From: Patiria pectinifera
Lineage: Eukaryota; Echinodermata; Asteroidea; Valvatida; Asterinidae
Assembly: GCA_029964075.1 (NCBI GenBank)
Contig: CM057142.1
Location: forward strand, 37,016,392 to 37,080,391
Direction of reading: 5' to 3'
DNA length: 64,000 nt
The notes beneath the pieces were generated by a model, which searched no databases, was not told where the DNA came from, and saw nothing but the letters and a program-made list of their open reading frames with translations. The translations under genes and the position numbers were made by a program. Below are positions 1-64,000 of this stretch, one piece after another; the stretch's first letter is position 1, and each line of letters opens with the position of its first letter.

Positions 1-312
1 AATACCAACTCGAAAAACCTAGAGCTATTTCCAAGATTGCCGCCAATCTCAGCCTTATACAGATATATAAATTGCTTTCACAATCTTGGTTAATCTTACT
101 TGTGATAATCTTGTTTTCTATTTCCCAAGATGAAAATAATAACTATGTTCAACAGTTTAACAGTTAAAACTATGTCTCCTCTTTTTTGAAAAATCCTTTT
201 GGCGAACCAACATGTCCGCCGTAGTATTTTTTTCTTTTACTAAAACCCTGGCTGTCCGCCAACACTTATCTTGATAAAAAAATGAACAACTTCTTTTCTG
301 AGAAAATCCCAC
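1..312. repeat. Segmental duplication, block A, copy 1
   Basis: This block matches 54010-54269 in the same orientation, with scattered substitutions and small indels. The shared text includes AAGATTGCCGCCAATCTCAG and a later CCTTTTGGCGAACCA. Similarity fades near 312, where copy 2 runs into poly-C. The left boundary may lie outside the window. No open frame is shared between the copies, so I read it as duplicated non-coding DNA. Confidence 0.8.
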
Positions 313-1319
313 AAAATCACGCAGGTGTGATGTCGAAAGATTTTGATGCAAAATTTGATTCCACTGATTTGTATAAGAAACAGCTTCAAGACAACAAAAT
401 GAAAGAATAAAAAAGAAAATACTGTGCACTAAGAACATTTGCCCGGGTGATTTAAACCCTAATTATGGAACAAGGATGTCCCTGGCGCGTAAGAGATAAA
501 GCGATCCATCATTCAAAACAGTTCTTTATCAATAAGTCGGATGTCCAACATGTCCAATTAATTTGCAAACAAGTGCTGGCATTTTAAATCCACTCACAGG
601 CTATAGCAAACACTAAAATATATCTTTAAAAAAACATAGGTGAAATTACACGGAAAGCATCCAATTAATTTTAACATTGTCTTCATCAAAGAATCAAGGA
701 GTCTGCAAACCTCAATCAGCACTTTCCTGGCGTTAGTCATGCGTTATATCTGTACTACACACGATAGTTGTATTACATGTACATTACATTATACATCTCA
801 AAATAAAGTATACCCATTTTTGAATGTAAATTATCAGAAATGTACTGTACATAAAAGGCCAAGATAGGAATACTAATTTTTGAGATACCATGTATTTAGG
901 AACCAATTGACCTTACACACCTCCAGTACGAAACGGATGAGGGAGTACAACAGTTCATCACTTGCAATCTCGAGAACCTCGCGCTGTATGACACTCAAGT
1001 TCAGCTTAGAGTTTAGTACAACATGCTCGGTCCTCTGCGTTTTTCAGTCGTTGAAGGCTCTAAATGCTCAGGCACATTTCTTCTCAGTTGCCTTCGAGTA
1101 TGGAAACCATATAAAATACAAGAATAAAATGTAATCTAAATTCGTTTTTCGTTCAATCGAGAAAGGGAGGGAGGCCTGTTGTATTTTTTCGAAGACATCC
1201 ATAGGTTGCTTGAATCTGCAATTCATCAGCCAAGGGCTTTGTTTGAATGCCTTCGTCGAATATCTCGGAGAAAACAATCGATTTATCATAGTAATACTCT
1301 ATTTCTGCCTCCCCTTTTG
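313..1319. other. No gene seen
   Basis: Only short open frames are present, overlapping on both strands, without splice context or recognisable domains. I see no repeat structure beyond the transposon-like element that follows. Confidence 0.6.
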
Positions 1320-1862
1320 TTCGCTCGTACCCCCGCCCTGCAAACAGGGCGCTGGGATACTCTGATGAGCTTCACAGAATCTTGTGAAGGAAATGGCCTA
1401 TGACCTATGTTTAAAGCATCTGGCTGCAGCTGTTCGAGACCGCATTAGACAATGTGCGCAAATGCTATCCGAAAATTCCCATAGAATTGCGCATATTCCA
1501 TACCAGATGTGATTTCTGTTTCATTGCGGACCATGTGGACAAAATTTTGAGCGTCGCATAATGCAATCCGACCGTTCGTGATTCGAAACGGAGCCTGGGC
1601 GAGTGACGGGAATAGTACATTTACAACACAGATGAGTTTTACAGAATTTCCTACATTATTATCACGCTTTTCAACGAGAAGAAAAAATCTCTAAACTGGA
1701 ATAAAAGAGTAATGAATCAGTCTTAACGGCCGTTTCAAACCTTGCAGAGTCATGACCTTGATGACGCGCAGGTCACTGGTCACCCAAAATCCAACCAATC
1801 AGAGCGTGAATTTATCAGAGTATCCCAGCGTCCTGTTTGCAGGGCGGGGGGGTACGAGCGAA
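1320..1862. mobile_element. Non-autonomous DNA transposon, 9-bp target duplication (Mutator-like?)
   Basis: Terminal inverted repeats of about 45 bp start TTCGCTCGTACCCCC at the left and end with its reverse complement at the right; they also share GCCCTGCAAACAGG and CTGGGATACTCTGAT. The flanks are CCCCTTTTG (1311-1319) and CCACTTTTG (1863-1871), a 9-bp duplication with one mismatch. A 9-bp duplication is typical of Mutator-like elements, but no transposase is present, so the superfamily is tentative. Confidence 0.65.
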
Positions 1863-2271
1863 CCACTTTTGGAGCATTTTCTAGTGAGGAAGGCATTTGA
1901 CTGCTTGACTATAGCAACGTCCGAATAGCTAGATGAGCTAGTAGCTCTGAATGTACTCTGAGTAAGAGGAACAATATTTGATCTATCACTGTCAGCTCAT
2001 TACTGTTGCAGGGAACGACAATGACAGAATCGATACCCAATCAGCTTTTTATATTGCAGAATAACGAATTTATGAATCTACAATAATGTACTTATTCACT
2101 AATGTTGTCTATTACACAGGTATCCAAAGACAACGACTACGCACTCGTCGCGACTCGAAAAAGAGTGTGAAAGTCTAATAATTGGCAAAGCAAAGGAGGC
2201 AAGGGAAAGTTTGTCAATGACAAAGTAATTGTGACGTCAGCAAAATAGTCGAAGAAGAGACTCGTAACTGT

Positions 2272-2732
2272 CAGGGTGACCGTTTTAGCCGATTTTCGGC
2301 TAACTTTGACATAATTTTTGTTAAAAAAAACGAGTTTGAAAGAATTTGTTTTGGCAGATTTCTGGCAGAATTCTGCAAAAATGGTTATTTGACAGAAAAA
2401 TAGCAAAATTGAACAAAAAATAATACATTTGTTTAATGGGACAGAATGGCTGGTCTAGGTGCCGAGGTTCACTGGGAAACGGACTGTGTCTTGGCCGGAT
2501 CCGCGTTTTGCCCGAAATTTACGCGATAATTTCATAACATATTTATGTGACTATAGATTGTTTGTAATGTAATTTGAACCTTAATTAAGGCAATACCACC
2601 AATCTGCATGTGATTCTTAGTGTTTATAGTGTATTTTCGAGTAATTCTGGGGAATCTGGCAGTTTTTGATAAATCTGACAGATTGTTGATGTGAATTGAG
2701 CAGAATGTGGCTCTGACCTTACGGTCACCCTG
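2272..2732. mobile_element. hAT-like non-autonomous element
   Basis: The element starts CAGGGTGACCGT and ends ACGGTCACCCTG, a 12-bp terminal inverted repeat. It is flanked by a perfect 8-bp target duplication GTAACTGT (2264-2271 and 2733-2740). A CAG-type terminus with an 8-bp duplication is the hAT signature. The interior encodes no transposase. A fragment of the same family lies in opposite orientation near 20233-20275, sharing the sequence around GCCGATTTTCGGC. Confidence 0.85.
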
Positions 2733-4984
2733 GTAACTGTAGATTCGTGCAAGAGGGAATCGGATTCGCCTCATCCATTCTTAACATGAATCTTCAGTTC
2801 CTTGTCCATTCTTCTTTGAAAGAGAGTGCATGCGAATTTCGACGAACAGATTTTGTTATTAAATAAGTGATATAGAAAATTCAAGGTATCCATTCGTGCA
2901 TTTATTATTATAGAAGAACAAGATCCAGTTACCTACATAATGTCCCCGGTGAGAGCGATCATAGCTCCCGTACCGAGAGAAAGTTTGGAACAAAGATATG
3001 CCCTCAGTTGTGATACCACATTGTACATAGGGGTCTGTTGACAACAAAAACTGCCGCTGGAGGTGCAAATCCTTCCTTACTCGCAGTCCATCCAGGAAAA
3101 CAACAACACTCGTTTGAAGGGCCAGACGGGGTAAGATATATCCTTGGTCAAGGCGTTCGTTATTATCCGTACGGCAAATCCTCGCCACGCAGCGATATTT
3201 TAGGGCTAGCTTATCAGCGTTGATATACGGGTGAAACAGTGCAATAAAATTCCAATAGACACTAGTGATAAATGCCCATACTTCAGAATTCTTTTAAAAT
3301 ACTCAGAACTCTCACAGGCATTTTAGTTGCACAGTAAAATGATGATCAACATGTCTTAATTCTTCGTTTTCTTTTCATTTTTTGGTGGGTTGACCATTGA
3401 ATTTTCGAGGAATTCTCCCTTAAAGAAGATGACCCCTAATTTTCCCAAAGTGGAAAAATAACCATCTTGAAAAAGGATCACTCCACAACGTGGCAAATAC
3501 TGCCACTTTCGAGCCCAATTGCATCCAAAATTCTCAGAATTGGAAGCCCCAAATCCGGGCCAGTGGTACATTGCCATATCTCTTCAATTTCCCAATGTTA
3601 TGGCTCTCAGAACTCTCTAAAATGAAATACATTGAGAGTATAACTTTTATTCATGAGCTCGGCGGATGGGTTTAGGCCGATTTACAAGTGTGCACCCATA
3701 CCGCGCATAACTACAGTGTGAACAGCGACCTGATGACGCAATCACTATCTATATGCAAATCAACCGAAGACGACAGAACGCCTTGGATCAGGACAGCTGG
3801 TATGAGCGAATGCTTCCATTGTTGCCTATTTTGATGGATGTTCATCAGGCTCCATTATCATAATTATGTGATGAAGAATAGAGGCTGTTCAAGCGTAACA
3901 TAATAGGTATTATGCATGACTACCACCGGCTACTACATGTACTGCCGTAATTGACAAATTCTTAACGGGAATTTTCCAGATGTTCTATATTGATCACTGC
4001 CATTTCCGTGGTATTTTGTTTTGTACATATAGATGTAAAACCATTCTTAAATAAAACACCACCAAATAAAAAGTCAAAGACTTAAACAATTTGGTTTACA
4101 AAAATTACGATAAAAATTACAAATTTATGCAAAGCATTAAATCCAACCATTCCAGAATTCAAATAAGTTCAAATTAAAGATTAATCAATCAATTATAAAT
4201 AAGGTAAGAAGAAAGCATTGTTAAAGGAGGGGGGGGGGGGGTTACATGTGATAAAAAGATGATGACAGGTGCAAGAGGGGCTACAGAATTGAAAAAGGGC
4301 ACATGGAGAGATCTACAATCAAACGATGGATTGGTTTGGAATTAGCCTGATGAGTTATCTGTACCATGGATGGTACTGGTGAGTCTTTGTTTCTTTAAAA
4401 TCGTGTTGATCGGAGATTTTCTAGTTGCCGAGTGTTTCTGAAAGTATACTCTGACAATGGGAAAGAAGTAAGGTCTTTTGTAAAGCTAAATCCCAAGGCT
4501 ATAAAATTAATGGACATGTGTTTCTTTTTCTGTCATAACTGAAAAATAGATTGCCTGTACGATAACAGTATATTTTATATGAAAAAGAGGCTTATGGCAC
4601 TTGTTTTCATTCGAAACAACTGCTTTGTGGATTGAAAAATATGTCGATTAAACATGATCGTGATAATGTCCGAGTGAACATGATCGTGACAATGATGCTT
4701 TGTTGACAAAAACATTCGGTGGGTTGGGAACCCTTATGAAACAGAATATATATGTTACTTCTGAGGTTGCAAGACAGTTAAAACGGCCCCTAATTGCATA
4801 CGCCGACTGATTAATGAGTTTTGTGATCCTTGCACTTGATGGTTTGGAGCAACGACAGCTCTTTTTTCATTAAGGAAATGAAAACACCACCACTTCAAAA
4901 CCGCCATTGGAGTAGTCATATATACTTTCCCCGCATGTAACCGTTTATACGAACAAAAACAAAACTTTGGGCAACTTTTCGAAA
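2733..4984. other. No gene seen
   Basis: There are no credible exons here. The stretch includes a poly-G run near 4228-4242 and a short direct repeat around ACATGATCGTGA near 4652 and 4678. Open frames at 2859-3188 and 3356-3577 are short, overlap others, and match nothing I know. Confidence 0.55.
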
Positions 4985-6699
4985 AATTACTGGGAGTCGA
5001 TACAGTGAGGTTTCTTGTGGCACTCGACTAGCCCGCCCGTTGGTTTGCTCTGCAGTCATCTTTGAGGTGTGTGAATTTGTTTGACGGCGATACGCATGAA
5101 TAGAAACTATTGTGCATTTATTGTCAATTAATCAACATAACAAAGCACCCCTCAAAGATGACTGCCGAATGCAAGAAATATATTCCTTGTCGGATGATTG
5201 AAAATAAAGAAGGCCTGGGGATGAGGTTAGGTCCCGACCAGGGTTGGAATTAACCCGTGTACGGTGCTGGACCAACGAAAGCCGTTTTGGATTGTTGCTA
5301 GTGTGAAAGGTTTTCCTGCAGAATCTCCGTGTTGATCCCAGGTCCAACAACACCCCCCCCCCCCCCAAAAAAATCAACGCCCCAGCAACACCAGACAAAC
5401 TATTCGGCCAGTGACCCACCTACCCATCCAACTATACCACATCCGACCTCAACATACCAATAAACCCTCCCACCAATTCAGGCAAATTTTACACGCACGA
5501 CCAAAATATAATGATATATATACAACAGCCACTCATATTTCTTTCTATAATAAAAAAAAATAACGTATGACTAACACTTAATACACATTTTGATATGGCC
5601 TACAGTTTAGCGTTGGTCATCAGAGATGGGCCGCACGTTGCATGCTACTGTGCATATGTGAACTGCCATAGCATAATGAGGAATAACCCCCACACTTGAC
5701 TTTTCACGTTATGTACATCATGTTAAAGCGCAAATCTATATTTTTTTAATGATACCAAACTTGTTTCTGTAACTTATTTTATTCCAAAGATATGACGCAG
5801 GACCTTCAACAGTGTGCTGCCAAGTTTTGCTAACCTTATTTCGAAAAAAAAAACGGCTTTGAAAAAAAAGAGGCACGCATTGCGCCACCAAAGGCAGTGA
5901 AAAATGTTCTTCAGTTTTTCCACTTTGGTGGGTATATTTTCCCTAACAAAATTGCAAAGTGTGAGTCTTGCATACCTTGGTTACTCAAAAATACAAAACA
6001 ATTAATATCAAATTTGACATGATTTTTCTATTAAATCCGACTTCAGGCATCGATTACTCAAAATAGGTTTTGGGAGACATTCCTCATTTTGCCTCAGTAG
6101 GTCACATATAGGGTGAACCACTGCGCTGCTAAGGAATAATACATGACTCCAGTTGTAATTGTCATGTTGCCATGACGACGGGGAGTATGCAACATGATTA
6201 CAAATTATATATCCACGGTAGCATAGCAACACTAACGCTGCTTCACCGTACAGGCAGTGTTTACGTATGTCCACCCTATTGTACAGATTTTTATACATTG
6301 TACTAAGATCTCATAAGCATTTACTATACTGGAAGTCAATTAATGTTCTGATGTGAAAAGAATGACTGAATGTATTTAGTAAATGTAACAGCCTCAGGTT
6401 CCAACATATATTATCTTAACTTTTCCCGTGTCATTTTTGGCAAAAACCAGTTTTAATATAACCCGGGTTTGACATAAAAACGACAACATAGTGTGTATAA
6501 AACGTAAAGTATGTCGAAAAGCATTTAGTTTTCTTGTGTGAGTTGTTAGCGGGAGGAAATCGATATTTCTAGGGAGCTGGAGGAAAGCATATCTAAAAAC
6601 AAAGAAAAAAAAAAAAAAACACCAGCACCCACAACCTTTATTGCTTTTTCCTCTTCTCTGATCGATGTGTACGGCTCAGCTTTATTTTATTGCGTGGGT

Positions 6700-6800
6700 T
6701 GGGGTTTTCCCAGGTCTTGCTGTCAGAATTGGGAAACCCGGCATGTATTTACGCAAGCATTACCATGGGAACGTGGTAGACGTTGCCAACCACACCCAAC
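6700..6800. repeat. GGGAAACCC repeat cassette
   Basis: GGGGTTTTCCCAGG is followed about 20 bp later by GGGAAACCCGG and then by a conserved tract containing ATTTACGCAAGCATTACC. Related cassettes occur at 7945-8060, 8090-8210 and 55725-55779, with weaker versions near 13380 and 13510. GGGGTTTTCC fits the generic NF-kappaB pattern GGGRNNYYCC, but that may be chance. This is a dispersed repeat with possible regulatory content. Confidence 0.5.
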
Positions 6801-7162
6801 TGGCTTTGGCAAGTGAATACACAAATGTGTATGCGGACGCACCCTAATGCGCAACATCGTCAGAGCTGTACGCAGTGGTAATTTGCTGCATTCTCACCAC
6901 GCTGTGCGAGAAGTTCGTTCAGAGGAATTTTTCTTATCAAACTGTGTTGATGATATCTCATAATTACTCTCATTTTCATCACAACCGTACATTATTTGTT
7001 ATATGATAATCGCCACTCAAGCAACTACAAACAACAACGAAGAAGCAAGTTCAAGCGAGGGAAAAAATCTGTTGATATTTCCCTTCACCTTACATAGCTA
7101 GCACAAACGGTGTTATTTCTGCAAATCTGCTGACATCAGCTGTGGATCAAACGTAGCACCGA

Positions 7163-7248
7163 ATGCGTTGCTGTAAGCCCACACATTGCTTCAACCTGAA
7201 CAGCCATTTCCAAGTTAGTGGAAGCAACATCAGTTGTCTGTTAACTCG
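7163..7248 (+). other. Candidate first coding exon or 5' exon with splice donor (unit 1)
   Basis: An ATG at 7163 opens a frame of 28 codons plus two bases, ending at CTCG followed by the strong donor GTAAGT at 7249. The duplicate at 56564-56649 has the same length and donor. Of about six substitutions between the two copies, four are silent in this frame and two fall in one codon. That hints at coding constraint, but the sample is tiny. The encoded peptide is Cys- and Asn-rich and matches nothing I recognise. It could equally be an untranslated exon. Confidence 0.3.
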
Positions 7249-7920
7249 GTAAGTAATTTGGATATTATTATTATTATTCATAGTTTTGTTTCGTAAATTT
7301 TCACGGCCAAAAGACCAAATTCCAGTTTAATAAACAATCATTAATTAGATTAATTGGATTGTTGGTTGGTGAAGCACAGAGTGGTAATAACAAACATAGG
7401 CAAGAGCAAGTAGCTTGCACATTTTGTTGTGTTTTTACATCCGATAGAGCCAGGCAGATCACGCTAAAATTCCAGGCACCATTCAGAGTCTTATAAGCAT
7501 TAGTTTACTGTGCTATTGCATAAAGATGGGTGAATGCCGAAGACAAAGGTAATAATTGTGACGTTTGGATTTAATGCCATCTCATCATGACTGTGAGCCC
7601 TATACTATATTTGGGTAATCGCGAGAATAGCAATTCCCTACGACTGTTAGGGAGCTTGGTGTCCAAAAAATCTGTTTACAGTTGTTTGCCAGGATTTGAT
7701 ACTTCGGAAGATACAGGAGAATCCAGAGAGTTGGCCTATACAAAGATATTCTCCCATTGGTAAAAAAAAAAAAGATAATCACAATTATTATCGTTAATAT
7801 GATGGAATAAATTGTTTGGAGAGTGTGTATAACATCTCAACAAATGTAGAAGTGTTCCGGGCATTTAAGCTTTTTCCTTTTTGTAATTGTTAATGGTTAC
7901 GTTGTTTGCTGTTCGAGTGC

Positions 7921-8238
7921 TTGAATTAGTGATTTCCCCAGCTCTTTCAAACAGAATTGGGAAACCCGGAATGCATTTACGCAAACATTACCATGGAAAG
8001 TGGTCACGTGTTATATTTCAACCAATGATAACACACCTAACTGGATATCCCTGGTATATGCTGATCTTGATAAGAGTTCAGCATCCCATAATTGGGAAAC
8101 CCAGAATGTATTTACACAAGCATTATCATGAAAACATGGTCACATGGTATATATTAGCCAATGATACAGCAATGCCAACCACACCCAACTGGATATCTCA
8201 AGTACATGCGGACCTTGATATAGTTCATCATCCTTAAA
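7921..8238. repeat. Insertion or retained segment present only in copy 1
   Basis: Copy 2 (near 57685) goes directly from GCTGTTCGAG to CTGTTTCGCGGGCGTGAAG; here about 320 bp intervene. The segment holds two tandem versions of the GGGAAACCC cassette, starting near 7951 and 8091. I see no terminal inverted repeat, so it could be a deletion in copy 2 instead of an insertion here. Confidence 0.55.
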
Positions 8239-8559
8239 ATACTGTTACGCGGGCGTGAAGTTAATGTGCTGCAATTTCTTTAATATATGCCTAAAGCAAC
8301 CTACAAGAGGTTCGTTTGGGGGAATTTTCCTTTCAAACTTTATCTGTTGATAAAACCCCATAAAGAATGAGCTCTTATCTTTATCGTAAATAATTTTATT
8401 TTAATATTTGTCATTAAAAGGTTCTTCTTTTTCGGGTGTTTGCGTATGTTTACTGCAAACGGTTTGCTACACGCTACCTTGGAATTATAAGCTTGATTTA
8501 TCCTCATTTCGTTGTCCATTACAGCCATAGACTGTGTGCCAAAGCCAATTCAAGTCATC

Positions 8560-8612
8560 ACCAAAGCCAACAGTCATCACCTGAAAACATCAGTTGTCTG
8601 CACACATACTCG
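8560..8612 (+). other. Candidate 5' exon end with splice donor (paralogue of 7163-7248)
   Basis: The segment shares AACATCAGTTGTCTG and an ACTCG|GTAAGT donor with the exon ending at 7248, so the cassette is duplicated inside the unit. The distance from the shared core to the donor differs by 4 bp between the two, so they are out of phase with each other. That argues for untranslated leader exons or alternative first exons. The counterpart in copy 2 ends at 59154, with a weaker GTACGT donor. Confidence 0.35.
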
Positions 8613-9440
8613 GTAAGTTTTAAAATGTTTACGACAAATATCGATTAAAATGACAAAGGAAGAGTCGACAAGGAATCAAGGCACTGATTACGTATTGTTT
8701 TCAATTTGTTCTAAATTACATCCGAGCTACCCAGAGAAGTTAAGCTTTAAGCAAAGCATTCTTCATCCATTAATAACCCTGCGGATTATGTGAAAACAAT
8801 TTAGTTGTGCACTCTATCTTAAAAGCATGAAACTTCACTCTGCAGACATTTATATTCATGAGACAAGTCATTTCAGATGTGGACATATCGCAAATTCACT
8901 CTTTTACGGTTACAGGACAGCCATTTTGAAAATGGGTGTACCGTTACAATTTTCATGTTTTGCGGTCTTTCTTTTACAATGCTGATTGGACGGGAACCTA
9001 TCTTTTCAAGTTATACGACCTCATTTGATAGCGCTATACGGGGCACTTCATCATTGTTTTGCCAATTTGTTGTTATTTGTAATGATATTTATAGGATTTG
9101 TTACCATTTTAACCATTATGACATCTCACCAAAAACCTAAACCCGCCTAGGCTGTTAATTGTGTGAGTGTTTGTGTATTTTTGGAGTCAAAAAGCTGTGT
9201 CATACAGGGTGAGTAAATAACAGCGGAACCCAAACCTCCAAAAAATATATTTCATGTTTAGTAAAACATGTGGCACCAAAAATAATAATGACTGGAAAGC
9301 CAATTTTATAAGCAACTTTTAGATGAAAAAAATACTGAAATTGCTCAATCCGCTTAAATAATACAACCATTTGAACACAGTTAAAACTATTGCAATATCA
9401 TCTGGGGTGGGTCTTCATCGTGTGATAAACTACTTTTTTT

Positions 9441-9835
9441 TTACAAAAACGAGCTGTTCGAATAATTTCCAATGCTGAGATCACACCACTATTTGCCAAT
9501 GTTAAATTATTGCAATTCAATGACCTTAATTGTCTCAATCTCGGTAAATTCATATACAAATATATGAATAATTTGCCCCCTTTGGGTGTCAGCTCATGTT
9601 TTACTTGAAATTCAAATGTTCACTGTTATAAAACCAGGAGTATCGCGCAGAAATATCTTTATGTTGGCTTTACAATGTTCAAAGTGGAATAGTTCAACGT
9701 GGCACGAGTTTCTGGAATAGTCTAAGTACCCTCTTAAAACGTCCTCAACTCGTATCTACATTTATAAAAAAAACAATGAAAACACAACTTCTTACATCTT
9801 CTTATTTTCAGTCTTTTAATTCTTTTTTAATATAC
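9441..9835 (+). mobile_element. LINE 3' fragment (reverse transcriptase C-terminal region), decayed
   Basis: The frame opening at 9441 reads LQKRAVRIISNAEITPLF and ends in a stop near 9608. LQKRAxRII followed by a PLF/L block is a common pattern at the end of non-LTR retrotransposon ORF2 proteins of the CR1/L2/Rex type. Similarity continues in other frames to about 9835, so frameshifts are present. No catalytic reverse transcriptase motif remains. It lies just left of a hAT-like insertion. Confidence 0.6.
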
Positions 9836-9942
9836 AACAATGGCTTAATGTCTCCCATTGTCCCTATAGTGTCCAACGGGTCAGGGAACAAAAGCGATCG
9901 CTTCACCCTATCCCCGTGTTGTTATGTGAATTATGTATATAG

Positions 9943-10948
9943 CAGAGTTGTAACGAGTCACTGATTTTTGTGACTCGAGTCGAGTCGAGTCATTTTAAAG
10001 AAGTGACTCGAGTCGAGTCGAGTCATTAGGTCAACAAGGTTGAGTCAAGTCGAGTCGAGTCACAGAGTGTGGTCGAGTCGAGTCGAGTCGAGTCAAGTAT
10101 TTAGCTCGAGTCAATTCGAGTCACAAATATTTGAACACTTAATTACAATAAAAAGCAACAAACACAAGAGAGAAAGAATACAAGGCACCAGTCTATTACG
10201 GAAATCCAAAGACATAAAGTATGCTGTATGGTACCCAACCAACAGTTTCCATTGCTAGCTCACGTCACAGATAAGAAGATGTGAAACTTCGGTCTTATAA
10301 CTGGTTTGGCTTCGGGTCTAGATTTTGTTGTTCGCTGATCGCTGACAACGTTAAAACCTAATTGCATTATACAAAACTGTTTCTGATTATTTAAAGGTGG
10401 GCCCGTCCGTATCCATGTTTGTGTGTGAAATCGGGACATGAATTTAGCCAGCGTTCCACCAAGAACTTCAAAATCGCCCGAAACCAATGATGAAACCACG
10501 GATTGAGAAATGCGTTTTAAGTCTGGTTCCGGGTTTAGCATTACATGCTATAGAACCACAAGGTGGGAGTCCGCGACACGGTGTATGTTTGTTGTTTCAT
10601 TATGGAGGAAGGAAACAGACTGCCGCTGTATATAAACGTACATTATTCGCGAACATTAACGTGACGTGAACAAAAACTGGCAACGCGAACGGCGCAGCGT
10701 AAGTCATTGCAAATATTGTTCGCAAGTAAGTTTTGCTTTTATTTTGGGACTCCAGTCTTATTAGCCTTCCTCGAGTCGAGTCGAGTCATTCTGATGAGGG
10801 ACTCGAGTCGAGTCGAGTCATTTGCTCGCAATGACTCGAGTCGAGTCGAGTCATTTACCCGTCGGGACTCGAGTCGAGTCGAGTCGCCAAAAAATGTGAC
10901 TTGAGTCGGACTCGAGTCGAGTCATTGACTCGAGTCATTACAACTCTG
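9943..10948. mobile_element. hAT-like element with GACTC subterminal arrays
   Basis: The ends are CAGAGTTGTAACGAGTCA and the reverse complement of CAGAGTTGTAATGACTCG. A perfect 8-bp target duplication GTATATAG flanks the element (9935-9942 and 10949-10956). Both subterminal regions (about 9962-10130 and 10770-10935) consist of repeats of GACTCGAGTCGAGTCGAGTC, separated by 10-30 bp spacers. The centre (10140-10750) encodes no recognisable transposase. Open frames here are by-products of the repeats. Confidence 0.9.
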
Positions 10949-11502
10949 GTATATAGTTCCATTATGTTAATAATGGTTTTGCGTAAAATTACTTCGTATT
11001 ATATTTGTTTAAATGTTAACATAAACATTTCATGTTTTTGTCATAACAACATTGAAATAAATATTCAGTTCAGTTCAGTTCAGATCAAAGTAAACAAAAT
11101 TGGGTTAAATGATATTTTTTTTTCTCTTAACTACACGAAAACAAAGGAATATCCATGTAAACACGGGCTGCTTATCCATTCAATGGGGTGTATGGGACAA
11201 TGGAATGTGTGCGATTTCAATGGGCCCGAGGACCTTGGCCCAGGTCGTCGGGAGAATTTCGTGTACAAACATTATGGGAGCTGTCAAGAAAAAGTTCAAA
11301 CAACTGAAATAGGACTTAAGTTCACGGACAGAATGCGACTATCTAACGACTTGTCATGAAGTCTAGCGTTCTGGTGTCTCGAATCTGGAAATACCCAGCT
11401 TACATTAGGGGCGGGAACACAAAATTTGCACTCAAAAATACAGACTTTGCATTTAGCATCTCTTTCACGTACGTATAGAGTCAGAGTGTTAGGACATAAT
11501 GA

Positions 11503-11755
11503 CAAGGGCGGATCCAGAGGGGGGGGGGGGGGGAAAAGGGGGCCATGCCCCCCCCCCCCAAAAAAAACCCTTTTTTTAAATTTTTTATGTGACATCGCAA
11601 TAAAGGCAGGCAATGAGTACACCACCATCTTTTCCTCAAAAAAATATTGGTTAAAGTGGTCAGAAATTGCCTCAGATCGCACCACAGAGCATCTATAATC
11701 CAAAAATGTTCCGGGGCCCTTAAGCGGGCCCCGAACCCCACGCCGTAATTTTTTT
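11503..11755. mobile_element. GGCGGATCC-family element, right end missing
   Basis: It starts CAAGGGCGGATCCAG and contains ATGTGACATCGCAATAAAGG and GGGGCCCTTAAGCGGGCCCC. It is collinear with the fuller copy at 38073-38394 but lacks about the last 90 bp and the right inverted repeat. The homologous places in the related cassettes (near 62112 and 16330) have no such insert. Confidence 0.7.
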
Positions 11756-11837
11756 GAAAATTGACGGCACAGATTGAATGGCGCAACTATTTTGGAAAAT
11801 TCTGTTATTTCTCGGATTATTCCGCTCGACCCAGGAC

Positions 11838-11995
11838 TATAAAATAGCGCACTGGGTTGGAGTAGTAAAAGTGTCCATATGCATGTAGACGTTCTGTGTG
11901 ATGGTTTACAAACTACGCAGTTGCACTCATCAGGTATAGAGAGCCTTCTGTCTGACGAGTTTTCATACTCGAACAGCCAGTCTCATCTGCTAAAT
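11838..11995 (+). promoter_or_regulatory. Putative TATA promoter with first exon (cassette 1)
   Basis: TATAAAATAGCGC at 11838 is embedded in a block conserved in four other cassettes (about 14440 degraded, 16434, 16581, 62198). The upstream block holds ATTGACGGCAC and GGATTATTCCGC. If TATA sets the start, transcription would begin near 11868. A conserved exon-like stretch follows, with ACGCAGTTGCACTCATCAG, and a possible donor GTACGT at 11996 that is also kept at 62396. The reading frames differ between the cassettes, so the exon is probably untranslated. Confidence 0.45.
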
Positions 11996-12280
11996 GTACG
12001 TTTGGGTTTCAGCTTTTGTCAAATTAATTTGAAACTTCAAAAATCCAAACGAAAAAATAATTCGGAATTTGTTTTGGATAAGGCTATAATCGTACTTCCA
12101 AATGTGTTTTGAAATAGGAATCTTCATCTAAGAATAATGGTTTTGAGCCAAAACTCCGAATATCGTGTCTTGACACATTCCCACCACCACAACGATAATA
12201 CCTGGTGGGATAGAATAATGTTTTGTTTAGTCTAAATAAGTTATTTAAGTGCATTGTTTATGTTTTTTTGGCCACCTTAG

Positions 12281-12332
12281 GCTTTCCAAGAACCAATCGT
12301 CTTGCAGGTTCTCCAGCTTTCATCTTAAAAAG
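12281..12332 (+). other. Candidate untranslated leader exon
   Basis: A pyrimidine-rich tract ending CCACCTTAG precedes this 52-bp segment, and AAAAAG|GTAAGTG follows it. The copy at 62694-62746 keeps both splice signals but is 1 bp longer, and neither copy has an ATG. The length change would break a reading frame, so a 5' leader exon fits best. It may be spliced to the coding exons of the GTPase gene that begin by 31443; that link is inference. Confidence 0.4.
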
Positions 12333-12800
12333 GTAAGTGAAAGCAAGACTAAGAGATAACGCATGAGTCCTTCACATGAAAGTTGAACATAACATTATAA
12401 AAAGCTCTCATCAAAACATCAGTAATTGTTCCATTTTGTAATATTTTTCAATTTGCAAAGAAGTTAACTGAGCTTCTCGTGTAATGTCTGAACAATTCGG
12501 CGTAACGCCCAAACAAAAATGGCCAAACTAGAAAACTTTGTATGTTGTCTGAAACTGAACTTTGTTTTTAAATAAGGACGAATTTAAAATGTGGTAAAAT
12601 TAGAATAAGTTGTCCTTGCAGTCAAAATCAATCAAGTATCAGTTTTCAATCCCGTAAGAATTCTCAGCCTAAAAAAAGCAGGATTGACTGCCTTGGACTG
12701 CTCGATGAGCATCTTGATACAGCTATGCTTTCACTCCAGGATTATGATAAAACATCTGCGACCAGGCAGCTTGCCTGCTTTGTCTGTTTGCCCAGTTGGA

Positions 12801-14017
12801 CTACACAAAGTACTTGCTGTATATGATCCGTCGGGTTTATACCAGTGTTGCCCAATTGATTGCAGAACCTGCTTCTGTATCAGATTCAAACCGACCTACC
12901 GTCTCCTGAACCCCATCGGTCCAATTTTGTTTTTGTTTTTTTTTTGTTTTTCATTTTTGCGCGTTTTTTTTTCGATGAAAATATTTATCCATATGCTTCT
13001 GTCAGTTGCATCTTTCTTCTTTTTTGGCTTTTTATTGCTATACGTTGTTATATATATTTTGTATGTGCACCACGACACAGTTCTCAAACCTAAATTAGGT
13101 ATAAAACATGTTCAACCGAAACTCCCCAGCGAAATGCAACGAAGAGTAACTCTTGCCTGACTCACTTTATTAAATTTGCTTTCGTGGATGACTGTAAAGT
13201 TGTCAGTGTTAAACAAGTTGTAACCCATTTTCATCTGCAATATCAAACTGAAATCCCATGTTTTTGAGTAATTGCAGTGAGCATTCTCGTAAAAAGCAGC
13301 GCGTTAACTTTAATGTTGAACGATTTCTACAGCACAACTTGGTATAAATCTGATGCGAATTGGCCCTGAGTGATCAACAAAGAAACCCGGCATTGCGCAT
13401 TTACGTCACTTATGCCATGACAACGGAAAGTCATATGGCATGTTCTAACCATTATTGTAAACGTTTTATTTCACACCCACTTAGACATATCGCTGAAATT
13501 CACGGGGGTTATCTGGGAAACCCCGAGGTACACATTACTGTTAGCAATTCCACTACTGATAAAAAGTCACGTGATATGTTTTAACCAATGGAAAATGGTT
13601 TCCGCCACACCCTGTTGGACAAACACGGGGCCAACTCGAAAAGCACGAAATATGTACAGGCGCAATCATTGTCAATATAAAGCCACTATGATTGGGTAAA
13701 ACAGCGATGACTTATTTTCTCATGCGTTCTACTTTATATACACATAGCTTTGTACATCAGTTTATACTTTGGAATAAAACCCCTCAGTTTCAAGTCAAAG
13801 GTTTGTTATGAGTACCAGTACTGTATGTAAAAGTCAGCATTGTTGATAAAATTTGGCAGTCATTTCTGAAGACGATCTTACTTTGGCCAAAACATGTAAA
13901 AATGATACCCTCAAATCTGTTTCACCGTTCCATCAACAAAATGCATTTTTTTTGGGGGGGGGGGGTATTTATTCCTCTTTTTTTTGCAAGGGCTGATTCT
14001 CTAATTCATTGCAAGAG
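12801..14017. other. No gene seen
   Basis: A 158-residue open frame at 12684-13160 is rich in Phe and Leu because of T-runs and is not conserved in copy 2. Weak versions of the GGGAAACCC cassette lie near 13380 and 13510, and a poly-G run near 13957. I see nothing else. Confidence 0.5.
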
Positions 14018-14218
14018 AACACTGAAAAAAAATGTTAAATTCAACCAAAACTTGAAGTCATACAAGACCAAATAAAATTTGGTATTGAATGACCACAAAT
14101 TTGGTTGAATTTAGTAGAAATTCTAACCCAAACAATTGGTTATAGAACAACTCAAGTTTAGGTAGTTCCAGTTTTCACCCTTTCTTGGGTAAATTTAACC
14201 GAGGCAATTTTCAGTGTT
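14018..14218. mobile_element. Short MITE with AACACTGAAA ends
   Basis: The left end AACACTGAAAAAAAATG and the right end TTTTCAGTGTT form inverted repeats, with TTAAATT and AATTTAA also paired inside them. The 201-bp size and lack of coding sequence fit a MITE. I could not find a clear target duplication. Confidence 0.5.
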
Positions 14219-14229
14219 AAGCTTTTAAA

Positions 14230-14460
14230 AAGGGCACCAAGGCAACAATCAGTACAGTTTCCTCAGCCTACGCATCACGGAGTAAAAGTTATAACTTTCA
14301 GTGACAATGCAGAGGAGAAAAATACCCATCAATGATCCCCGAAAAACGATTGACGGCACGGATGGAAAGACACACTTCTTCTGAGAAATCCTCTAATTTT
14401 CAGGATTATTCTGCCCGCCCTGGACCTCAGGAATTAAAAAAAAACATAGCGCGCATATAT
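14230..14460 (+). promoter_or_regulatory. Degraded promoter cassette (cassette 2)
   Basis: The stretch is collinear with 15995-16120 (around AAAATACCCATCAATGATCC) and then with the TATA cassettes (ATTGACGGCACGGAT, GGACCTCAGGA, CATAGCGCGC). The TATA position reads AATTAAAAAAAAACATAGCG, so the box is lost. It is probably a dead copy. Confidence 0.4.
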
Positions 14461-14679
14461 ATCAATATGGCAGCCATTTTAAACATGTGCATGTAATAGC
14501 ATATTGTACATATACAAATGGACAGAATAATCGACTTTCTGATACATTTATGTTTCGATCTTTATATATTATTCTGACTACAATGCTCATTTATATAACA
14601 CTTAAACTGTAACAGCAATTTTAAACTAACAGCATATATTAAAGATTTGCACGTATTAAAGTATTAAAACTTATTTGGA

Positions 14680-15350
14680 AAAAAAAGTTAAAAATGACAA
14701 AGATCAATAAATCGAAGTTTGAAAAGTTATCATGCTCGGATGATTAAGTGAATGCGATATAAATCACTTGTAATTGGACAAATGTTCGAATTGGCATTTG
14801 AGACAATGACCTTATTCAGTTGAAAAAAAGCTTGAGATCTACAGGTGTCTGTCAATAGTTTTACAAGTAAAAACCCAAATTGGATGGATTACAAGATTTT
14901 TATTACTTGACAGGTTTTGAAAATGGCATATCACGGCATATATGTACAATTATTATGATTAGTACCACCTCCAGATTATATCTATCGAAGGAAAATTGAT
15001 TTTCAAGGGAGATGCCTAAACTTTAAGTATTTCACTCAGGAAGAAAGCCTGGAAAGTCAAAGTAAAGGGTTAGTTGTTTCATTAAAAGACTTTATTCAAT
15101 TTGAACTTGTTACATGATTTCCTGAAATTATATTAGTTGAAAAATGCCAACGTTCAATAAACCACAGAGCAATAAGTTATTCAGCTAAGATGAGTATAAA
15201 GCTAACTAAATATAAATCACTTGTAAGTGGACACAAGTTTGATACGGCATTTTATATCTATGACCTTGTTCCGAAAAAACTTGAGATCTACAGGTGTCTC
15301 TCAGCAGTTTAACAAGTTAAAATCCAGCTCTGGGTGGATTGCATTTGAAA
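14680..15350. repeat. Local duplication, two copies about 450 bp apart
   Basis: The tract around ATATAAATCACTTGTAA and the later CTTGAGATCTACAGGTGTCT occur first at about 14755-14890 and again at about 15205-15345, in the same orientation with many substitutions. No coding content is seen. Confidence 0.6.
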
Positions 15351-15994
15351 TACATTTCGACCAGTAGAACTCGGGGCACTCTACAAAGATGAAAATTTAT
15401 GAAATAATTTTGTAGCGGTCATAGGGTGAAAACTGAAACTTAAGAGACTAAAATGTCTTTTGGGACACAACATTCGTTCGAGTATACTTGAAGGACTAAT
15501 TCTCGTTTACAAACAGATCTGAAATGACAGCCTACATCTAGAATCCGTTAGATGTACGTAGGTAAATCTTCGCGTCTCTATCTTTTTGTTCTCACCCAAG
15601 TATATGTAAAAAACAAACGCGATCGAGCAAGAAAACCCAGGTACGAAAATCCAGATGTGAAAGGTTGTAAGTAAAGTTTTTTCTTTACCCATCTCCAACT
15701 GATTTCTCATCCTATTTTTCTTGTGGAATGTCAAGACAAAATTCAAACATGAATGTTTCTTGGGTGATTACGGTTAGAATTCATTTTTACACAAATTATA
15801 GATAGAGACTGAGGGCAATCTCGTGTAAAATGCTTATAGAAAGGGCGCTGAGGGATCAGGAAAGCTCAAAGACAAAATGACGTTCTTACATGCTCTATAT
15901 CAGGCTTACTTTCCTCGGGTTGTATGGCCATTGGACAATTTTGTGTAAACCAAACCGTTTATGGCGACAGTTGTTCCTAAAATACATATACGCA
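15351..15994. other. No gene seen
   Basis: A 79-codon open frame at 15507-15746 on the minus strand has no recognisable domain or splice context. I see no repeat boundaries. Confidence 0.5.
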
Positions 15995-16960
15995 AAGGCA
16001 ACAACCATTATTTTGTTCCCAACGTACACGCATCATCCCACATGGAATAAAAAATTATAACTTTTAGTGACAATTCAGCGGAAAAATACCCATCAATGAT
16101 CCACGGAAAACCTCAAAGGTGTACTTGACATAATGGCACCGTTTGGAGAGTTCCTATCCTTCGGTGCCTGCATGCAAAAAACAACCCGACACAAGTACAC
16201 ATGGGTTCAGGTGTCTCGAATCTGGAAAAACCCGGCTTATATGAGGGGCGGGAACACAAAACTTGCCCTAAAAATACGGGGGTCATTACTGACTTTGCAT
16301 ACATCATGTCACGTACGTAGAGTCAGAGTATTATAACAAAATGATTGACTGCACGGATTGAAAGGCGCACTTATTTTTAGAAATCCTGTTATTTCCTGGA
16401 TTATTCCGCCCCTGGACCTCAGCTCCCCAGGACTATAAAATAGCGCGCTGCGTAGGATCACTTGAAGTTTTCAAGTAGCCGTCCAAAATGATTGACTGCA
16501 CGGATTGAAAGGCGCACTTATTTTTAGAAATCCTGTTATTTCCTGGATTATTCCGCCCCTGGACCTCAGCTCCCCAGGATTATAAAATAGCGCGCTGCGT
16601 AGGATCAGTAGAAGTTTTCAAGTAGACGTCCTGTGTGGTGGTTTACAAACTACGCAGTTGCACTCATCAGGTATACGAGACCCTTCTCTCCGACGAGTTG
16701 TCATAAAAAAACAGCACAATCTCATCTGCTTAATTAACATTTCGGTTTCAGCTTTTGCCAAATTAATTTTAAACTTCAAAAATCCAAACTAAAAAAATAA
16801 TTTGGAACATATTTTGAAAAATTCTCTAATCATACACCCGAATGCGTTTTGAAAGAGGAATCAGTAATTGTTTCCTTTTGTAATTATTTCTAAAATTGCA
16901 AAGAAGAAGCTGAACTTTTCGTGTATTGTCTTAAACAAAGTTGGCGTTTAAAGCTCGAAC
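15995..16960 (+). promoter_or_regulatory. Promoter cassettes 3 and 4, tandem 147-bp duplication with two TATA boxes
   Basis: Units at 16338-16484 and 16485-16631 are almost identical. Each carries TGATTGACTGCACGG, TTTCCTGGATTATTCC, GGACCTCAGCTCCCCAGGA and TATAAAATAGCGCGC (TATA at 16434 and 16581). Only a few differences separate them, so this duplication is much younger than the large one. After unit 2 comes the exon-like stretch with ACGCAGTTGCACTCATCAG. The downstream donor seen in cassettes 1 and 5 is replaced by TTAACATTTC, so this copy may be unable to splice there. Confidence 0.5.
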
Positions 16961-18580
16961 AAAATTGGCCGACTTCACATGAGGTACGATGACGTCACTC
17001 GAAGGCGTAGGAAATCACAATGGTTTATTTGCAAAAGTTGGGTTTCATGTGAATTTCACTTTTATAATTCAAATAAACCTGTACAGGGTAAGAAACAAAA
17101 AAACGTTCCTTTGGATAGATCTTTGTCTCCAAGAAAAACAGGGACTGGGTACTTGTTTTTTTCTCTTCGGCCAAAATTTGGTCTAGGTATATTGACTTTA
17201 TTCAGTACACATTTCACTTATATTCAGCCAAGCATGAAAATGTTACAGGCCTTTCTTTGTTACATCCCAAAACACTAGCAACACAATGCATATATCAACA
17301 CAATGACAAAATGAGCCTCTGACAATGAAAGAAATGAATGGAATAATAAATAGTACAAAGTATTTATTAAATTGAACTAAATTTATTAAAGTGGAAAATG
17401 AAATACAGTTACATAAATGTAGTTCCATTGAATTACTATACCCTGTTCCGTTATATTCCTTTTATTTCTAGCTTTATCCAGATCGAAGCCCATTTTTACG
17501 ATGATGTTTCACTTGTATGCTGTCCTTTTCTCCATTCAATTTTCTGTGTTTGTATGCATTTGTATTTCTATGTACAAAACCAAGAAGTAGAGTTTCATGC
17601 TACAATGATTGAATAAATAAATTGAAATTGTAATTTAAATGTTGCAGTCTTTCGTCCCCGCGGTGAATGTTGATAAAACGATCATATGAACTTTCAAGAA
17701 CCATGCGTTTTTGCAGTAACTATTATATTGATCAGCCCTGTAAAATACTAGCCGCCAGATCATTGGATTCAAACCCTGACCTGCATTCTGATGGTAAGCT
17801 AGTGCAGCATAGCCAACGCCGGCCAAATCACGACTGCCCCGGCCGAATCACAATTTGCATGCCCTCAAATTCTTCGGTATTAGAGATTATTGTATGACAT
17901 GACTTCATGGTTTGTAAAAAAGAAGGGTGGAAGCCGTGCACGGGACTGTGAGCTTGTATGTCTGTGAACTTCAGATGAAATTTGGCATTACAATATCGCT
18001 TTATTTTTGCACGGAGCGCAGAATTCGCTTTTCGTAATGTCTTATAGGGCTACAGTACATTGATTACTTGTAGGGATATTCAGTAACTTTGGAAGGATCC
18101 CCCCCCCCCCCCCATGGAAACTGATGATTTTCCCCTTGAAATTGAACAGGCAATGAACAATTATGACAAAACAGATTTATGAAAGATAAAAAAATAGGTT
18201 TGCTCATACATTATTTGTATACGTTATTTTTTCAATGTGTGCAGCTGTGCAACCTGCACTGATCACACGCTTAAGCCTCTCCTTTGCCACGATAGATCCG
18301 GATCGAGTTCGAAGCCCGTGTAGACGGTGACGGTTGGTTTTCTTTATGATTTTTTTTTTTTTTTGTAGTGGGATCCTCTTTCCAATGACAAATACATTTA
18401 TTGCTTTAATGGTTGCCCGGTGATTTTTTTTTTTATCCTTGTTTAACTCATGAAATATAACAAATAAATACAAAAATTCTATATAAAACCATATGGCCAC
18501 TGCTGAGGGCCAATGCAAGGGGCCTGGATTTTCTAAGGCTGATCCTCCATTGTAGATGCCCTGCCCAACACGTCAAAATG
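16961..18580. other. No gene seen; one dispersed repeat copy
   Basis: The section 17815-18040 matches the units at 52361-53430 (around TTTGCATGCCCTCAAATTC and GGTGGAAGCCGTG). A poly-C run sits near 18100. Short open frames have no support. Confidence 0.5.
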
Positions 18581-19719
18581 TCAGGTCATCATGACGTCGT
18601 CAAACAATGTGACTTTCCTAATACACATTAAATCTATAGGATCGATATAAAATTCACCATGATAGCCGTGCCTAACCCGAACTTGTTTTTTTTTCTGCAA
18701 TTGATGCAGTCATCCAAGATCTTCATTTCCTCGCATTTTATCCTTACATTTTAAGTTTCTTCCTCCATAGCATACAACGCTCTAATATTGGTTGTAAATT
18801 GACATTTCATTTCTATTTAGTCACTAGATGAGTTGTATACATTCATGGATTCCATCTAGGAAGTAATGTGCAAACATTGAAGCAAAGTCAATACGTGTTA
18901 TTGATTGGAAAAAAAAAACATGATGCGAACTAGACATATGTTTGTGGACAAACATAGGGCTGTTTCGGCATTATGTTACAGACTGATAGGTAATGCAGGT
19001 GTAGTAAAAAGAAAATGCAAATGTAGATTTATAGGCTGTAGAAAATGCAGCTTTAATGTGAGTGAGATGTCATGTCAAGACGTCATCATGACGTCAGTTG
19101 GATTTATGTATACGAAATGGCGGCTTAGGTTCATACCAAGCTACAACCAAATTGGATAGTTTTGTGCTGCAGACAGACCATATAATAGAATAATGGCCAT
19201 TTAATGTTACGTAAAACTCCAATTGTAGCAGGTCTTCATTTAAGGTTTCTCCCCAGTTATAAATTGTAAAGAGTTTCCTTGTAGTGATTTATTTTATTCA
19301 TTAACCCGCGAAGCCGGCGATGCGGGCTTAGTTCGTATTAATGTGCTCAATTATAAGTGTATATGGGTGTTTACAAAATAAAGGAAACTGAGAGCAATCT
19401 AAGATGGCATTGGTGGAAGTCAACAAAAGGCGAAATGCCAAAGATCAGTATTTAAAACCAATGCAATCACATGTGTCTGAAGTATGCACTGGAAGGGGAT
19501 GTTTTGGCAGTATTACCCACCGTATTTGGAAAAAAAGTTTAATTTTCTCCACATGCCATATGCTTGTGGTCTATTTCTAAGACTTTTTTCGGGTTTTTTT
19601 TCTTAAATTTTTGCAGTCAAAGCTACATGCAGTAGTTGCGTCATTTGAATTTGTCATACAGCTTTGACCTTAAATCCGATTAATATGATTAAGAAAGTTG
19701 ACTAGCATAAATTAGGTGA

Positions 19720-19738
19720 TGACGTCATCATGACGTCA
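19720..19738. promoter_or_regulatory. Perfect 19-bp CRE double palindrome
   Basis: TGACGTCATCATGACGTCA is its own reverse complement around the central base and contains two overlapping-spaced CRE octamers (TGACGTCA, the CREB/ATF site). The same 19-mer recurs at 21035-21053, with one mismatch at 21227-21245 and 19079-19096. It sits inside a repeat family, so function is unproven. Confidence 0.5.
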
Positions 19739-21034
19739 TAGTCTTGGCATAATTTTTATATGAGGATCTTCCTTGGCTGTAACATTGATGACGATTCCAG
19801 ATCGCCAAGTTATAGAAATGGTGGCTTGAACTACGTGTACAAAGTCAATGGGCTAACACGTGTACAAAGTTAACGGGCTAAAAAAAAATCCCACTGCAGA
19901 ACAATTGCACTTTTAAATTTGTAATTTGCCGTTGAACTAAAACATTTTTATGAAATATTACTTGATATTCTGACCCTTAGGAATATCGAATCGAATCGAA
20001 TTCCAATCGAATGACAGCGCGAAAAAAAATACGATTTCTCTTTCCTTCTCATAGTAATTCTCGGCTGAAGTTCAGAACTACTCGGTAAGATATCAGTGTT
20101 GTATAGGTAAAGACTTGTGGAAAATCCCACTGCAGAAAAACTGCACCTTTAAATACGTAACATAGGGCTTTTCGGCATTATGATTTTTTATTATACGTCC
20201 CTGACTATGCGCATGCGTGAACATGAAATCCGTCAAATTTAGCCGAAAATCGGCTAAAACGGTCACTGTGATGTGGACAGGATTTGACCTCGGCAACACG
20301 TGCTCTGCAGGCTGACTGACATACGATGTATTTGCGTACCGTACGTGTATGTACATGTACATATAGACGTTCTGTGCATGTTTTAGAGCAGAGGTATTGT
20401 GGACCTGAAGTTTTAAGCGTGCGCAGGGCATGTCCGAGTTCGCTTATTGCCTTGAAGCTTTGAAATGTTTTAGACCTACCCTTAAATCGACAATTAAAGT
20501 AGAAACTAACATAAAAACTGCCATGGTTGATTTTTCAGGAATTTTTAAATGAAAAAGGGGCTTTTTATTATAACTTCCGGTCTGATAACGTCATTCGCCT
20601 AAAACTTCGCATACGTCCTAAGTGGGTCAAGGTCATCATGTACACCAATATTTAGGCGATTCCGACAAACTTCGCCACTAACATCTATTCAAAATGCATT
20701 TTTGCAAATGTTCAACCTGTCGCTAGAGGGCGCTCGAAGATTGCATGACTTCATTGGTAGATGATTTGAAGAATACTTTTAGCCAAAAGACTAACACCGT
20801 TAAAAGCAAGTTCATATCTATTACCATTTTCAAATAATAAGCCACTTCCTGTTTTGGCCTTTTTCGACCGGAAGCAAGGGTCACGTGATTTCACGCACAC
20901 TGAATGAAATTAAGACCTCAACCTACTTTACCACTTGCCGGTAACAGAATGCTGCGGACGCGTACGGTTGATTTCTTATGCATTTTTAAATATTAAAAGT
21001 GTCACAATTTAATTGCCTATCAATACACACCGGA

Positions 21035-21053
21035 TGACGTCATCATGACGTCA
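21035..21053. promoter_or_regulatory. Perfect 19-bp CRE double palindrome, second copy
   Basis: It is identical to 19720-19738 and followed directly by another TCAT. It lies in the same dispersed repeat family. Confidence 0.5.
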
Positions 21054-22036
21054 TCATTACACAATGTTGTTTGAATTGGGTCCTTGCTTGATCAAAAATT
21101 GGTGCAAATGAAGTACTGGTAAAGAGTCAAATTGCCCTTTGAAAATCGACATTTTTTTTTTAAATTTCTGTGTACAAAGTCTATGGGAAAAATTGAATAT
21201 TCAAAATTGTATAATAAATTAGTCGATGACGTCACCATGACGTCAATGTTCGGGGCACATCTTCAGATGCTGGTCTAAGTGTGTGCCGAGTATAAAGGCA
21301 ATCGGATTGATTTTAGTGCCCAAAGTGCCTTCCACTGTAAAAACGTGTACAAATGCTATGGGGAATGGCTGAAAAAGAAGGAAAAAAAAAAGAAGAACTA
21401 GACGGACGTTGTGTTTGTAGGTAAACAAACACCGAGCTGTTTCGGTGTTTTTTTTCTGTCTTTGAATGAAAAAGATTGACGTGGCCATCGGTGGCTATCG
21501 AACCCAGAACCTTTGTGTGGGGATTCCAAGTTTTTGCCGTGTGTGCCAAGTGTGTGAAGTCGATTTATGTCAGACGTCCTAAATCCACGTGGTTCACTGT
21601 GTGCGCAGTCCTCTTTTCTTTGCGTTTGGGAACGGGTGCGCGTGCAAAGCGTACATGTACCTGTGCGCAGATGATGATAGCGGGTCGAGGATAGATTTAG
21701 GAAAGTGTGAAAGTGTACCTGTATTTAGCAACTTATTTCTGGTGTCTATAATTGAAGTAGGAAAAACAAAATGTGTTCAACTATGTTGGGAGTGAAAATA
21801 CCAATAGTACTGAGCAGACGAAAAGGGAATTAAATTTAATGACGTCTTGGAAAGAAATCCATATACGGACTCCAGTTATTTTCCTAGATATGACTTGAAA
21901 AGTACCAAAAGTTGTAAATCTGACGAAGAAACGGAAATTTAGGAGGGGAAAAAATCAAGATTTTCTTTAAAAATACTTTGACGTTTCCTGTCATGGCCCA
22001 TAGAGGAGGAGGCTTATATGGAATGCTTTCCAGTGT

Positions 22037-22170
22037 TCCTAACGTGGCGCACTTGAACAAATCCCCAAAAATCCCACATTAACATTTAAGAAATTCTTTA
22101 AAGTTGTTAACTTCTGATAAATCATGATTATTCCAACTCACATACCCAACTACAAGTTTGTCACATTTAC
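22037..22170. repeat. Solo copy of the CCTAACGTGGCGCACTT repeat
   Basis: It is homologous to 33900-34030: it starts with CCTAACGTGGCGCACTTGAA and shares AACTTCTGATAAATCAT-like text downstream. No right inverted repeat is seen here, so it is a partial copy. Confidence 0.55.
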
Positions 22171-22318
22171 GTAAGCCGCATAAATCTGTGGCATCATGAC
22201 TGTACCGCGTAGAGTGCGCGGGGACCTGGCCAGCTGTAGGGCGGCAAGGCATGCACGCGCACGCTGTCAAAATGTCAAGTTGGATAACGGTCGAGTTGTC
22301 CGACCCCGGCCCCATGGG

Positions 22319-22534
22319 TACAAAGCCTATGGAGAAAACAACGTGCACAATGCCTTTGGAGAAAAGAACGTGTACAAACCCTATGGAGAAAAGAACGTGT
22401 ACAAACCCTATGGAGAAAAGAACGTGTACAAACCCTATGGAGAAAAGAACGTGTACAAAACCTATGGAGAAAAGAACGTGTACAAACCCTATGGAGAAAA
22501 GAACGTGTACAAACCCTATGGACAAAAATTGCAC
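22319..22534. repeat. 27-bp tandem repeat, 8 units
   Basis: Eight consecutive 27-bp units occur; the central five are essentially identical and include ACGTGTACAAACCCTATGG. The unit length is a multiple of three, so long open frames of a 9-residue repeat appear in several frames on both strands. They are by-products. The unit equals the ACGTGTACAAA..CTATGG block of the surrounding dispersed repeat (single copies near 21340 and 22681), so the array probably grew from that block. Confidence 0.95.
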
Positions 22535-22765
22535 ATTTAATGTTACGTAACTTGACACTTGATGACGTCATGATTACGAATTTCTTCTAGGACCATCTGT
22601 GGATGGTGGTCTAAGTGTGTGCCAAGTCTGAGGTTGATGCAATTTAAGAAAGTGCCAAAGTGCCCTTGCAGAAGAAAAAACGTGTACAAACCCTATGGAG
22701 AAGAGTCTGAAAGAGAAAAAGAAAAAAAAAGAAAAAAGAAAAAAAAAAACTTTAACGAAAACAAG

Positions 22766-22793
22766 AGCTGTTTCGGTTGTAACCGAAACAGCT
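22766..22793. other. Perfect 28-bp palindrome
   Basis: AGCTGTTTCGG is followed by TTGTAA and then CCGAAACAGCT; the whole 28 bp is close to perfectly self-complementary and could form a hairpin. The half-site GAGCTGTTTCGG recurs near 21427 and a similar one near 18957. It probably marks a junction between two inverted repeat copies. Confidence 0.6.
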
Positions 22794-23990
22794 AAAAAAA
22801 TAAAAATCTTAACGAAAACAAAGGCTTTTTCGGCAAAAGACAGGTCAGATTGGGTTCAAAGTTGGAATATACCTAGACTGGCATATCTTATAGATGAAAA
22901 TTAACCTGATGTCGTGATGGCGTTATCACGTGACATATGACGTCAAAGTCAACAAACATATTTTGAAGGCATATATCCAGTCAGTGCGCAGCCTACTCGA
23001 TAATGAGCCACACAGCGAGATTTTATTTGCAGCGCGTGGACGGTCTCGGACCGTTCGAGATTGCACGAGGTTTTGCGAGTGTTCGGTGGTGCCCCTGGAT
23101 AAAGGGACAGGAAACCCGTTTCGTAGCAGTAGCTGACTAAAAATGGAGTGGATTCTGAAACTACGATAATTTCTGCGTCGATTGATACCATTTTTTGCTG
23201 ATTATTACAAGCTTAAAGTTATAAATAAGCGATGTGAAATGAGAGGTGATTCTCGAACATTTTCGACGATGCCTGTACTTTTTTGGTGCTCCTGACTGTT
23301 TTGGGATATTTGGGGACAAAATTCGTCACTTTCTGGTAAGTTGAAGAGTTACGCTTTCGAACCATACCATTCCCATCTCTGCAGGTTCTACCGCCGATTT
23401 TTAATTTGATACGAAATATTTGCGAAAATTGCATGATTGCAGTCGCAATGTGCGATTCGAATGACGTCATACGTGTATTTTGTGTACGGGTTGTGTGTAC
23501 TGTGTGCGTATTTTGTGGGTGCATTACCACCGATGTCGACAATAGGTTCCTACCCGTTAGTTTTGCATGTCGCAAGTCCTAACAATCATGTTTATACTAT
23601 ACGATTAAAAATCAGAATTTTTCTTTTTAATTCATGAAATTAAACAGGCATCACTCAAGATTGTCCTTGTCGGTCAATTCATGTCAGTCATAAAATATGA
23701 AGAACAATTCTTTTCTGGTACTTTTTTCAGATCTTGCGGTGGGGATGGGATTTTTTGAAGTAGTCGAAACAATTCCTTCCTAAATTGTAAATCAGCAAAA
23801 AAATGCATGTAGATTATTACTTATATTTGTTTTCTCTCTTTCTGTTTTCTTACAGGCCAAGTACGCAGAGCGATTGACCCTTTTCCCTGTCAAGACTAGT
23901 TGAACACAACACCTGAACTTGCAGACAGTTCGCAACTATTTCAATGGAACTTTATTTACCATGAAAAGAAACTTAATGCTGCGACCGGAT
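22794..23990. other. No gene seen
   Basis: The tract 22846-22960 partly resembles 26305-26420 (around GTACCTAGACCGG and ATACCTAGACTGG), so it belongs to another dispersed repeat. No exon is recognisable. Confidence 0.5.
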
Positions 23991-24450
23991 TAGTGTTGTT
24001 CAAATCCGACCAGAAACCGACCAAACTTGCTTAAACTGACTTTCTGTTAGGTCGCCATAAGTTTGTCCATCATTTTAGTCGGGCCAGGTTGGTTTCGGTA
24101 TTGCGTTTGAAGTCTTCTTAATTGTGTTGAGTCAGTTCAACCCGAAATAAACCCAAACAGTTTGGAAATTCACACGGAAGAAATGTTGCAACCTGAGGCC
24201 ACTTTTTTTTTTCATAAATTTCCAATGTTAGAAAATACTTAAAATTGTCTTGACTCTACATAGACTTTGTACACAATCATGGAAGTGGCGTCAGGTTGCA
24301 ACATTTTTTTCCGTTGGTTTTCCTTAATTTTTTGTCGGGTCGGATCAAATTGGTTTTGGGGAGTTCAAATTGGTTTCCGTTCGGATTCCGGTTTACAAAA
24401 TAATGTTTCGGGATGGTTTGGCCTGGTCAATCTGACCGGACACATCACTA
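23991..24450. mobile_element. Probable hAT-like non-autonomous element
   Basis: The left end is TAGTGTTGTTCAAATCCGAC; the right end reads, on the opposite strand, TAGTGATGTGTCCGGTCAG. The flanks GACCGGAT and GACCGAAA match at 6 of 8 positions, as a decayed 8-bp target duplication would. Inside, an inverted pair around ATGTTGCAACCTGA (near 24183 and 24300) points to a nested palindrome. No transposase is seen. Confidence 0.5.
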
Positions 24451-27400
24451 GACCGAAATCCTTATTTTTTGCATGCCTAAATTCGAAGACGTGTTGTCAA
24501 CAACCCACAAATCAGGCGTCAAGTATTTTCATGGCATGTTGTATTCAGATCATGTATAAAAAGAACCCTGAAGAATCAATTCAATCATTGCTGAATTTCC
24601 ACTTCTTCTTTTTTTTTCAATTAAGTCATTTTGTGAGTGTGCTGTATATTTAAAAACCAAATATATGATGAAAATTTCTGCGAACAGCTATACACTGCAC
24701 TCTAAACAAAGCTTGTAAAGATTGTAAAGATTGTAAGATTTGTGTAATTGTTTGCATATTTAACTATTATTGCCGAGGAATAGAGCAGTTCAATGGTCTT
24801 GTTATTGTCCTAAAATGAGTTGCTTGTGGGCAAGCTTGGGTAGGGAATTTATTTTATAAGCTCATGAAATATAGCAAGAAAGTGTATACATGTACATCCT
24901 AGAGCATTAGTAACCTCTCACTTTGAAGAAAGTTTGGCTTGCATGTATTTTTAAGTTCATTTTTTTAAGATGCTTTATATTTATAATTAAGTCATTCTAT
25001 GTTTTCAGAAACTTTCTATTGTAAGCAATGTTGTGTAAGTGGTTCAAGTTTCCAGGGTTTTAGTAATATGTCAACTCACTGATGTAATTATTAAATCCAG
25101 CTCAAAAGTATGTAACTTTGCACTTCTGATTTTATGATTAAATCGTTTTCCAGAATTTCAGTCATGAAAAGGGACATGCCTTTGATTATTTGTGTTTATA
25201 TTTTCATGTTCATATAGTCATACACATTGTTTTTTGTGTTTATATTTGGAAAGATTTCCATATAAGAAGTTCACTCAACACCCTGTGTACAAACCCTATG
25301 AGAGTGGACTGAAAAATTCTAAGTGTTTTCTAAGAAAATGCCTGTATTTTCTCACTGCTCAAATTGACTTTGATGACATAAAATTGCTATCTAGGGGCTT
25401 GTTAGTCAATACAGAGGAAAATTAGTGAACTTCTTTAATATATGGAAATCTTTCCTGATATTTTTCATGTTCATGCACATTGAAACTGTCAACAAACAAA
25501 AAGCATCAGAAAATGGGAGACATTATTGCCAAAAAAATAATAGTTTATTACATGAATCTTAAATCATAACGGTCTAGAAATATGAATAGCATTGAAAGTA
25601 TATTATTTTCTTGCACAGCTAGTCGTTGAAACTTTGAGAGAGGACACATCGCCAGTTTATATTCTATAGTCGGGCACATTTAGTTCGAGATTATAAGATA
25701 TCCATAAGCACGCATAGAACGGGGTACCCGACATACGGAAGCCCCGTGTGCTGTTACGTGATTGGTCAAAACGCGTGTTGGCTGCGGGTCTTGCCCAATG
25801 AGGAATGTACACTCATGCTGTGCGGCGCTTACACATGCTTCCAGAGAGTAATTTTTTTCGTATCCTGAACGTTCAGAATGGCCGTAATTTTTGCGTGCTC
25901 CTGACTGTTTTTAGTACTTACATGATTCATGGTTATGATGATTGGTGAATTTAAGCTTCTCATCAAACTGTAAAATGATGCTGCACGGTTTCGTTTTATA
26001 TAGAAAAAAGACGGTTTTCCCAAACCGAAATTTCTCGACAATTTCAGTAAAACTTTCATCCTCATATTTCTTAAAATACTTTATGAAAATTTTAGAAATC
26101 TCATTTCACAAGTAGGCTTGAGTATTCTCTACTATATTTGTGAGTAAAAACTTTCTTTTAAAGACTGGTTATCAAGAAAATGAATTTCCCAAAGTGGTCC
26201 CCGATCTCATGAATATTCATTTTACCAAGCGAGTTATGCATACGCTGCAAATAAACGCAAGCACTTTTCCGAACCCTGCGCACTGACTGTATCTCCTGAA
26301 CTACATGACTAATTGGGTTAAAAGTTGGTATGTACCTAGACCGGAATGCGTTATAGATTTTGCCACTTTCGACTTCACATCTATTATCTCCCATTCGTCT
26401 ATAACGTGACATAAAAACACAATAGCGAAACAGCCATATGTTTGTCAACAAATTTACATCTAGTTTATATTGTAGTCGGTTTGGGGCTAGTCTGAGTATC
26501 ACCCGTTATCCACGGAGCCATCTCCTGTCTAACGTCTGATATGTCAAAGCGTGCAGATTTATGCAAGCCGCACGCCAGCCAATCGAAGTCGACTTTACTA
26601 AATCGTGACGTCATTTCATCCCAAAATCAGGACTAACGCTGTGATTGGTCAATTCGAATGCAGCGTTTTGTAACACAACAGCCGGGAGTGCATTCGTGTA
26701 ACATGATACCGAGCGCCGCGACTTTTTTTTTAAAATCCATGTCTATGATGCGCAACTTGGGTGAATGACCGAAGACCCAATAGACCTATTGAAGTCACCT
26801 GCTGATTGGTCAAAATCTAGGACGTCTAGAGGCAGGGTCTTACCTAATTAATCAGCAAATCTGCGCGCGCATAATGTGGCATTCGCCGTGGTCTATTACA
26901 TAGAGTAGTTTGGGGCTGGGTGGTGGCAAGAATTTCCTGGCCAAGCTAAAGGGAAACACTTTGTTCAGGTTCGAGTTGTTATCAATGATTAATGTAGGCA
27001 TAGTTAAAGCACATATTGTTACACTGACCTTTTCAGTTAATTTTGTTAAGATGGACGGCCATCCATACCTAAATGGAGTTTTGTCTCAATCGAAGTTTCT
27101 AGATATGAACATATTGTGTTTTAATCGAAAATTTAAATACTATTCCAAAAAGTTGAGTCACTGGGGGGAATCTTTGAGCCTTTATTTCAATGAAAATGAA
27201 TAGAAAACTATCCACTGATTAACGTAAATACATTTAGTGTCAGCATGTCCAGTCAAGCCCATGTTCCTCTCACCGTCAATAATATTGATGATGCATTCCA
27301 TTCAAACTCAACACATTTGAAGTCACCGAAGGCGCTGGTGGATTAGCAGGAGATTATGCCTCGCAGTGGGGCTCTATTGTTGGCGCTGCTGGCCGGCTCG

Positions 27401-28312
27401 TGACGACTCCAGGCTGTGTGCTTTGACCCGTAAATAATGAGCTCATGACAATGAAACCTTGCTGTACCCGCGCGGTATCACAAGGTTCAACCTCCCAGAA
27501 CTGCCTGTTTAGCTCCTTAGCGGAATCAAGTGTCAGGGCCGAATCTTTCCATTTCCTTTCAACTTTAGTAGACACTCACCAAAGACTAGTGAAGCGTTAG
27601 TACATGCAAAGGACATACTCAAAATGACACTAGAGATTCGCGTTCGTTGTTACAGTGGTCGGGTAGACAACTATTTTATGAAACACTGTCCAGTTAAGTT
27701 ATGAATATTTTCTATGTAAGAACAAAGGATCATGAAATGAAATCCTGTCAAGGACAATCATTTCTTTTGTTAAAAAAATGCATCTTTAACGGTGTGATAA
27801 ATTTCAGTAAACATTCTACGTACACGTACAAGTTATTTCTGGCTTTATATCGTCATTAGTCAAAACAGGAAGTGAATACTGAATTAGTTTGGAGTGGATG
27901 TTCATTGTGAAATTAAATAAGGTATGAAAATATTGAAAATATAAGTGTATGTATTCATCACACCGAACTTCTGGTTTGATGACGTGACAGTATTTGGAAG
28001 TAAAAGTGAACATTGTAATGGTATCGTTATTTGGGCCAAGATATATGACATTGATCATATGATAGAATTAAATTTAAAATATGATCGTTGGCAAATTCTC
28101 ATAGAAGTAACTTCTGGTCTGATGACGTCATGAATTTGAAACCCTGCCAAGTTATCTGTGGTTAATCAAAGAATATTGAGGGGCAATTTGGCAAAATTTG
28201 AAACTATAGTTTTAAAATGGATGATGACGTCACACTGTTTTGTGTGTATGGCACTTGGCACTAAACATTTTCATAATCTTTATGTTTGTAGTGAAATGAT
28301 TCCGGTTTTTAG
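24451..28312. other. No gene seen
   Basis: Four kilobases without a credible exon. Short open frames at 25829-26065, 26158-26502 (minus) and 26910-27203 (plus) have no recognisable domain. TGACGTCA motifs occur at 28123 and 28225. A (CCTT)n microsatellite sits close to the start of the next element. Confidence 0.5.
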
Positions 28313-29093
28313 TTGGCATAACCCGACCACTCTTTGGATTTGTTGCGATTAATCTTTCTTTGGCGATTAATATTCCTTCCTTCCTTCCTTCCGTTCTTCA
28401 GTAAAGGTAAAGCGGTTTTGTGTCCGGGAACATGAAATGTTTCTAAAGGCATAGTCTACAACCTCACGAAAAAAAACGAACACGATACTCAATTTAGTTC
28501 AAAAGATATAACGCAAACTATTTTGTTAAAATTTGCCATTAAATCGCTTGTAATTTGATACCTGATTACGTCATGATGCCGTAACAAAAATTATAACATC
28601 TTCGTAACATGGTACAAGTTTACACAAGGTTTTGTGATCATACTGCAAACCGTTCAGAAGAAATTTTGCGTTTTTTTATTTCAGGAAAACGGACATCTTT
28701 ATTTTGAATTCACCCAATTTTGACCTTCCGGTAGCCCCAGAAGTAAAGGTCAAGCGAGTTTACGTACACGACAAAAATATGTTAATCACTTAATGGTCTA
28801 TCAGTTTACGGAATACAAACATCATTGATCACTTTGTTCAAGAGATATAGATTGAACGTAATTGGTCACTTTTTCAGCTAAAATCGCTTTTAATTTGACA
28901 CTCAATTACGTCATAATGACGTCAGAGTAATATGCACCACTTGGAATGAGAGTCGATATATATTGAAAGTTACAAGTTCATATCATTAACCGTTTAGGAG
29001 AAAACCTGCGGAAACGTGCTCTGCAGGAAAAAAAAGAAAGAAAGAAAGAAAGATTAATCCTAACAGATCCAAAGAGTGGTCGGGTTGTGCCAA
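28313..29093. mobile_element. DNA element with ~45-bp terminal inverted repeats
   Basis: The left end starts TTGGCATAACCCGACC and continues with ACTCTTTGGATTTGTT and GATTAATCTTTCTTT; the right end is its reverse complement with few differences. (CCTT)n lies just inside the left arm and (AAAG)n just inside the right arm, as expected if the microsatellite was part of the inverted repeat. CRE-like motifs (28563, 28906-28924) lie inside. No target duplication or coding region was found. Confidence 0.65.
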
Positions 29094-29959
29094 AATCAAC
29101 AAAGTTCAGGGCAAAATAATATGCAAGCCGACACCACTGGAGTTTTTAAAACAAAAATTAAATTACTGTCTTGTACTTTATCTTTTCATTTCTTTTCAAT
29201 TTTGGGTAGACTAGCCGATTACATTTAATATTCACACCAAAACAAAATCACCTTCCGAAAAGTGATAGTTTCCAAGCCTGCATGTAGCCGTTTTACCAGT
29301 GGCATCCTTCCACTTTCTCAGGCAAATAGGACCCATTTTTCAAGCGTAATTTTATCAAGCCTGCCCTCAGATGGAAGCCCAAAAACCAGGGAGTAGATCC
29401 TTGGCTACATTTACACAATTCCACCGTTTTTACAGCCAAACGGTCTCCATTTTCAAAAGAAACTGTGGGGTCACTTTTTATGCTAATCAGCTCGCGTAGA
29501 AAATCTCACTTGAATTAGTTCACTGCACCCAAATACCCCTATCGAAGCTGTTGCTGTCCGTATTTTGAACAGGTGGACATATAATACGAGTATACTTTTT
29601 TGGGGGTGTCAGAGCGGGGGGGGGGGGGGGTTGGAATTATTTTTTTTGGAATTTCTAAGTTTTTTTTTTTACAGAGCTGGAAGGGGGGTTGACCCCCAAA
29701 GATCAGATTTCATATGATTCCTCTTTTTATATAATAACAAACCTTCCGAGTCTTTTTGACCTTAACAAACTTGGGTTTTCGAAAATCTGATTCCTAATAT
29801 TCAATTCCTTTTAAATCCAAATCCGTATACTGTTAAGAGTGATTGCTGCTAAAAATCTAACTATATACGGCCGCATTGTCACATCACGGTGTTAAATTAA
29901 CATTTGTCTTCCCCATTACCAGCAATGTAGACCTTCGTCATTTAAAATTCAAAATTACT
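29094..29959. other. No gene seen
   Basis: Low-complexity DNA with a long poly-G run near 29618-29632 and T-runs. No supported feature. Confidence 0.5.
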
Positions 29960-30115
29960 CGATCGGCTGTCGGACACAATGGGTGGGACATAATCGCCGT
30001 CGAACATATTGGGTCGGACATAATCGGCCATTGGATATAATCAGTCGGACACAATTAGCCGTTGCTCGTCAAAATCTGTTGGACATAAACGACCAAATGT
30101 ACATAATGGGCGTGA
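29960..30115. repeat. Degenerate short repeat around TCGGACATAATCGG
   Basis: The phrase TCGGACACAAT / TCGGACATAATCGGCC recurs about six times with 17-25 bp spacing and many changes. The open frame at 29983-30177 is a by-product of the repeat. Confidence 0.55.
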
Positions 30116-30179
30116 ACAGACGTGGAACCACATTATTATTATTGTATCTAAAGCAAAATACATGGAGAATAATTTGAGT

Positions 30180-31200
30180 ATAAATGGAGACTCCTTTGAA
30201 ATTGTTGGTTCTTATTTGTATTTTGGGATAGTTTTTAGTTCATTCAATTTAGCTGCTAAAATATTGTAAATAAAGCTATTAACAAGGCAGCCTATTCAAG
30301 AAGAAACAAATATTGGCAAGGAATTAAATCCTCAAATACTTTTGAAAATTGTTAATACCTTTTTAAAACCCATTTTTAACTGTGACCCTGAAATGACGTG
30401 GAAGAAAGGTAATAATCAATCAAAAAAAAAATTCGAATGGAACTGGCATAAATGTATTTTGGATGAAAATAGACATACCTCAAATGATGCTTTATTAGGT
30501 GAACTGGGACGCTTCCCTACATAATAGATGCCGAAATACTTTAAAATACTGGTTTAAGTTGTCTTTAAAACCATCTCATTCTTTTGTATAATGCCTTTAC
30601 CGAAGACATATAGTTTGGAAATAGGAGGAGGACATCTTTGTTGCCCAAGTTAAAAAATAAACACCACCTTTGACTTGGTTAAATGGAATGCTCCTTTGAG
30701 TTTGTCTGGGCCCCATAATCAGCGTGTTCCTTGTGATAAATTTGTAGAAGAGTTACGTGTAAATAAGGTGTAGCTGATCTGGTTGGTTTGATAACGGTGC
30801 TAAGAAACAAATAAACTGAAAACCTAACGGACGTTTAAAATAGAGCATGAAATGTAACCCTATTTTTATTTTTTTACTTTCTTTTTAAATAATTTTCAAT
30901 TCAGACATTATTTGGCTAGATTTAGATGATCAGGTCATAAATTGCTTGTAGAAACTGGAAGGTGTACCGGTTTAGAATTTGACCAACATATTTGTCAACA
31001 CTGTCGGGAAGCCTGGTAAACAGAAAAGCATTTTGTATGTTCCTATCAAATGTATAGTTCTTTGAGAAGGAAAAAACATGTATAATACTGTAAAAGGAAT
31101 GCAGAGTTCAGTATTTCATGTAAAAAGACAAACTTATCTTTCTCGTGTTCAGGATAAATGTATGTATTGTTTAGCCAAGTACATTTTTTTTTGTCTGCTA
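30180..31200 (+). mobile_element. LINE 3' fragment (end of reverse transcriptase ORF), decayed
   Basis: Translated pieces match the usual end of non-LTR retrotransposon ORF2. They are a block like GDSFEIVGSYLYFGIVFSS near 30185, then LLGELGRFP near 30495, then KYWFKL-like text after a frameshift near 30515, then SGHKLLVETGR and HICQHC near 30930-31010, which resembles the Cys-containing tail motif. Stops and frameshifts interrupt it repeatedly, so it is dead. It ends about 240 bp before the first recognised exon of the GTPase gene and may separate that exon from its missing upstream partner. Confidence 0.65.
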
Positions 31201-31442
31201 AAATAAAGAAATTAATCCTATTAGTTTAAAATGAATATGCTCTGTCATGATTTAAACTTTACTTGTATTATTTAAACCTTTTGATGTAATCCTTCACAGG
31301 GTAATGGGGTATGTTCCCTTTTTTGTGGAATCAAACAAGAAATAACAGTAGAAACATAAACCGCAGTGTCGCTAGTTTCAAACCTAATTCAATTATTTCA
31401 AAGTTGAAATTTATCAATTGATTTGTTCAAATTGTTCATCAG

Positions 31443-31577
31443 GTGAGCTCGAAGAAAAACCATCAGATATTCTTCTGACAGAAGACTTGAAGAAGGTTGT
31501 GGGTTGTGAGCAGGCCCTTCGTTTGACGATGGCCGACAGGGAGTGCCAAAGAGGAGACCACTTCTTCAAGAACATGG
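31443..31577 (+). CDS. Exon A: second half of a TRADD-N-like domain (partial gene)
   Basis: The acceptor TTCATCAG ends at 31442 and the donor G|GTAAGT begins at 31578. The exon enters with two bases of a split codon and leaves with one (phase 1 on both sides), 135 bp. It encodes GELEEKPSDILLTEDLKKVV and ends near HFFKNMG. The frame is closely related to the last third of exon C, sharing LLTED, KK, GCE, LT, QRG and HFFK, so one domain is repeated. In exon C the domain has about 70 further residues on its N-terminal side; here they must lie in an upstream exon that I did not find. The comparison with the TRADD N-terminal domain is from memory of its pattern and is tentative. Confidence 0.6.
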
Positions 31578-31712
31578 GTAAGTAAAGTGTCTGTTAACGA
31601 GAAATATGTAAAATATTAGTTGAGAGGTCACTGTGCATCACTACTTTTAGAACTGACCACTTTTAAAGTGTTGGTAAAACCTCATATACTTTATTGTTAT
31701 ACGCTATTTAAG

Positions 31713-32123
31713 GCAAAGAAGCTCCTGAAAAATCATCCCTACCGACAAGCATATCAAAGTGGTCGAGGACAGATGTACACAATTGGCTCTCTGGAATCGG
31801 CCTGTCCGACTGTGCAAAGGAATTCTATGAAGAGGAAGTAACAGGCGAAATACTCCTTCTGTACGACATTGACAGCCTGCAAAAAGACTTTAATTTTAAA
31901 AAGGGACCTGCGCGTAAGATAATACACTTGAGAGACAAGAAGGCAAAAGGACAGCCTTCAACAGCAAGCACATATTGTGTTGATGATGATCTTGAAAGTC
32001 AGGAAGCAAGTCCTCCAAAGGGAGCGCCACTTTCCGTTACCAATACTACTGACATACACCTAGACAACAGTAGAAATGCAATAATCTACGTAGCGGCTAA
32101 CACGGTCGATTCAAAATCATTTG
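31713..32123 (+). CDS. Exon B: SAM domain plus linker
   Basis: The acceptor TATTTAAG ends at 31712 and the donor G|GTGAGT begins at 32124; phase 1 on both sides; 411 bp. A SAM domain starts near 31760 and runs about 61 residues: WSRTDVHNWL, GIGLSDCAKEF, then GEILLLYDIDSLQKDF and GPARKIIHL. These are the helix signatures of a sterile alpha motif (W..DV..WL, LL.L...DL, G...KI). SAM domains form homo- or hetero-oligomers in signalling proteins. The remaining 75 residues are a polar, Ser/Thr/Asp-rich linker. The intron to exon A is only 135 bp. The splice phases give a continuous frame with exons A and C. Joining to a GTPase recalls the SAMD9 layout, though this is a different protein. Confidence 0.8.
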
Positions 32124-32265
32124 GTGAGTAAAGATTTGCTTCACATATACTATTTGGAAACTAACCATTCCCACAATATTCATCAATCACATTGATAACT
32201 GTAATCATCCATAAACGACGATTCATATTTTTTACGACTGCTTTTAATTCCTTAAATCGTTACAG

Positions 32266-32643
32266 AATGTCAAGTATCCATGCACGTGACTGCAGCTGAT
32301 GATGGAAACACTTTGGAAGCCATTACTAAAGCAGTCTTTGAAAAATTAAAGGCGGCAGTGGAAACGGAGCCTGACCTTCTATGGGAAGTAGAACGTATCA
32401 TAGAAGAACATGATGGCCGTCTGCTTGAAATAGGAGAGGGGTTCATACAGTTGATTGTACGATTTAATTATTTTAAGGGCCTGGATGCATTCCAGGCAAA
32501 ATGTGAATCAGGTGAACTCCAAGGAAAACTCTCAGGGGTTCTTCTGACTGAAGACATCAAGAAGGTTGCGGGTTGTGAGTTGGCCATGTTTTTGACGATT
32601 GACCCAAGCGAGTACCAAAGAGGATGCCATTTCTTCAAAAGTT
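32266..32643 (+). CDS. Exon C: full TRADD-N-like domain
   Basis: The acceptor CGTTACAG ends at 32265 and the donor GTT|GTAAGT starts at 32644; phase 1 at both ends; 378 bp, 126 codons. The split first codon with exon B reads Glu. The product has an early helix (EAITKAVFEKLKAAVE), a middle block LIVRFNYFKGLDAFQAK, and an end block LLTEDIKKVAGCELAMFLT followed by YQRG.HFFK. The pattern of a beta strand, two helices around an aromatic pair, then a strand and a final helix resembles the TRADD N-terminal (TRADD-N) domain used in death-receptor and related signalling. I recall the pattern; no alignment was run. The sequence that runs on past 32643 to a stop at 32897 is intron, with poly-G and poly-C. 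Confidence 0.65.
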
Positions 32644-33680
32644 GTAAGTACGGAATAAATGACACATGTTATTTCCCGAACGATCTTAAAAAACGAGGCT
32701 TGGCCTCGTCCGCTACAGGGAGGGGGGAGGGGGGAGGGGGGAATCAGTTGACCCCTTTCCAATTCGCGAACGAGAACCCCTACCCAACTCGTGAACGAGG
32801 AACGCACAAACACATACACGCATGTCTGCATTTGCCTGCAATCGGTGACCCCCCCCCCCCCCCATTGTCCTTCTTTTGTTTGCTATTTACTTTTTAGGAA
32901 GACCTCTATGTTTTCCGCCAAAATGGCGACCTTCGGGAATTAGACACCCTATTGAATGCAGAAAGAAACTCACTTTGTTTATGGTGTAATCGAGGATTTC
33001 CTGTTGTTTCTCTTTCTCTTTTTGTTTTGTTTATTACTCTCATTGGTATTGTACACGTTTTATCGCGGTCGTCCTCGATTTGACTTCTGTCCTCAATTAC
33101 TCGATGATGCTTCTTCCATAGTCTGTTTCGGGGACTAAACACGAGTTGTCTCATGGTACTATGGGGACCGATGGCGCTGTGGGGACAGCAGAAAGTCCCC
33201 ACTACTCGGTTCTAATTGCCAAACAATAACAAAAACTTTCCCATTACGCGGTGACGGCTCAAACAAGTATGTATAAACACCTTCAATCGTGGGCCCATAT
33301 TGTTCCTCTTTTCTTTGTACTAACTTTTTAGGAAAACCTCCCATACGGATTGTCAATCGTGGACCTTCGAAAATTGTGGACCCTATTGTCCTCCATTGCT
33401 TTTTTTTATGCACATTTTGTTCATTGTGTAAATCGAGGATTTTCTATTCGTCACCATCGATCTTTTTTTTATAGCTCAATTTTTTTTGCAACAGCTCCCA
33501 TTGGTTTTGTACACGATTCCAGTCAAAATCGTCCTCGATTTGAATCCTGTCCTCAGTTACTCGATAATGCTTCACATGTGTGTTCTCAATTTACACCATA
33601 AACATGCGCTTACATACATATGCTTCTGGGGAGTTAGTTGATTTCTTCTTTTGTTTTAATTTTGTTACTATAGTCGTGTT
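32644..33680. repeat. Intron with local direct repeats
   Basis: The text near 32990-33130 (ATCGAGGATTT, CGTCCTCGATTTGA, TACTCGAT) recurs at about 33430-33570. The tract around 33190-33250 (AAAGTCCCCA, AACAATAACAAAAACTT, ACGCGGTGAC) recurs at 34415-34480. Poly-G and poly-C occur near 32720 and 32850. No exon is seen. Confidence 0.55.
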
Positions 33681-34284
33681 CCCTAACGTGGCGCACTTCG
33701 AAGCTTACCCAACTTTCCTCGTGTAGTGTTGCCAAACCTCTTTGTTGACAAACCTGAAATTCATGCAGTAAAATACTAGTACTTTTACCTTTTTAATGCT
33801 TGCTATTTAACCTCTGTGAACAATTTCGGTTCCATAAAATTTAATCCGAAATGCAAAAACGGTCGCGTCCGGAAATTGGGCACAAATTGGCGGAGTGTTC
33901 CCTAACGTGGCGCACTTGAATAATTCTCGGAAAATTCCAAATTAACAGTTAAGAATTTCTGCAAACTTGATAAATTCTGATAAATCATTATTATCTTTAC
34001 TTACAAACCCTGCCAGATGTTTGTCAGAAAATTATTTTCTTATTTTTCGGGGCATTTTCAAAGGGTTCACTTTGCACTTGAAAATAAAATCGGAAAATCA
34101 CGCCAAAATTATTTTTTCTTTTAATTTTGTAACAGGTAAATAAACTCGCGATTTATGAACGGGAGTGTTTAGAACTTGATGAAATGTCACTTTCTGTAAA
34201 ATTTCAGTTAAAACCGTTGCGCTAGCCAGTCGCTACAGGCGAAAAATCAAAGTGCGCCACGTTAGGGGCCGCGCCACGTTAGGG
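33681..34284. mobile_element. Element with CCCTAACGTGGCGC ends, doubled
   Basis: CCCTAACGTGGCGCACTT occurs at 33681 and 33900 in the same direction. Its reverse complement occurs at 34250-34267 (AAGTGCGCCACGTTAGGG) and again, shorter, at 34271-34284. This is best read as one MITE nested at, or duplicated with, the ends of another (outer 33681-34284, inner 33900-34267). No clear target duplication was found, and no protein is encoded. Confidence 0.6.
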
Positions 34285-34922
34285 TACATCAACAATATTG
34301 AAATTTCAAACGCTATAGCGTTTTCCGTATGGGGTCTATTGTCCTATTGTGCTTTCTTAGGACCACACACCTGTTCATCGGTAGTTAATATGGGGACCGC
34401 AAACACTATGTGGACGGTAGCAAGTCCCCATGAGTCGATCCTTATTTTGCTAATAACAAAAACTTCCTCATAACGCGGTGACCGGTCGACCACTCATGTT
34501 ATCCTATACCACTCTGGTCAGGTTCAATAGGTTCCCCAATTCCCAAAGGTCCCTAATTTGGCGATCGTGTATAAAACATAAAAAGTTCATGTATAGTAAA
34601 ACAAAAGAGGGACAAGAGGGGGTCCCCGATTGTAGGCAAATACACAATTGAGTGCGTGTAAAGGAGGGCCGTCACTGCGTCATGAGGAAGTTATATACTG
34701 TTAGGGTAAGTAGGGCCGAGTTGTGGGTATTTTGCGCTGTTCAGGGGACAACTGGTGTCCATATCGTGCATCCCTATTTTCTCTCTTGTGCTTAAAATTT
34801 AACTTTCACGTAGACCTCCCTTATGTTTTGTACAAACACTTCAAACGTTGACCCTCGCCAAATCGTGGACCTCATTGTACTGTATTGTTTAAGGCCACTA
34901 TTTTAAAATGTCCACTACATGT

Positions 34923-35158
34923 CGTCGGCTCAGTGCTACAAGGCCGTTAATAAACATGATGGGCAAAATGTCGTTAACAAAAAATTAGATCTATAAAACA
35001 GTAACTAAAAAAAATTATAAAAAATAATGTTTCCTTATGAAAATTTGTTTCGATTTTCATAAGGAAACATTAATTTTTGATTTGTATATAAAAAAAATAT
35101 TTACTGTTTTATAGCCTTTAAATTTGTTTGTGAATGACCTTATAGCACTGAGCCGACG
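34923..35158. mobile_element. Near-perfect palindromic MITE
   Basis: The element is an extended inverted repeat from CGTCGGCTCAGTGCTA at the left to its complement at the right. Further paired arms are CTATAAAACAGTAA and TTACTGTTTTATAG, and ATGTTTCCTTATGAAAAT around a small loop near 35047. ATGT is repeated at both flanks (34919-34922 and 35159-35162), a possible 4-bp target duplication. The transcript of this intron would fold into a long hairpin here. Confidence 0.8.
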
Positions 35159-35289
35159 ATGTGTATTTATGCGCACCACTACACAAAAACACCGTTAGTA
35201 CTTTATAGTATAGCTGCATATTCAGTTGTTAAATTGTCACCACAAATCATTTATCATTTCTCACAAACTTACATAAGATCCGACTTCAG

Positions 35290-35405
35290 ATCAAGAGGAT
35301 ACAGAAGACGTAGAGAATGTTCGGGGTTCGAACTCGGAAGCAGGCGACCAGAACGGCGCATGTGCACATGTTAAAACGGACCTGTCAGCCCTTACAGAGA
35401 AACCA
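35290..35405 (+). CDS. Exon D: acidic linker
   Basis: The acceptor CGACTTCAG ends at 35289 and the donor GTGAGT begins at 35406. The exon starts with two bases completing the split codon left by exon C (TAT, Tyr) and ends in phase 0; 116 bp. It encodes a Glu/Asp- and Asn-rich linker (QEDTEDVENVRGSNSEAGDQ, then KTDLSALTEKP). It matches no domain. The phase-0 end fits the phase-0 start of the large GTPase exon at 43146. Support comes from splice signals and phase only, so confidence is lower than for exons B and C. Confidence 0.5.
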
Positions 35406-35759
35406 GTGAGTATGCATTCCGTCGTATCTGTGTCACTTGCACTGTGATTAAAACTTGTGCTGACCATTTAAGGGTTAACAAATTAATTAAAAACCCGAGA
35501 TCTATGTGTCTGTATCACTACAGCACATATGGCTTTCCCGCGGATTAGTGTGTACACAGGGAGTTTAACATAATGTTATTTAAGTGGGAGTCCCGAATAG
35601 GACGCCGCCGCTGTGTATTGTGTGCTGATCATGCGGGATTTCCCCTATGAGAATTTTTGTGTGTGTACAACATGTTGTGCAGTATTGCACGCTGAGGGAT
35701 TCTCCCCGATGAAAAATAATTTTGTGTGTAGAGAGCACGATGGAAAATTCGGACACATG

Positions 35760-35890
35760 CATGAGAAGGGTGCATACCTATGTTCCCCAATACCGATGTT
35801 CCCCGAAATCCCTACCCTATAACCCTAACCTGAAGGAATTCGGGGAACATCGGTAGTAGGGAACATCGGCATAGGGGAACATCGGGTAGA
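35760..35890. repeat. Inverted cluster of GGGGAACATCGG motifs
   Basis: Two copies of CCGATGTTCCCC-type sequence are followed by CCCTAACC-like text and then three copies of GGGGAACATCGG in the opposite direction. The cluster could fold into a hairpin. It may be a small MITE. Confidence 0.5.
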
Positions 35891-37690
35891 CCCCCATGAG
35901 AATACGCAAATGTCAGGGAGTCACAGCCATGCGTCCTAAAATGGGCCGGTACTTGTAGAGATTTTGGCGATTAAAGTTCCAGAAATGATATGCAAACTGA
36001 AAATGCAGTCACCGTTCGATTTACGAGCCAACAATAAAAGGCTAGACTGACCCTGGGGTTTCTTTTCGTTTGTCCTAGCGCTGAATAAACTAAACACTGA
36101 TTGGTGTCATGTCCAGCTTCATGCTACTTTAAGTAGTGGACGGACCTTAACCCTAGGATAAAAGTGGGGCAGACCACCACATTTATAATTAAAGTAAAAA
36201 GCCCATTGGCATTGAAAGGAAAAAGACATGTCAGAATAAGTTTGTTGGTACAGTTTAAATGACAGGTTTCAACCATCATTGGACCTTAAATAGATCCTGT
36301 AAAACTTTACCTAAAATGTGACGTCAAATGACCTGATATGACGTCATCATATCGTTACTTTAATTGTTACATCCCTCTCTGTCTATAATATTAAGTTTAA
36401 GATGACTTTGGCCAACAGTTGTGCAGATATAATTGAAAACACGTCACACCATTACTCAATTCAACTTTTCTATGTTACTTTCAACAAGACTTTTTTTTAC
36501 TACAATAACATTTTGTTGCATTATTATTTACTGCATGGGTTAATCGCATGAAGAGTGACACAATTTGGTCAATTATAGGCCTTTAATCAACTAATCCTGA
36601 TTGTAGCAGTGGGGCTTACTCATATTTATTTGGGCTGGCCTAGAACATGTGCCCTCATATTTCTTCATTCACCGAAACATTACAGCTGATTGGCAACTGA
36701 AGGAATTTGGTGACTTTCTTACTTGTGTTTCGGGTCTCCTTTTGACCCAAACTATGTTTGTGGGATGTCCCTTGTTCCTATGCGATCGTTAAAAAAATCC
36801 CTTATTAACATGACTTATTTTCATAAAATATATGGAACTGTGCATATTTTTTTAATTATCTTTTTTGCTTCTAAACTGGGTCACCCGCTAAACTGTGATG
36901 CATTATGGGAATCCAGGACGACAACTTATACGAAAAGCTGTTTACAGTTTTTAAGCATATCTGCACATTCATTTTACTTTGAGATGCATTTTTGAAGTCC
37001 AAGATTTGGCTTCTAAACCAAGCAAGAATGAAGTTGCTGCACACTTGACCCTGACCAACGTACGAAATATATATTATCAGAAATGTATTGAATTTTTCGG
37101 AAAGCGGCAACCTCAAGGGAAACTGCCAGAATATCCTTTATCCAATGGTAATCATTTCATTACGTCATTGCCATATAAGAATAAGCAAACATGGCCTCTT
37201 CGAGCACTGTGACTTTTTTTTACCTGGGTGGCAAAGGGTAGAAAGATGTTTTCTTTTGATATTACTTAAGAATCTATGGCAGGACAGGCCAGCCGTATGT
37301 ATAGGTATATCCGGATATGATCAATGACTTTATGGTAGTACCATATAGATGAAGCTGATCTCCCAAAAACGATTGTAACGACCCAATTTTTGATTATGTT
37401 ATGAGTCGTAACAGATGTTTCGATTCATCCAGCTTTGACCACAAGTATTCTTTGTGTAGTTTAAAGGGACACTGCAAAGGTATAAGACGACTAAACCATT
37501 TCTCGCTCTGCATTGGAACACTCGTTTCATTATAATATATTCATTTTCTGACACCTTTTTTTCATCAGAATATCATCCTGTAAAATAATGTGATATTTTA
37601 ATTAAGTTTAAGTACTTAAATATTATTATTAATCATTTCTGGTAATGAAACCAAGGATTCCTCAAAAGCGCCCTAGGCACTGTAGCTCGC
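35891..37690. other. No gene seen (intron of the gene model)
   Basis: CRE octamers occur at 36319 and 36339. Open frames at 36723-36995 and 36979-37212 show no domain and no convincing splice signals. Confidence 0.5.
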
Positions 37691-37905
37691 AAGCCTGAAG
37701 AAACCTGTGGAGAGAAGACAATGAGAAGAAGTTACAGTTTCAGAGGTGGGAGGAAAAGCCCAGAAGAATATTCTGGGGAAAACCCACGGAATCAGGTAGG
37801 GACTGGAAACCCAATCCACATATTGGCCCAGGCGGGATTCGAACCCTGGTCACAGCGGTGGAAGGCGAGGAAAGTACCGCTACGCCAACCTGACTCCCCT
37901 ATATG
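37691..37905 (-). mobile_element. tRNA-derived SINE
   Basis: On the minus strand the segment has an RNA polymerase III A-box-like TTGGCGTAGCGGTA and a good B box GGGTTCGAATCCC about 35 bp further on. It is followed by a body containing CCGTGGGTTTTCCCCAG-type sequence. The tRNA-like part spans about 37830-37905. It lies in the last long intron of the gene model. Confidence 0.65.
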
Positions 37906-38072
37906 CACCGTACTCGTTCATACAATGCATTCCTTGTGGTCACATATATGGATCGATTCAAATGGATTATGACAATGCATCTGAGGAACAACCATGTTAG
38001 AAACGGGTTTATAATCGAGGAAGAAATATTGAACAAAGCACCGGAAGCTGTTTTGCGTCAACACATATGTCA

Positions 38073-38394
38073 CAAGGGCGGATCCAGGGGGGAGGGCCAA
38101 AGGGGGCCATGCCCCCCTCAAAAAAAAACCGAAACTATTTTTTTTTAATTTTTATGTGACATCGCAATAAAGGCAGGCAATGAGCACACCACCATCTTTT
38201 CCTCAAAAAAACATTGGTTAAAGTGGTCAGAAGTTGCCTCAGATCGCACCACAGAGCATCTAGAATCCAAAAAATGTTCGGGGCCCTTAAACGGGCCCCG
38301 AACCCCACGCCGTAATTTTTTGGACCCACATTTTCGGGGGACCAACATTTTTTTAGGCCCCCCCCCCCGAAAATTTAGTTCTGGATCCGCCGAG
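38073..38394. mobile_element. GGCGGATCC-family non-autonomous hAT-like element
   Basis: The left end is CAAGGGCGGATCCAG, the right end CTGGATCCGCCGAG. The interior holds poly-C, ATGTGACATCGCAATAAAGG and a GGGGCCCTTAAACGGGCCCC palindrome. Ends of the form CAGGGGCGGATCCAG are common in hAT MITEs. Flanks ATATGT and ATATGG are similar but do not prove a target duplication. Relatives lie at 11503-11755 and, as fragments, at 58377-58500 and 58570-58690. Confidence 0.7.
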
Positions 38395-38484
38395 GATATG
38401 GCAGGAACACTGTACGGATTCCTTTTAGGACTTATTTCTGCAGCCACCCTGAGGTTTATTCAGGAATGATGATACCTTCTTTGG

Positions 38485-38692
38485 CCGCAAAATCTTGTTT
38501 TTGGAAGTAGGCCTTTAAATCTAGCAAACCTTGTCTTTGGAAGTGTACGTTTAGCAAACCTTGTTTTTGGAAGTATAAATTTAGCAAACTCTCTTTTTGG
38601 ACGTTATAAATTAGCAACCATTTTTTGGGGGGGAAATATACATTTAGCAAACCCTAAGTGTTTTTGGAAGTATAAATTTAGCAAACCTCGGT
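38485..38692. repeat. ~30-bp tandem repeat
   Basis: About six imperfect copies of TTTAGCAAACC followed by TTGTTTTTGGAAGTATAAA occur in tandem. The last copies end just before the gypsy fragment, and TTTAGCAAACC also occurs at the first stop in that fragment (38991), perhaps by chance. Confidence 0.75.
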
Positions 38693-38732
38693 TTATTGCT
38701 ATTATTTGTATGAAAGCCTTGTTTTTGTTGGC

Positions 38733-39645
38733 AGTATCCAACGAAGAACCAGATGCACCGACGCCTAGCCCAGATACTACTGACAGTCTACATCAAACTC
38801 CTGAAGAAGTCCTAACGGATCAAGTAAAGAACGTGACAGCAAAAGGAGTTTCTGACGTCATCCCGTCATCAGATCTGTCCAGAGCTGCACTTGAAGATGA
38901 GACTCAGAAGATTCAGCTCCATGATCTTCTTCAGAAACCTGTAGATGTCTTCTCCGTCGATTCTCTAGATTTTGGACGCACTATAACGATTTAGCAAACC
39001 ATACCACTGATTGACGACAAACCTTTTGGTCTACCTCACCGGCGGATACCACCATCCCAATACCAAGCTGTACGAGAATACAAACATGCAATGGAGGAGT
39101 CTGGAACAATCAGACGTAGCAGCAGTCTTAAGGCATCTCCTATTGTCATTGTCCACAAGAAAGAGGGTTCGTTGAGGATTTGTATTGATTATCGGCAGTT
39201 AAACAGCAAAACAGTCCGCGACGCATTCCCACTCCATCGAATTGCAGACGAGCTGGACGCGCTTGGGAATGCTACTCTATTTGCAACGCTAGATCTGACT
39301 TCAGGCTATTGGCAAGTGGAAGTTCACAAAAAGTACTAAGTCAAGACTGCCTTCACAACACCTATGGGTCTCTTCAAATGTAACAAGATGCCTTTTGAAC
39401 TCCAAAAATGCGCCTGCGATTTTTCAGAGGCTGATGCAGACCTGCTTGGGCAACCAAAATTACTCGACGACATCATCGTGTACTCGGCAACATTTGAAGA
39501 ACACATCCAGCGTCTAGAGAAGGTTTCTTTCGTCAACATGGACTCAAGTTGAAGCCGTCTAATTACTTCCTCCTGAGGAAAGAATTCAAGTACCTTGGTC
39601 ATTTTGTGTCTTCGCAGAGTATCTCAACTGATCCTGAGAAAGTTT
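38733..39645 (+). pseudogene. Ty3/gypsy retrotransposon pol fragment, inactive
   Basis: The frame carries the N-terminal part of a Ty3/gypsy reverse transcriptase: a QKPVDVFS-type leader, then GSLRICIDYRQLN near 39165, then FATLDLTSGYWQVEV near 39285, the KTAFTTPMGLF block near 39343, and LDDIIVYS near 39460 where the catalytic YxDD-type core would be expected. It is broken by in-frame stops at 38992 (TAG) and 39337 (TAA), a frameshift near 39545, and truncation soon after a STDPEKV block. No LTR, RNase H or integrase was found. It is a dead fragment in the last intron of the gene model. Confidence 0.9.
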
Positions 39646-41870
39646 TATATGAAGCGTCGGTAATACGTTATTGGTTTTTAGGACCAGACCGTCCTTTACT
39701 AAAGTTGACACTTATTCACGCTTTCTTTGTACTTTGGGGTGGCTCTTTATTGAACTCCATTTAATGTTATGATGTATATTTTTGATTGATTAATTAGTCC
39801 TAGATATTATTTTTTATGTCCTTTAATGTTTTCCTTTAATACTTTTTGTAGTGTGATTCAAATTCTGACTGGAGACCAAGGAAGACACATCAAATTTATT
39901 ACGTCTTTCCTTTTCCTGTTTTTCAGAAATAACCTTCAGAACATAGTTGCCAAGTCCTCTTCCCAATTATTGACCCCGACCAACCAGGGTCACATCAATA
40001 TGAAATGCCATACTGCATTGGCGGGATAAGATTGGAACATTTTAATTTCGAAAACAATCGTGTTTTCTTCATGAGATGGAATGTTTGCGTCGGGGTGACG
40101 TAAATCAATATTAGGTTTTGCCCTTCACCGACGTATTTTTTTTCTGCAACTTTCACTCGGGAGGTAACGCTGAGTATACATTGTTTATACGACGGTGAAG
40201 GAAAAACCTAATATTGAATCGTGTTTTTGTAACACACGACACGACGAATTGATTCTGTTTTTACATACACAAAAACCAAACGCTAAGGTAACGCACATGC
40301 AGGCTCCAGACTATTTCTCATTTACATGTTCAAAATTTCTGCACATGCAAATGATCCAATACCAAGGTGAGAGAGCAGGTAGTTCATTTGAGTCCAAATT
40401 TCATGTGACACTGAAAAAGTGTTTAAGACCAGCCACCTGAAAACGAGCTCTTGAACAATATATTGGGTAAACTGTCTGAGCTATTTACCATGGGCGACTT
40501 TTGTCGACAAGAAGTAGCCCCCTGCTGGTTCCCATGGGCGACTTTAGTCGACCAGGAAACCACACACAAAACACCCTCAACACAGATATATTCACTACTT
40601 TTCAGAAAGGCGGCATGTTGATATGTTTGGCCACCCATACATCAACTATATACCAGCTGAAAGAGTGTTTTCGGATCTTTCTATTGGTGTGGTTTATTTA
40701 TAGTGTTACTATACAAAAAAAAATGAGAAAAGTGCTTCAGAAGTATCCACGCACAATTTGAGGTATGAAGTGCCATTTGGTCAGGTGGTGAAATGGCTTG
40801 CAGTTTGATAATTGGGAACAGATGAACAAAAAGGCATAACTTTCTTATATTTGCACGTATGGACTTTATTTTTACATCACATAAAAGAGTAAGGTTTAAG
40901 AAACAAACTTTACACACAACATTTATGATTTTAATCACTCCTTGGCAATGGAAATCTGGGTTGAAAAAAGTTAGTTTTTGACTCGTGCTCATTTTGTTCA
41001 CGCTCTAGTAATTTCCGCATGACTGAGCAAACAATTTGGTCCTGGGGAGAGCCTAGTCAATAAACAATGTGGGCATGAAAGGGTTATCGCTAATTAGTTT
41101 CTTTCTTGGTCATGCGTATAAGTTGATGTCCATGCTTTATATTTAACAAGCTGATTAACCCGGTCATAGATCGGATAGGGCGTATTGTTGGGGATGAAAA
41201 TGTGGGGAGTTAATTGTAAATGGGGGATATAGTTGAGGAGACATGCAGTTATAGAAAAGCAATTTCTGTGGTGTGATCTGAGGCAATTTCTCACCACTAA
41301 AACCAATTTCAGCAAAAAATCATCATTTACAGTTTTGAGTTTGGAGTAATTGAATCAGCTACATGTATTCTGAGCAATAGAATAATTATTGTAGGCTACA
41401 ATTTGTATTGTACAAAAAGTGTGTGTGGGGGGGGGGGAACCAAACAATGTCCTCCCGCTTTAAAATGGGGGGGGGGGGGGCGTTCCTCCTGTCCCCCGTC
41501 GATTTACCCACATGATAATTATGTACCATGGCTACTGTCTGTAAATGTTCCCGTTGGCCTGTTCAATTGGCATTTTGTGAGGCTGTCACATTTGGAAAAC
41601 ACAGTGAAAAGGTTACCGTACACAGGCGAAGGCTGATTGTACAGTTTTGACAATAAATCATAATGCAATAAAACGTGAAGGTGTCATTTAAAATGAAAAT
41701 GTTGAGTGTTATTACCATAAAATTACAAACGGTCTGAATCATGGAGGATGTTCGTAATTAAGTTTCAGTATTGGACTCTTCAACAAACGTAAACTTGAAC
41801 TTCTTACAATTTGCGAGACCGTCTGCGAGGAAAAAGTCGATTTAACTCATATTCAAGTTGGTTCTACCAT
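39646..41870. other. No gene seen (intron) apart from a hairpin element
   Basis: Only a hairpin MITE at 40081-40219, poly-G runs near 41433 and 41466, and the short repeat CCATGGGCGACTTT near 40488 and 40532 stand out. Open frames are short and unrecognised. Confidence 0.5.
40081..40219. mobile_element. Hairpin element of the GCGTCGGGGTGA family
   Basis: AATATTAGGTTTTGCCCTTC at the left pairs with the complement near 40190-40215 (GAAGGAAAAACCTAATATT), with TTCACCGACG inside. Two relatives form part of the composite SINE at 56677-57056, which supports a mobile origin. Confidence 0.6.
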
Positions 41871-42832
41871 CTATATAAGAGCAAGTTTTACACGGCCTCC
41901 GAGAAATGTTTGTTCCCGAAAGGATCCGAGACCGCGGTCTCCCGCGACACCAAAATGGCTCCACGTCCGAAAAATGTGGGTGTATTCCGCCAGGTCGGAC
42001 ACTTTTTCCTCGATTTTTTTGTGACTGCATTTAAGATCGCGATATTGGAAGCAATTATGCATCGATCCTTAGGCCCCCGAAATTATAACGCGACACTAAA
42101 TTATACGTGGCGGGCAGCGAACTCACAACGTTCAGCCTTGGTGGAAGCATGGAGCTATAAACACATGTCATAATGGAAGCAACAGAGCACTATATCACGT
42201 CACGTGCTTGCGCTTCAAATAGCGAGCACCGTAGACCCAACCTCGTTTTCAGGGAGTGGAGCAGGCTGCCTTACGCGTTGCCATTGACGGTTTTAAGCCC
42301 GAAAGTACTACGCAGTGTAGACTTTCGATTGGAGAGACCGCACAAGGCATACTATTATGTAGTCCTTCTGAGTATTCGTTGCACTCAGCGCAGGGGCGGC
42401 CTAGCAAAGCATAGGAAACAATAAGGACACTTGGTGGCCATGCACCATGGAGAAACAATATTTTGCCAAGGTCACCCTATACTACCGTTTGGTGAACACT
42501 TTTGCAGAACGGCCAAGTAAAACACGTAAACGAAACCCCTACGTTGAAGCAGCAAAAAAAAGCCAGCACGGGGGCGGCCAGGCAGTCAACGTGAAAGCGC
42601 ACACGACGGCAAATTCCTGTGCAACTACGCAGTCACGAAAAATCGACGAAACGGATCGCCGGTCCGTTCGGGAAAATTAGGACGACCCGAAGTGTCCGAC
42701 CCGGCGAAAGACACCCTCCGTATTTTCCACGGACTTGGAGCGATTTGGCGCCGCGGGAGACCTCGGTCTCGGATCCTTTCAGGAGCAAACATCATCTCGG
42801 AGGCCGAGTAAAACTTGCTCTTATATATATAG
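41871..42832. mobile_element. Foldback-like element with ~150-bp inverted repeats
   Basis: The left arm (41871-42015) starts CTATATAAGAGCAAGTTTTA and includes GGCCTCCGAGA, AAGGATCCGAGACCG, GTCTCCCGCG and GGTCGGACACTT. The right arm (about 42685-42832) carries the same blocks reversed. The centre encodes nothing recognisable. No target duplication was found. It lies 310 bp before the GTPase exon. Confidence 0.75.
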
Positions 42833-43145
42833 ATACACAGGGAATCACAATAGCAAACCGGATATCCACAATATAAATGACATAAATATTTCCCTGCGTA
42901 AGTAAATGAACTAAAAAAGAGAGAAATAAATTCGAATTAAGTACAAGGAGGTATAATCTGAACTGCAGGACTATATAAAAATGCCTTTTGACCAAAAACT
43001 TCTTTCTTACATATTGTAAGTCATAGTTAGTTGACGGTAAGATTTCAATTACATCTAATGAGGAATTTGGGTTGCACTCAAGTAATGACTAAATCGAATT
43101 TCGGTTCCCATAATTTTTATCATATTATGTTCTTGGTCTTTTTAG

Positions 43146-44894
43146 GTTAAGTCCGAGCATAGCGTCTTCACCATGAGTACCGCCAGCTCCAGTGACAGCC
43201 CGCCAAGTGTACTCAGGTATGCAAAACAGCTTGCCCATCAATGCACCCCAATTGTTTCTTCAAAAGCTGGGCACCCGGATGTTTTTGTGGTTCCTTTGAA
43301 GAAGATGAAGTCAGTTTCGTCGTCACAAAAAATCCGTAGTTATAGTTGCGGTGTGCCATCAAGGATGCCCTTGCCTCACAAGGTAATAATAGTCGTTGGT
43401 GCTACAGGCACCGGCAAGAGTACCCTAATCAATGCGATGGCCAATTACACCTTAGGGGTGAAGTGGGAAGATAACTTCAGATTCAAGCTGGTAGATGAAC
43501 GAGGGGAAGCGTCTGGATCACAGGCTCATAGCCAAACACAAAATATAACATCGTACACAATCCACAGTAATGATCAAATCAACATTCCCTACACGTTGAC
43601 AATCATTGACTCGCCAGGGTTTGGGGATACTAGAGGTATTGAGCACGATAAAGCTATTGCTGAACAGATCCGGGAGTTTTTCTCTCACCGTGAAACCCAT
43701 GGTGTGGATCACATTGATGCTGTAGGTTTCGTTGTTCAGGCTTCACAAGCACGTCTCACCCCGACACAGAGATATGTCTTTGAGTCAATTCTTGCCATTT
43801 TTGGTAAGGATATTGAGCCAAATATATTGCTGCTGATCACCTACTGTGACGGGCAAACACCGAAAGTCCTCGAGGCAGTTAAAGAGGCAAAGTTACCTTT
43901 CGGTAATACGTTTAAATTCAACAACTCGGCACTGTTTGCTAGTCAAGGAGATGGTGGATGGTCGTTTGCTGCAATGTTCTGGCAAATGGGGTATGAAAGT
44001 ATGAATGCGTTTTTCAATACTCTTGAGGACCTACAGCCGCAAAGTCTTAGTCTCACAATAGAAGTTCTGAACGAACGAAAATGTCTGGAGATTGCTCTGA
44101 AAGGGTTGCAACCTCAGATTCAGTTCGCTTGTGAACAGAGGGAGCAGTTAAATAAAGATAAACAAATGCTTAAAAAGCATGAAAAGGATATAGAGGCAAA
44201 TAAGTCTTTCGAATACGTGGGTAAAGTTCCAAAGCTTACACAAATTGGACATGAGGGCAACTGCTCCACAAATTGTCCCAAATGCCTCTACACCTGCCAT
44301 CACCCATGTACCTTAAGTCCAACAACGTTTTTTTGCCATGCAATGAGCTGGATAGGCTATTGCACTGTGTGCCCTGGCAAGTGTTCCTCGAGTGCCCACG
44401 TTCACGAGAACTTTAGGTATGAGTGGAATATGGTAAAAGAGAAACAGACGTACGCTGACATCGAGAACCGATACAGAGACGCACAGGGTCGAAAACAAAC
44501 CCTTGAAGAAGTGATCAAGAAAGTCGAAGCTGATCTAGTTAAATCAGAAGCTGCTGTGTCTGAGTTGATCGATGAGTCTCACCGTTGTACCCAGCGCCTT
44601 GAACAGATCGCCCTCAAGCCTAATCCCGTAGGAGTAATAGAGTACCTAGACCTGTTGATTGAATCAGAGAAAGCAACAAAAAACAAAGATTGGCAGAAGA
44701 GAGTTGTGAATCTGGAAAATGCAAAAAAACGAGAAAAGACGAAGGCTGCAGTCAAAAATGAAACTGCATCGGGCAATAGTCCGAGCAGAGACGCACATGA
44801 TCAAAAACATAGCTCTGAAGGAATAACCGAGAAAGCTGAATCGGGGACTAGCTGGGGCATGTTTTGGAGAAAAATAAGAGGCCCATTTCGGTAA
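43146..44894 (+). CDS. Large P-loop GTPase with Cys/His cluster (terminal exon)
   Basis: The frame is open from the acceptor at 43145 (TCTTGGTCTTTTTAG) to TAA at 44892; an ATG with A at -3 lies at 43173 (573 residues). From that Met: P-loop GATGTGKST at 76-84, G3 motif DSPGFGDT at 146-153, and a G4-like TYCDG at 223-227 in place of TKxD. A Cys/His-rich block at 360-411 (CPKCLYTCHHPC, CTVCPGKC) probably binds zinc. Coiled-coil-like helices lie at about 297-345 and 412-480, and the C-terminal tail is basic. The layout matches a family of AIG1/septin-like GTPases known in fish and invertebrates, often expanded. The function is unknown; it probably acts as a nucleotide-switched oligomer in the cytosol. 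The phase-0 start fits exon D, but the exon could be a separate gene. I saw no AATAAA or ATTAAA in the next 1 kb. Confidence 0.92.
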   Translation, partial: VKSEHSVFTMSTASSSDSPPSVLRYAKQLAHQCTPIVSSKAGHPDVFVVPLKKMKSVSSSQKIRSYSCGVPSRMPLPHKVIIVVGATGTGKSTLINAMANYTLGVKWEDNFRFKLVDERGEASGSQAHSQTQNITSYTIHSNDQINIPYTLTIIDSPGFGDTRGIEHDKAIAEQIREFFSHRETHGVDHIDAVGFVVQASQARLTPTQRYVFESILAIFGKDIEPNILLLITYCDGQTPKVLEAVKEAKLPFGNTFKFNNSALFASQGDGGWSFAAMFWQMGYESMNAFFNTLEDLQPQSLSLTIEVLNERKCLEIALKGLQPQIQFACEQREQLNKDKQMLKKHEKDIEANKSFEYVGKVPKLTQIGHEGNCSTNCPKCLYTCHHPCTLSPTTFFCHAMSWIGYCTVCPGKCSSSAHVHENFRYEWNMVKEKQTYADIENRYRDAQGRKQTLEEVIKKVEADLVKSEAAVSELIDESHRCTQRLEQIALKPNPVGVIEYLDLLIESEKATKNKDWQKRVVNLENAKKREKTKAAVKNETASGNSPSRDAHDQKHSSEGITEKAESGTSWGMFWRKIRGPFR

Positions 44895-47635
44895 ACATGT
44901 CGGCAAAAGAATCGCAGTAAAATTGCGCTGCACGTCCCGTAAATATTCACTAGCGACATTTAACTGGGAATTAGGAAGGAAGTTAATTGAATTCATGTAC
45001 ACTTACATGTATGACCTTTGTCTTTCAACTCCTACTGTAGAGTGAAGTTTAGACAACGCTTCCTATTCCGAAGAAAAGTACAGCCATATTACCATGATTA
45101 GCTGGAAGAACATAATGTCCTTTTTTCTGCGATATTTTGCATTTTTTTAACGAAAACTCTTTTTTTTCCGAGTGGCTGTTAACATCTCTTGGAAAGCAAA
45201 TACCGCTACTTTGAACAGCGCCCCCGTGGGGAGAATGGGGCCAGCCCCCCCCCCCCTCCACCCCAGTAGCATATTCCCATTATATTTTTGGAAGATGTAA
45301 CCGCGCAATTAAGGCGCTGTCTGATCGAACAGAGGGGTTAATTCAAAAGGAACTGCGTCTCCCGCAGCATGTAAGGGGCACTCGAGTTAAGGTTGGATCA
45401 TGGACATTCAGCTAGTAAAAAGCGCGTACTTAGTGATGTGTGTTATACATGACGTCTGCTCCATAACTTAAGCTGAAACTGAAGAAACATATTCTTGACC
45501 AGGTCCGTATGTTACAACTGAGGTCCGTACGTAACAACTACGCCGGACAATCAAACCAGCTTGAAACTTGGAACATTATTATACAATTAAGACATTCAAC
45601 TGTGGGCCTGTGTACAAAGCAAGCATGAGATGAAATATATTGTGACTCAACGAAATCGCGGCATCACCCATAGATTGTCAGAGCAGGGTCCAATCTCATT
45701 GAAGAACACATTGACATACAAGTAAACCCGCCTGGAAAACTTCAGAGTAAGGTTGCCATATCTTTTGCCTTTCTTTCCTGAACTCTACTCTGTTTTTCTT
45801 GAACCCTTTCTTCGCCACACTCAGTGAGCTGGGTGTAGCTTTTGCGTTTGCTCCAAGGAATGAAATAAGTTGCTTTCTTGATGCTACATCGTCCCGTATT
45901 AAGATGCAACTTTAAACATTTCATATCGCACTTTGAGGATTGTTTGTGACACTATTCCCATGTGAGTTTTTATGTCTGTGGTTTGATATTGTCCATAATT
46001 TAAAAGTTGCTTAAGATTCATTGTTTTCTTTCATGATGTGTTTGGTTTATTGAAGCGTAATGTTAAATTTCCAGTGCAGTTTTGTGTTGAGTAAATTGTG
46101 CTGTATCGTTTAGATCTTTTGGTTAATTATTATTATTATGATTGCACAGAAAACTGCGAAGATAGAATATCATTGTACAAAAAAATGACTAATTAGTTAA
46201 TAGGCAGGAAATTACTCATAGTGAAGCATGTGACGTAAAGCAGTTTGATATGAAGTGATGCCTTTGATGCAATTTGGCGGGTCTAAGGACTACTTATTCT
46301 TTTAAATTAAAGGAGTCCCAAAACCAAGGGGCACTACCCAAAAAAGATACCAAAAAGTGGTTACCTTACACAAGCTATAAGTAATCTATTTTGCGGATGG
46401 TTTTCAAGATTTGGGCATTGTGTTAAAGTCATTTATGATATGGTTATCATCTGCGATTTCAGTGTTCTTTTTACATTGCACTATAGCAAGAATTCGATTA
46501 TTTAATGTATATTAAATGAGTTATTATTGTGTGTTTATATAATTTTATGTATGGATTTGTCAAACGATGTACGTGGTTACATTAAATTGAAACCAATAAT
46601 CTTCAAAAGGAATTAGTATTAAGAACACGCAGAATGTGTAGAAATATGATATGAATGACAGTGATGGTTAGTGCGCGTCCGTACAGGACATGTATAGTCA
46701 AAGTTTAACGTCGACGCTAAGTTGAGATAGATTTGATAAACAGGAATTTAGTATCTAAGTATTTGACTTTAGATAGTCAACGAGTAGGAAGTAGATTTGA
46801 CAACCGCATTAAAGAAGTGTTATTAAAATAAAGTTAATAAAAATAATTAAGAAAGTTAAGAAAATGTGAACTTTAAAAAAAAAAAAAAAATTTAAATTGA
46901 GTCAATGAATACATAGGTATAAAGTGCCTACTAGTTGGGAAAAAACACTATACCCGACTCCAAAAAAGTGGCCACACTATATATTGCGGCTGATGGAGCA
47001 GCTATCAGTACTTTTATCGTCGATAGCTGTGAAATTGTAAAGCATGCATATTAGGAAATGATTCCTAATATAATTGCTAAAGAGATTTCTGTTCTTAAAA
47101 ACGCGTTGCATTGCTGACGTGAGTAAACACATTTATATATTAATATGTATGTTTATATGTATTAATGGATATGTAACAAAAATTGTTATTGGCTTACTTC
47201 TCTTGATGATTTTCTGGTTCCAAATTTCGAGTTTGCGGCGTGCAAAGGATTCCCGCGGATTTTGTTTCTTCAAAAGTGTCAATTTGACAAAAAAAGTGCC
47301 ATTTTTACCGTGAAAGGTATGAGGTCAAATAGGTCGAAGTGTGTGTAGTTGAAAAAGTCATAAATGAGCGGAAAAGTAGTTAGATGTCAAACTGCTGAAA
47401 AGTAACTTAATATTATTATAATCATACTTACAAAAAAACCGGCTATTTTATGAGCCAATATTTGGGTGTGAAACTATTCTAAATTGTTTTCGGTTTTATT
47501 CAATGACTAACTTTCAAGTGTAATTCATTACAGAAAGAGCAAAGAGCCGCGTGCTACATGTTTATTCACAAGCTTGATAATATCTGTTTGTACAAGTTTG
47601 AGGTCAAAATACACGCTGTACATAATATCCCCCCT
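44895..47635. other. No gene seen
   Basis: The 3' untranslated region of the GTPase gene must begin here. AATAAA first appears near 46827, followed by an A-run near 46876. A poly-C run lies near 45247. Short open frames lack support. Confidence 0.5.
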
Positions 47636-49625
47636 CAGGGTGTGTCGTGACGTGTAGAAGTTTGATAAGTATCAAAGAGTGTCTATAGTACTGATTCTGA
47701 AAACAAAAATAACAACAAAAAGTGGTTGTCGTTTAATATAGGAATGGAATATTGATTATGATGCATACAAAGTATACAATGTACATATTTCGACCTTATA
47801 CGTGTTACCAAATAATTAGCATTATTAGTACATGCATGCGTAGCAGTAGGTGTCAAAGATTTACGTTGTTTGGTAACAGCTTTCAAAATGCACATAGTAC
47901 ATCATCGGGATTTCAGAGGAAACGATTTTCCTGAAACTGAGCGTGTAGTGATTGTTCAGTGTGTTATTAATTGTTGAATGAAGTTTAAAATCGGTTTAAA
48001 TGATCAGCCAACCACAACTTGGCCAACTATAAGAGTCGGGCATCATAAACATAAACATAATCAGATGTTCGCCATTGGAAGCAATGGGCCTACCTTTAAA
48101 AAGAAATTCTTTACAATAAAAGTTCACTTGCCTTTAACTGAATTAATAAGGTTGGGGAGCGGGTACGTGTTGCATCAATACCCCCCCCCCCCATTATTAC
48201 TAATAAATATACTGTATGGAAATTAGTTTTGGCTCAGTTTTCAGATGTGCTTTGATTAAACGTATTTTGTCGCCTAAATTGCATCATTTTCAAATGCCAA
48301 ATTCAAAGTTATCTTACAATATAGTCTGTAATCATCATTTGAGTTAGCTTTATTGTGGCAAAGACATATCAGGTGCAAGGAAAATATTGTGAAAATAATT
48401 ATATTGCATCGCACAGAAGTTTAGTCCGCTGCTTGCTCAACGATGAGCTTCGAAAGTATATTACTCTCTTAACCAATTAGTAAGCCTTTAATCGTTATTA
48501 TTTTGTAGGCATACGTTCATAATTTTTCGTACCAAAAAAAAATGTAATACTGTAAACAATTATGAAATCGTTCTGAAGTATTTTGAAATTTATAGCAGTC
48601 TCAAATGGATACAATTGGGCGATCATGCACAGGGTGTGTCGTGACGTGTAGCAGTTTGATAAGCATCGATGAGTGTATATATCATTCTGAAAACAAAAAT
48701 AACAACAAAAAGTGGTTGTCGTTTAATATAGGAATGGAATATTGATTATGATGCATACAAAGTATACACTGTATACATATTTCGACCTTATGCGTGTTCC
48801 CAAATAATTAGCATTATTAGTACATGTATTCGTAGCAGTAGGTGTCAAATACATTGTTCGGTAACAGCTTTCAAAATGCACATCATCGGGATTTCAGGGG
48901 AAACAATTTTCCTGAAACTGAGCGTGTAGTGTTTGTTCAGTGTGTTTTTATTGGTTGAATGAAGTTTAAAATCGGTTTAAATGATCAGCCAACCACAATT
49001 TGGCCAACTATAGGAGTCGGTCACATTCACAACCGTGGCGTTGCAACAGATCATAAACATAATCAGATGTTCGCCACTGGAAGCAATACCTTTAAAAAGA
49101 AATTCTTTACAATAAAAGTTCACTTGCCTTTAACTGAAGTAAGAAGGTTGGGGAGCGGGTACGTGTTGCATCAATACCCCCCCCCCCCATTATCACTAAT
49201 ACATATATTGTATGGAAAATAGTTGTGGCTAAGTTTTCAGATGTGCTATGGTTTAACGTATTTTGTGGCTTAAATTGCATAATTTTCAAATGTCAAATTC
49301 AAAGTTATCTTACAAAAATAGTCTGTGATCATCATTTGAGTTAGCTTTATATTGGTAAAGACATATCACGTGCAAGGAAAATATTGTGAAAATAATTATA
49401 TTGCATCGCACAGTAGTTTAGTCCGCTGCTTGCTCAACGATGAGCTTCGAATGTTTATTATTCTCTTTACAAATTAGTTAGCCTTTAATCGTTATTATTT
49501 TGTCGGCTTTCGTTCATATATTCGTACAAAAAAAGAAATTGAATACTGTAAACAATTATGAAATCGTTCTGAAGTATTTTGAAATTGAAAGCATTCTCAA
49601 ATGGATACAATTGGGCGATCATGCA
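47636..49625. repeat. Tandem duplication of a ~995-bp unit
   Basis: Unit 1 (47636-48629) and unit 2 (48630 to about 49625) both start CAGGGTGTGTCGTGACGTGT and include AACAACAAAAAGTGGTTGTC. Both end with GGGCGATCATGCACA. Each unit contains a frame starting ATGAAGTTTAAAATCGG (47978-48226 and 48959-49222) that differs only by indels in multiples of three. It has a poly-C/Pro run and no recognisable domain. Confidence 0.9.
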
Positions 49626-50379
49626 CACATTTTGTTGATTCTGTTAATTATAAATATTCAAAAGTCAGAATGAGACTCGCAATGTACAAAGATTGGAAGA
49701 TAAGCGAATGTTTTAAGTGGTACCGGCATAAATTACAACAAATTTGAAAAGAGTGGGATATACAGTATACTAGCCAAATGTGAGGCACTGGACAGGTTTT
49801 AGTGTTTACTCTCTCAGGAGATAGCTTTACTGTAATTACAATTATTTTAATTAAGCGTAGATGCTTCAACTGTTTTAGCCAAAATCAGGTGTTCGCATTG
49901 TGAAAAAAAGTCATTTATACGATAATCAGTAGCAGAGTAAGTACAATATTTTGAATATAGAAATATATTGAGTAGATATATTTTAACCTCAAAAGTGCTA
50001 ATTTCAAACCTTCTCACAGCCGAAGGTAAAGGATATCCCCCCTCACATCTCAAGCGTTCTGTGCCAGATCGTTTGGAATTTTGGTATGCATGTATAAACA
50101 CCTCGAACACGTCTGATTATTATCAACACATCTGATTATATTCAGACGCACAAGCCGCCAAGTGTAAACAAGTAAACGTTTAGTTTTCAACACACTGCGT
50201 TCAAAACTTGACGTCTCACGCAAATACAACATCTGGTTTTCATTTGTTTGTTGTGTCTAAACGTGCGCAAGACACTTCCGGCAGAAAGGCCCGACCCTAC
50301 CCCAAATGCTCTGAGGTGAAATTGGAGAAAGGTGGGAAGGGCCTGTTGGCTGTTTGTGCCCTGTTCTTTTGGGGTTTAA
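49626..50379. other. No gene seen
   Basis: Short open frames only, with no repeats or motifs that I can support. Confidence 0.5.
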
Positions 50380-50834
50380 CCCTAAAGGGGCCGGGGCGGA
50401 ATCCGCCCACCCCCCCCTCAACATTTTCCGTGATAGCCTCTAAAAAAAATTTTTTTCGCGACCCGAGCTGTTATGACTTTTTAGCCTCGAGCTTTGCGCA
50501 TCTTTTGATACCAAAAACATAAAAATCGGACCACGGGTTGCTGCGTAGCGAAAAATTTTACGGCGCTACGCGCCGTGAAAACTGAATTTTCGCATATACG
50601 TCGTGTACACAGAGCAGAATTGCCATTCGTACATATGAATAATTAATTAGCCATAATTCCAAAACCCTTTGACCTATAGTCATGAAATTTCTTGGGTATG
50701 TTTAGGAAGAGTTGCTCTATGCATGTGCCGAGTTTAAAAAATTTTCGTCACTCGATGGCCGAGATCTTAGGGGGGGGGGGATCCGCCCCCCCCCCCGGCT
50801 GAGAGATGGTCAAAATAACCCGGCCTCTTTAGGG
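50380..50834. mobile_element. piggyBac-like MITE
   Basis: The element begins CCCTAAAGGGGCCGGG and ends CCCGGCCTCTTTAGGG, and both ends abut TTAA (50376-50379 and 50835-50838). TTAA target sites and CCC-type termini are hallmarks of piggyBac elements. The 455-bp interior has C-rich tracts next to both ends and a TACGGCGCTACGCGCCGTGA palindrome, and no transposase. Confidence 0.85.
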
Positions 50835-50838
50835 TTAA

Positions 50839-51897
50839 ACGATATTTGTATATTTAATTATAATGCCATTAAAATATTATATTAAGGCTTTTCTGTTGCT
50901 CTACTCAAATGTACGCGCTTTGCTTTCGTAGGCTTGTAAGAGGAAGTAAATTCAATAAAATAATTTCGCAATCATATTTTGGTGGTAATTTGTTTTCTTT
51001 AGTTTAAATTGTCCAATAATCAAATATACGTACAATAATCAAGCCAGTGCAACTATAAAATGAAATTAAAAAAAAAACCACACACAAAAATGCACGATCA
51101 CGTGGGAAGATTGCGGGCGGGTTTTAATGAGTTTCTTTGCATAGCACAGAAGTCTTACTACATTCTCTAAATAGGTGATTCCATTGAAGCGTACCATAAC
51201 GGGATTAAGAAAATCATTATGAGCAATTAATAAACATACATGTATTTTATTAAAAAAATAGTCTACCGCCTCATACAACTTAGTTAACAATTCCTCAAAT
51301 TTGAAACAAAGTACCTAGTGTTTATGAGATGCTATGAGATGCTTTTTCCTCCCGCAAAGCCCAACTAGACTCCAACATTTTTAACTATTTTAATTTCTTG
51401 ATGAAAAAAAAAGAGTCCAAAAAGACACTGAATAACTTATGATGATTAATTTAAATTTAAAAAAGGTGATCCAAGCTTAATATTCCGTTGATGCCCTGTA
51501 GGGAAGCAGTGAAAATATTCTTACACTGTTCCTAAATAGGATTTTAAAACCCAAACAGAACCCATATCCCCAAAAGGGTCTTACAGACTTTAATATGAAG
51601 GGTTACACTGAATTTAGAGTTGCTCTTTTTTTCTACTGTCCTAGATGGATATTTTGACCCATCTTATGTAACAAACCAGATCCGTGTTCGATCAAAACAC
51701 AACAGCAATGTTACATCAAACCTCTCCCCAAAACAGCCCCTATTGAGATATACATTGTATCGACCGGTCAGGTTTTGTCAAAGCATAGAATTATTCTGGA
51801 TAAGAAAACCAGTATACACCCTTTTGCTGAAAGACTAGTTTGTTGGTTACCAGTTAAAGAGTAACAAGAATTCACATTTTCTCCCTCTATATTATAG
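50839..51897. other. No gene seen
   Basis: AT-rich sequence. The open frame at 51620-51838 is short and unrecognised. Confidence 0.5.
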
Positions 51898-52182
51898 ATA
51901 ATTGTTTTGTTTTCAATTGTTTTCAATAATGAACTGTCGCACTATAGTTTGTATCCTGCTTACAGATCACTCTCCCCATACACATCTGTTGAAGACACTG
52001 TTGAGTGCTGCTCTGTTACGTCCACCCGATCAGCCCGTGGAAACTTCAGCCTACAAAATGGCAGTATGTTGTGTGTGTCTCGTGTGGTGGATCGTTATTG
52101 GGCACGATCGATCACATGCGGGACCCCCAAAACAAGCGCCTGTGAAATTCTTGTAGAGACAAACAATGGGGAAATAGTGTGA
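51898..52182 (+). other. Candidate terminal exon of an unknown gene
   Basis: After a pyrimidine-rich tract ending TATATTATAG (51897) a frame stays open in phase 0 to TGA near 52180. The product of about 94 residues is Ser- and Cys-containing (LYPAYRSLSPYTSVEDTVEC, later SITCGTPKTSACEILVE) and does not look like repeat-derived sequence. I do not recognise it and no companion exon was found. It may be a fortuitous frame. Confidence 0.2.
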
Positions 52183-52360
52183 TTGTGCAATTGGTCTGTT
52201 TATCACCTTCATTCACAGAGGGCACTTAATCTCAATTAATATGGTAATAAATCACTCAGGAGTCGTCTCACTCAAACGTGACTCGGATTGTGGAATAGGA
52301 TAAAAGACTCGAGGAAAAATGAGGGCGCTATAATGCTCCAATATGTCGGAGATATGGTTG

Positions 52361-53430
52361 CAGGCCAGTAGATCGGTCCAAAATCGCCTACGCCGGCCAA
52401 ATCACGATTTGCATGCCCTCAAATTCGCCGTTATTTGAGCATATTGTTGGCCATGAACTTGAGGGTTTGTAAAAAAAAATATGGGTGGAAGCCGTGAACA
52501 GGACTGTGAGCTTGTAGTTCCGTGCAATTTGGATGAAATTGGAGCCGAATAGCGCTCTATTTTGCAATGGAGTGCAGGCGTTGTTATTCTAAATGGCGAT
52601 GGGCTTCAGGACCATTTTAAGGGGTGATCATCTTCGGAAGGAAATTTCTCCTAAAAGTCATCAGTTAACCCCCAAATATTGAAAAGAAAATGAAAGATGA
52701 TGAGATTTGCTTTAATTTGATGTGTGTCTCGAATACCTTGGAGAGTTGTGAGTATTTTCCCTGAATTTTTGAAGTGGAGGCATTTATCATTGGGGTCTAT
52801 GGCAGTTTACTTACTGGTCTGCAACCATATAGACATGCGGTATGGGACTTGCTGAGCATTATTATCGATATTTGGGTACAGTGAGGGCGGTATTTTCATA
52901 GTCGAGACTGTGCGGTAAATAGGGAGTTATAACAAGGCCCTTCGCTCGTCCCGACCGCTCTGGGTGCAGGTCAGTAAATAGGCCCAAAAGTGCCTACGCC
53001 GGCCAAATCACGATTTGCATGCCCTCAAATTATTTGCTATTAGAGTATTTTGCTATTAGAGCATTTGTGTTGTAAAATGGAAGGGTGGAAGCCGTGTACA
53101 GGACTGTCAGCTTGTAATGCTGTTAAATTTGGATGAAATTGAAAATTGGGCTTAAAAGCGCTCTATTTGGCAATGGAGCGTACGCATCAATTTTCAAAAT
53201 GGCGATAGGATTCAGGACTATTTCTTTAAAGGTGGAATTTCTCCAAAAAGCATTTAGATTACCTCCAAAAATTGAACAAAACGGAAAGATGATGAAATAA
53301 GCTTTAATTTGATGTGTGTCTCGAGCACGTTGGAGAGTTGTCCTGAATTTTTTTGAATTTACTGAAGTGGGGGCATTTATCATTTGGGTGTATGACAGAT
53401 TATTTATTGGTCTGCAACCCTCAATCCAAT
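52361..53430. repeat. Tandem repeat, ~605-bp unit
   Basis: Unit 1 (52361-52965) and unit 2 (52966 to about 53430) share GCCTACGCCGGCCAAATCAC, TTTGCATGCCCTCAAATT and GGTGGAAGCCGTG. Both end near TTGGTCTGCAACC or ACTGGTCTGCAACC. A third, lone copy lies at 17815-18040. No coding content is seen. Confidence 0.85.
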
Positions 53431-54009
53431 TGCACAAGTGATTGCTAATCTCTTTCTCAAAACCTTTTTGAAGAAAACGCAGCCATTGCAGAGCATTGTG
53501 GGTAGCTCACTGCCATGATTCATATACGTACATTTCGTTTTGCACATAGTTATTTAAATCTCCCAAGCCCAAAGACCTATCATGCTAGATACTGATCGCA
53601 GTATCCATTGCTACACCATTAGCTGCGAACCGACCGTACCAGCCCGGCGGCCCGTAGCAATGCAGGCGGCGGCCAGTATACAGGGGGTTTGGTTGGAGTT
53701 CGAACCGAGGGAGCCTGTGATTTTTTTGTCTCCCAAGGTCTTGGAAAACACTGAGCAAAACTTAACATCTCCCCGACAGACATTTCCATCGTTCAAGAAT
53801 CATTTTGGAGAACTCTGAAATCTGACTGAATCTGATAATCGAGAAAGCCGGCTGATACCACGTGAATATGGAGATGGTTTAGTATTGCATTTAGCAGCTA
53901 GTGTAACAGATGAGAGACATTGTTTGGATAAATCGTTCAGTTGGTGGTAAACATTTTGCTTTTGTACTTCCATGTGTTGCACATAGTTAGGCCTATGTGC
54001 AAAAAAATT
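53431..54009. other. No gene seen
   Basis: A GTTCGAACCGAGG tract near 53698 resembles a tRNA B box on the minus strand, but no A box or SINE body is evident. Nothing else is supported. Confidence 0.45.
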
Positions 54010-54269
54010 ACCCAACTCAAAAAACTTAGAGCCATTTTCAAGATTGCCGCCAATCTCAGCCTTGTAAAGATATCAATCTTAGTTGTGATAATCTTCTTTT
54101 CTATTGCCCAAGATGAAACTAATAATTATGTTTAAGAGTTTAACAGTAAAATTATCAGATGCTTTCACTTTTTTAAAAATCCTTTTGGCGAACCATAATG
54201 TCCGGCAAAACTTATCCTGACCAAAAAAAATGAAAAATATGTGAACTTCTTCTCTGAGAGAATCCCATA
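54010..54269. repeat. Segmental duplication, block A, copy 2
   Basis: This is the counterpart of 1-312. It marks the start of the second unit of the proposed tandem array. It runs into poly-C tracts and T-rich DNA at 54285-54480. Confidence 0.8.
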
Positions 54270-55779
54270 CTGAGAGGGTATTTCCCCCCCCCCCAATATT
54301 TTGTGAAGACTGCCTTTTTTCCATTCAAATGCCCTTTTTTTCCACAAGCGTTTACCCCCCCCCCCCCCTATAATGTGTAAAGAGTGTCCTTTTTTCAAGA
54401 AGTGCCTTTTTTCTGAACAAGTGTTCTTTTTAAAAGAAGTGGTGCCCTTTTTTTTGTGCCATTGGCCGTTCTGGGTGTCTTTTTTTAATTTCACGCATCT
54501 ATCGCCCTGAAAAGCACCATATACGATAGAGTGCATAATTGTTGGTGTTGAACAGCGCCCCCATCGACAGAAAAAAAAACGTGTCTACATTTCACCACGG
54601 ATGTGCAAGTGCCCTACTTAAAAATGTGTTACCCCCGTCAATAACAATGACCGTGCTACGCCTTTGCTTACTATACTATTTGAAGATTCCAGGTCAACAT
54701 AAGTCAATGTTTTTTTACAGAAATATTAAACTGTATATCATAACTATATGATATATGAAGCAAGTGATTTATTTAAAAATTGGATCGGAACATTAAAAGC
54801 TATAAGTGATAAAGCGAGTTCGGAAACGAAGCCGAGCTTTGAAAAAGGGCCGTCAATGTCATCATGTTTATTTTTAGCCACGGAGGCTGCCAACCCTACA
54901 ATTTAGACGTGAGCGTCGGGAATAATTGTCAGATCTGGGTACCAGACTAGTTTGGGAAAACATGTTTCGCGGCCCGCCTATTGGTTTGCACTGCAGTCGA
55001 GTCATCTTCGAGGCGTGTGATTTTGTTTGACGGCGATACGCATGAATAGAAACCATTGTGCATTCATTGTTAATTAATCAACATAACAAAACACCCCTCA
55101 AAGATGACTGCCGAATGCAAGAAAGATATTCCTTGTTGGGTGATTGAAAATATAGTAGGCCCTGGGGTGAGGCTGGGTCCCGACCCATTATAAACATTTT
55201 AAATTGGTCCTTTTGAGTGTTGGTCATCAGAGATAGGTTAATAAACATAATTATATATCCAGGGTAGCATAAGCAACACTAACGCTGCTTCACCGTACAT
55301 ACACTGTTCACGTATATTGATCATATTGTTTAGCTTTGTGTACATTGTACTAAGACAGCATTAGCATTTTATACCGTCAATTTATGTTCTGATATGAAAA
55401 AAATGACTGAATTCCTTTAGTAAATGCCTCAGGTTCAGAAATGATGTAACTTTTCCCCTGTCATTTTATTTTGGCACATACCATGCAGTTTCAATTTAAC
55501 CCGGCTTTATAAGAAAAAGGAGAACATAGTGTGTATAAAAGGTATAGTGTATCGAAAAGCATTTAGTTTTCATCAATAAGTTGTTAGCAGGAGGAATTCG
55601 GTTTTTCTAGGGAGCTGCAGGAAAACATATCTACAACAACAGCACTCACAACCTTTATTGCTTTTTCCTCTTCTCTGATCGATGTGTGGGGCTCGGCTTT
55701 ATTATTTGCGTCGATTGGGGTTTCCCTAGGTCTTGCTGCCAGAATCGGGAAACCCAGAATGTATTTACGCAAGCATTAC

Positions 55780-56160
55780 GCCAAAAAAAAAAAAAGTCGG
55801 TCTCTGGTCAGACGGAAGCTCCAAAATTGATGCGGTGACGCGTTTTTTTTGGGGGGGGGGGTTTGTGGCTTTTTTTTTCAAGATTGAATTGTACAGACAA
55901 GGTGGGTACTATTTTGCTTTTTTGTGTCCTCATTATACATTGGTGTCCTCCATAATTTGCCTTGGTGCCCTCCATCATTTGCCCTGCTGCAATTTCCCCA
56001 TTCCTTGGTGCTCCTTGGTACAAAAATTTGAGGACGTGCGGCAATAGAGGGCGCTGCTGTAGCTTCCGTGTTAATTTGAAGAAAAAAGGTTGACGCGCAT
56101 TATTAAAATCGACGCGCGCGCTGACCAGAGACCGAGTATTTTTTTTGGGGGGGGGGGGCC
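55780..56160. mobile_element. Foldback element inserted at TTAC
   Basis: Copy 1 reads GCATTACCATGGG without interruption at 6757. Here TTAC is repeated on both sides (55776-55779 and 56161-56164) around 381 bp. The ends are inverted: GCC, an A-run and TCGGTCTCTGGTCAG at the left; CTGACCAGAGACCGA, then T- and G-runs and GCC at the right. No coding region is present. Confidence 0.85.
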
Positions 56161-56563
56161 TTACCATGGGAAGGTGGTAAACATCGCCAACCCCATCCAA
56201 CTGGCTATAGCAAGTGAATACACAAATGTGTATGCGGACGTACCCAACTGCGCAACATCATTAGAGCTGTACGCAGTGGTAATTTGCTGCATTTTTCACC
56301 GCACTGTGCGAGAAGTTCGTTCAGAGGAATTTTCTTATCAAACTGTGTAGATGATATCTCATAACTACTCTCACTTTCATCATAATCGTACAGTATTTGT
56401 TATATGAAAATCGCCACTCAAGCAACTATAAACAAGAAAGAAGAAGCAAGTTCAAGTGAGGGAAGGAATCTGTTCATATTTCCCTTCACCTTAGATAGCT
56501 AGCACATACAGTGTTATTTCTGCAAACCTGCTGACATCAGCTGTGGATCAAACGTAGCACCGA

Positions 56564-56649
56564 ATGCGTTGCTGTAAGCCTACGCATTGCTTCAACCTAA
56601 ACAGCCATTTCCAAGTCATCGGAAGCAACATCAGTTGTCTGTTAACTCG
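56564..56649 (+). other. Candidate first or 5' exon with splice donor (unit 2)
   Basis: This is the counterpart of 7163-7248, with the same length, same ATG and the same CTCG|GTAAGT donor. Most changes between the two are silent in the ATG frame. Confidence 0.3.
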
Positions 56650-56676
56650 GTAAGTAATTTGGTTATTATTATCATA

Positions 56677-57056
56677 AGATGGAATTTCGCGTCGGGGTGA
56701 TATAAATCAAATTAGGTTTTGATTGCCATGCACCGACGTTTTTAACCACTGTATTACCTCCCGAGTGAAGGTTGGAAAAATCACTTTGGTGGGACTCGAA
56801 CCCACGACCTCCTGCTTTCTAGTGCAGATGTCTTACCACTCGACCACCGAGCTAACGGGATCGGTTGGCCGGTTCGAATCTGATGTACATAGCAGCGGGT
56901 ACCGCATAAACTATTATAAGATGGAATTTTGCGTCGGGGTGATATAAATCAAATTAGGTTTTGCCCTTCACCGACGTTTTTAACTCGGGAAGGAGGTAAC
57001 ATACTGAGTATACAGTTGTTAAAAACGTCGGTGAAAGGCAAAACCTAATTTGATGA
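56677..57056 (-). mobile_element. Composite tRNA-derived SINE with hairpin element
   Basis: It is absent at the matching place in copy 1 (about 7260). Two copies of GCGTCGGGGTGATATAAATC lie at 56691 and 56930. Between them, on the minus strand at about 56788-56866, is a tRNA-like unit with an A box TGGTCGAGTGG and a perfect B box GGTTCGAGTCC. The right part forms a hairpin of nearly 40 bp per arm around CTCGGGAAGGAGGTAAC. It is inserted in an ATT microsatellite. Confidence 0.75.
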
Positions 57057-57747
57057 GTTATTATTATTATTATTATTCATAGTTAAGTTTAGTAAATTTT
57101 CCCTTCCAAAAGACCGAATTCCAGTTCAATTAACAATCATTAATTATATTAATTGGATTGTTGGTTGGTGAAGCACAGAGTGGTAATAACAAAAATAGGC
57201 ATAAGCAAGTAGCTTGCACATTTTGTTGTGTTTTTACATCCGATAGAGCCAGACAGATCACGCTAAAATTCCAGGCACCATTCAGAGTCTTATAAGCATT
57301 ATTTTGCTGTGCTATTGCATAATGATGTATGAATGCCGAAGACAAAGGCCATCTCATCATGACTGTACGGCCTATACTATATTTGGGTAATCGCAAGAAA
57401 TGCAATTCCCCACGACTTTTGAGGAGCTTGGTGTTCAAAAAATCTGTTTACAAGTGTTTCCCAGGATTTGATACTTTGGAATATTCAGCAGAATCCAGAG
57501 AGTTGGCCTATACAATGATATTCTCCCATTCGTAAAAAAAAGATAATCACAATTATTATCGTTAATATGATGGAATAAATTGTTTGGAGAGTGTGTATAA
57601 CATCTCAACAAATGTAGAAGTGTTCCAGACATTTAAGCTTTTTCCTTTTTGAAATTGTTAATGTGTTACCTTTTTTGCTGTTCGAGTACTGTTTCGCGGG
57701 CGTGAAGTTAATGTGCTGCAATTTCTTTGTTAATATAGGCCTATAGC

Positions 57748-58852
57748 CACTGGCGTAGCCACCGGGGGGCGTGGGGGCGACCGCCCCCCTCATGAAACCT
57801 TGTCGCCCCCGTGCCCCCTCCCCACTGAGATTTTGAGTTTCGAAAAAAATTATCATGGATCTAAATCTAAATAGTCGCGAACGATCCACATGACCGCGGA
57901 CCAGTAAGCTTACAACCGGCGTGACATAGCGCATAATGATAATCTAAAATGCGTATTAACACCCACTGCACTGCTCGCTCACACCACGGAACACGTATTA
58001 TAGACAGGTGGTCCGTGGGTCACAGTCAGCGATATCACGCGAATCGGCTACGCACAAACTTTTTCCACCATTCATTATTAAGCTAAATAATAATAGACCA
58101 ATTAAAATTCCTTGAAATCAGTGGCGTAGCCACGGGGGCGCCCCCCCCCCCATGAAACCTTGTGTTCCCCCCCCCAGTCGCCCCCACTGAGATTTTGAGT
58201 TTCTAAAAAATTATCATTGATCTACATGACGCCATGGGCGTCAATCCTGGAGGACAGGGGGACTGGTCCCCCCCCCACACTTTTTGAAGGGTGGGGGACA
58301 CAATATCAGATGTCCCCCCCCCCCCAGATTTTGAAATCGTGTCTCATTTACAGGGCCCGATTATGTACTACAATGTATCTTTTGCTTAGAAAATATTGGT
58401 TAAAGTGGTCAGAAATTGCCTCAGATCACACCACAGAGCATCGAGAATCCAATTTTTTTCGGGGCCCTTAAGCGGGCCCCGAACCCCGAACCCCACGCCT
58501 ATAGCTCAGAATACCGATAGCTGATTCAATGACTCCAACCTCGAAAACGATATTCAAATAATTATCTTTTGCTAAGAAAATTTTTGTTAAAGCATGGAGG
58601 AAAAAAGGTAAGAAATTGCTTCATATCACACCACAGAACATCTAGAATCATATTTTTTTTCGGGGCCCTTAAGCAGGCCCCGAACCCCCACGCCGTAAGG
58701 GCTTCGCGCTTCGCGCTCGCATCAGTTCTGATCAAGGTATGTCCCCCCCCCCTACCACTTTTGAGAAGCGATTGACGCCCCTACATGACGCCCCCCATGA
58801 AATGTTTCCGCCCCCCAGCGCCCCCACTGAAAAATTCCTGGCTACGCCACTG
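57748..58852. mobile_element. hAT-like element, with empty site in copy 1
   Basis: The left end is CACTGGCGTAGCCA, the right end TGGCTACGCCACTG, flanked by a perfect 8-bp duplication CCTATAGC (57740-57747 and 58853-58860). The matching site in copy 1 near 8283 reads GCCTAAAGCAACCTACAAGA with no insert. A second CAGTGGCGTAGCCACGG at 58119 and a repeat of the adjoining C-rich text suggest internal duplication. No transposase. Confidence 0.93.
58233..58783. mobile_element. hAT-like element nested inside another hAT-like element
   Basis: The ends CATGGGCGTCAATC and GATTGACGCCCCTA are inverted, with a perfect 8-bp target duplication CATGACGC (58225-58232 and 58784-58791). The interior holds two fragments of the GGCGGATCC family (GGGGCCCTTAAGCGGGCCCC near 58460, a variant near 58660). 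It must be younger than the 57748-58852 element. Confidence 0.9.
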
Positions 58853-59104
58853 CCTATAGCAACCTACAAGAGGTTCGTTTGGGGCATTTTCCTTTCAAAC
58901 TTTATCTGTTGATGAATCCCCACAAAGCGTGAGGTCTTATCTTTATCGTAAATAATTTTATTTTAATACTTGTCATTAAAAGGTTCTTTTTTTGGGTGCA
59001 TGCGTTTATTTACTGCAAACAGCGTGCTACAGCTACTTTGGAATTGTAAGCTTGATTTTGTCCTCGTTTCATTGTCCGTTACAACCATTCAATCAAGCAA
59101 CAAT

Positions 59105-59154
59105 TCAACGAACAGTCATCACCTGGAAACATCAGTTGTCTGCACATTTACTCG
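59105..59154 (+). other. Candidate 5' exon end (unit 2), weak donor
   Basis: This is the counterpart of 8560-8612, with AACATCAGTTGTCTG and ACTCG|GTACGT. The donor has lost the usual A at +4, so splicing may be weaker. Confidence 0.3.
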
Positions 59155-59710
59155 GTACGTTTTAAAATGTAAAACACATTTTCGACAAATAACGATTAAA
59201 ATGACAAAGGAGGATTCGACAAGGAATCCAGGCACTGATCACTCATTGTTTTTATTTGTTCTCAATTACATCCGAGCTACGCAGAGAAGTCAAGCTTTAA
59301 GCAGAGCATTTTTCAACCATTAAAAGTCTGGCGGATTATGTCATAACAAATCAGTCGTGCACCCTAAAAGCATGAAACTTCACCCTGCCGACATTTATAT
59401 TCATGAGACAAATCATTTCAGATGTGGACACATCTCAAACTCACTCTTTTACGGTCACATGACAGTCTTTTTGGAAATGGGGGTTCCGTTATAATGTTCA
59501 AATCTGTGGTCTTTTGTTTCTACAATGTTGGTTGGACGAGAACCCCTTTTTTTCATTTGGTAGCGCTACATTGGGCACTTCACCAATGTTTTGCGAATTG
59601 GTTGTTGTTTGTAATGATATTTATAGGATTTGCTTCCATTTCAACCATTATGACATTTTTACCCCAAACCTATACCCGCCTAGGCTAATATATATGTGAG
59701 TGTTAGTATG

Positions 59711-61724
59711 ATTCTGGATTAAACAAGCTGTGTCATATAACCGGCATGTTACACAAACGCTCGTTTTCGTCAAACGTTTATTTGAATAACACCCGTCATG
59801 TGACCTACCGGTTGTGTATTAGACGTGTTATAGTCTGCGTTGAACTCAAACTATCGTCTGAAAATTCAGGGGTTTTTAAGATGTCTGTTTTACCAAAAAA
59901 AAATTGTCTTGGAACATTTAGTATTTGCATCCTCGCACATGAAATTAAGACACATTTGCCATTCAAGGTAGCCACAAGGGGAACTGTACATGCATCTATT
60001 TTTTTTTTTTGAGATTTTTTTTTTTTTTGGTGTAATTTGGTCCTCATAATGAAATTGTTTATTGGAAAGCGGTTCAACTAAATGATGCATGATGGTGTTG
60101 ATTTTCCAATGCAAGAACTTCAAAAAACATCCAAAATTGAAATAAGAAATTATGCAGATATGCTCAATAATAATTATATACACTTGTTTTGTTTAGTTGT
60201 TTCAAGTAAATATCAAATATATTTTAACCAGAAAATACACATTTGAAACAAAAAAACGTACAGTTCCATATATTTTTTAATGAGAAAAATTACACGTGGC
60301 AATAAAGTGTGCATTTATAAAGTACACGTATCCACCGGTACTGGTGCTCAAGGCACTGCATCATTATTACGCTGCTCATTGTCCCAATGAAACATTCTAA
60401 AAGACAATCTCAGCTCCTTCGGGGGTTTAAAGCTCGACGCTGCCATTTCGGTGCAAAACAGCTAAAATCAACCACGATAACCAACCCTGCCCTCACAGGT
60501 ACCCATGGGTGGAGGGAGGCAATGAGTGACAAAGTACCATGCCCAAGTGCACACGCACGTAGCCCGAGGCTGGGCTCGAATCCACAACCTGCAGAATTAC
60601 CTATTACGAGTGCAATGCTCCAGACCACGAGGCCACGGCCAGTCTTATCACCACGCACTACGTACCACATAACCATTAGAAGTGTAGACTAGAGCTTGCT
60701 GATTAACTTTGTCAAAAATATCGAATCCAAGACGGCATTTCTAGTGCACGCAGAAGACTCTGGACTTGTGGCGAAAACATCGTAGCGTGTTTCTGCAGTA
60801 GTGTAAGATTTTCGACCACGTGGGATGGGCCGTACATAACAACAGTGTGCACACTGATACTGCACCGTGAGCACGGCACGATACACGGCCGGCCAGGGAA
60901 TGTTGGCGGCGCCAGGGTAAGTGGCCGTGTATATAGTGGAATCACCCACCTCAAATATATTTTTAATCAGGTGAGGCAAGTTTTAATCACTTTTGATAGC
61001 CAGTCTTGATAATTTTCGTGGCACAAATGAAAATAACCCAGGCACAAAATAATAATGAGTCCTTGCTCTAGTACGATGTTACATTAATCAGCACCCCCCC
61101 CCCCCAAAAAAAATAGGCGAAAACATTTTCCGGACTAATGACACTATTTTGAAAGGCATGTAATCGCAAGCAAAAGCGATTATTTTTCCTGCACCTTAAT
61201 ATCTTAATTTGAAACTTACTTGTAAATGTATTCCATACTTATGTAGTTCAGGAAGCAGTTAAACACAGGTTGTGAATTGTTGAATTTTTTTTAAGTTCAC
61301 AATTTTTTTTTTTTCTTTAATTACAAAAATATTAGGGACCTACAAGATCTTCTCTGCATTTTAAGGTCAAATCTTAAGTTAAAGACCCCCAGATTTGCTC
61401 TAAAATGCACCTGAGAGCTTCTAAAGTTCACAGCAAATCACAGCAAATCTTCCCCCACAGGTTTGAAAAAAATCATGGGGAGCTGGAGAACCCTGCATGG
61501 GACGATACGAATTAATTTGGAATGAAATATATCGATTAAATATCTTTAATGCTTGAATGTTTTTATACAATTTTTTTTTGCAAAAGAACACGCATGGGCA
61601 TGCAGAACTGAAATGAAAAAAAAATTACAAAATAAAATTATTTCCCTACCTACCTGGCTGAATTTTTTTCAGGCCGTTACCGTAAAAACACCATTTTTTG
61701 GCTTGGCCTGAGTAAAATGATTTT
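59711..61724. other. No gene seen
   Basis: This is unmatched to copy 1. It holds T- and A-runs near 60000, the SINE at 60387-60660, and poly-C near 61085. Open frames on both strands at 60410-60979 overlap the SINE or lack domains. Confidence 0.5.
60387..60660 (-). mobile_element. tRNA-derived SINE
   Basis: On the minus strand an A-box-like TGGCCTCGTGGTCTGGAGC is followed about 45 bp later by a B-box-like GGATTCGAGCCC. The tRNA-like head lies at about 60560-60650. It is a different head from the SINEs at 37691 and 56677. Confidence 0.55.
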
Positions 61725-62197
61725 TTTTTCACCCGGTTTTTTTTTTAACTGCACAAAAAACAAAGGAATATCCACACTAGGTATGTAACGTAAACATAGG
61801 TTGGTATTCAGATTTAGGAGTTGGGACAATGGTGTGTGTGTGAAATTCAATGGGCCCCGAGGGCCTGGGCACTAGTCCTCGGGAACATTCGTGTACAAAC
61901 CTTATGGGAGGCATTGGGAGCTGTCAAGAAAAAGTTAAAATTCAAACAACTGAAAAAGGCGCTTATCTAACGACTTGTCATCAAGTCTAGGGTTCTGGTG
62001 TCTCGAATCTGGAAATACCCAGCTTACATGAGGGGTGGGAATACAAAACTTGCACTCAAAAATACAGACTTTCCATTTAGCATCTCTTTCACGTACGTAT
62101 AGAGTCAGAGTATTGATGGCACGGATTGAAAGGCGCACCTATTTTGGGAAATTCTGTTATTTCCCGGTTTATTCCGCCACGGGACCGCAGCTCGACC

Positions 62198-62395
62198 TAT
62201 AAATATAGCGCGCTGGGTAGGATCAGTAGAAGTTTCCATCTAGACGTCCTGTGTGGTGGTTTACAGATGTCCTGTGTGGTGGTTTAATACAAACTACGCA
62301 GTTGCACTCATCAGGTCACGGATACGAGAGCCTTCTGTTGGACGAGTTTTCATACGAGTTTTCATACTCGAACAGTACAATCTCATCTGCAAAAT
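62198..62395 (+). promoter_or_regulatory. Putative TATA promoter with first exon (cassette 5)
   Basis: TATAAATATAGCGCGCTGGG begins at 62198, preceded by the conserved ATTGAAAGGCGCAC block and ATTCCGCC. The downstream exon-like sequence has a small internal duplication of GTCCTGTGTGGTGGTTTA and of GAGTTTTCATAC, then the conserved donor GTACGT at 62396. It would drive the gene of the next array unit, beyond the right end of the window. Confidence 0.45.
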
Positions 62396-62693
62396 GTACG
62401 TTTCGGTTTCGGCTTTTGTCAAATTATTTTGAAACTTCAAAAATCCAAACGAAAAAAATAATTTGGACAAATTTTGGAAATTGCTATAATCGTACTTCAG
62501 AATGTGTTTTGAAGTAGGAATCTTCATCTAAGATTAATTGTTTTGAGCCATAACTCTGAATATCGTGCTGGACACATTCCCGCCGCCACAACGCTGAACG
62601 CTCATACCAGCTGCTGGTGGGGATAATATTATGTTTTGTTTAGTCTTAATAAGTAATTTAAGTGCATTGTTTATGTTTTTTGGGCTACCTTAG

Positions 62694-62746
62694 GCTTTCC
62701 AAGAACCAATCGTCTTCCAGGTTCTCCACGCTTTCATCTTAAAAAG
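62694..62746 (+). other. Candidate untranslated leader exon (unit 2)
   Basis: This is the counterpart of 12281-12332, with acceptor ACCTTAG and donor AAAAAG|GTAAGTG both intact. It is one base longer than copy 1. Confidence 0.4.
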
Positions 62747-63133
62747 GTAAGTGAAAGTAAGACTAAGAGATTACGCATAAGTCCTTGACATGACAAAGTT
62801 GAACATAACATTCTAAACAGCTCTCATCAAAACATCAGTAATTGTTTCCTTTTGTAATTATTTTATAAATTTGCAAAGCTAAGATTCTCTTGTAAATGTC
62901 TCAACAATTCGGCGTTTAACGCACAAACAAAAATGGCCAACTAGAAAACACGAATAGTAAGATTTTATGTGGTCTTAAACTGAACACTGTTTTTAAATAC
63001 AGTCGAAATTAAAATATGTTAGAAAGTAAAATAAGTTGTTTTTGCAGTCAAAACCAATGAAGTGACTGTTTTTAACCCGTAAGAATTCTTAGCATTCATA
63101 ATGCAGGATTGACTGCCTTGGACTGCTTGATAA

Positions 63134-63474
63134 CAGTGGCGTCGTCAAGGGGGCCAGGGGCACGTGCCCCCTGGAAAACCTAGTGCCCCGAGTGACCCCC
63201 ATCTGAGATTTGGGTTGGTAAAAAAAAATTCTGCGCGTTGTTAAAATCATTACCTCAAAAATAGCAATTTCTGGAGATATCTTCAGATCGAATTTAGCAT
63301 CAAATGTGGCACCGGATTTTGCATCTAGCCCGTCCTCCGTATGCGAACATTTTCCAAAGGAACCCCCTCCCCTTAGACCCCTCCCCCAGGACGGCGATCC
63401 GTATCCACCTAAGTGCCCCCATCAAATGCTGGTGCCCCCCCCCCCCCAGACTGAAAAGTCTGGTGACGCCCCTG
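63134..63474. mobile_element. Short hAT-like element, with empty site in copy 1
   Basis: The ends CAGTGGCGTCGTCA and TGGTGACGCCCCTG are inverted. The 8-bp target duplication CTTGATAA is perfect (63126-63133 and 63475-63482). Copy 1 near 12700 has no insert. The interior is C-rich with no coding region. Confidence 0.92.
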
Positions 63475-63582
63475 CTTGATAAGTAACTTGATACAGCTAT
63501 GCTTTGACTCCAGGAGAGTGATAAAACTGCTGCGAACAGGCAACTTGCCTGCTTTGTCTGTTGACTAAGTTTGACTAGAAAA

Positions 63583-64000
63583 ATTACTTGCTACATGGAC
63601 TGTCTGCCGGCTACTAGCCTTTGTTAAAAGTCTAATAGCAGGGAAAGTGACTGCTTAACTAGCAGATAAGTGCGCTGACTACATTAAAACACACACATAC
63701 TGTAATTTGTATCCCTGTGGGGTTATTTGTTGTTCTCGTGTACTAAAATTTTAGAATGTGAAAATCTTCTTTCAAAATGCTCATATAATTTAACCAGAAT
63801 TGATTTCCTGAGCTGAAATTCGGACGTAATATCCTGTACATAAATACATCAATTTGCGACAGATCAACACTCCTTGGAAATTCCTAGTTTTGAGCAAATC
63901 CATATAATCTATTTCGTGATACATTGTGAAGACGTCATTCACCTACATAGAAACTGCACTGTGGAGACGTATACAATCTTTTGTTCCCTATTATATACAC
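63583..64000. other. No gene seen
   Basis: AT-rich sequence after the end of the duplicated block, with no feature that I can support. Confidence 0.5.

Follow-up and report, generated by a model that had tools for sequence, protein, structure and literature searches.

A partial TRADD-N/SAM module and a septin/AIG1-like GTPase as probable neighbouring genes in the sea star Patiria pectinifera

In the main text of Kaur et al. (eLife 2021, PMC8195603), the TRADD-N domain is proposed to act as a bridge between the domains that flank it and to undergo rearrangement upon signalling. Its strongly conserved tiny-Ser (uS) motif sits at the turn that links strands 2 and 3, and when TRADD is bound to TRAF2 the serine of the motif touches the MATH domain (Kaur et al. 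2021, PMC8195603). Expansions of the family are reported there to be restricted to marine species, and fusions of TRADD-N to AIG GTPases are reported in marine invertebrates. Hence, the combination of TRADD-N and such a GTPase, which the initial annotation of the locus studied here regarded as unfamiliar, already has a published precedent. In a literature search whose coverage leaves out most subscription papers, we found no article joining TRADD, the SAM domain, and AIG1, and none joining SAMD9, TRADD, and invertebrates.

We analyzed a stretch of 64,000 nucleotides (C14:37016392-37080391, + strand; hereafter the window) and searched the whole genome, 613.5 Mb in 1020 contigs, for relatives of its parts. 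The window carries three exons (A, B, and C) with TRADD-N and SAM domains and, on the same strand 10.5 kb beyond exon C, an exon encoding a GTPase. The initial annotation had joined these parts into one protein. In our analysis they are very probably two separate neighbouring genes and not one fused protein, and the evidence favours regarding both as neighbouring members of known, fast-evolving families.

The TRADD-N and SAM exons

Exon C (32266..32643, + strand, phase 1-1) encodes one complete TRADD-N domain. When a profile of the TRADD-N alignment (123 positions) was run over 2858 frames, it matched exon C over its whole length (positions 1-123, E 9.1e-41), matched exon A (31443..31577, + strand) at positions 76-123 only (E 5.5e-10), and found no further convincing TRADD-N among these frames (next best E 2.5). 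Exons A and C are related, with 60% identity over 43 residues, but the repeated TRADD-N domain described initially is not confirmed. Exon A is not a second full domain: what it keeps of another TRADD-N-like domain is the final 44 residues, at roughly profile positions 76-123, and the 5' two thirds are missing. An in-frame TAA (31385..31387, + strand) lies directly 5' of its residual similarity, the open frame beginning at 31388, and one TAA falls inside its TRADD-N match. The DNA comparison of the region 5' of exon A was not significant, since 5 of 60 shuffles scored equally high, and we therefore claim no readable 5' half upstream of it. Exon B (31713..32123, + strand, phase 1-1) encodes a SAM domain (Pfam match at about 31754-31927) plus a linker, and the SAM domain named in the initial annotation is borne out by Pfam (SAM_1 with E 2.7e-9 and 37.7 bits for a cut-off of 23, SAM_2 with 35.2 bits for a cut-off of 20.5). 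Each of the three exons begins with the last two bases of a codon and ends with the first base of the next, so that A, B, and C join in frame.

The TRADD-N identity of exon C, proposed earlier by inference, passed a structural test: its fold is RRM-like and two-layered and matches residues 15-143 of TRADD. At the tiny-Ser motif exon C has G58-F59, where all 23 aligned relatives have G-S, and for this reason we class it as a homologue of TRADD-N whose interface is altered, and not as a standard member. As judged from the alignment, it is the best-known contact of the domain that would be altered. Exon C itself matched no Pfam family, and 19 of the 24 members of the alignment matched TRADD-like_N (PF20694) at E <=1 (best 2.6e-6). 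An AlphaFold model made from exon C alone was discarded (pLDDT 42.6). Sequence searches of the PDB gave nothing convincing, either with exon C alone (best E 0.02, an unrelated designed protein) or with the alignment as query (best E 0.058), and Foldseek returned nothing at E <=0.001 against the PDB or against viral models. We consider it most improbable that exon C has another RRM-like or ferredoxin-like fold and that the TRADD-N name is wrong. Viral contigs scanned with exon C, the GTPase, and a piece of the intervening DNA (38737-38991, see below) yielded no confirmed relatives.

The genome contains at least 47 TRADD-N matches, including the two of the window; the TRADD-N domain lying next to one SAM match (L054) is missing from this list. 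The closest counterparts in arrangement are on C747, a contig of 25 kb with two sets of TRADD-N, SAM, and TRADD-N in the same order as A, B, and C. Exon C is 43-46% identical to its counterparts in these sets and exon B 39-43%, and exon A ends in FFKNMG at its 3' junction, in agreement with FFKNIG at the corresponding junction of the first TRADD-N exons on C747. These first domains extend further 5' in one open frame (matches from query residue 29 or 35). In both sets a further exon comes next, 68% identical between the sets over 37 residues, whose match in the window is no better than chance. The upstream and downstream exons of C747 were sought in the window and not found, and no terminal exon of gene 1, as we call A-B-C, was found there. 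Elsewhere in the genome, a SAMD9-like frame opens with relatives of exons B and C lying next to each other. TRADD-N and SAM exons thus travel together in this genome, in the order TRADD-N-SAM-TRADD-N and also, judged by their adjacency, where the SAMD9-like frame starts, and their pairing is a testable lead on invertebrate cell-autonomous defence.

Within the two-gene reading, gene 1 may be a decaying pseudogene fragment beside a working GTPase, a possibility to be taken seriously even if we hold it to be the less probable one. It would account for the reduction of exon A to the last third of its domain with a TAA upstream, for the exons of C747 that have no counterpart in the window, and for the loss of the GS serine in exon C. 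However, exon B has an open frame of 137 codons and exon C one of 126, their splice sites are usable, and the comparison of exon C with its C747 partner gave a dN of 0.41 for a dS of 1.68. Exon C departs from conserved positions at 5 of 16, which is about the rate of the second TRADD-N copies of C747 (5/17 and 4/17) and higher than that of the first copies (2/14 and 3/15). In our main reading gene 1, whose ends were not found, is an incomplete or trimmed representative of a family of TRADD-N/SAM/TRADD-N adaptors. SAM domains self-associate; that of gene 1 would do likewise while TRADD-N would supply a protein-binding sheet, making the product a scaffold by analogy. This scaffold is possibly weakened or altered, because the first TRADD-N copy is incomplete and the intact one lacks the signature serine.

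The GTPase and its start codon

The GTPase exon (43146..44894, + strand) consists of an acceptor (TTTTTAG/GTTAAG), a 27-nt leader, and a coding part (43173..44894, + strand) that runs from an ATG preceded by ACC (context ACCATGA) over 573 amino acids plus stop. Its P-loop, GATGTGKSTLINAM, is at 43398..43439 (+ strand, residues 76-89), with GATGTGKST as the G1 motif. The G3 motif is DSPGFGDT (DTPGFGDTRG in 16 of the 20 aligned rows), and G4 reads LLLITYCDG, where the paralogues often have TFCD or TFAD. The protein scored above the Pfam cut-offs of Septin (E 3.4e-8, 33.5 bits for a cut-off of 26.2), AIG1 (E 6.8e-7, 29.3 bits for a cut-off of 27), and MMR_HSR1 (E 4.4e-7); NCBIfam gave only weak generic ATPase/GTPase matches. 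These profiles place it in a septin/AIG1-like clade, in agreement with the initial annotation. G4 motifs of AIG1 and septin proteins carry a basic residue, and since the standard one is lacking here, we did not file the GTPase as a GIMAP. The Cys/His cluster noticed earlier (44274..44399, + strand, residues 368-409) turned out to be conserved: C371, C375, C379, C388, C397, C400, and C404 are identical in 20 of 20 aligned GTPase sequences, and C368 and H409 are kept in 19 of 19. This pattern suggests a possible zinc site, and binding of zinc is probable.

Scoring 43 candidates gave at least 38 GTPase matches in the genome, including that of the window. Nineteen others (L030-L048) cover at least 420 of the 573 residues. 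Fifteen of these are on the same chromosome, C14 (36.11-37.01 and 53.9-54.0 Mb), and four are within long frames on C11 and C15. Two of the latter four frames were scanned; both contain fibronectin III and thioredoxin-like (SNTX) domains, and one of them also a stonustoxin helical domain. Relative to ten same-chromosome paralogues (L030-L039), the GTPase has a dN of 0.10-0.26 and a dS of 0.24-0.43, and dN/dS ranges from 0.43 to 0.67 by a simple counting method. These rates point to a family that is constrained but fast-evolving. An unusual GTPase bearing a Cys/His cluster, in a fast-evolving clustered family, is a testable lead on invertebrate cell-autonomous defence.

The start codon of the window GTPase recurs in its paralogues. 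In 12 of the 15 on the same chromosome, an ATG in the GTPase frame lies 18-31 nt past the acceptor (one of the 12, L033, has one stop inside its match). L034 has an ATG 26 nt past the acceptor, but its frame is broken, and L035 and L038 have no ATG near the acceptor. In L031 and L036 an ACG occupies the usual place, and the ATG stands three codons before it, still within that exon. An in-frame TGA interrupts the leader of L041 ahead of its ATG, and the distance from acceptor to ATG is not divisible by three in L041 (22 nt), L045 (31 nt), or L033 (22 nt, if the acceptor is rightly placed); the leader therefore keeps no reading frame. As read from these sequences, the arrangement is the pattern expected of a spliced 5' leader and not of a coding exon. 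In the window copy itself, the acceptor at 43145/43146 is strong and in phase 0 and the leader (VKSEHSVFT) is open, so that an upstream coding exon could still be accommodated there. Gene 2 would be a stand-alone GTPase whose 5' leader contains an intron and whose coding part starts at the ATG at 43173. Assembly of septin/AIG1-like GTPases depends on GTP, and by analogy the product is most likely a GTP-dependent self-assembling switch in defence. Oligomerisation, zinc binding, and a defence or immune role are what we infer for the locus.

One gene or two

Exon C leaves one base and the GTPase exon begins with GTTAAG, so that a direct join reads T/GT TAA and gives a stop. An exon going from phase 1 to phase 0 is therefore needed in between. 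We found 20 candidates for such a filler; the eight remaining phase combinations of the + strand have 8-24 and those on the reverse strand 12-24. Hence, in-phase fillers are no more frequent than expected by chance. The scan used a loose splice filter (threshold 3) with approximate splice weights, and it could overlook a true exon, because the acceptor of exon B scores 2.3, below the threshold. The initial annotation counted five exons in phase, and what remains of this count is the in-frame join of A, B, and C. The likeliest candidate for its unnamed fourth exon (38735..38823, + strand, phase 1 to 0) is probably part of a retroelement frame and not an exon of gene 1. The open frame that holds it continues beyond a single TAG and reaches the reverse-transcriptase fragment left by a broken retroelement (38995..39336, + strand; RVT_1 E 1.5e-6, 28.5 bits, just below the cut-off of 29.6). 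Judging by its position, the segment 38735-38823 is probably part of a retroelement polyprotein. No second copy of 38737-38991 was found within the 260 kb examined.

Closer to the GTPase, non-coding blocks at 40390..40487 (+ strand) also occur, in the same order, upstream of the paralogue L032 (collinear, 93% over 44 bp and 78% over 67 bp). They might serve the GTPase gene as promoter or leader, or they might be a repeat. Two other likenesses were set aside as repeat-like: that of 33.04-33.62 kb to regions upstream of L031 and L036, found at several places within one locus, and that of 30.00-30.10 kb to L041, found at several places per locus. L032, the next GTPase upstream, is about 40 kb from the TRADD-N exons of the window, and the roughly 6 kb preceding it contain neither TRADD-N nor SAM; the other members of the 36-37 Mb cluster are less than 1 Mb from the window's TRADD-N exons. 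Among the listed matches, the two of the window are the only TRADD-N in the GTPase cluster (36-37.1 Mb), and the closest other pair of TRADD-N and GTPase is about 1.1 Mb apart, on C12. On the 25 kb of C747 no match to the GTPase query was obtained at E 0.01; this contig ends 1.6 kb beyond the last TRADD-N exon of copy 1, so that a GTPase could lie further out.

We thus favour two genes because the direct splice gives a stop, because in-phase fillers are at chance level, and because the GTPase has its own ATG, matched in most of its same-chromosome paralogues, behind leaders that do not keep the frame. Further support comes from L032, which shares the blocks lying between exon C and the GTPase and has neither TRADD-N nor SAM in about 6 kb, and from C747, where TRADD-N-SAM-TRADD-N recurs twice with no GTPase match on the 25 kb. 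We further infer that no hidden exon joins exon C to the GTPase. The single protein of the initial annotation would require that the partial TRADD-N, the SAM, and the intact TRADD-N be linked to the GTPase through a small unseen exon, combining a scaffold with a nucleotide switch. The two paralogues without an ATG near the acceptor count against two genes. The shared strand, the 10.5 kb gap, and the strong phase-0 acceptor with its open leader would fit such a fusion. So would the TRADD-N-AIG GTPase fusions known elsewhere and the retroelement-driven fusions proposed for the TRADD-N family in the main text of PMC8195603, given the retroelement remnant between the parts here. Yet the lack of a direct in-frame join, the chance level of fillers, the start codon of the GTPase with its counterparts in 12 of 15 paralogues, some of whose leaders break the frame, and a TRADD-N/GTPase pairing without a second case among the listed matches make this fusion unlikely. 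Even less probable in our view is a young chimaera, in which an exon supplied by the retroelement brought an array-type GTPase into a TRADD-N/SAM scaffold and so formed a single-copy immune switch; if true, its make-up would be without a second case among the matches listed for this genome. The two-gene reading corrects a gene fusion that is likely false and establishes what its parts are.

Comparison with known systems

The TRADD-N part of the locus resembles the TRADD-N superfamily (NCOA6 and DEDD2 clades; Kaur et al. 2021, PMC8195603) in its fold and in its combination with other immune-type domains. As in the marine invertebrates of that study, it has many relatives in the same genome, at least 45 besides the two of the window. 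It differs from the superfamily described there in having GF for GS. It also pairs TRADD-N with SAM, whereas the terms "SAM domain" and "SAMD9" are absent from the main text of PMC8195603. The SAMD9/SAMD9L family (Mekhedov et al. 2017, PMC5445408) is a further point of comparison, since a SAMD9-like frame of this genome is fronted by adjacent relatives of exons B and C. The window itself showed no SAMD9-like part. The GTPase differs from septin and AIG1 (GIMAP) proteins in its G4 motif, TYCD, and in the Cys/His cluster after the GTPase domain. It shares with them the P-loop, the DxPGFGDT motif, and Pfam Septin and AIG1 scores above the cut-offs. Its relatives stand in clustered arrays, like the snail AIG family as presented in PMC7053062.

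Features within the window

Between the two gene parts, exons A-B-C and the GTPase exon, lies a retroelement remnant (38735-39336) that contains stops as well as a reverse-transcriptase fragment. Elsewhere in the window, a short tandem repeat (22079-22567) yields long repetitive frames on both strands. A tRNA match on the minus strand (56781-56853) was obtained with Rfam at 39.9 bits, and ARAGORN found no tRNA.

Relatives of the GTPase and of the TRADD-N/SAM exons

We observed the window's GTPase type within long single frames at two other loci of the genome, on contigs C11 (L040, 6.66 Mb) and C15 (L042, 21.43 Mb). In both, the frame also encodes fibronectin III and thioredoxin-like (SNTX) domains, to which L040 adds a stonustoxin helical domain. 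Contig C747 (L009-L011) carries two related TRADD-N/SAM/TRADD-N sets, and a conserved exon follows each. Beyond one set lie two related proline-rich frames, one of which has tyrosine motifs.

TRADD-N beside SAM-matching frames, one of them SAMD9-like

Long frames matching the SAM of exon B, with TRADD-N matches directly upstream, were found at C10:15446300-15451300 (L055), and the same arrangement occurs at C5:4.39 Mb, C5:4.86 Mb, and C14:19.43 Mb. TRADD-N and the SAMD9-like part may belong to one gene. Pfam recognized the SAM in locus L054; it recognized none in L052 and L055. The C10 frame (1531 aa), the only one retrieved whole, is SAMD9-like (human SAMD9, E 1.6e-102). Within the SAMD9 family, the SAM is described as limited to vertebrates in Mekhedov 2017 (PMC5445408).
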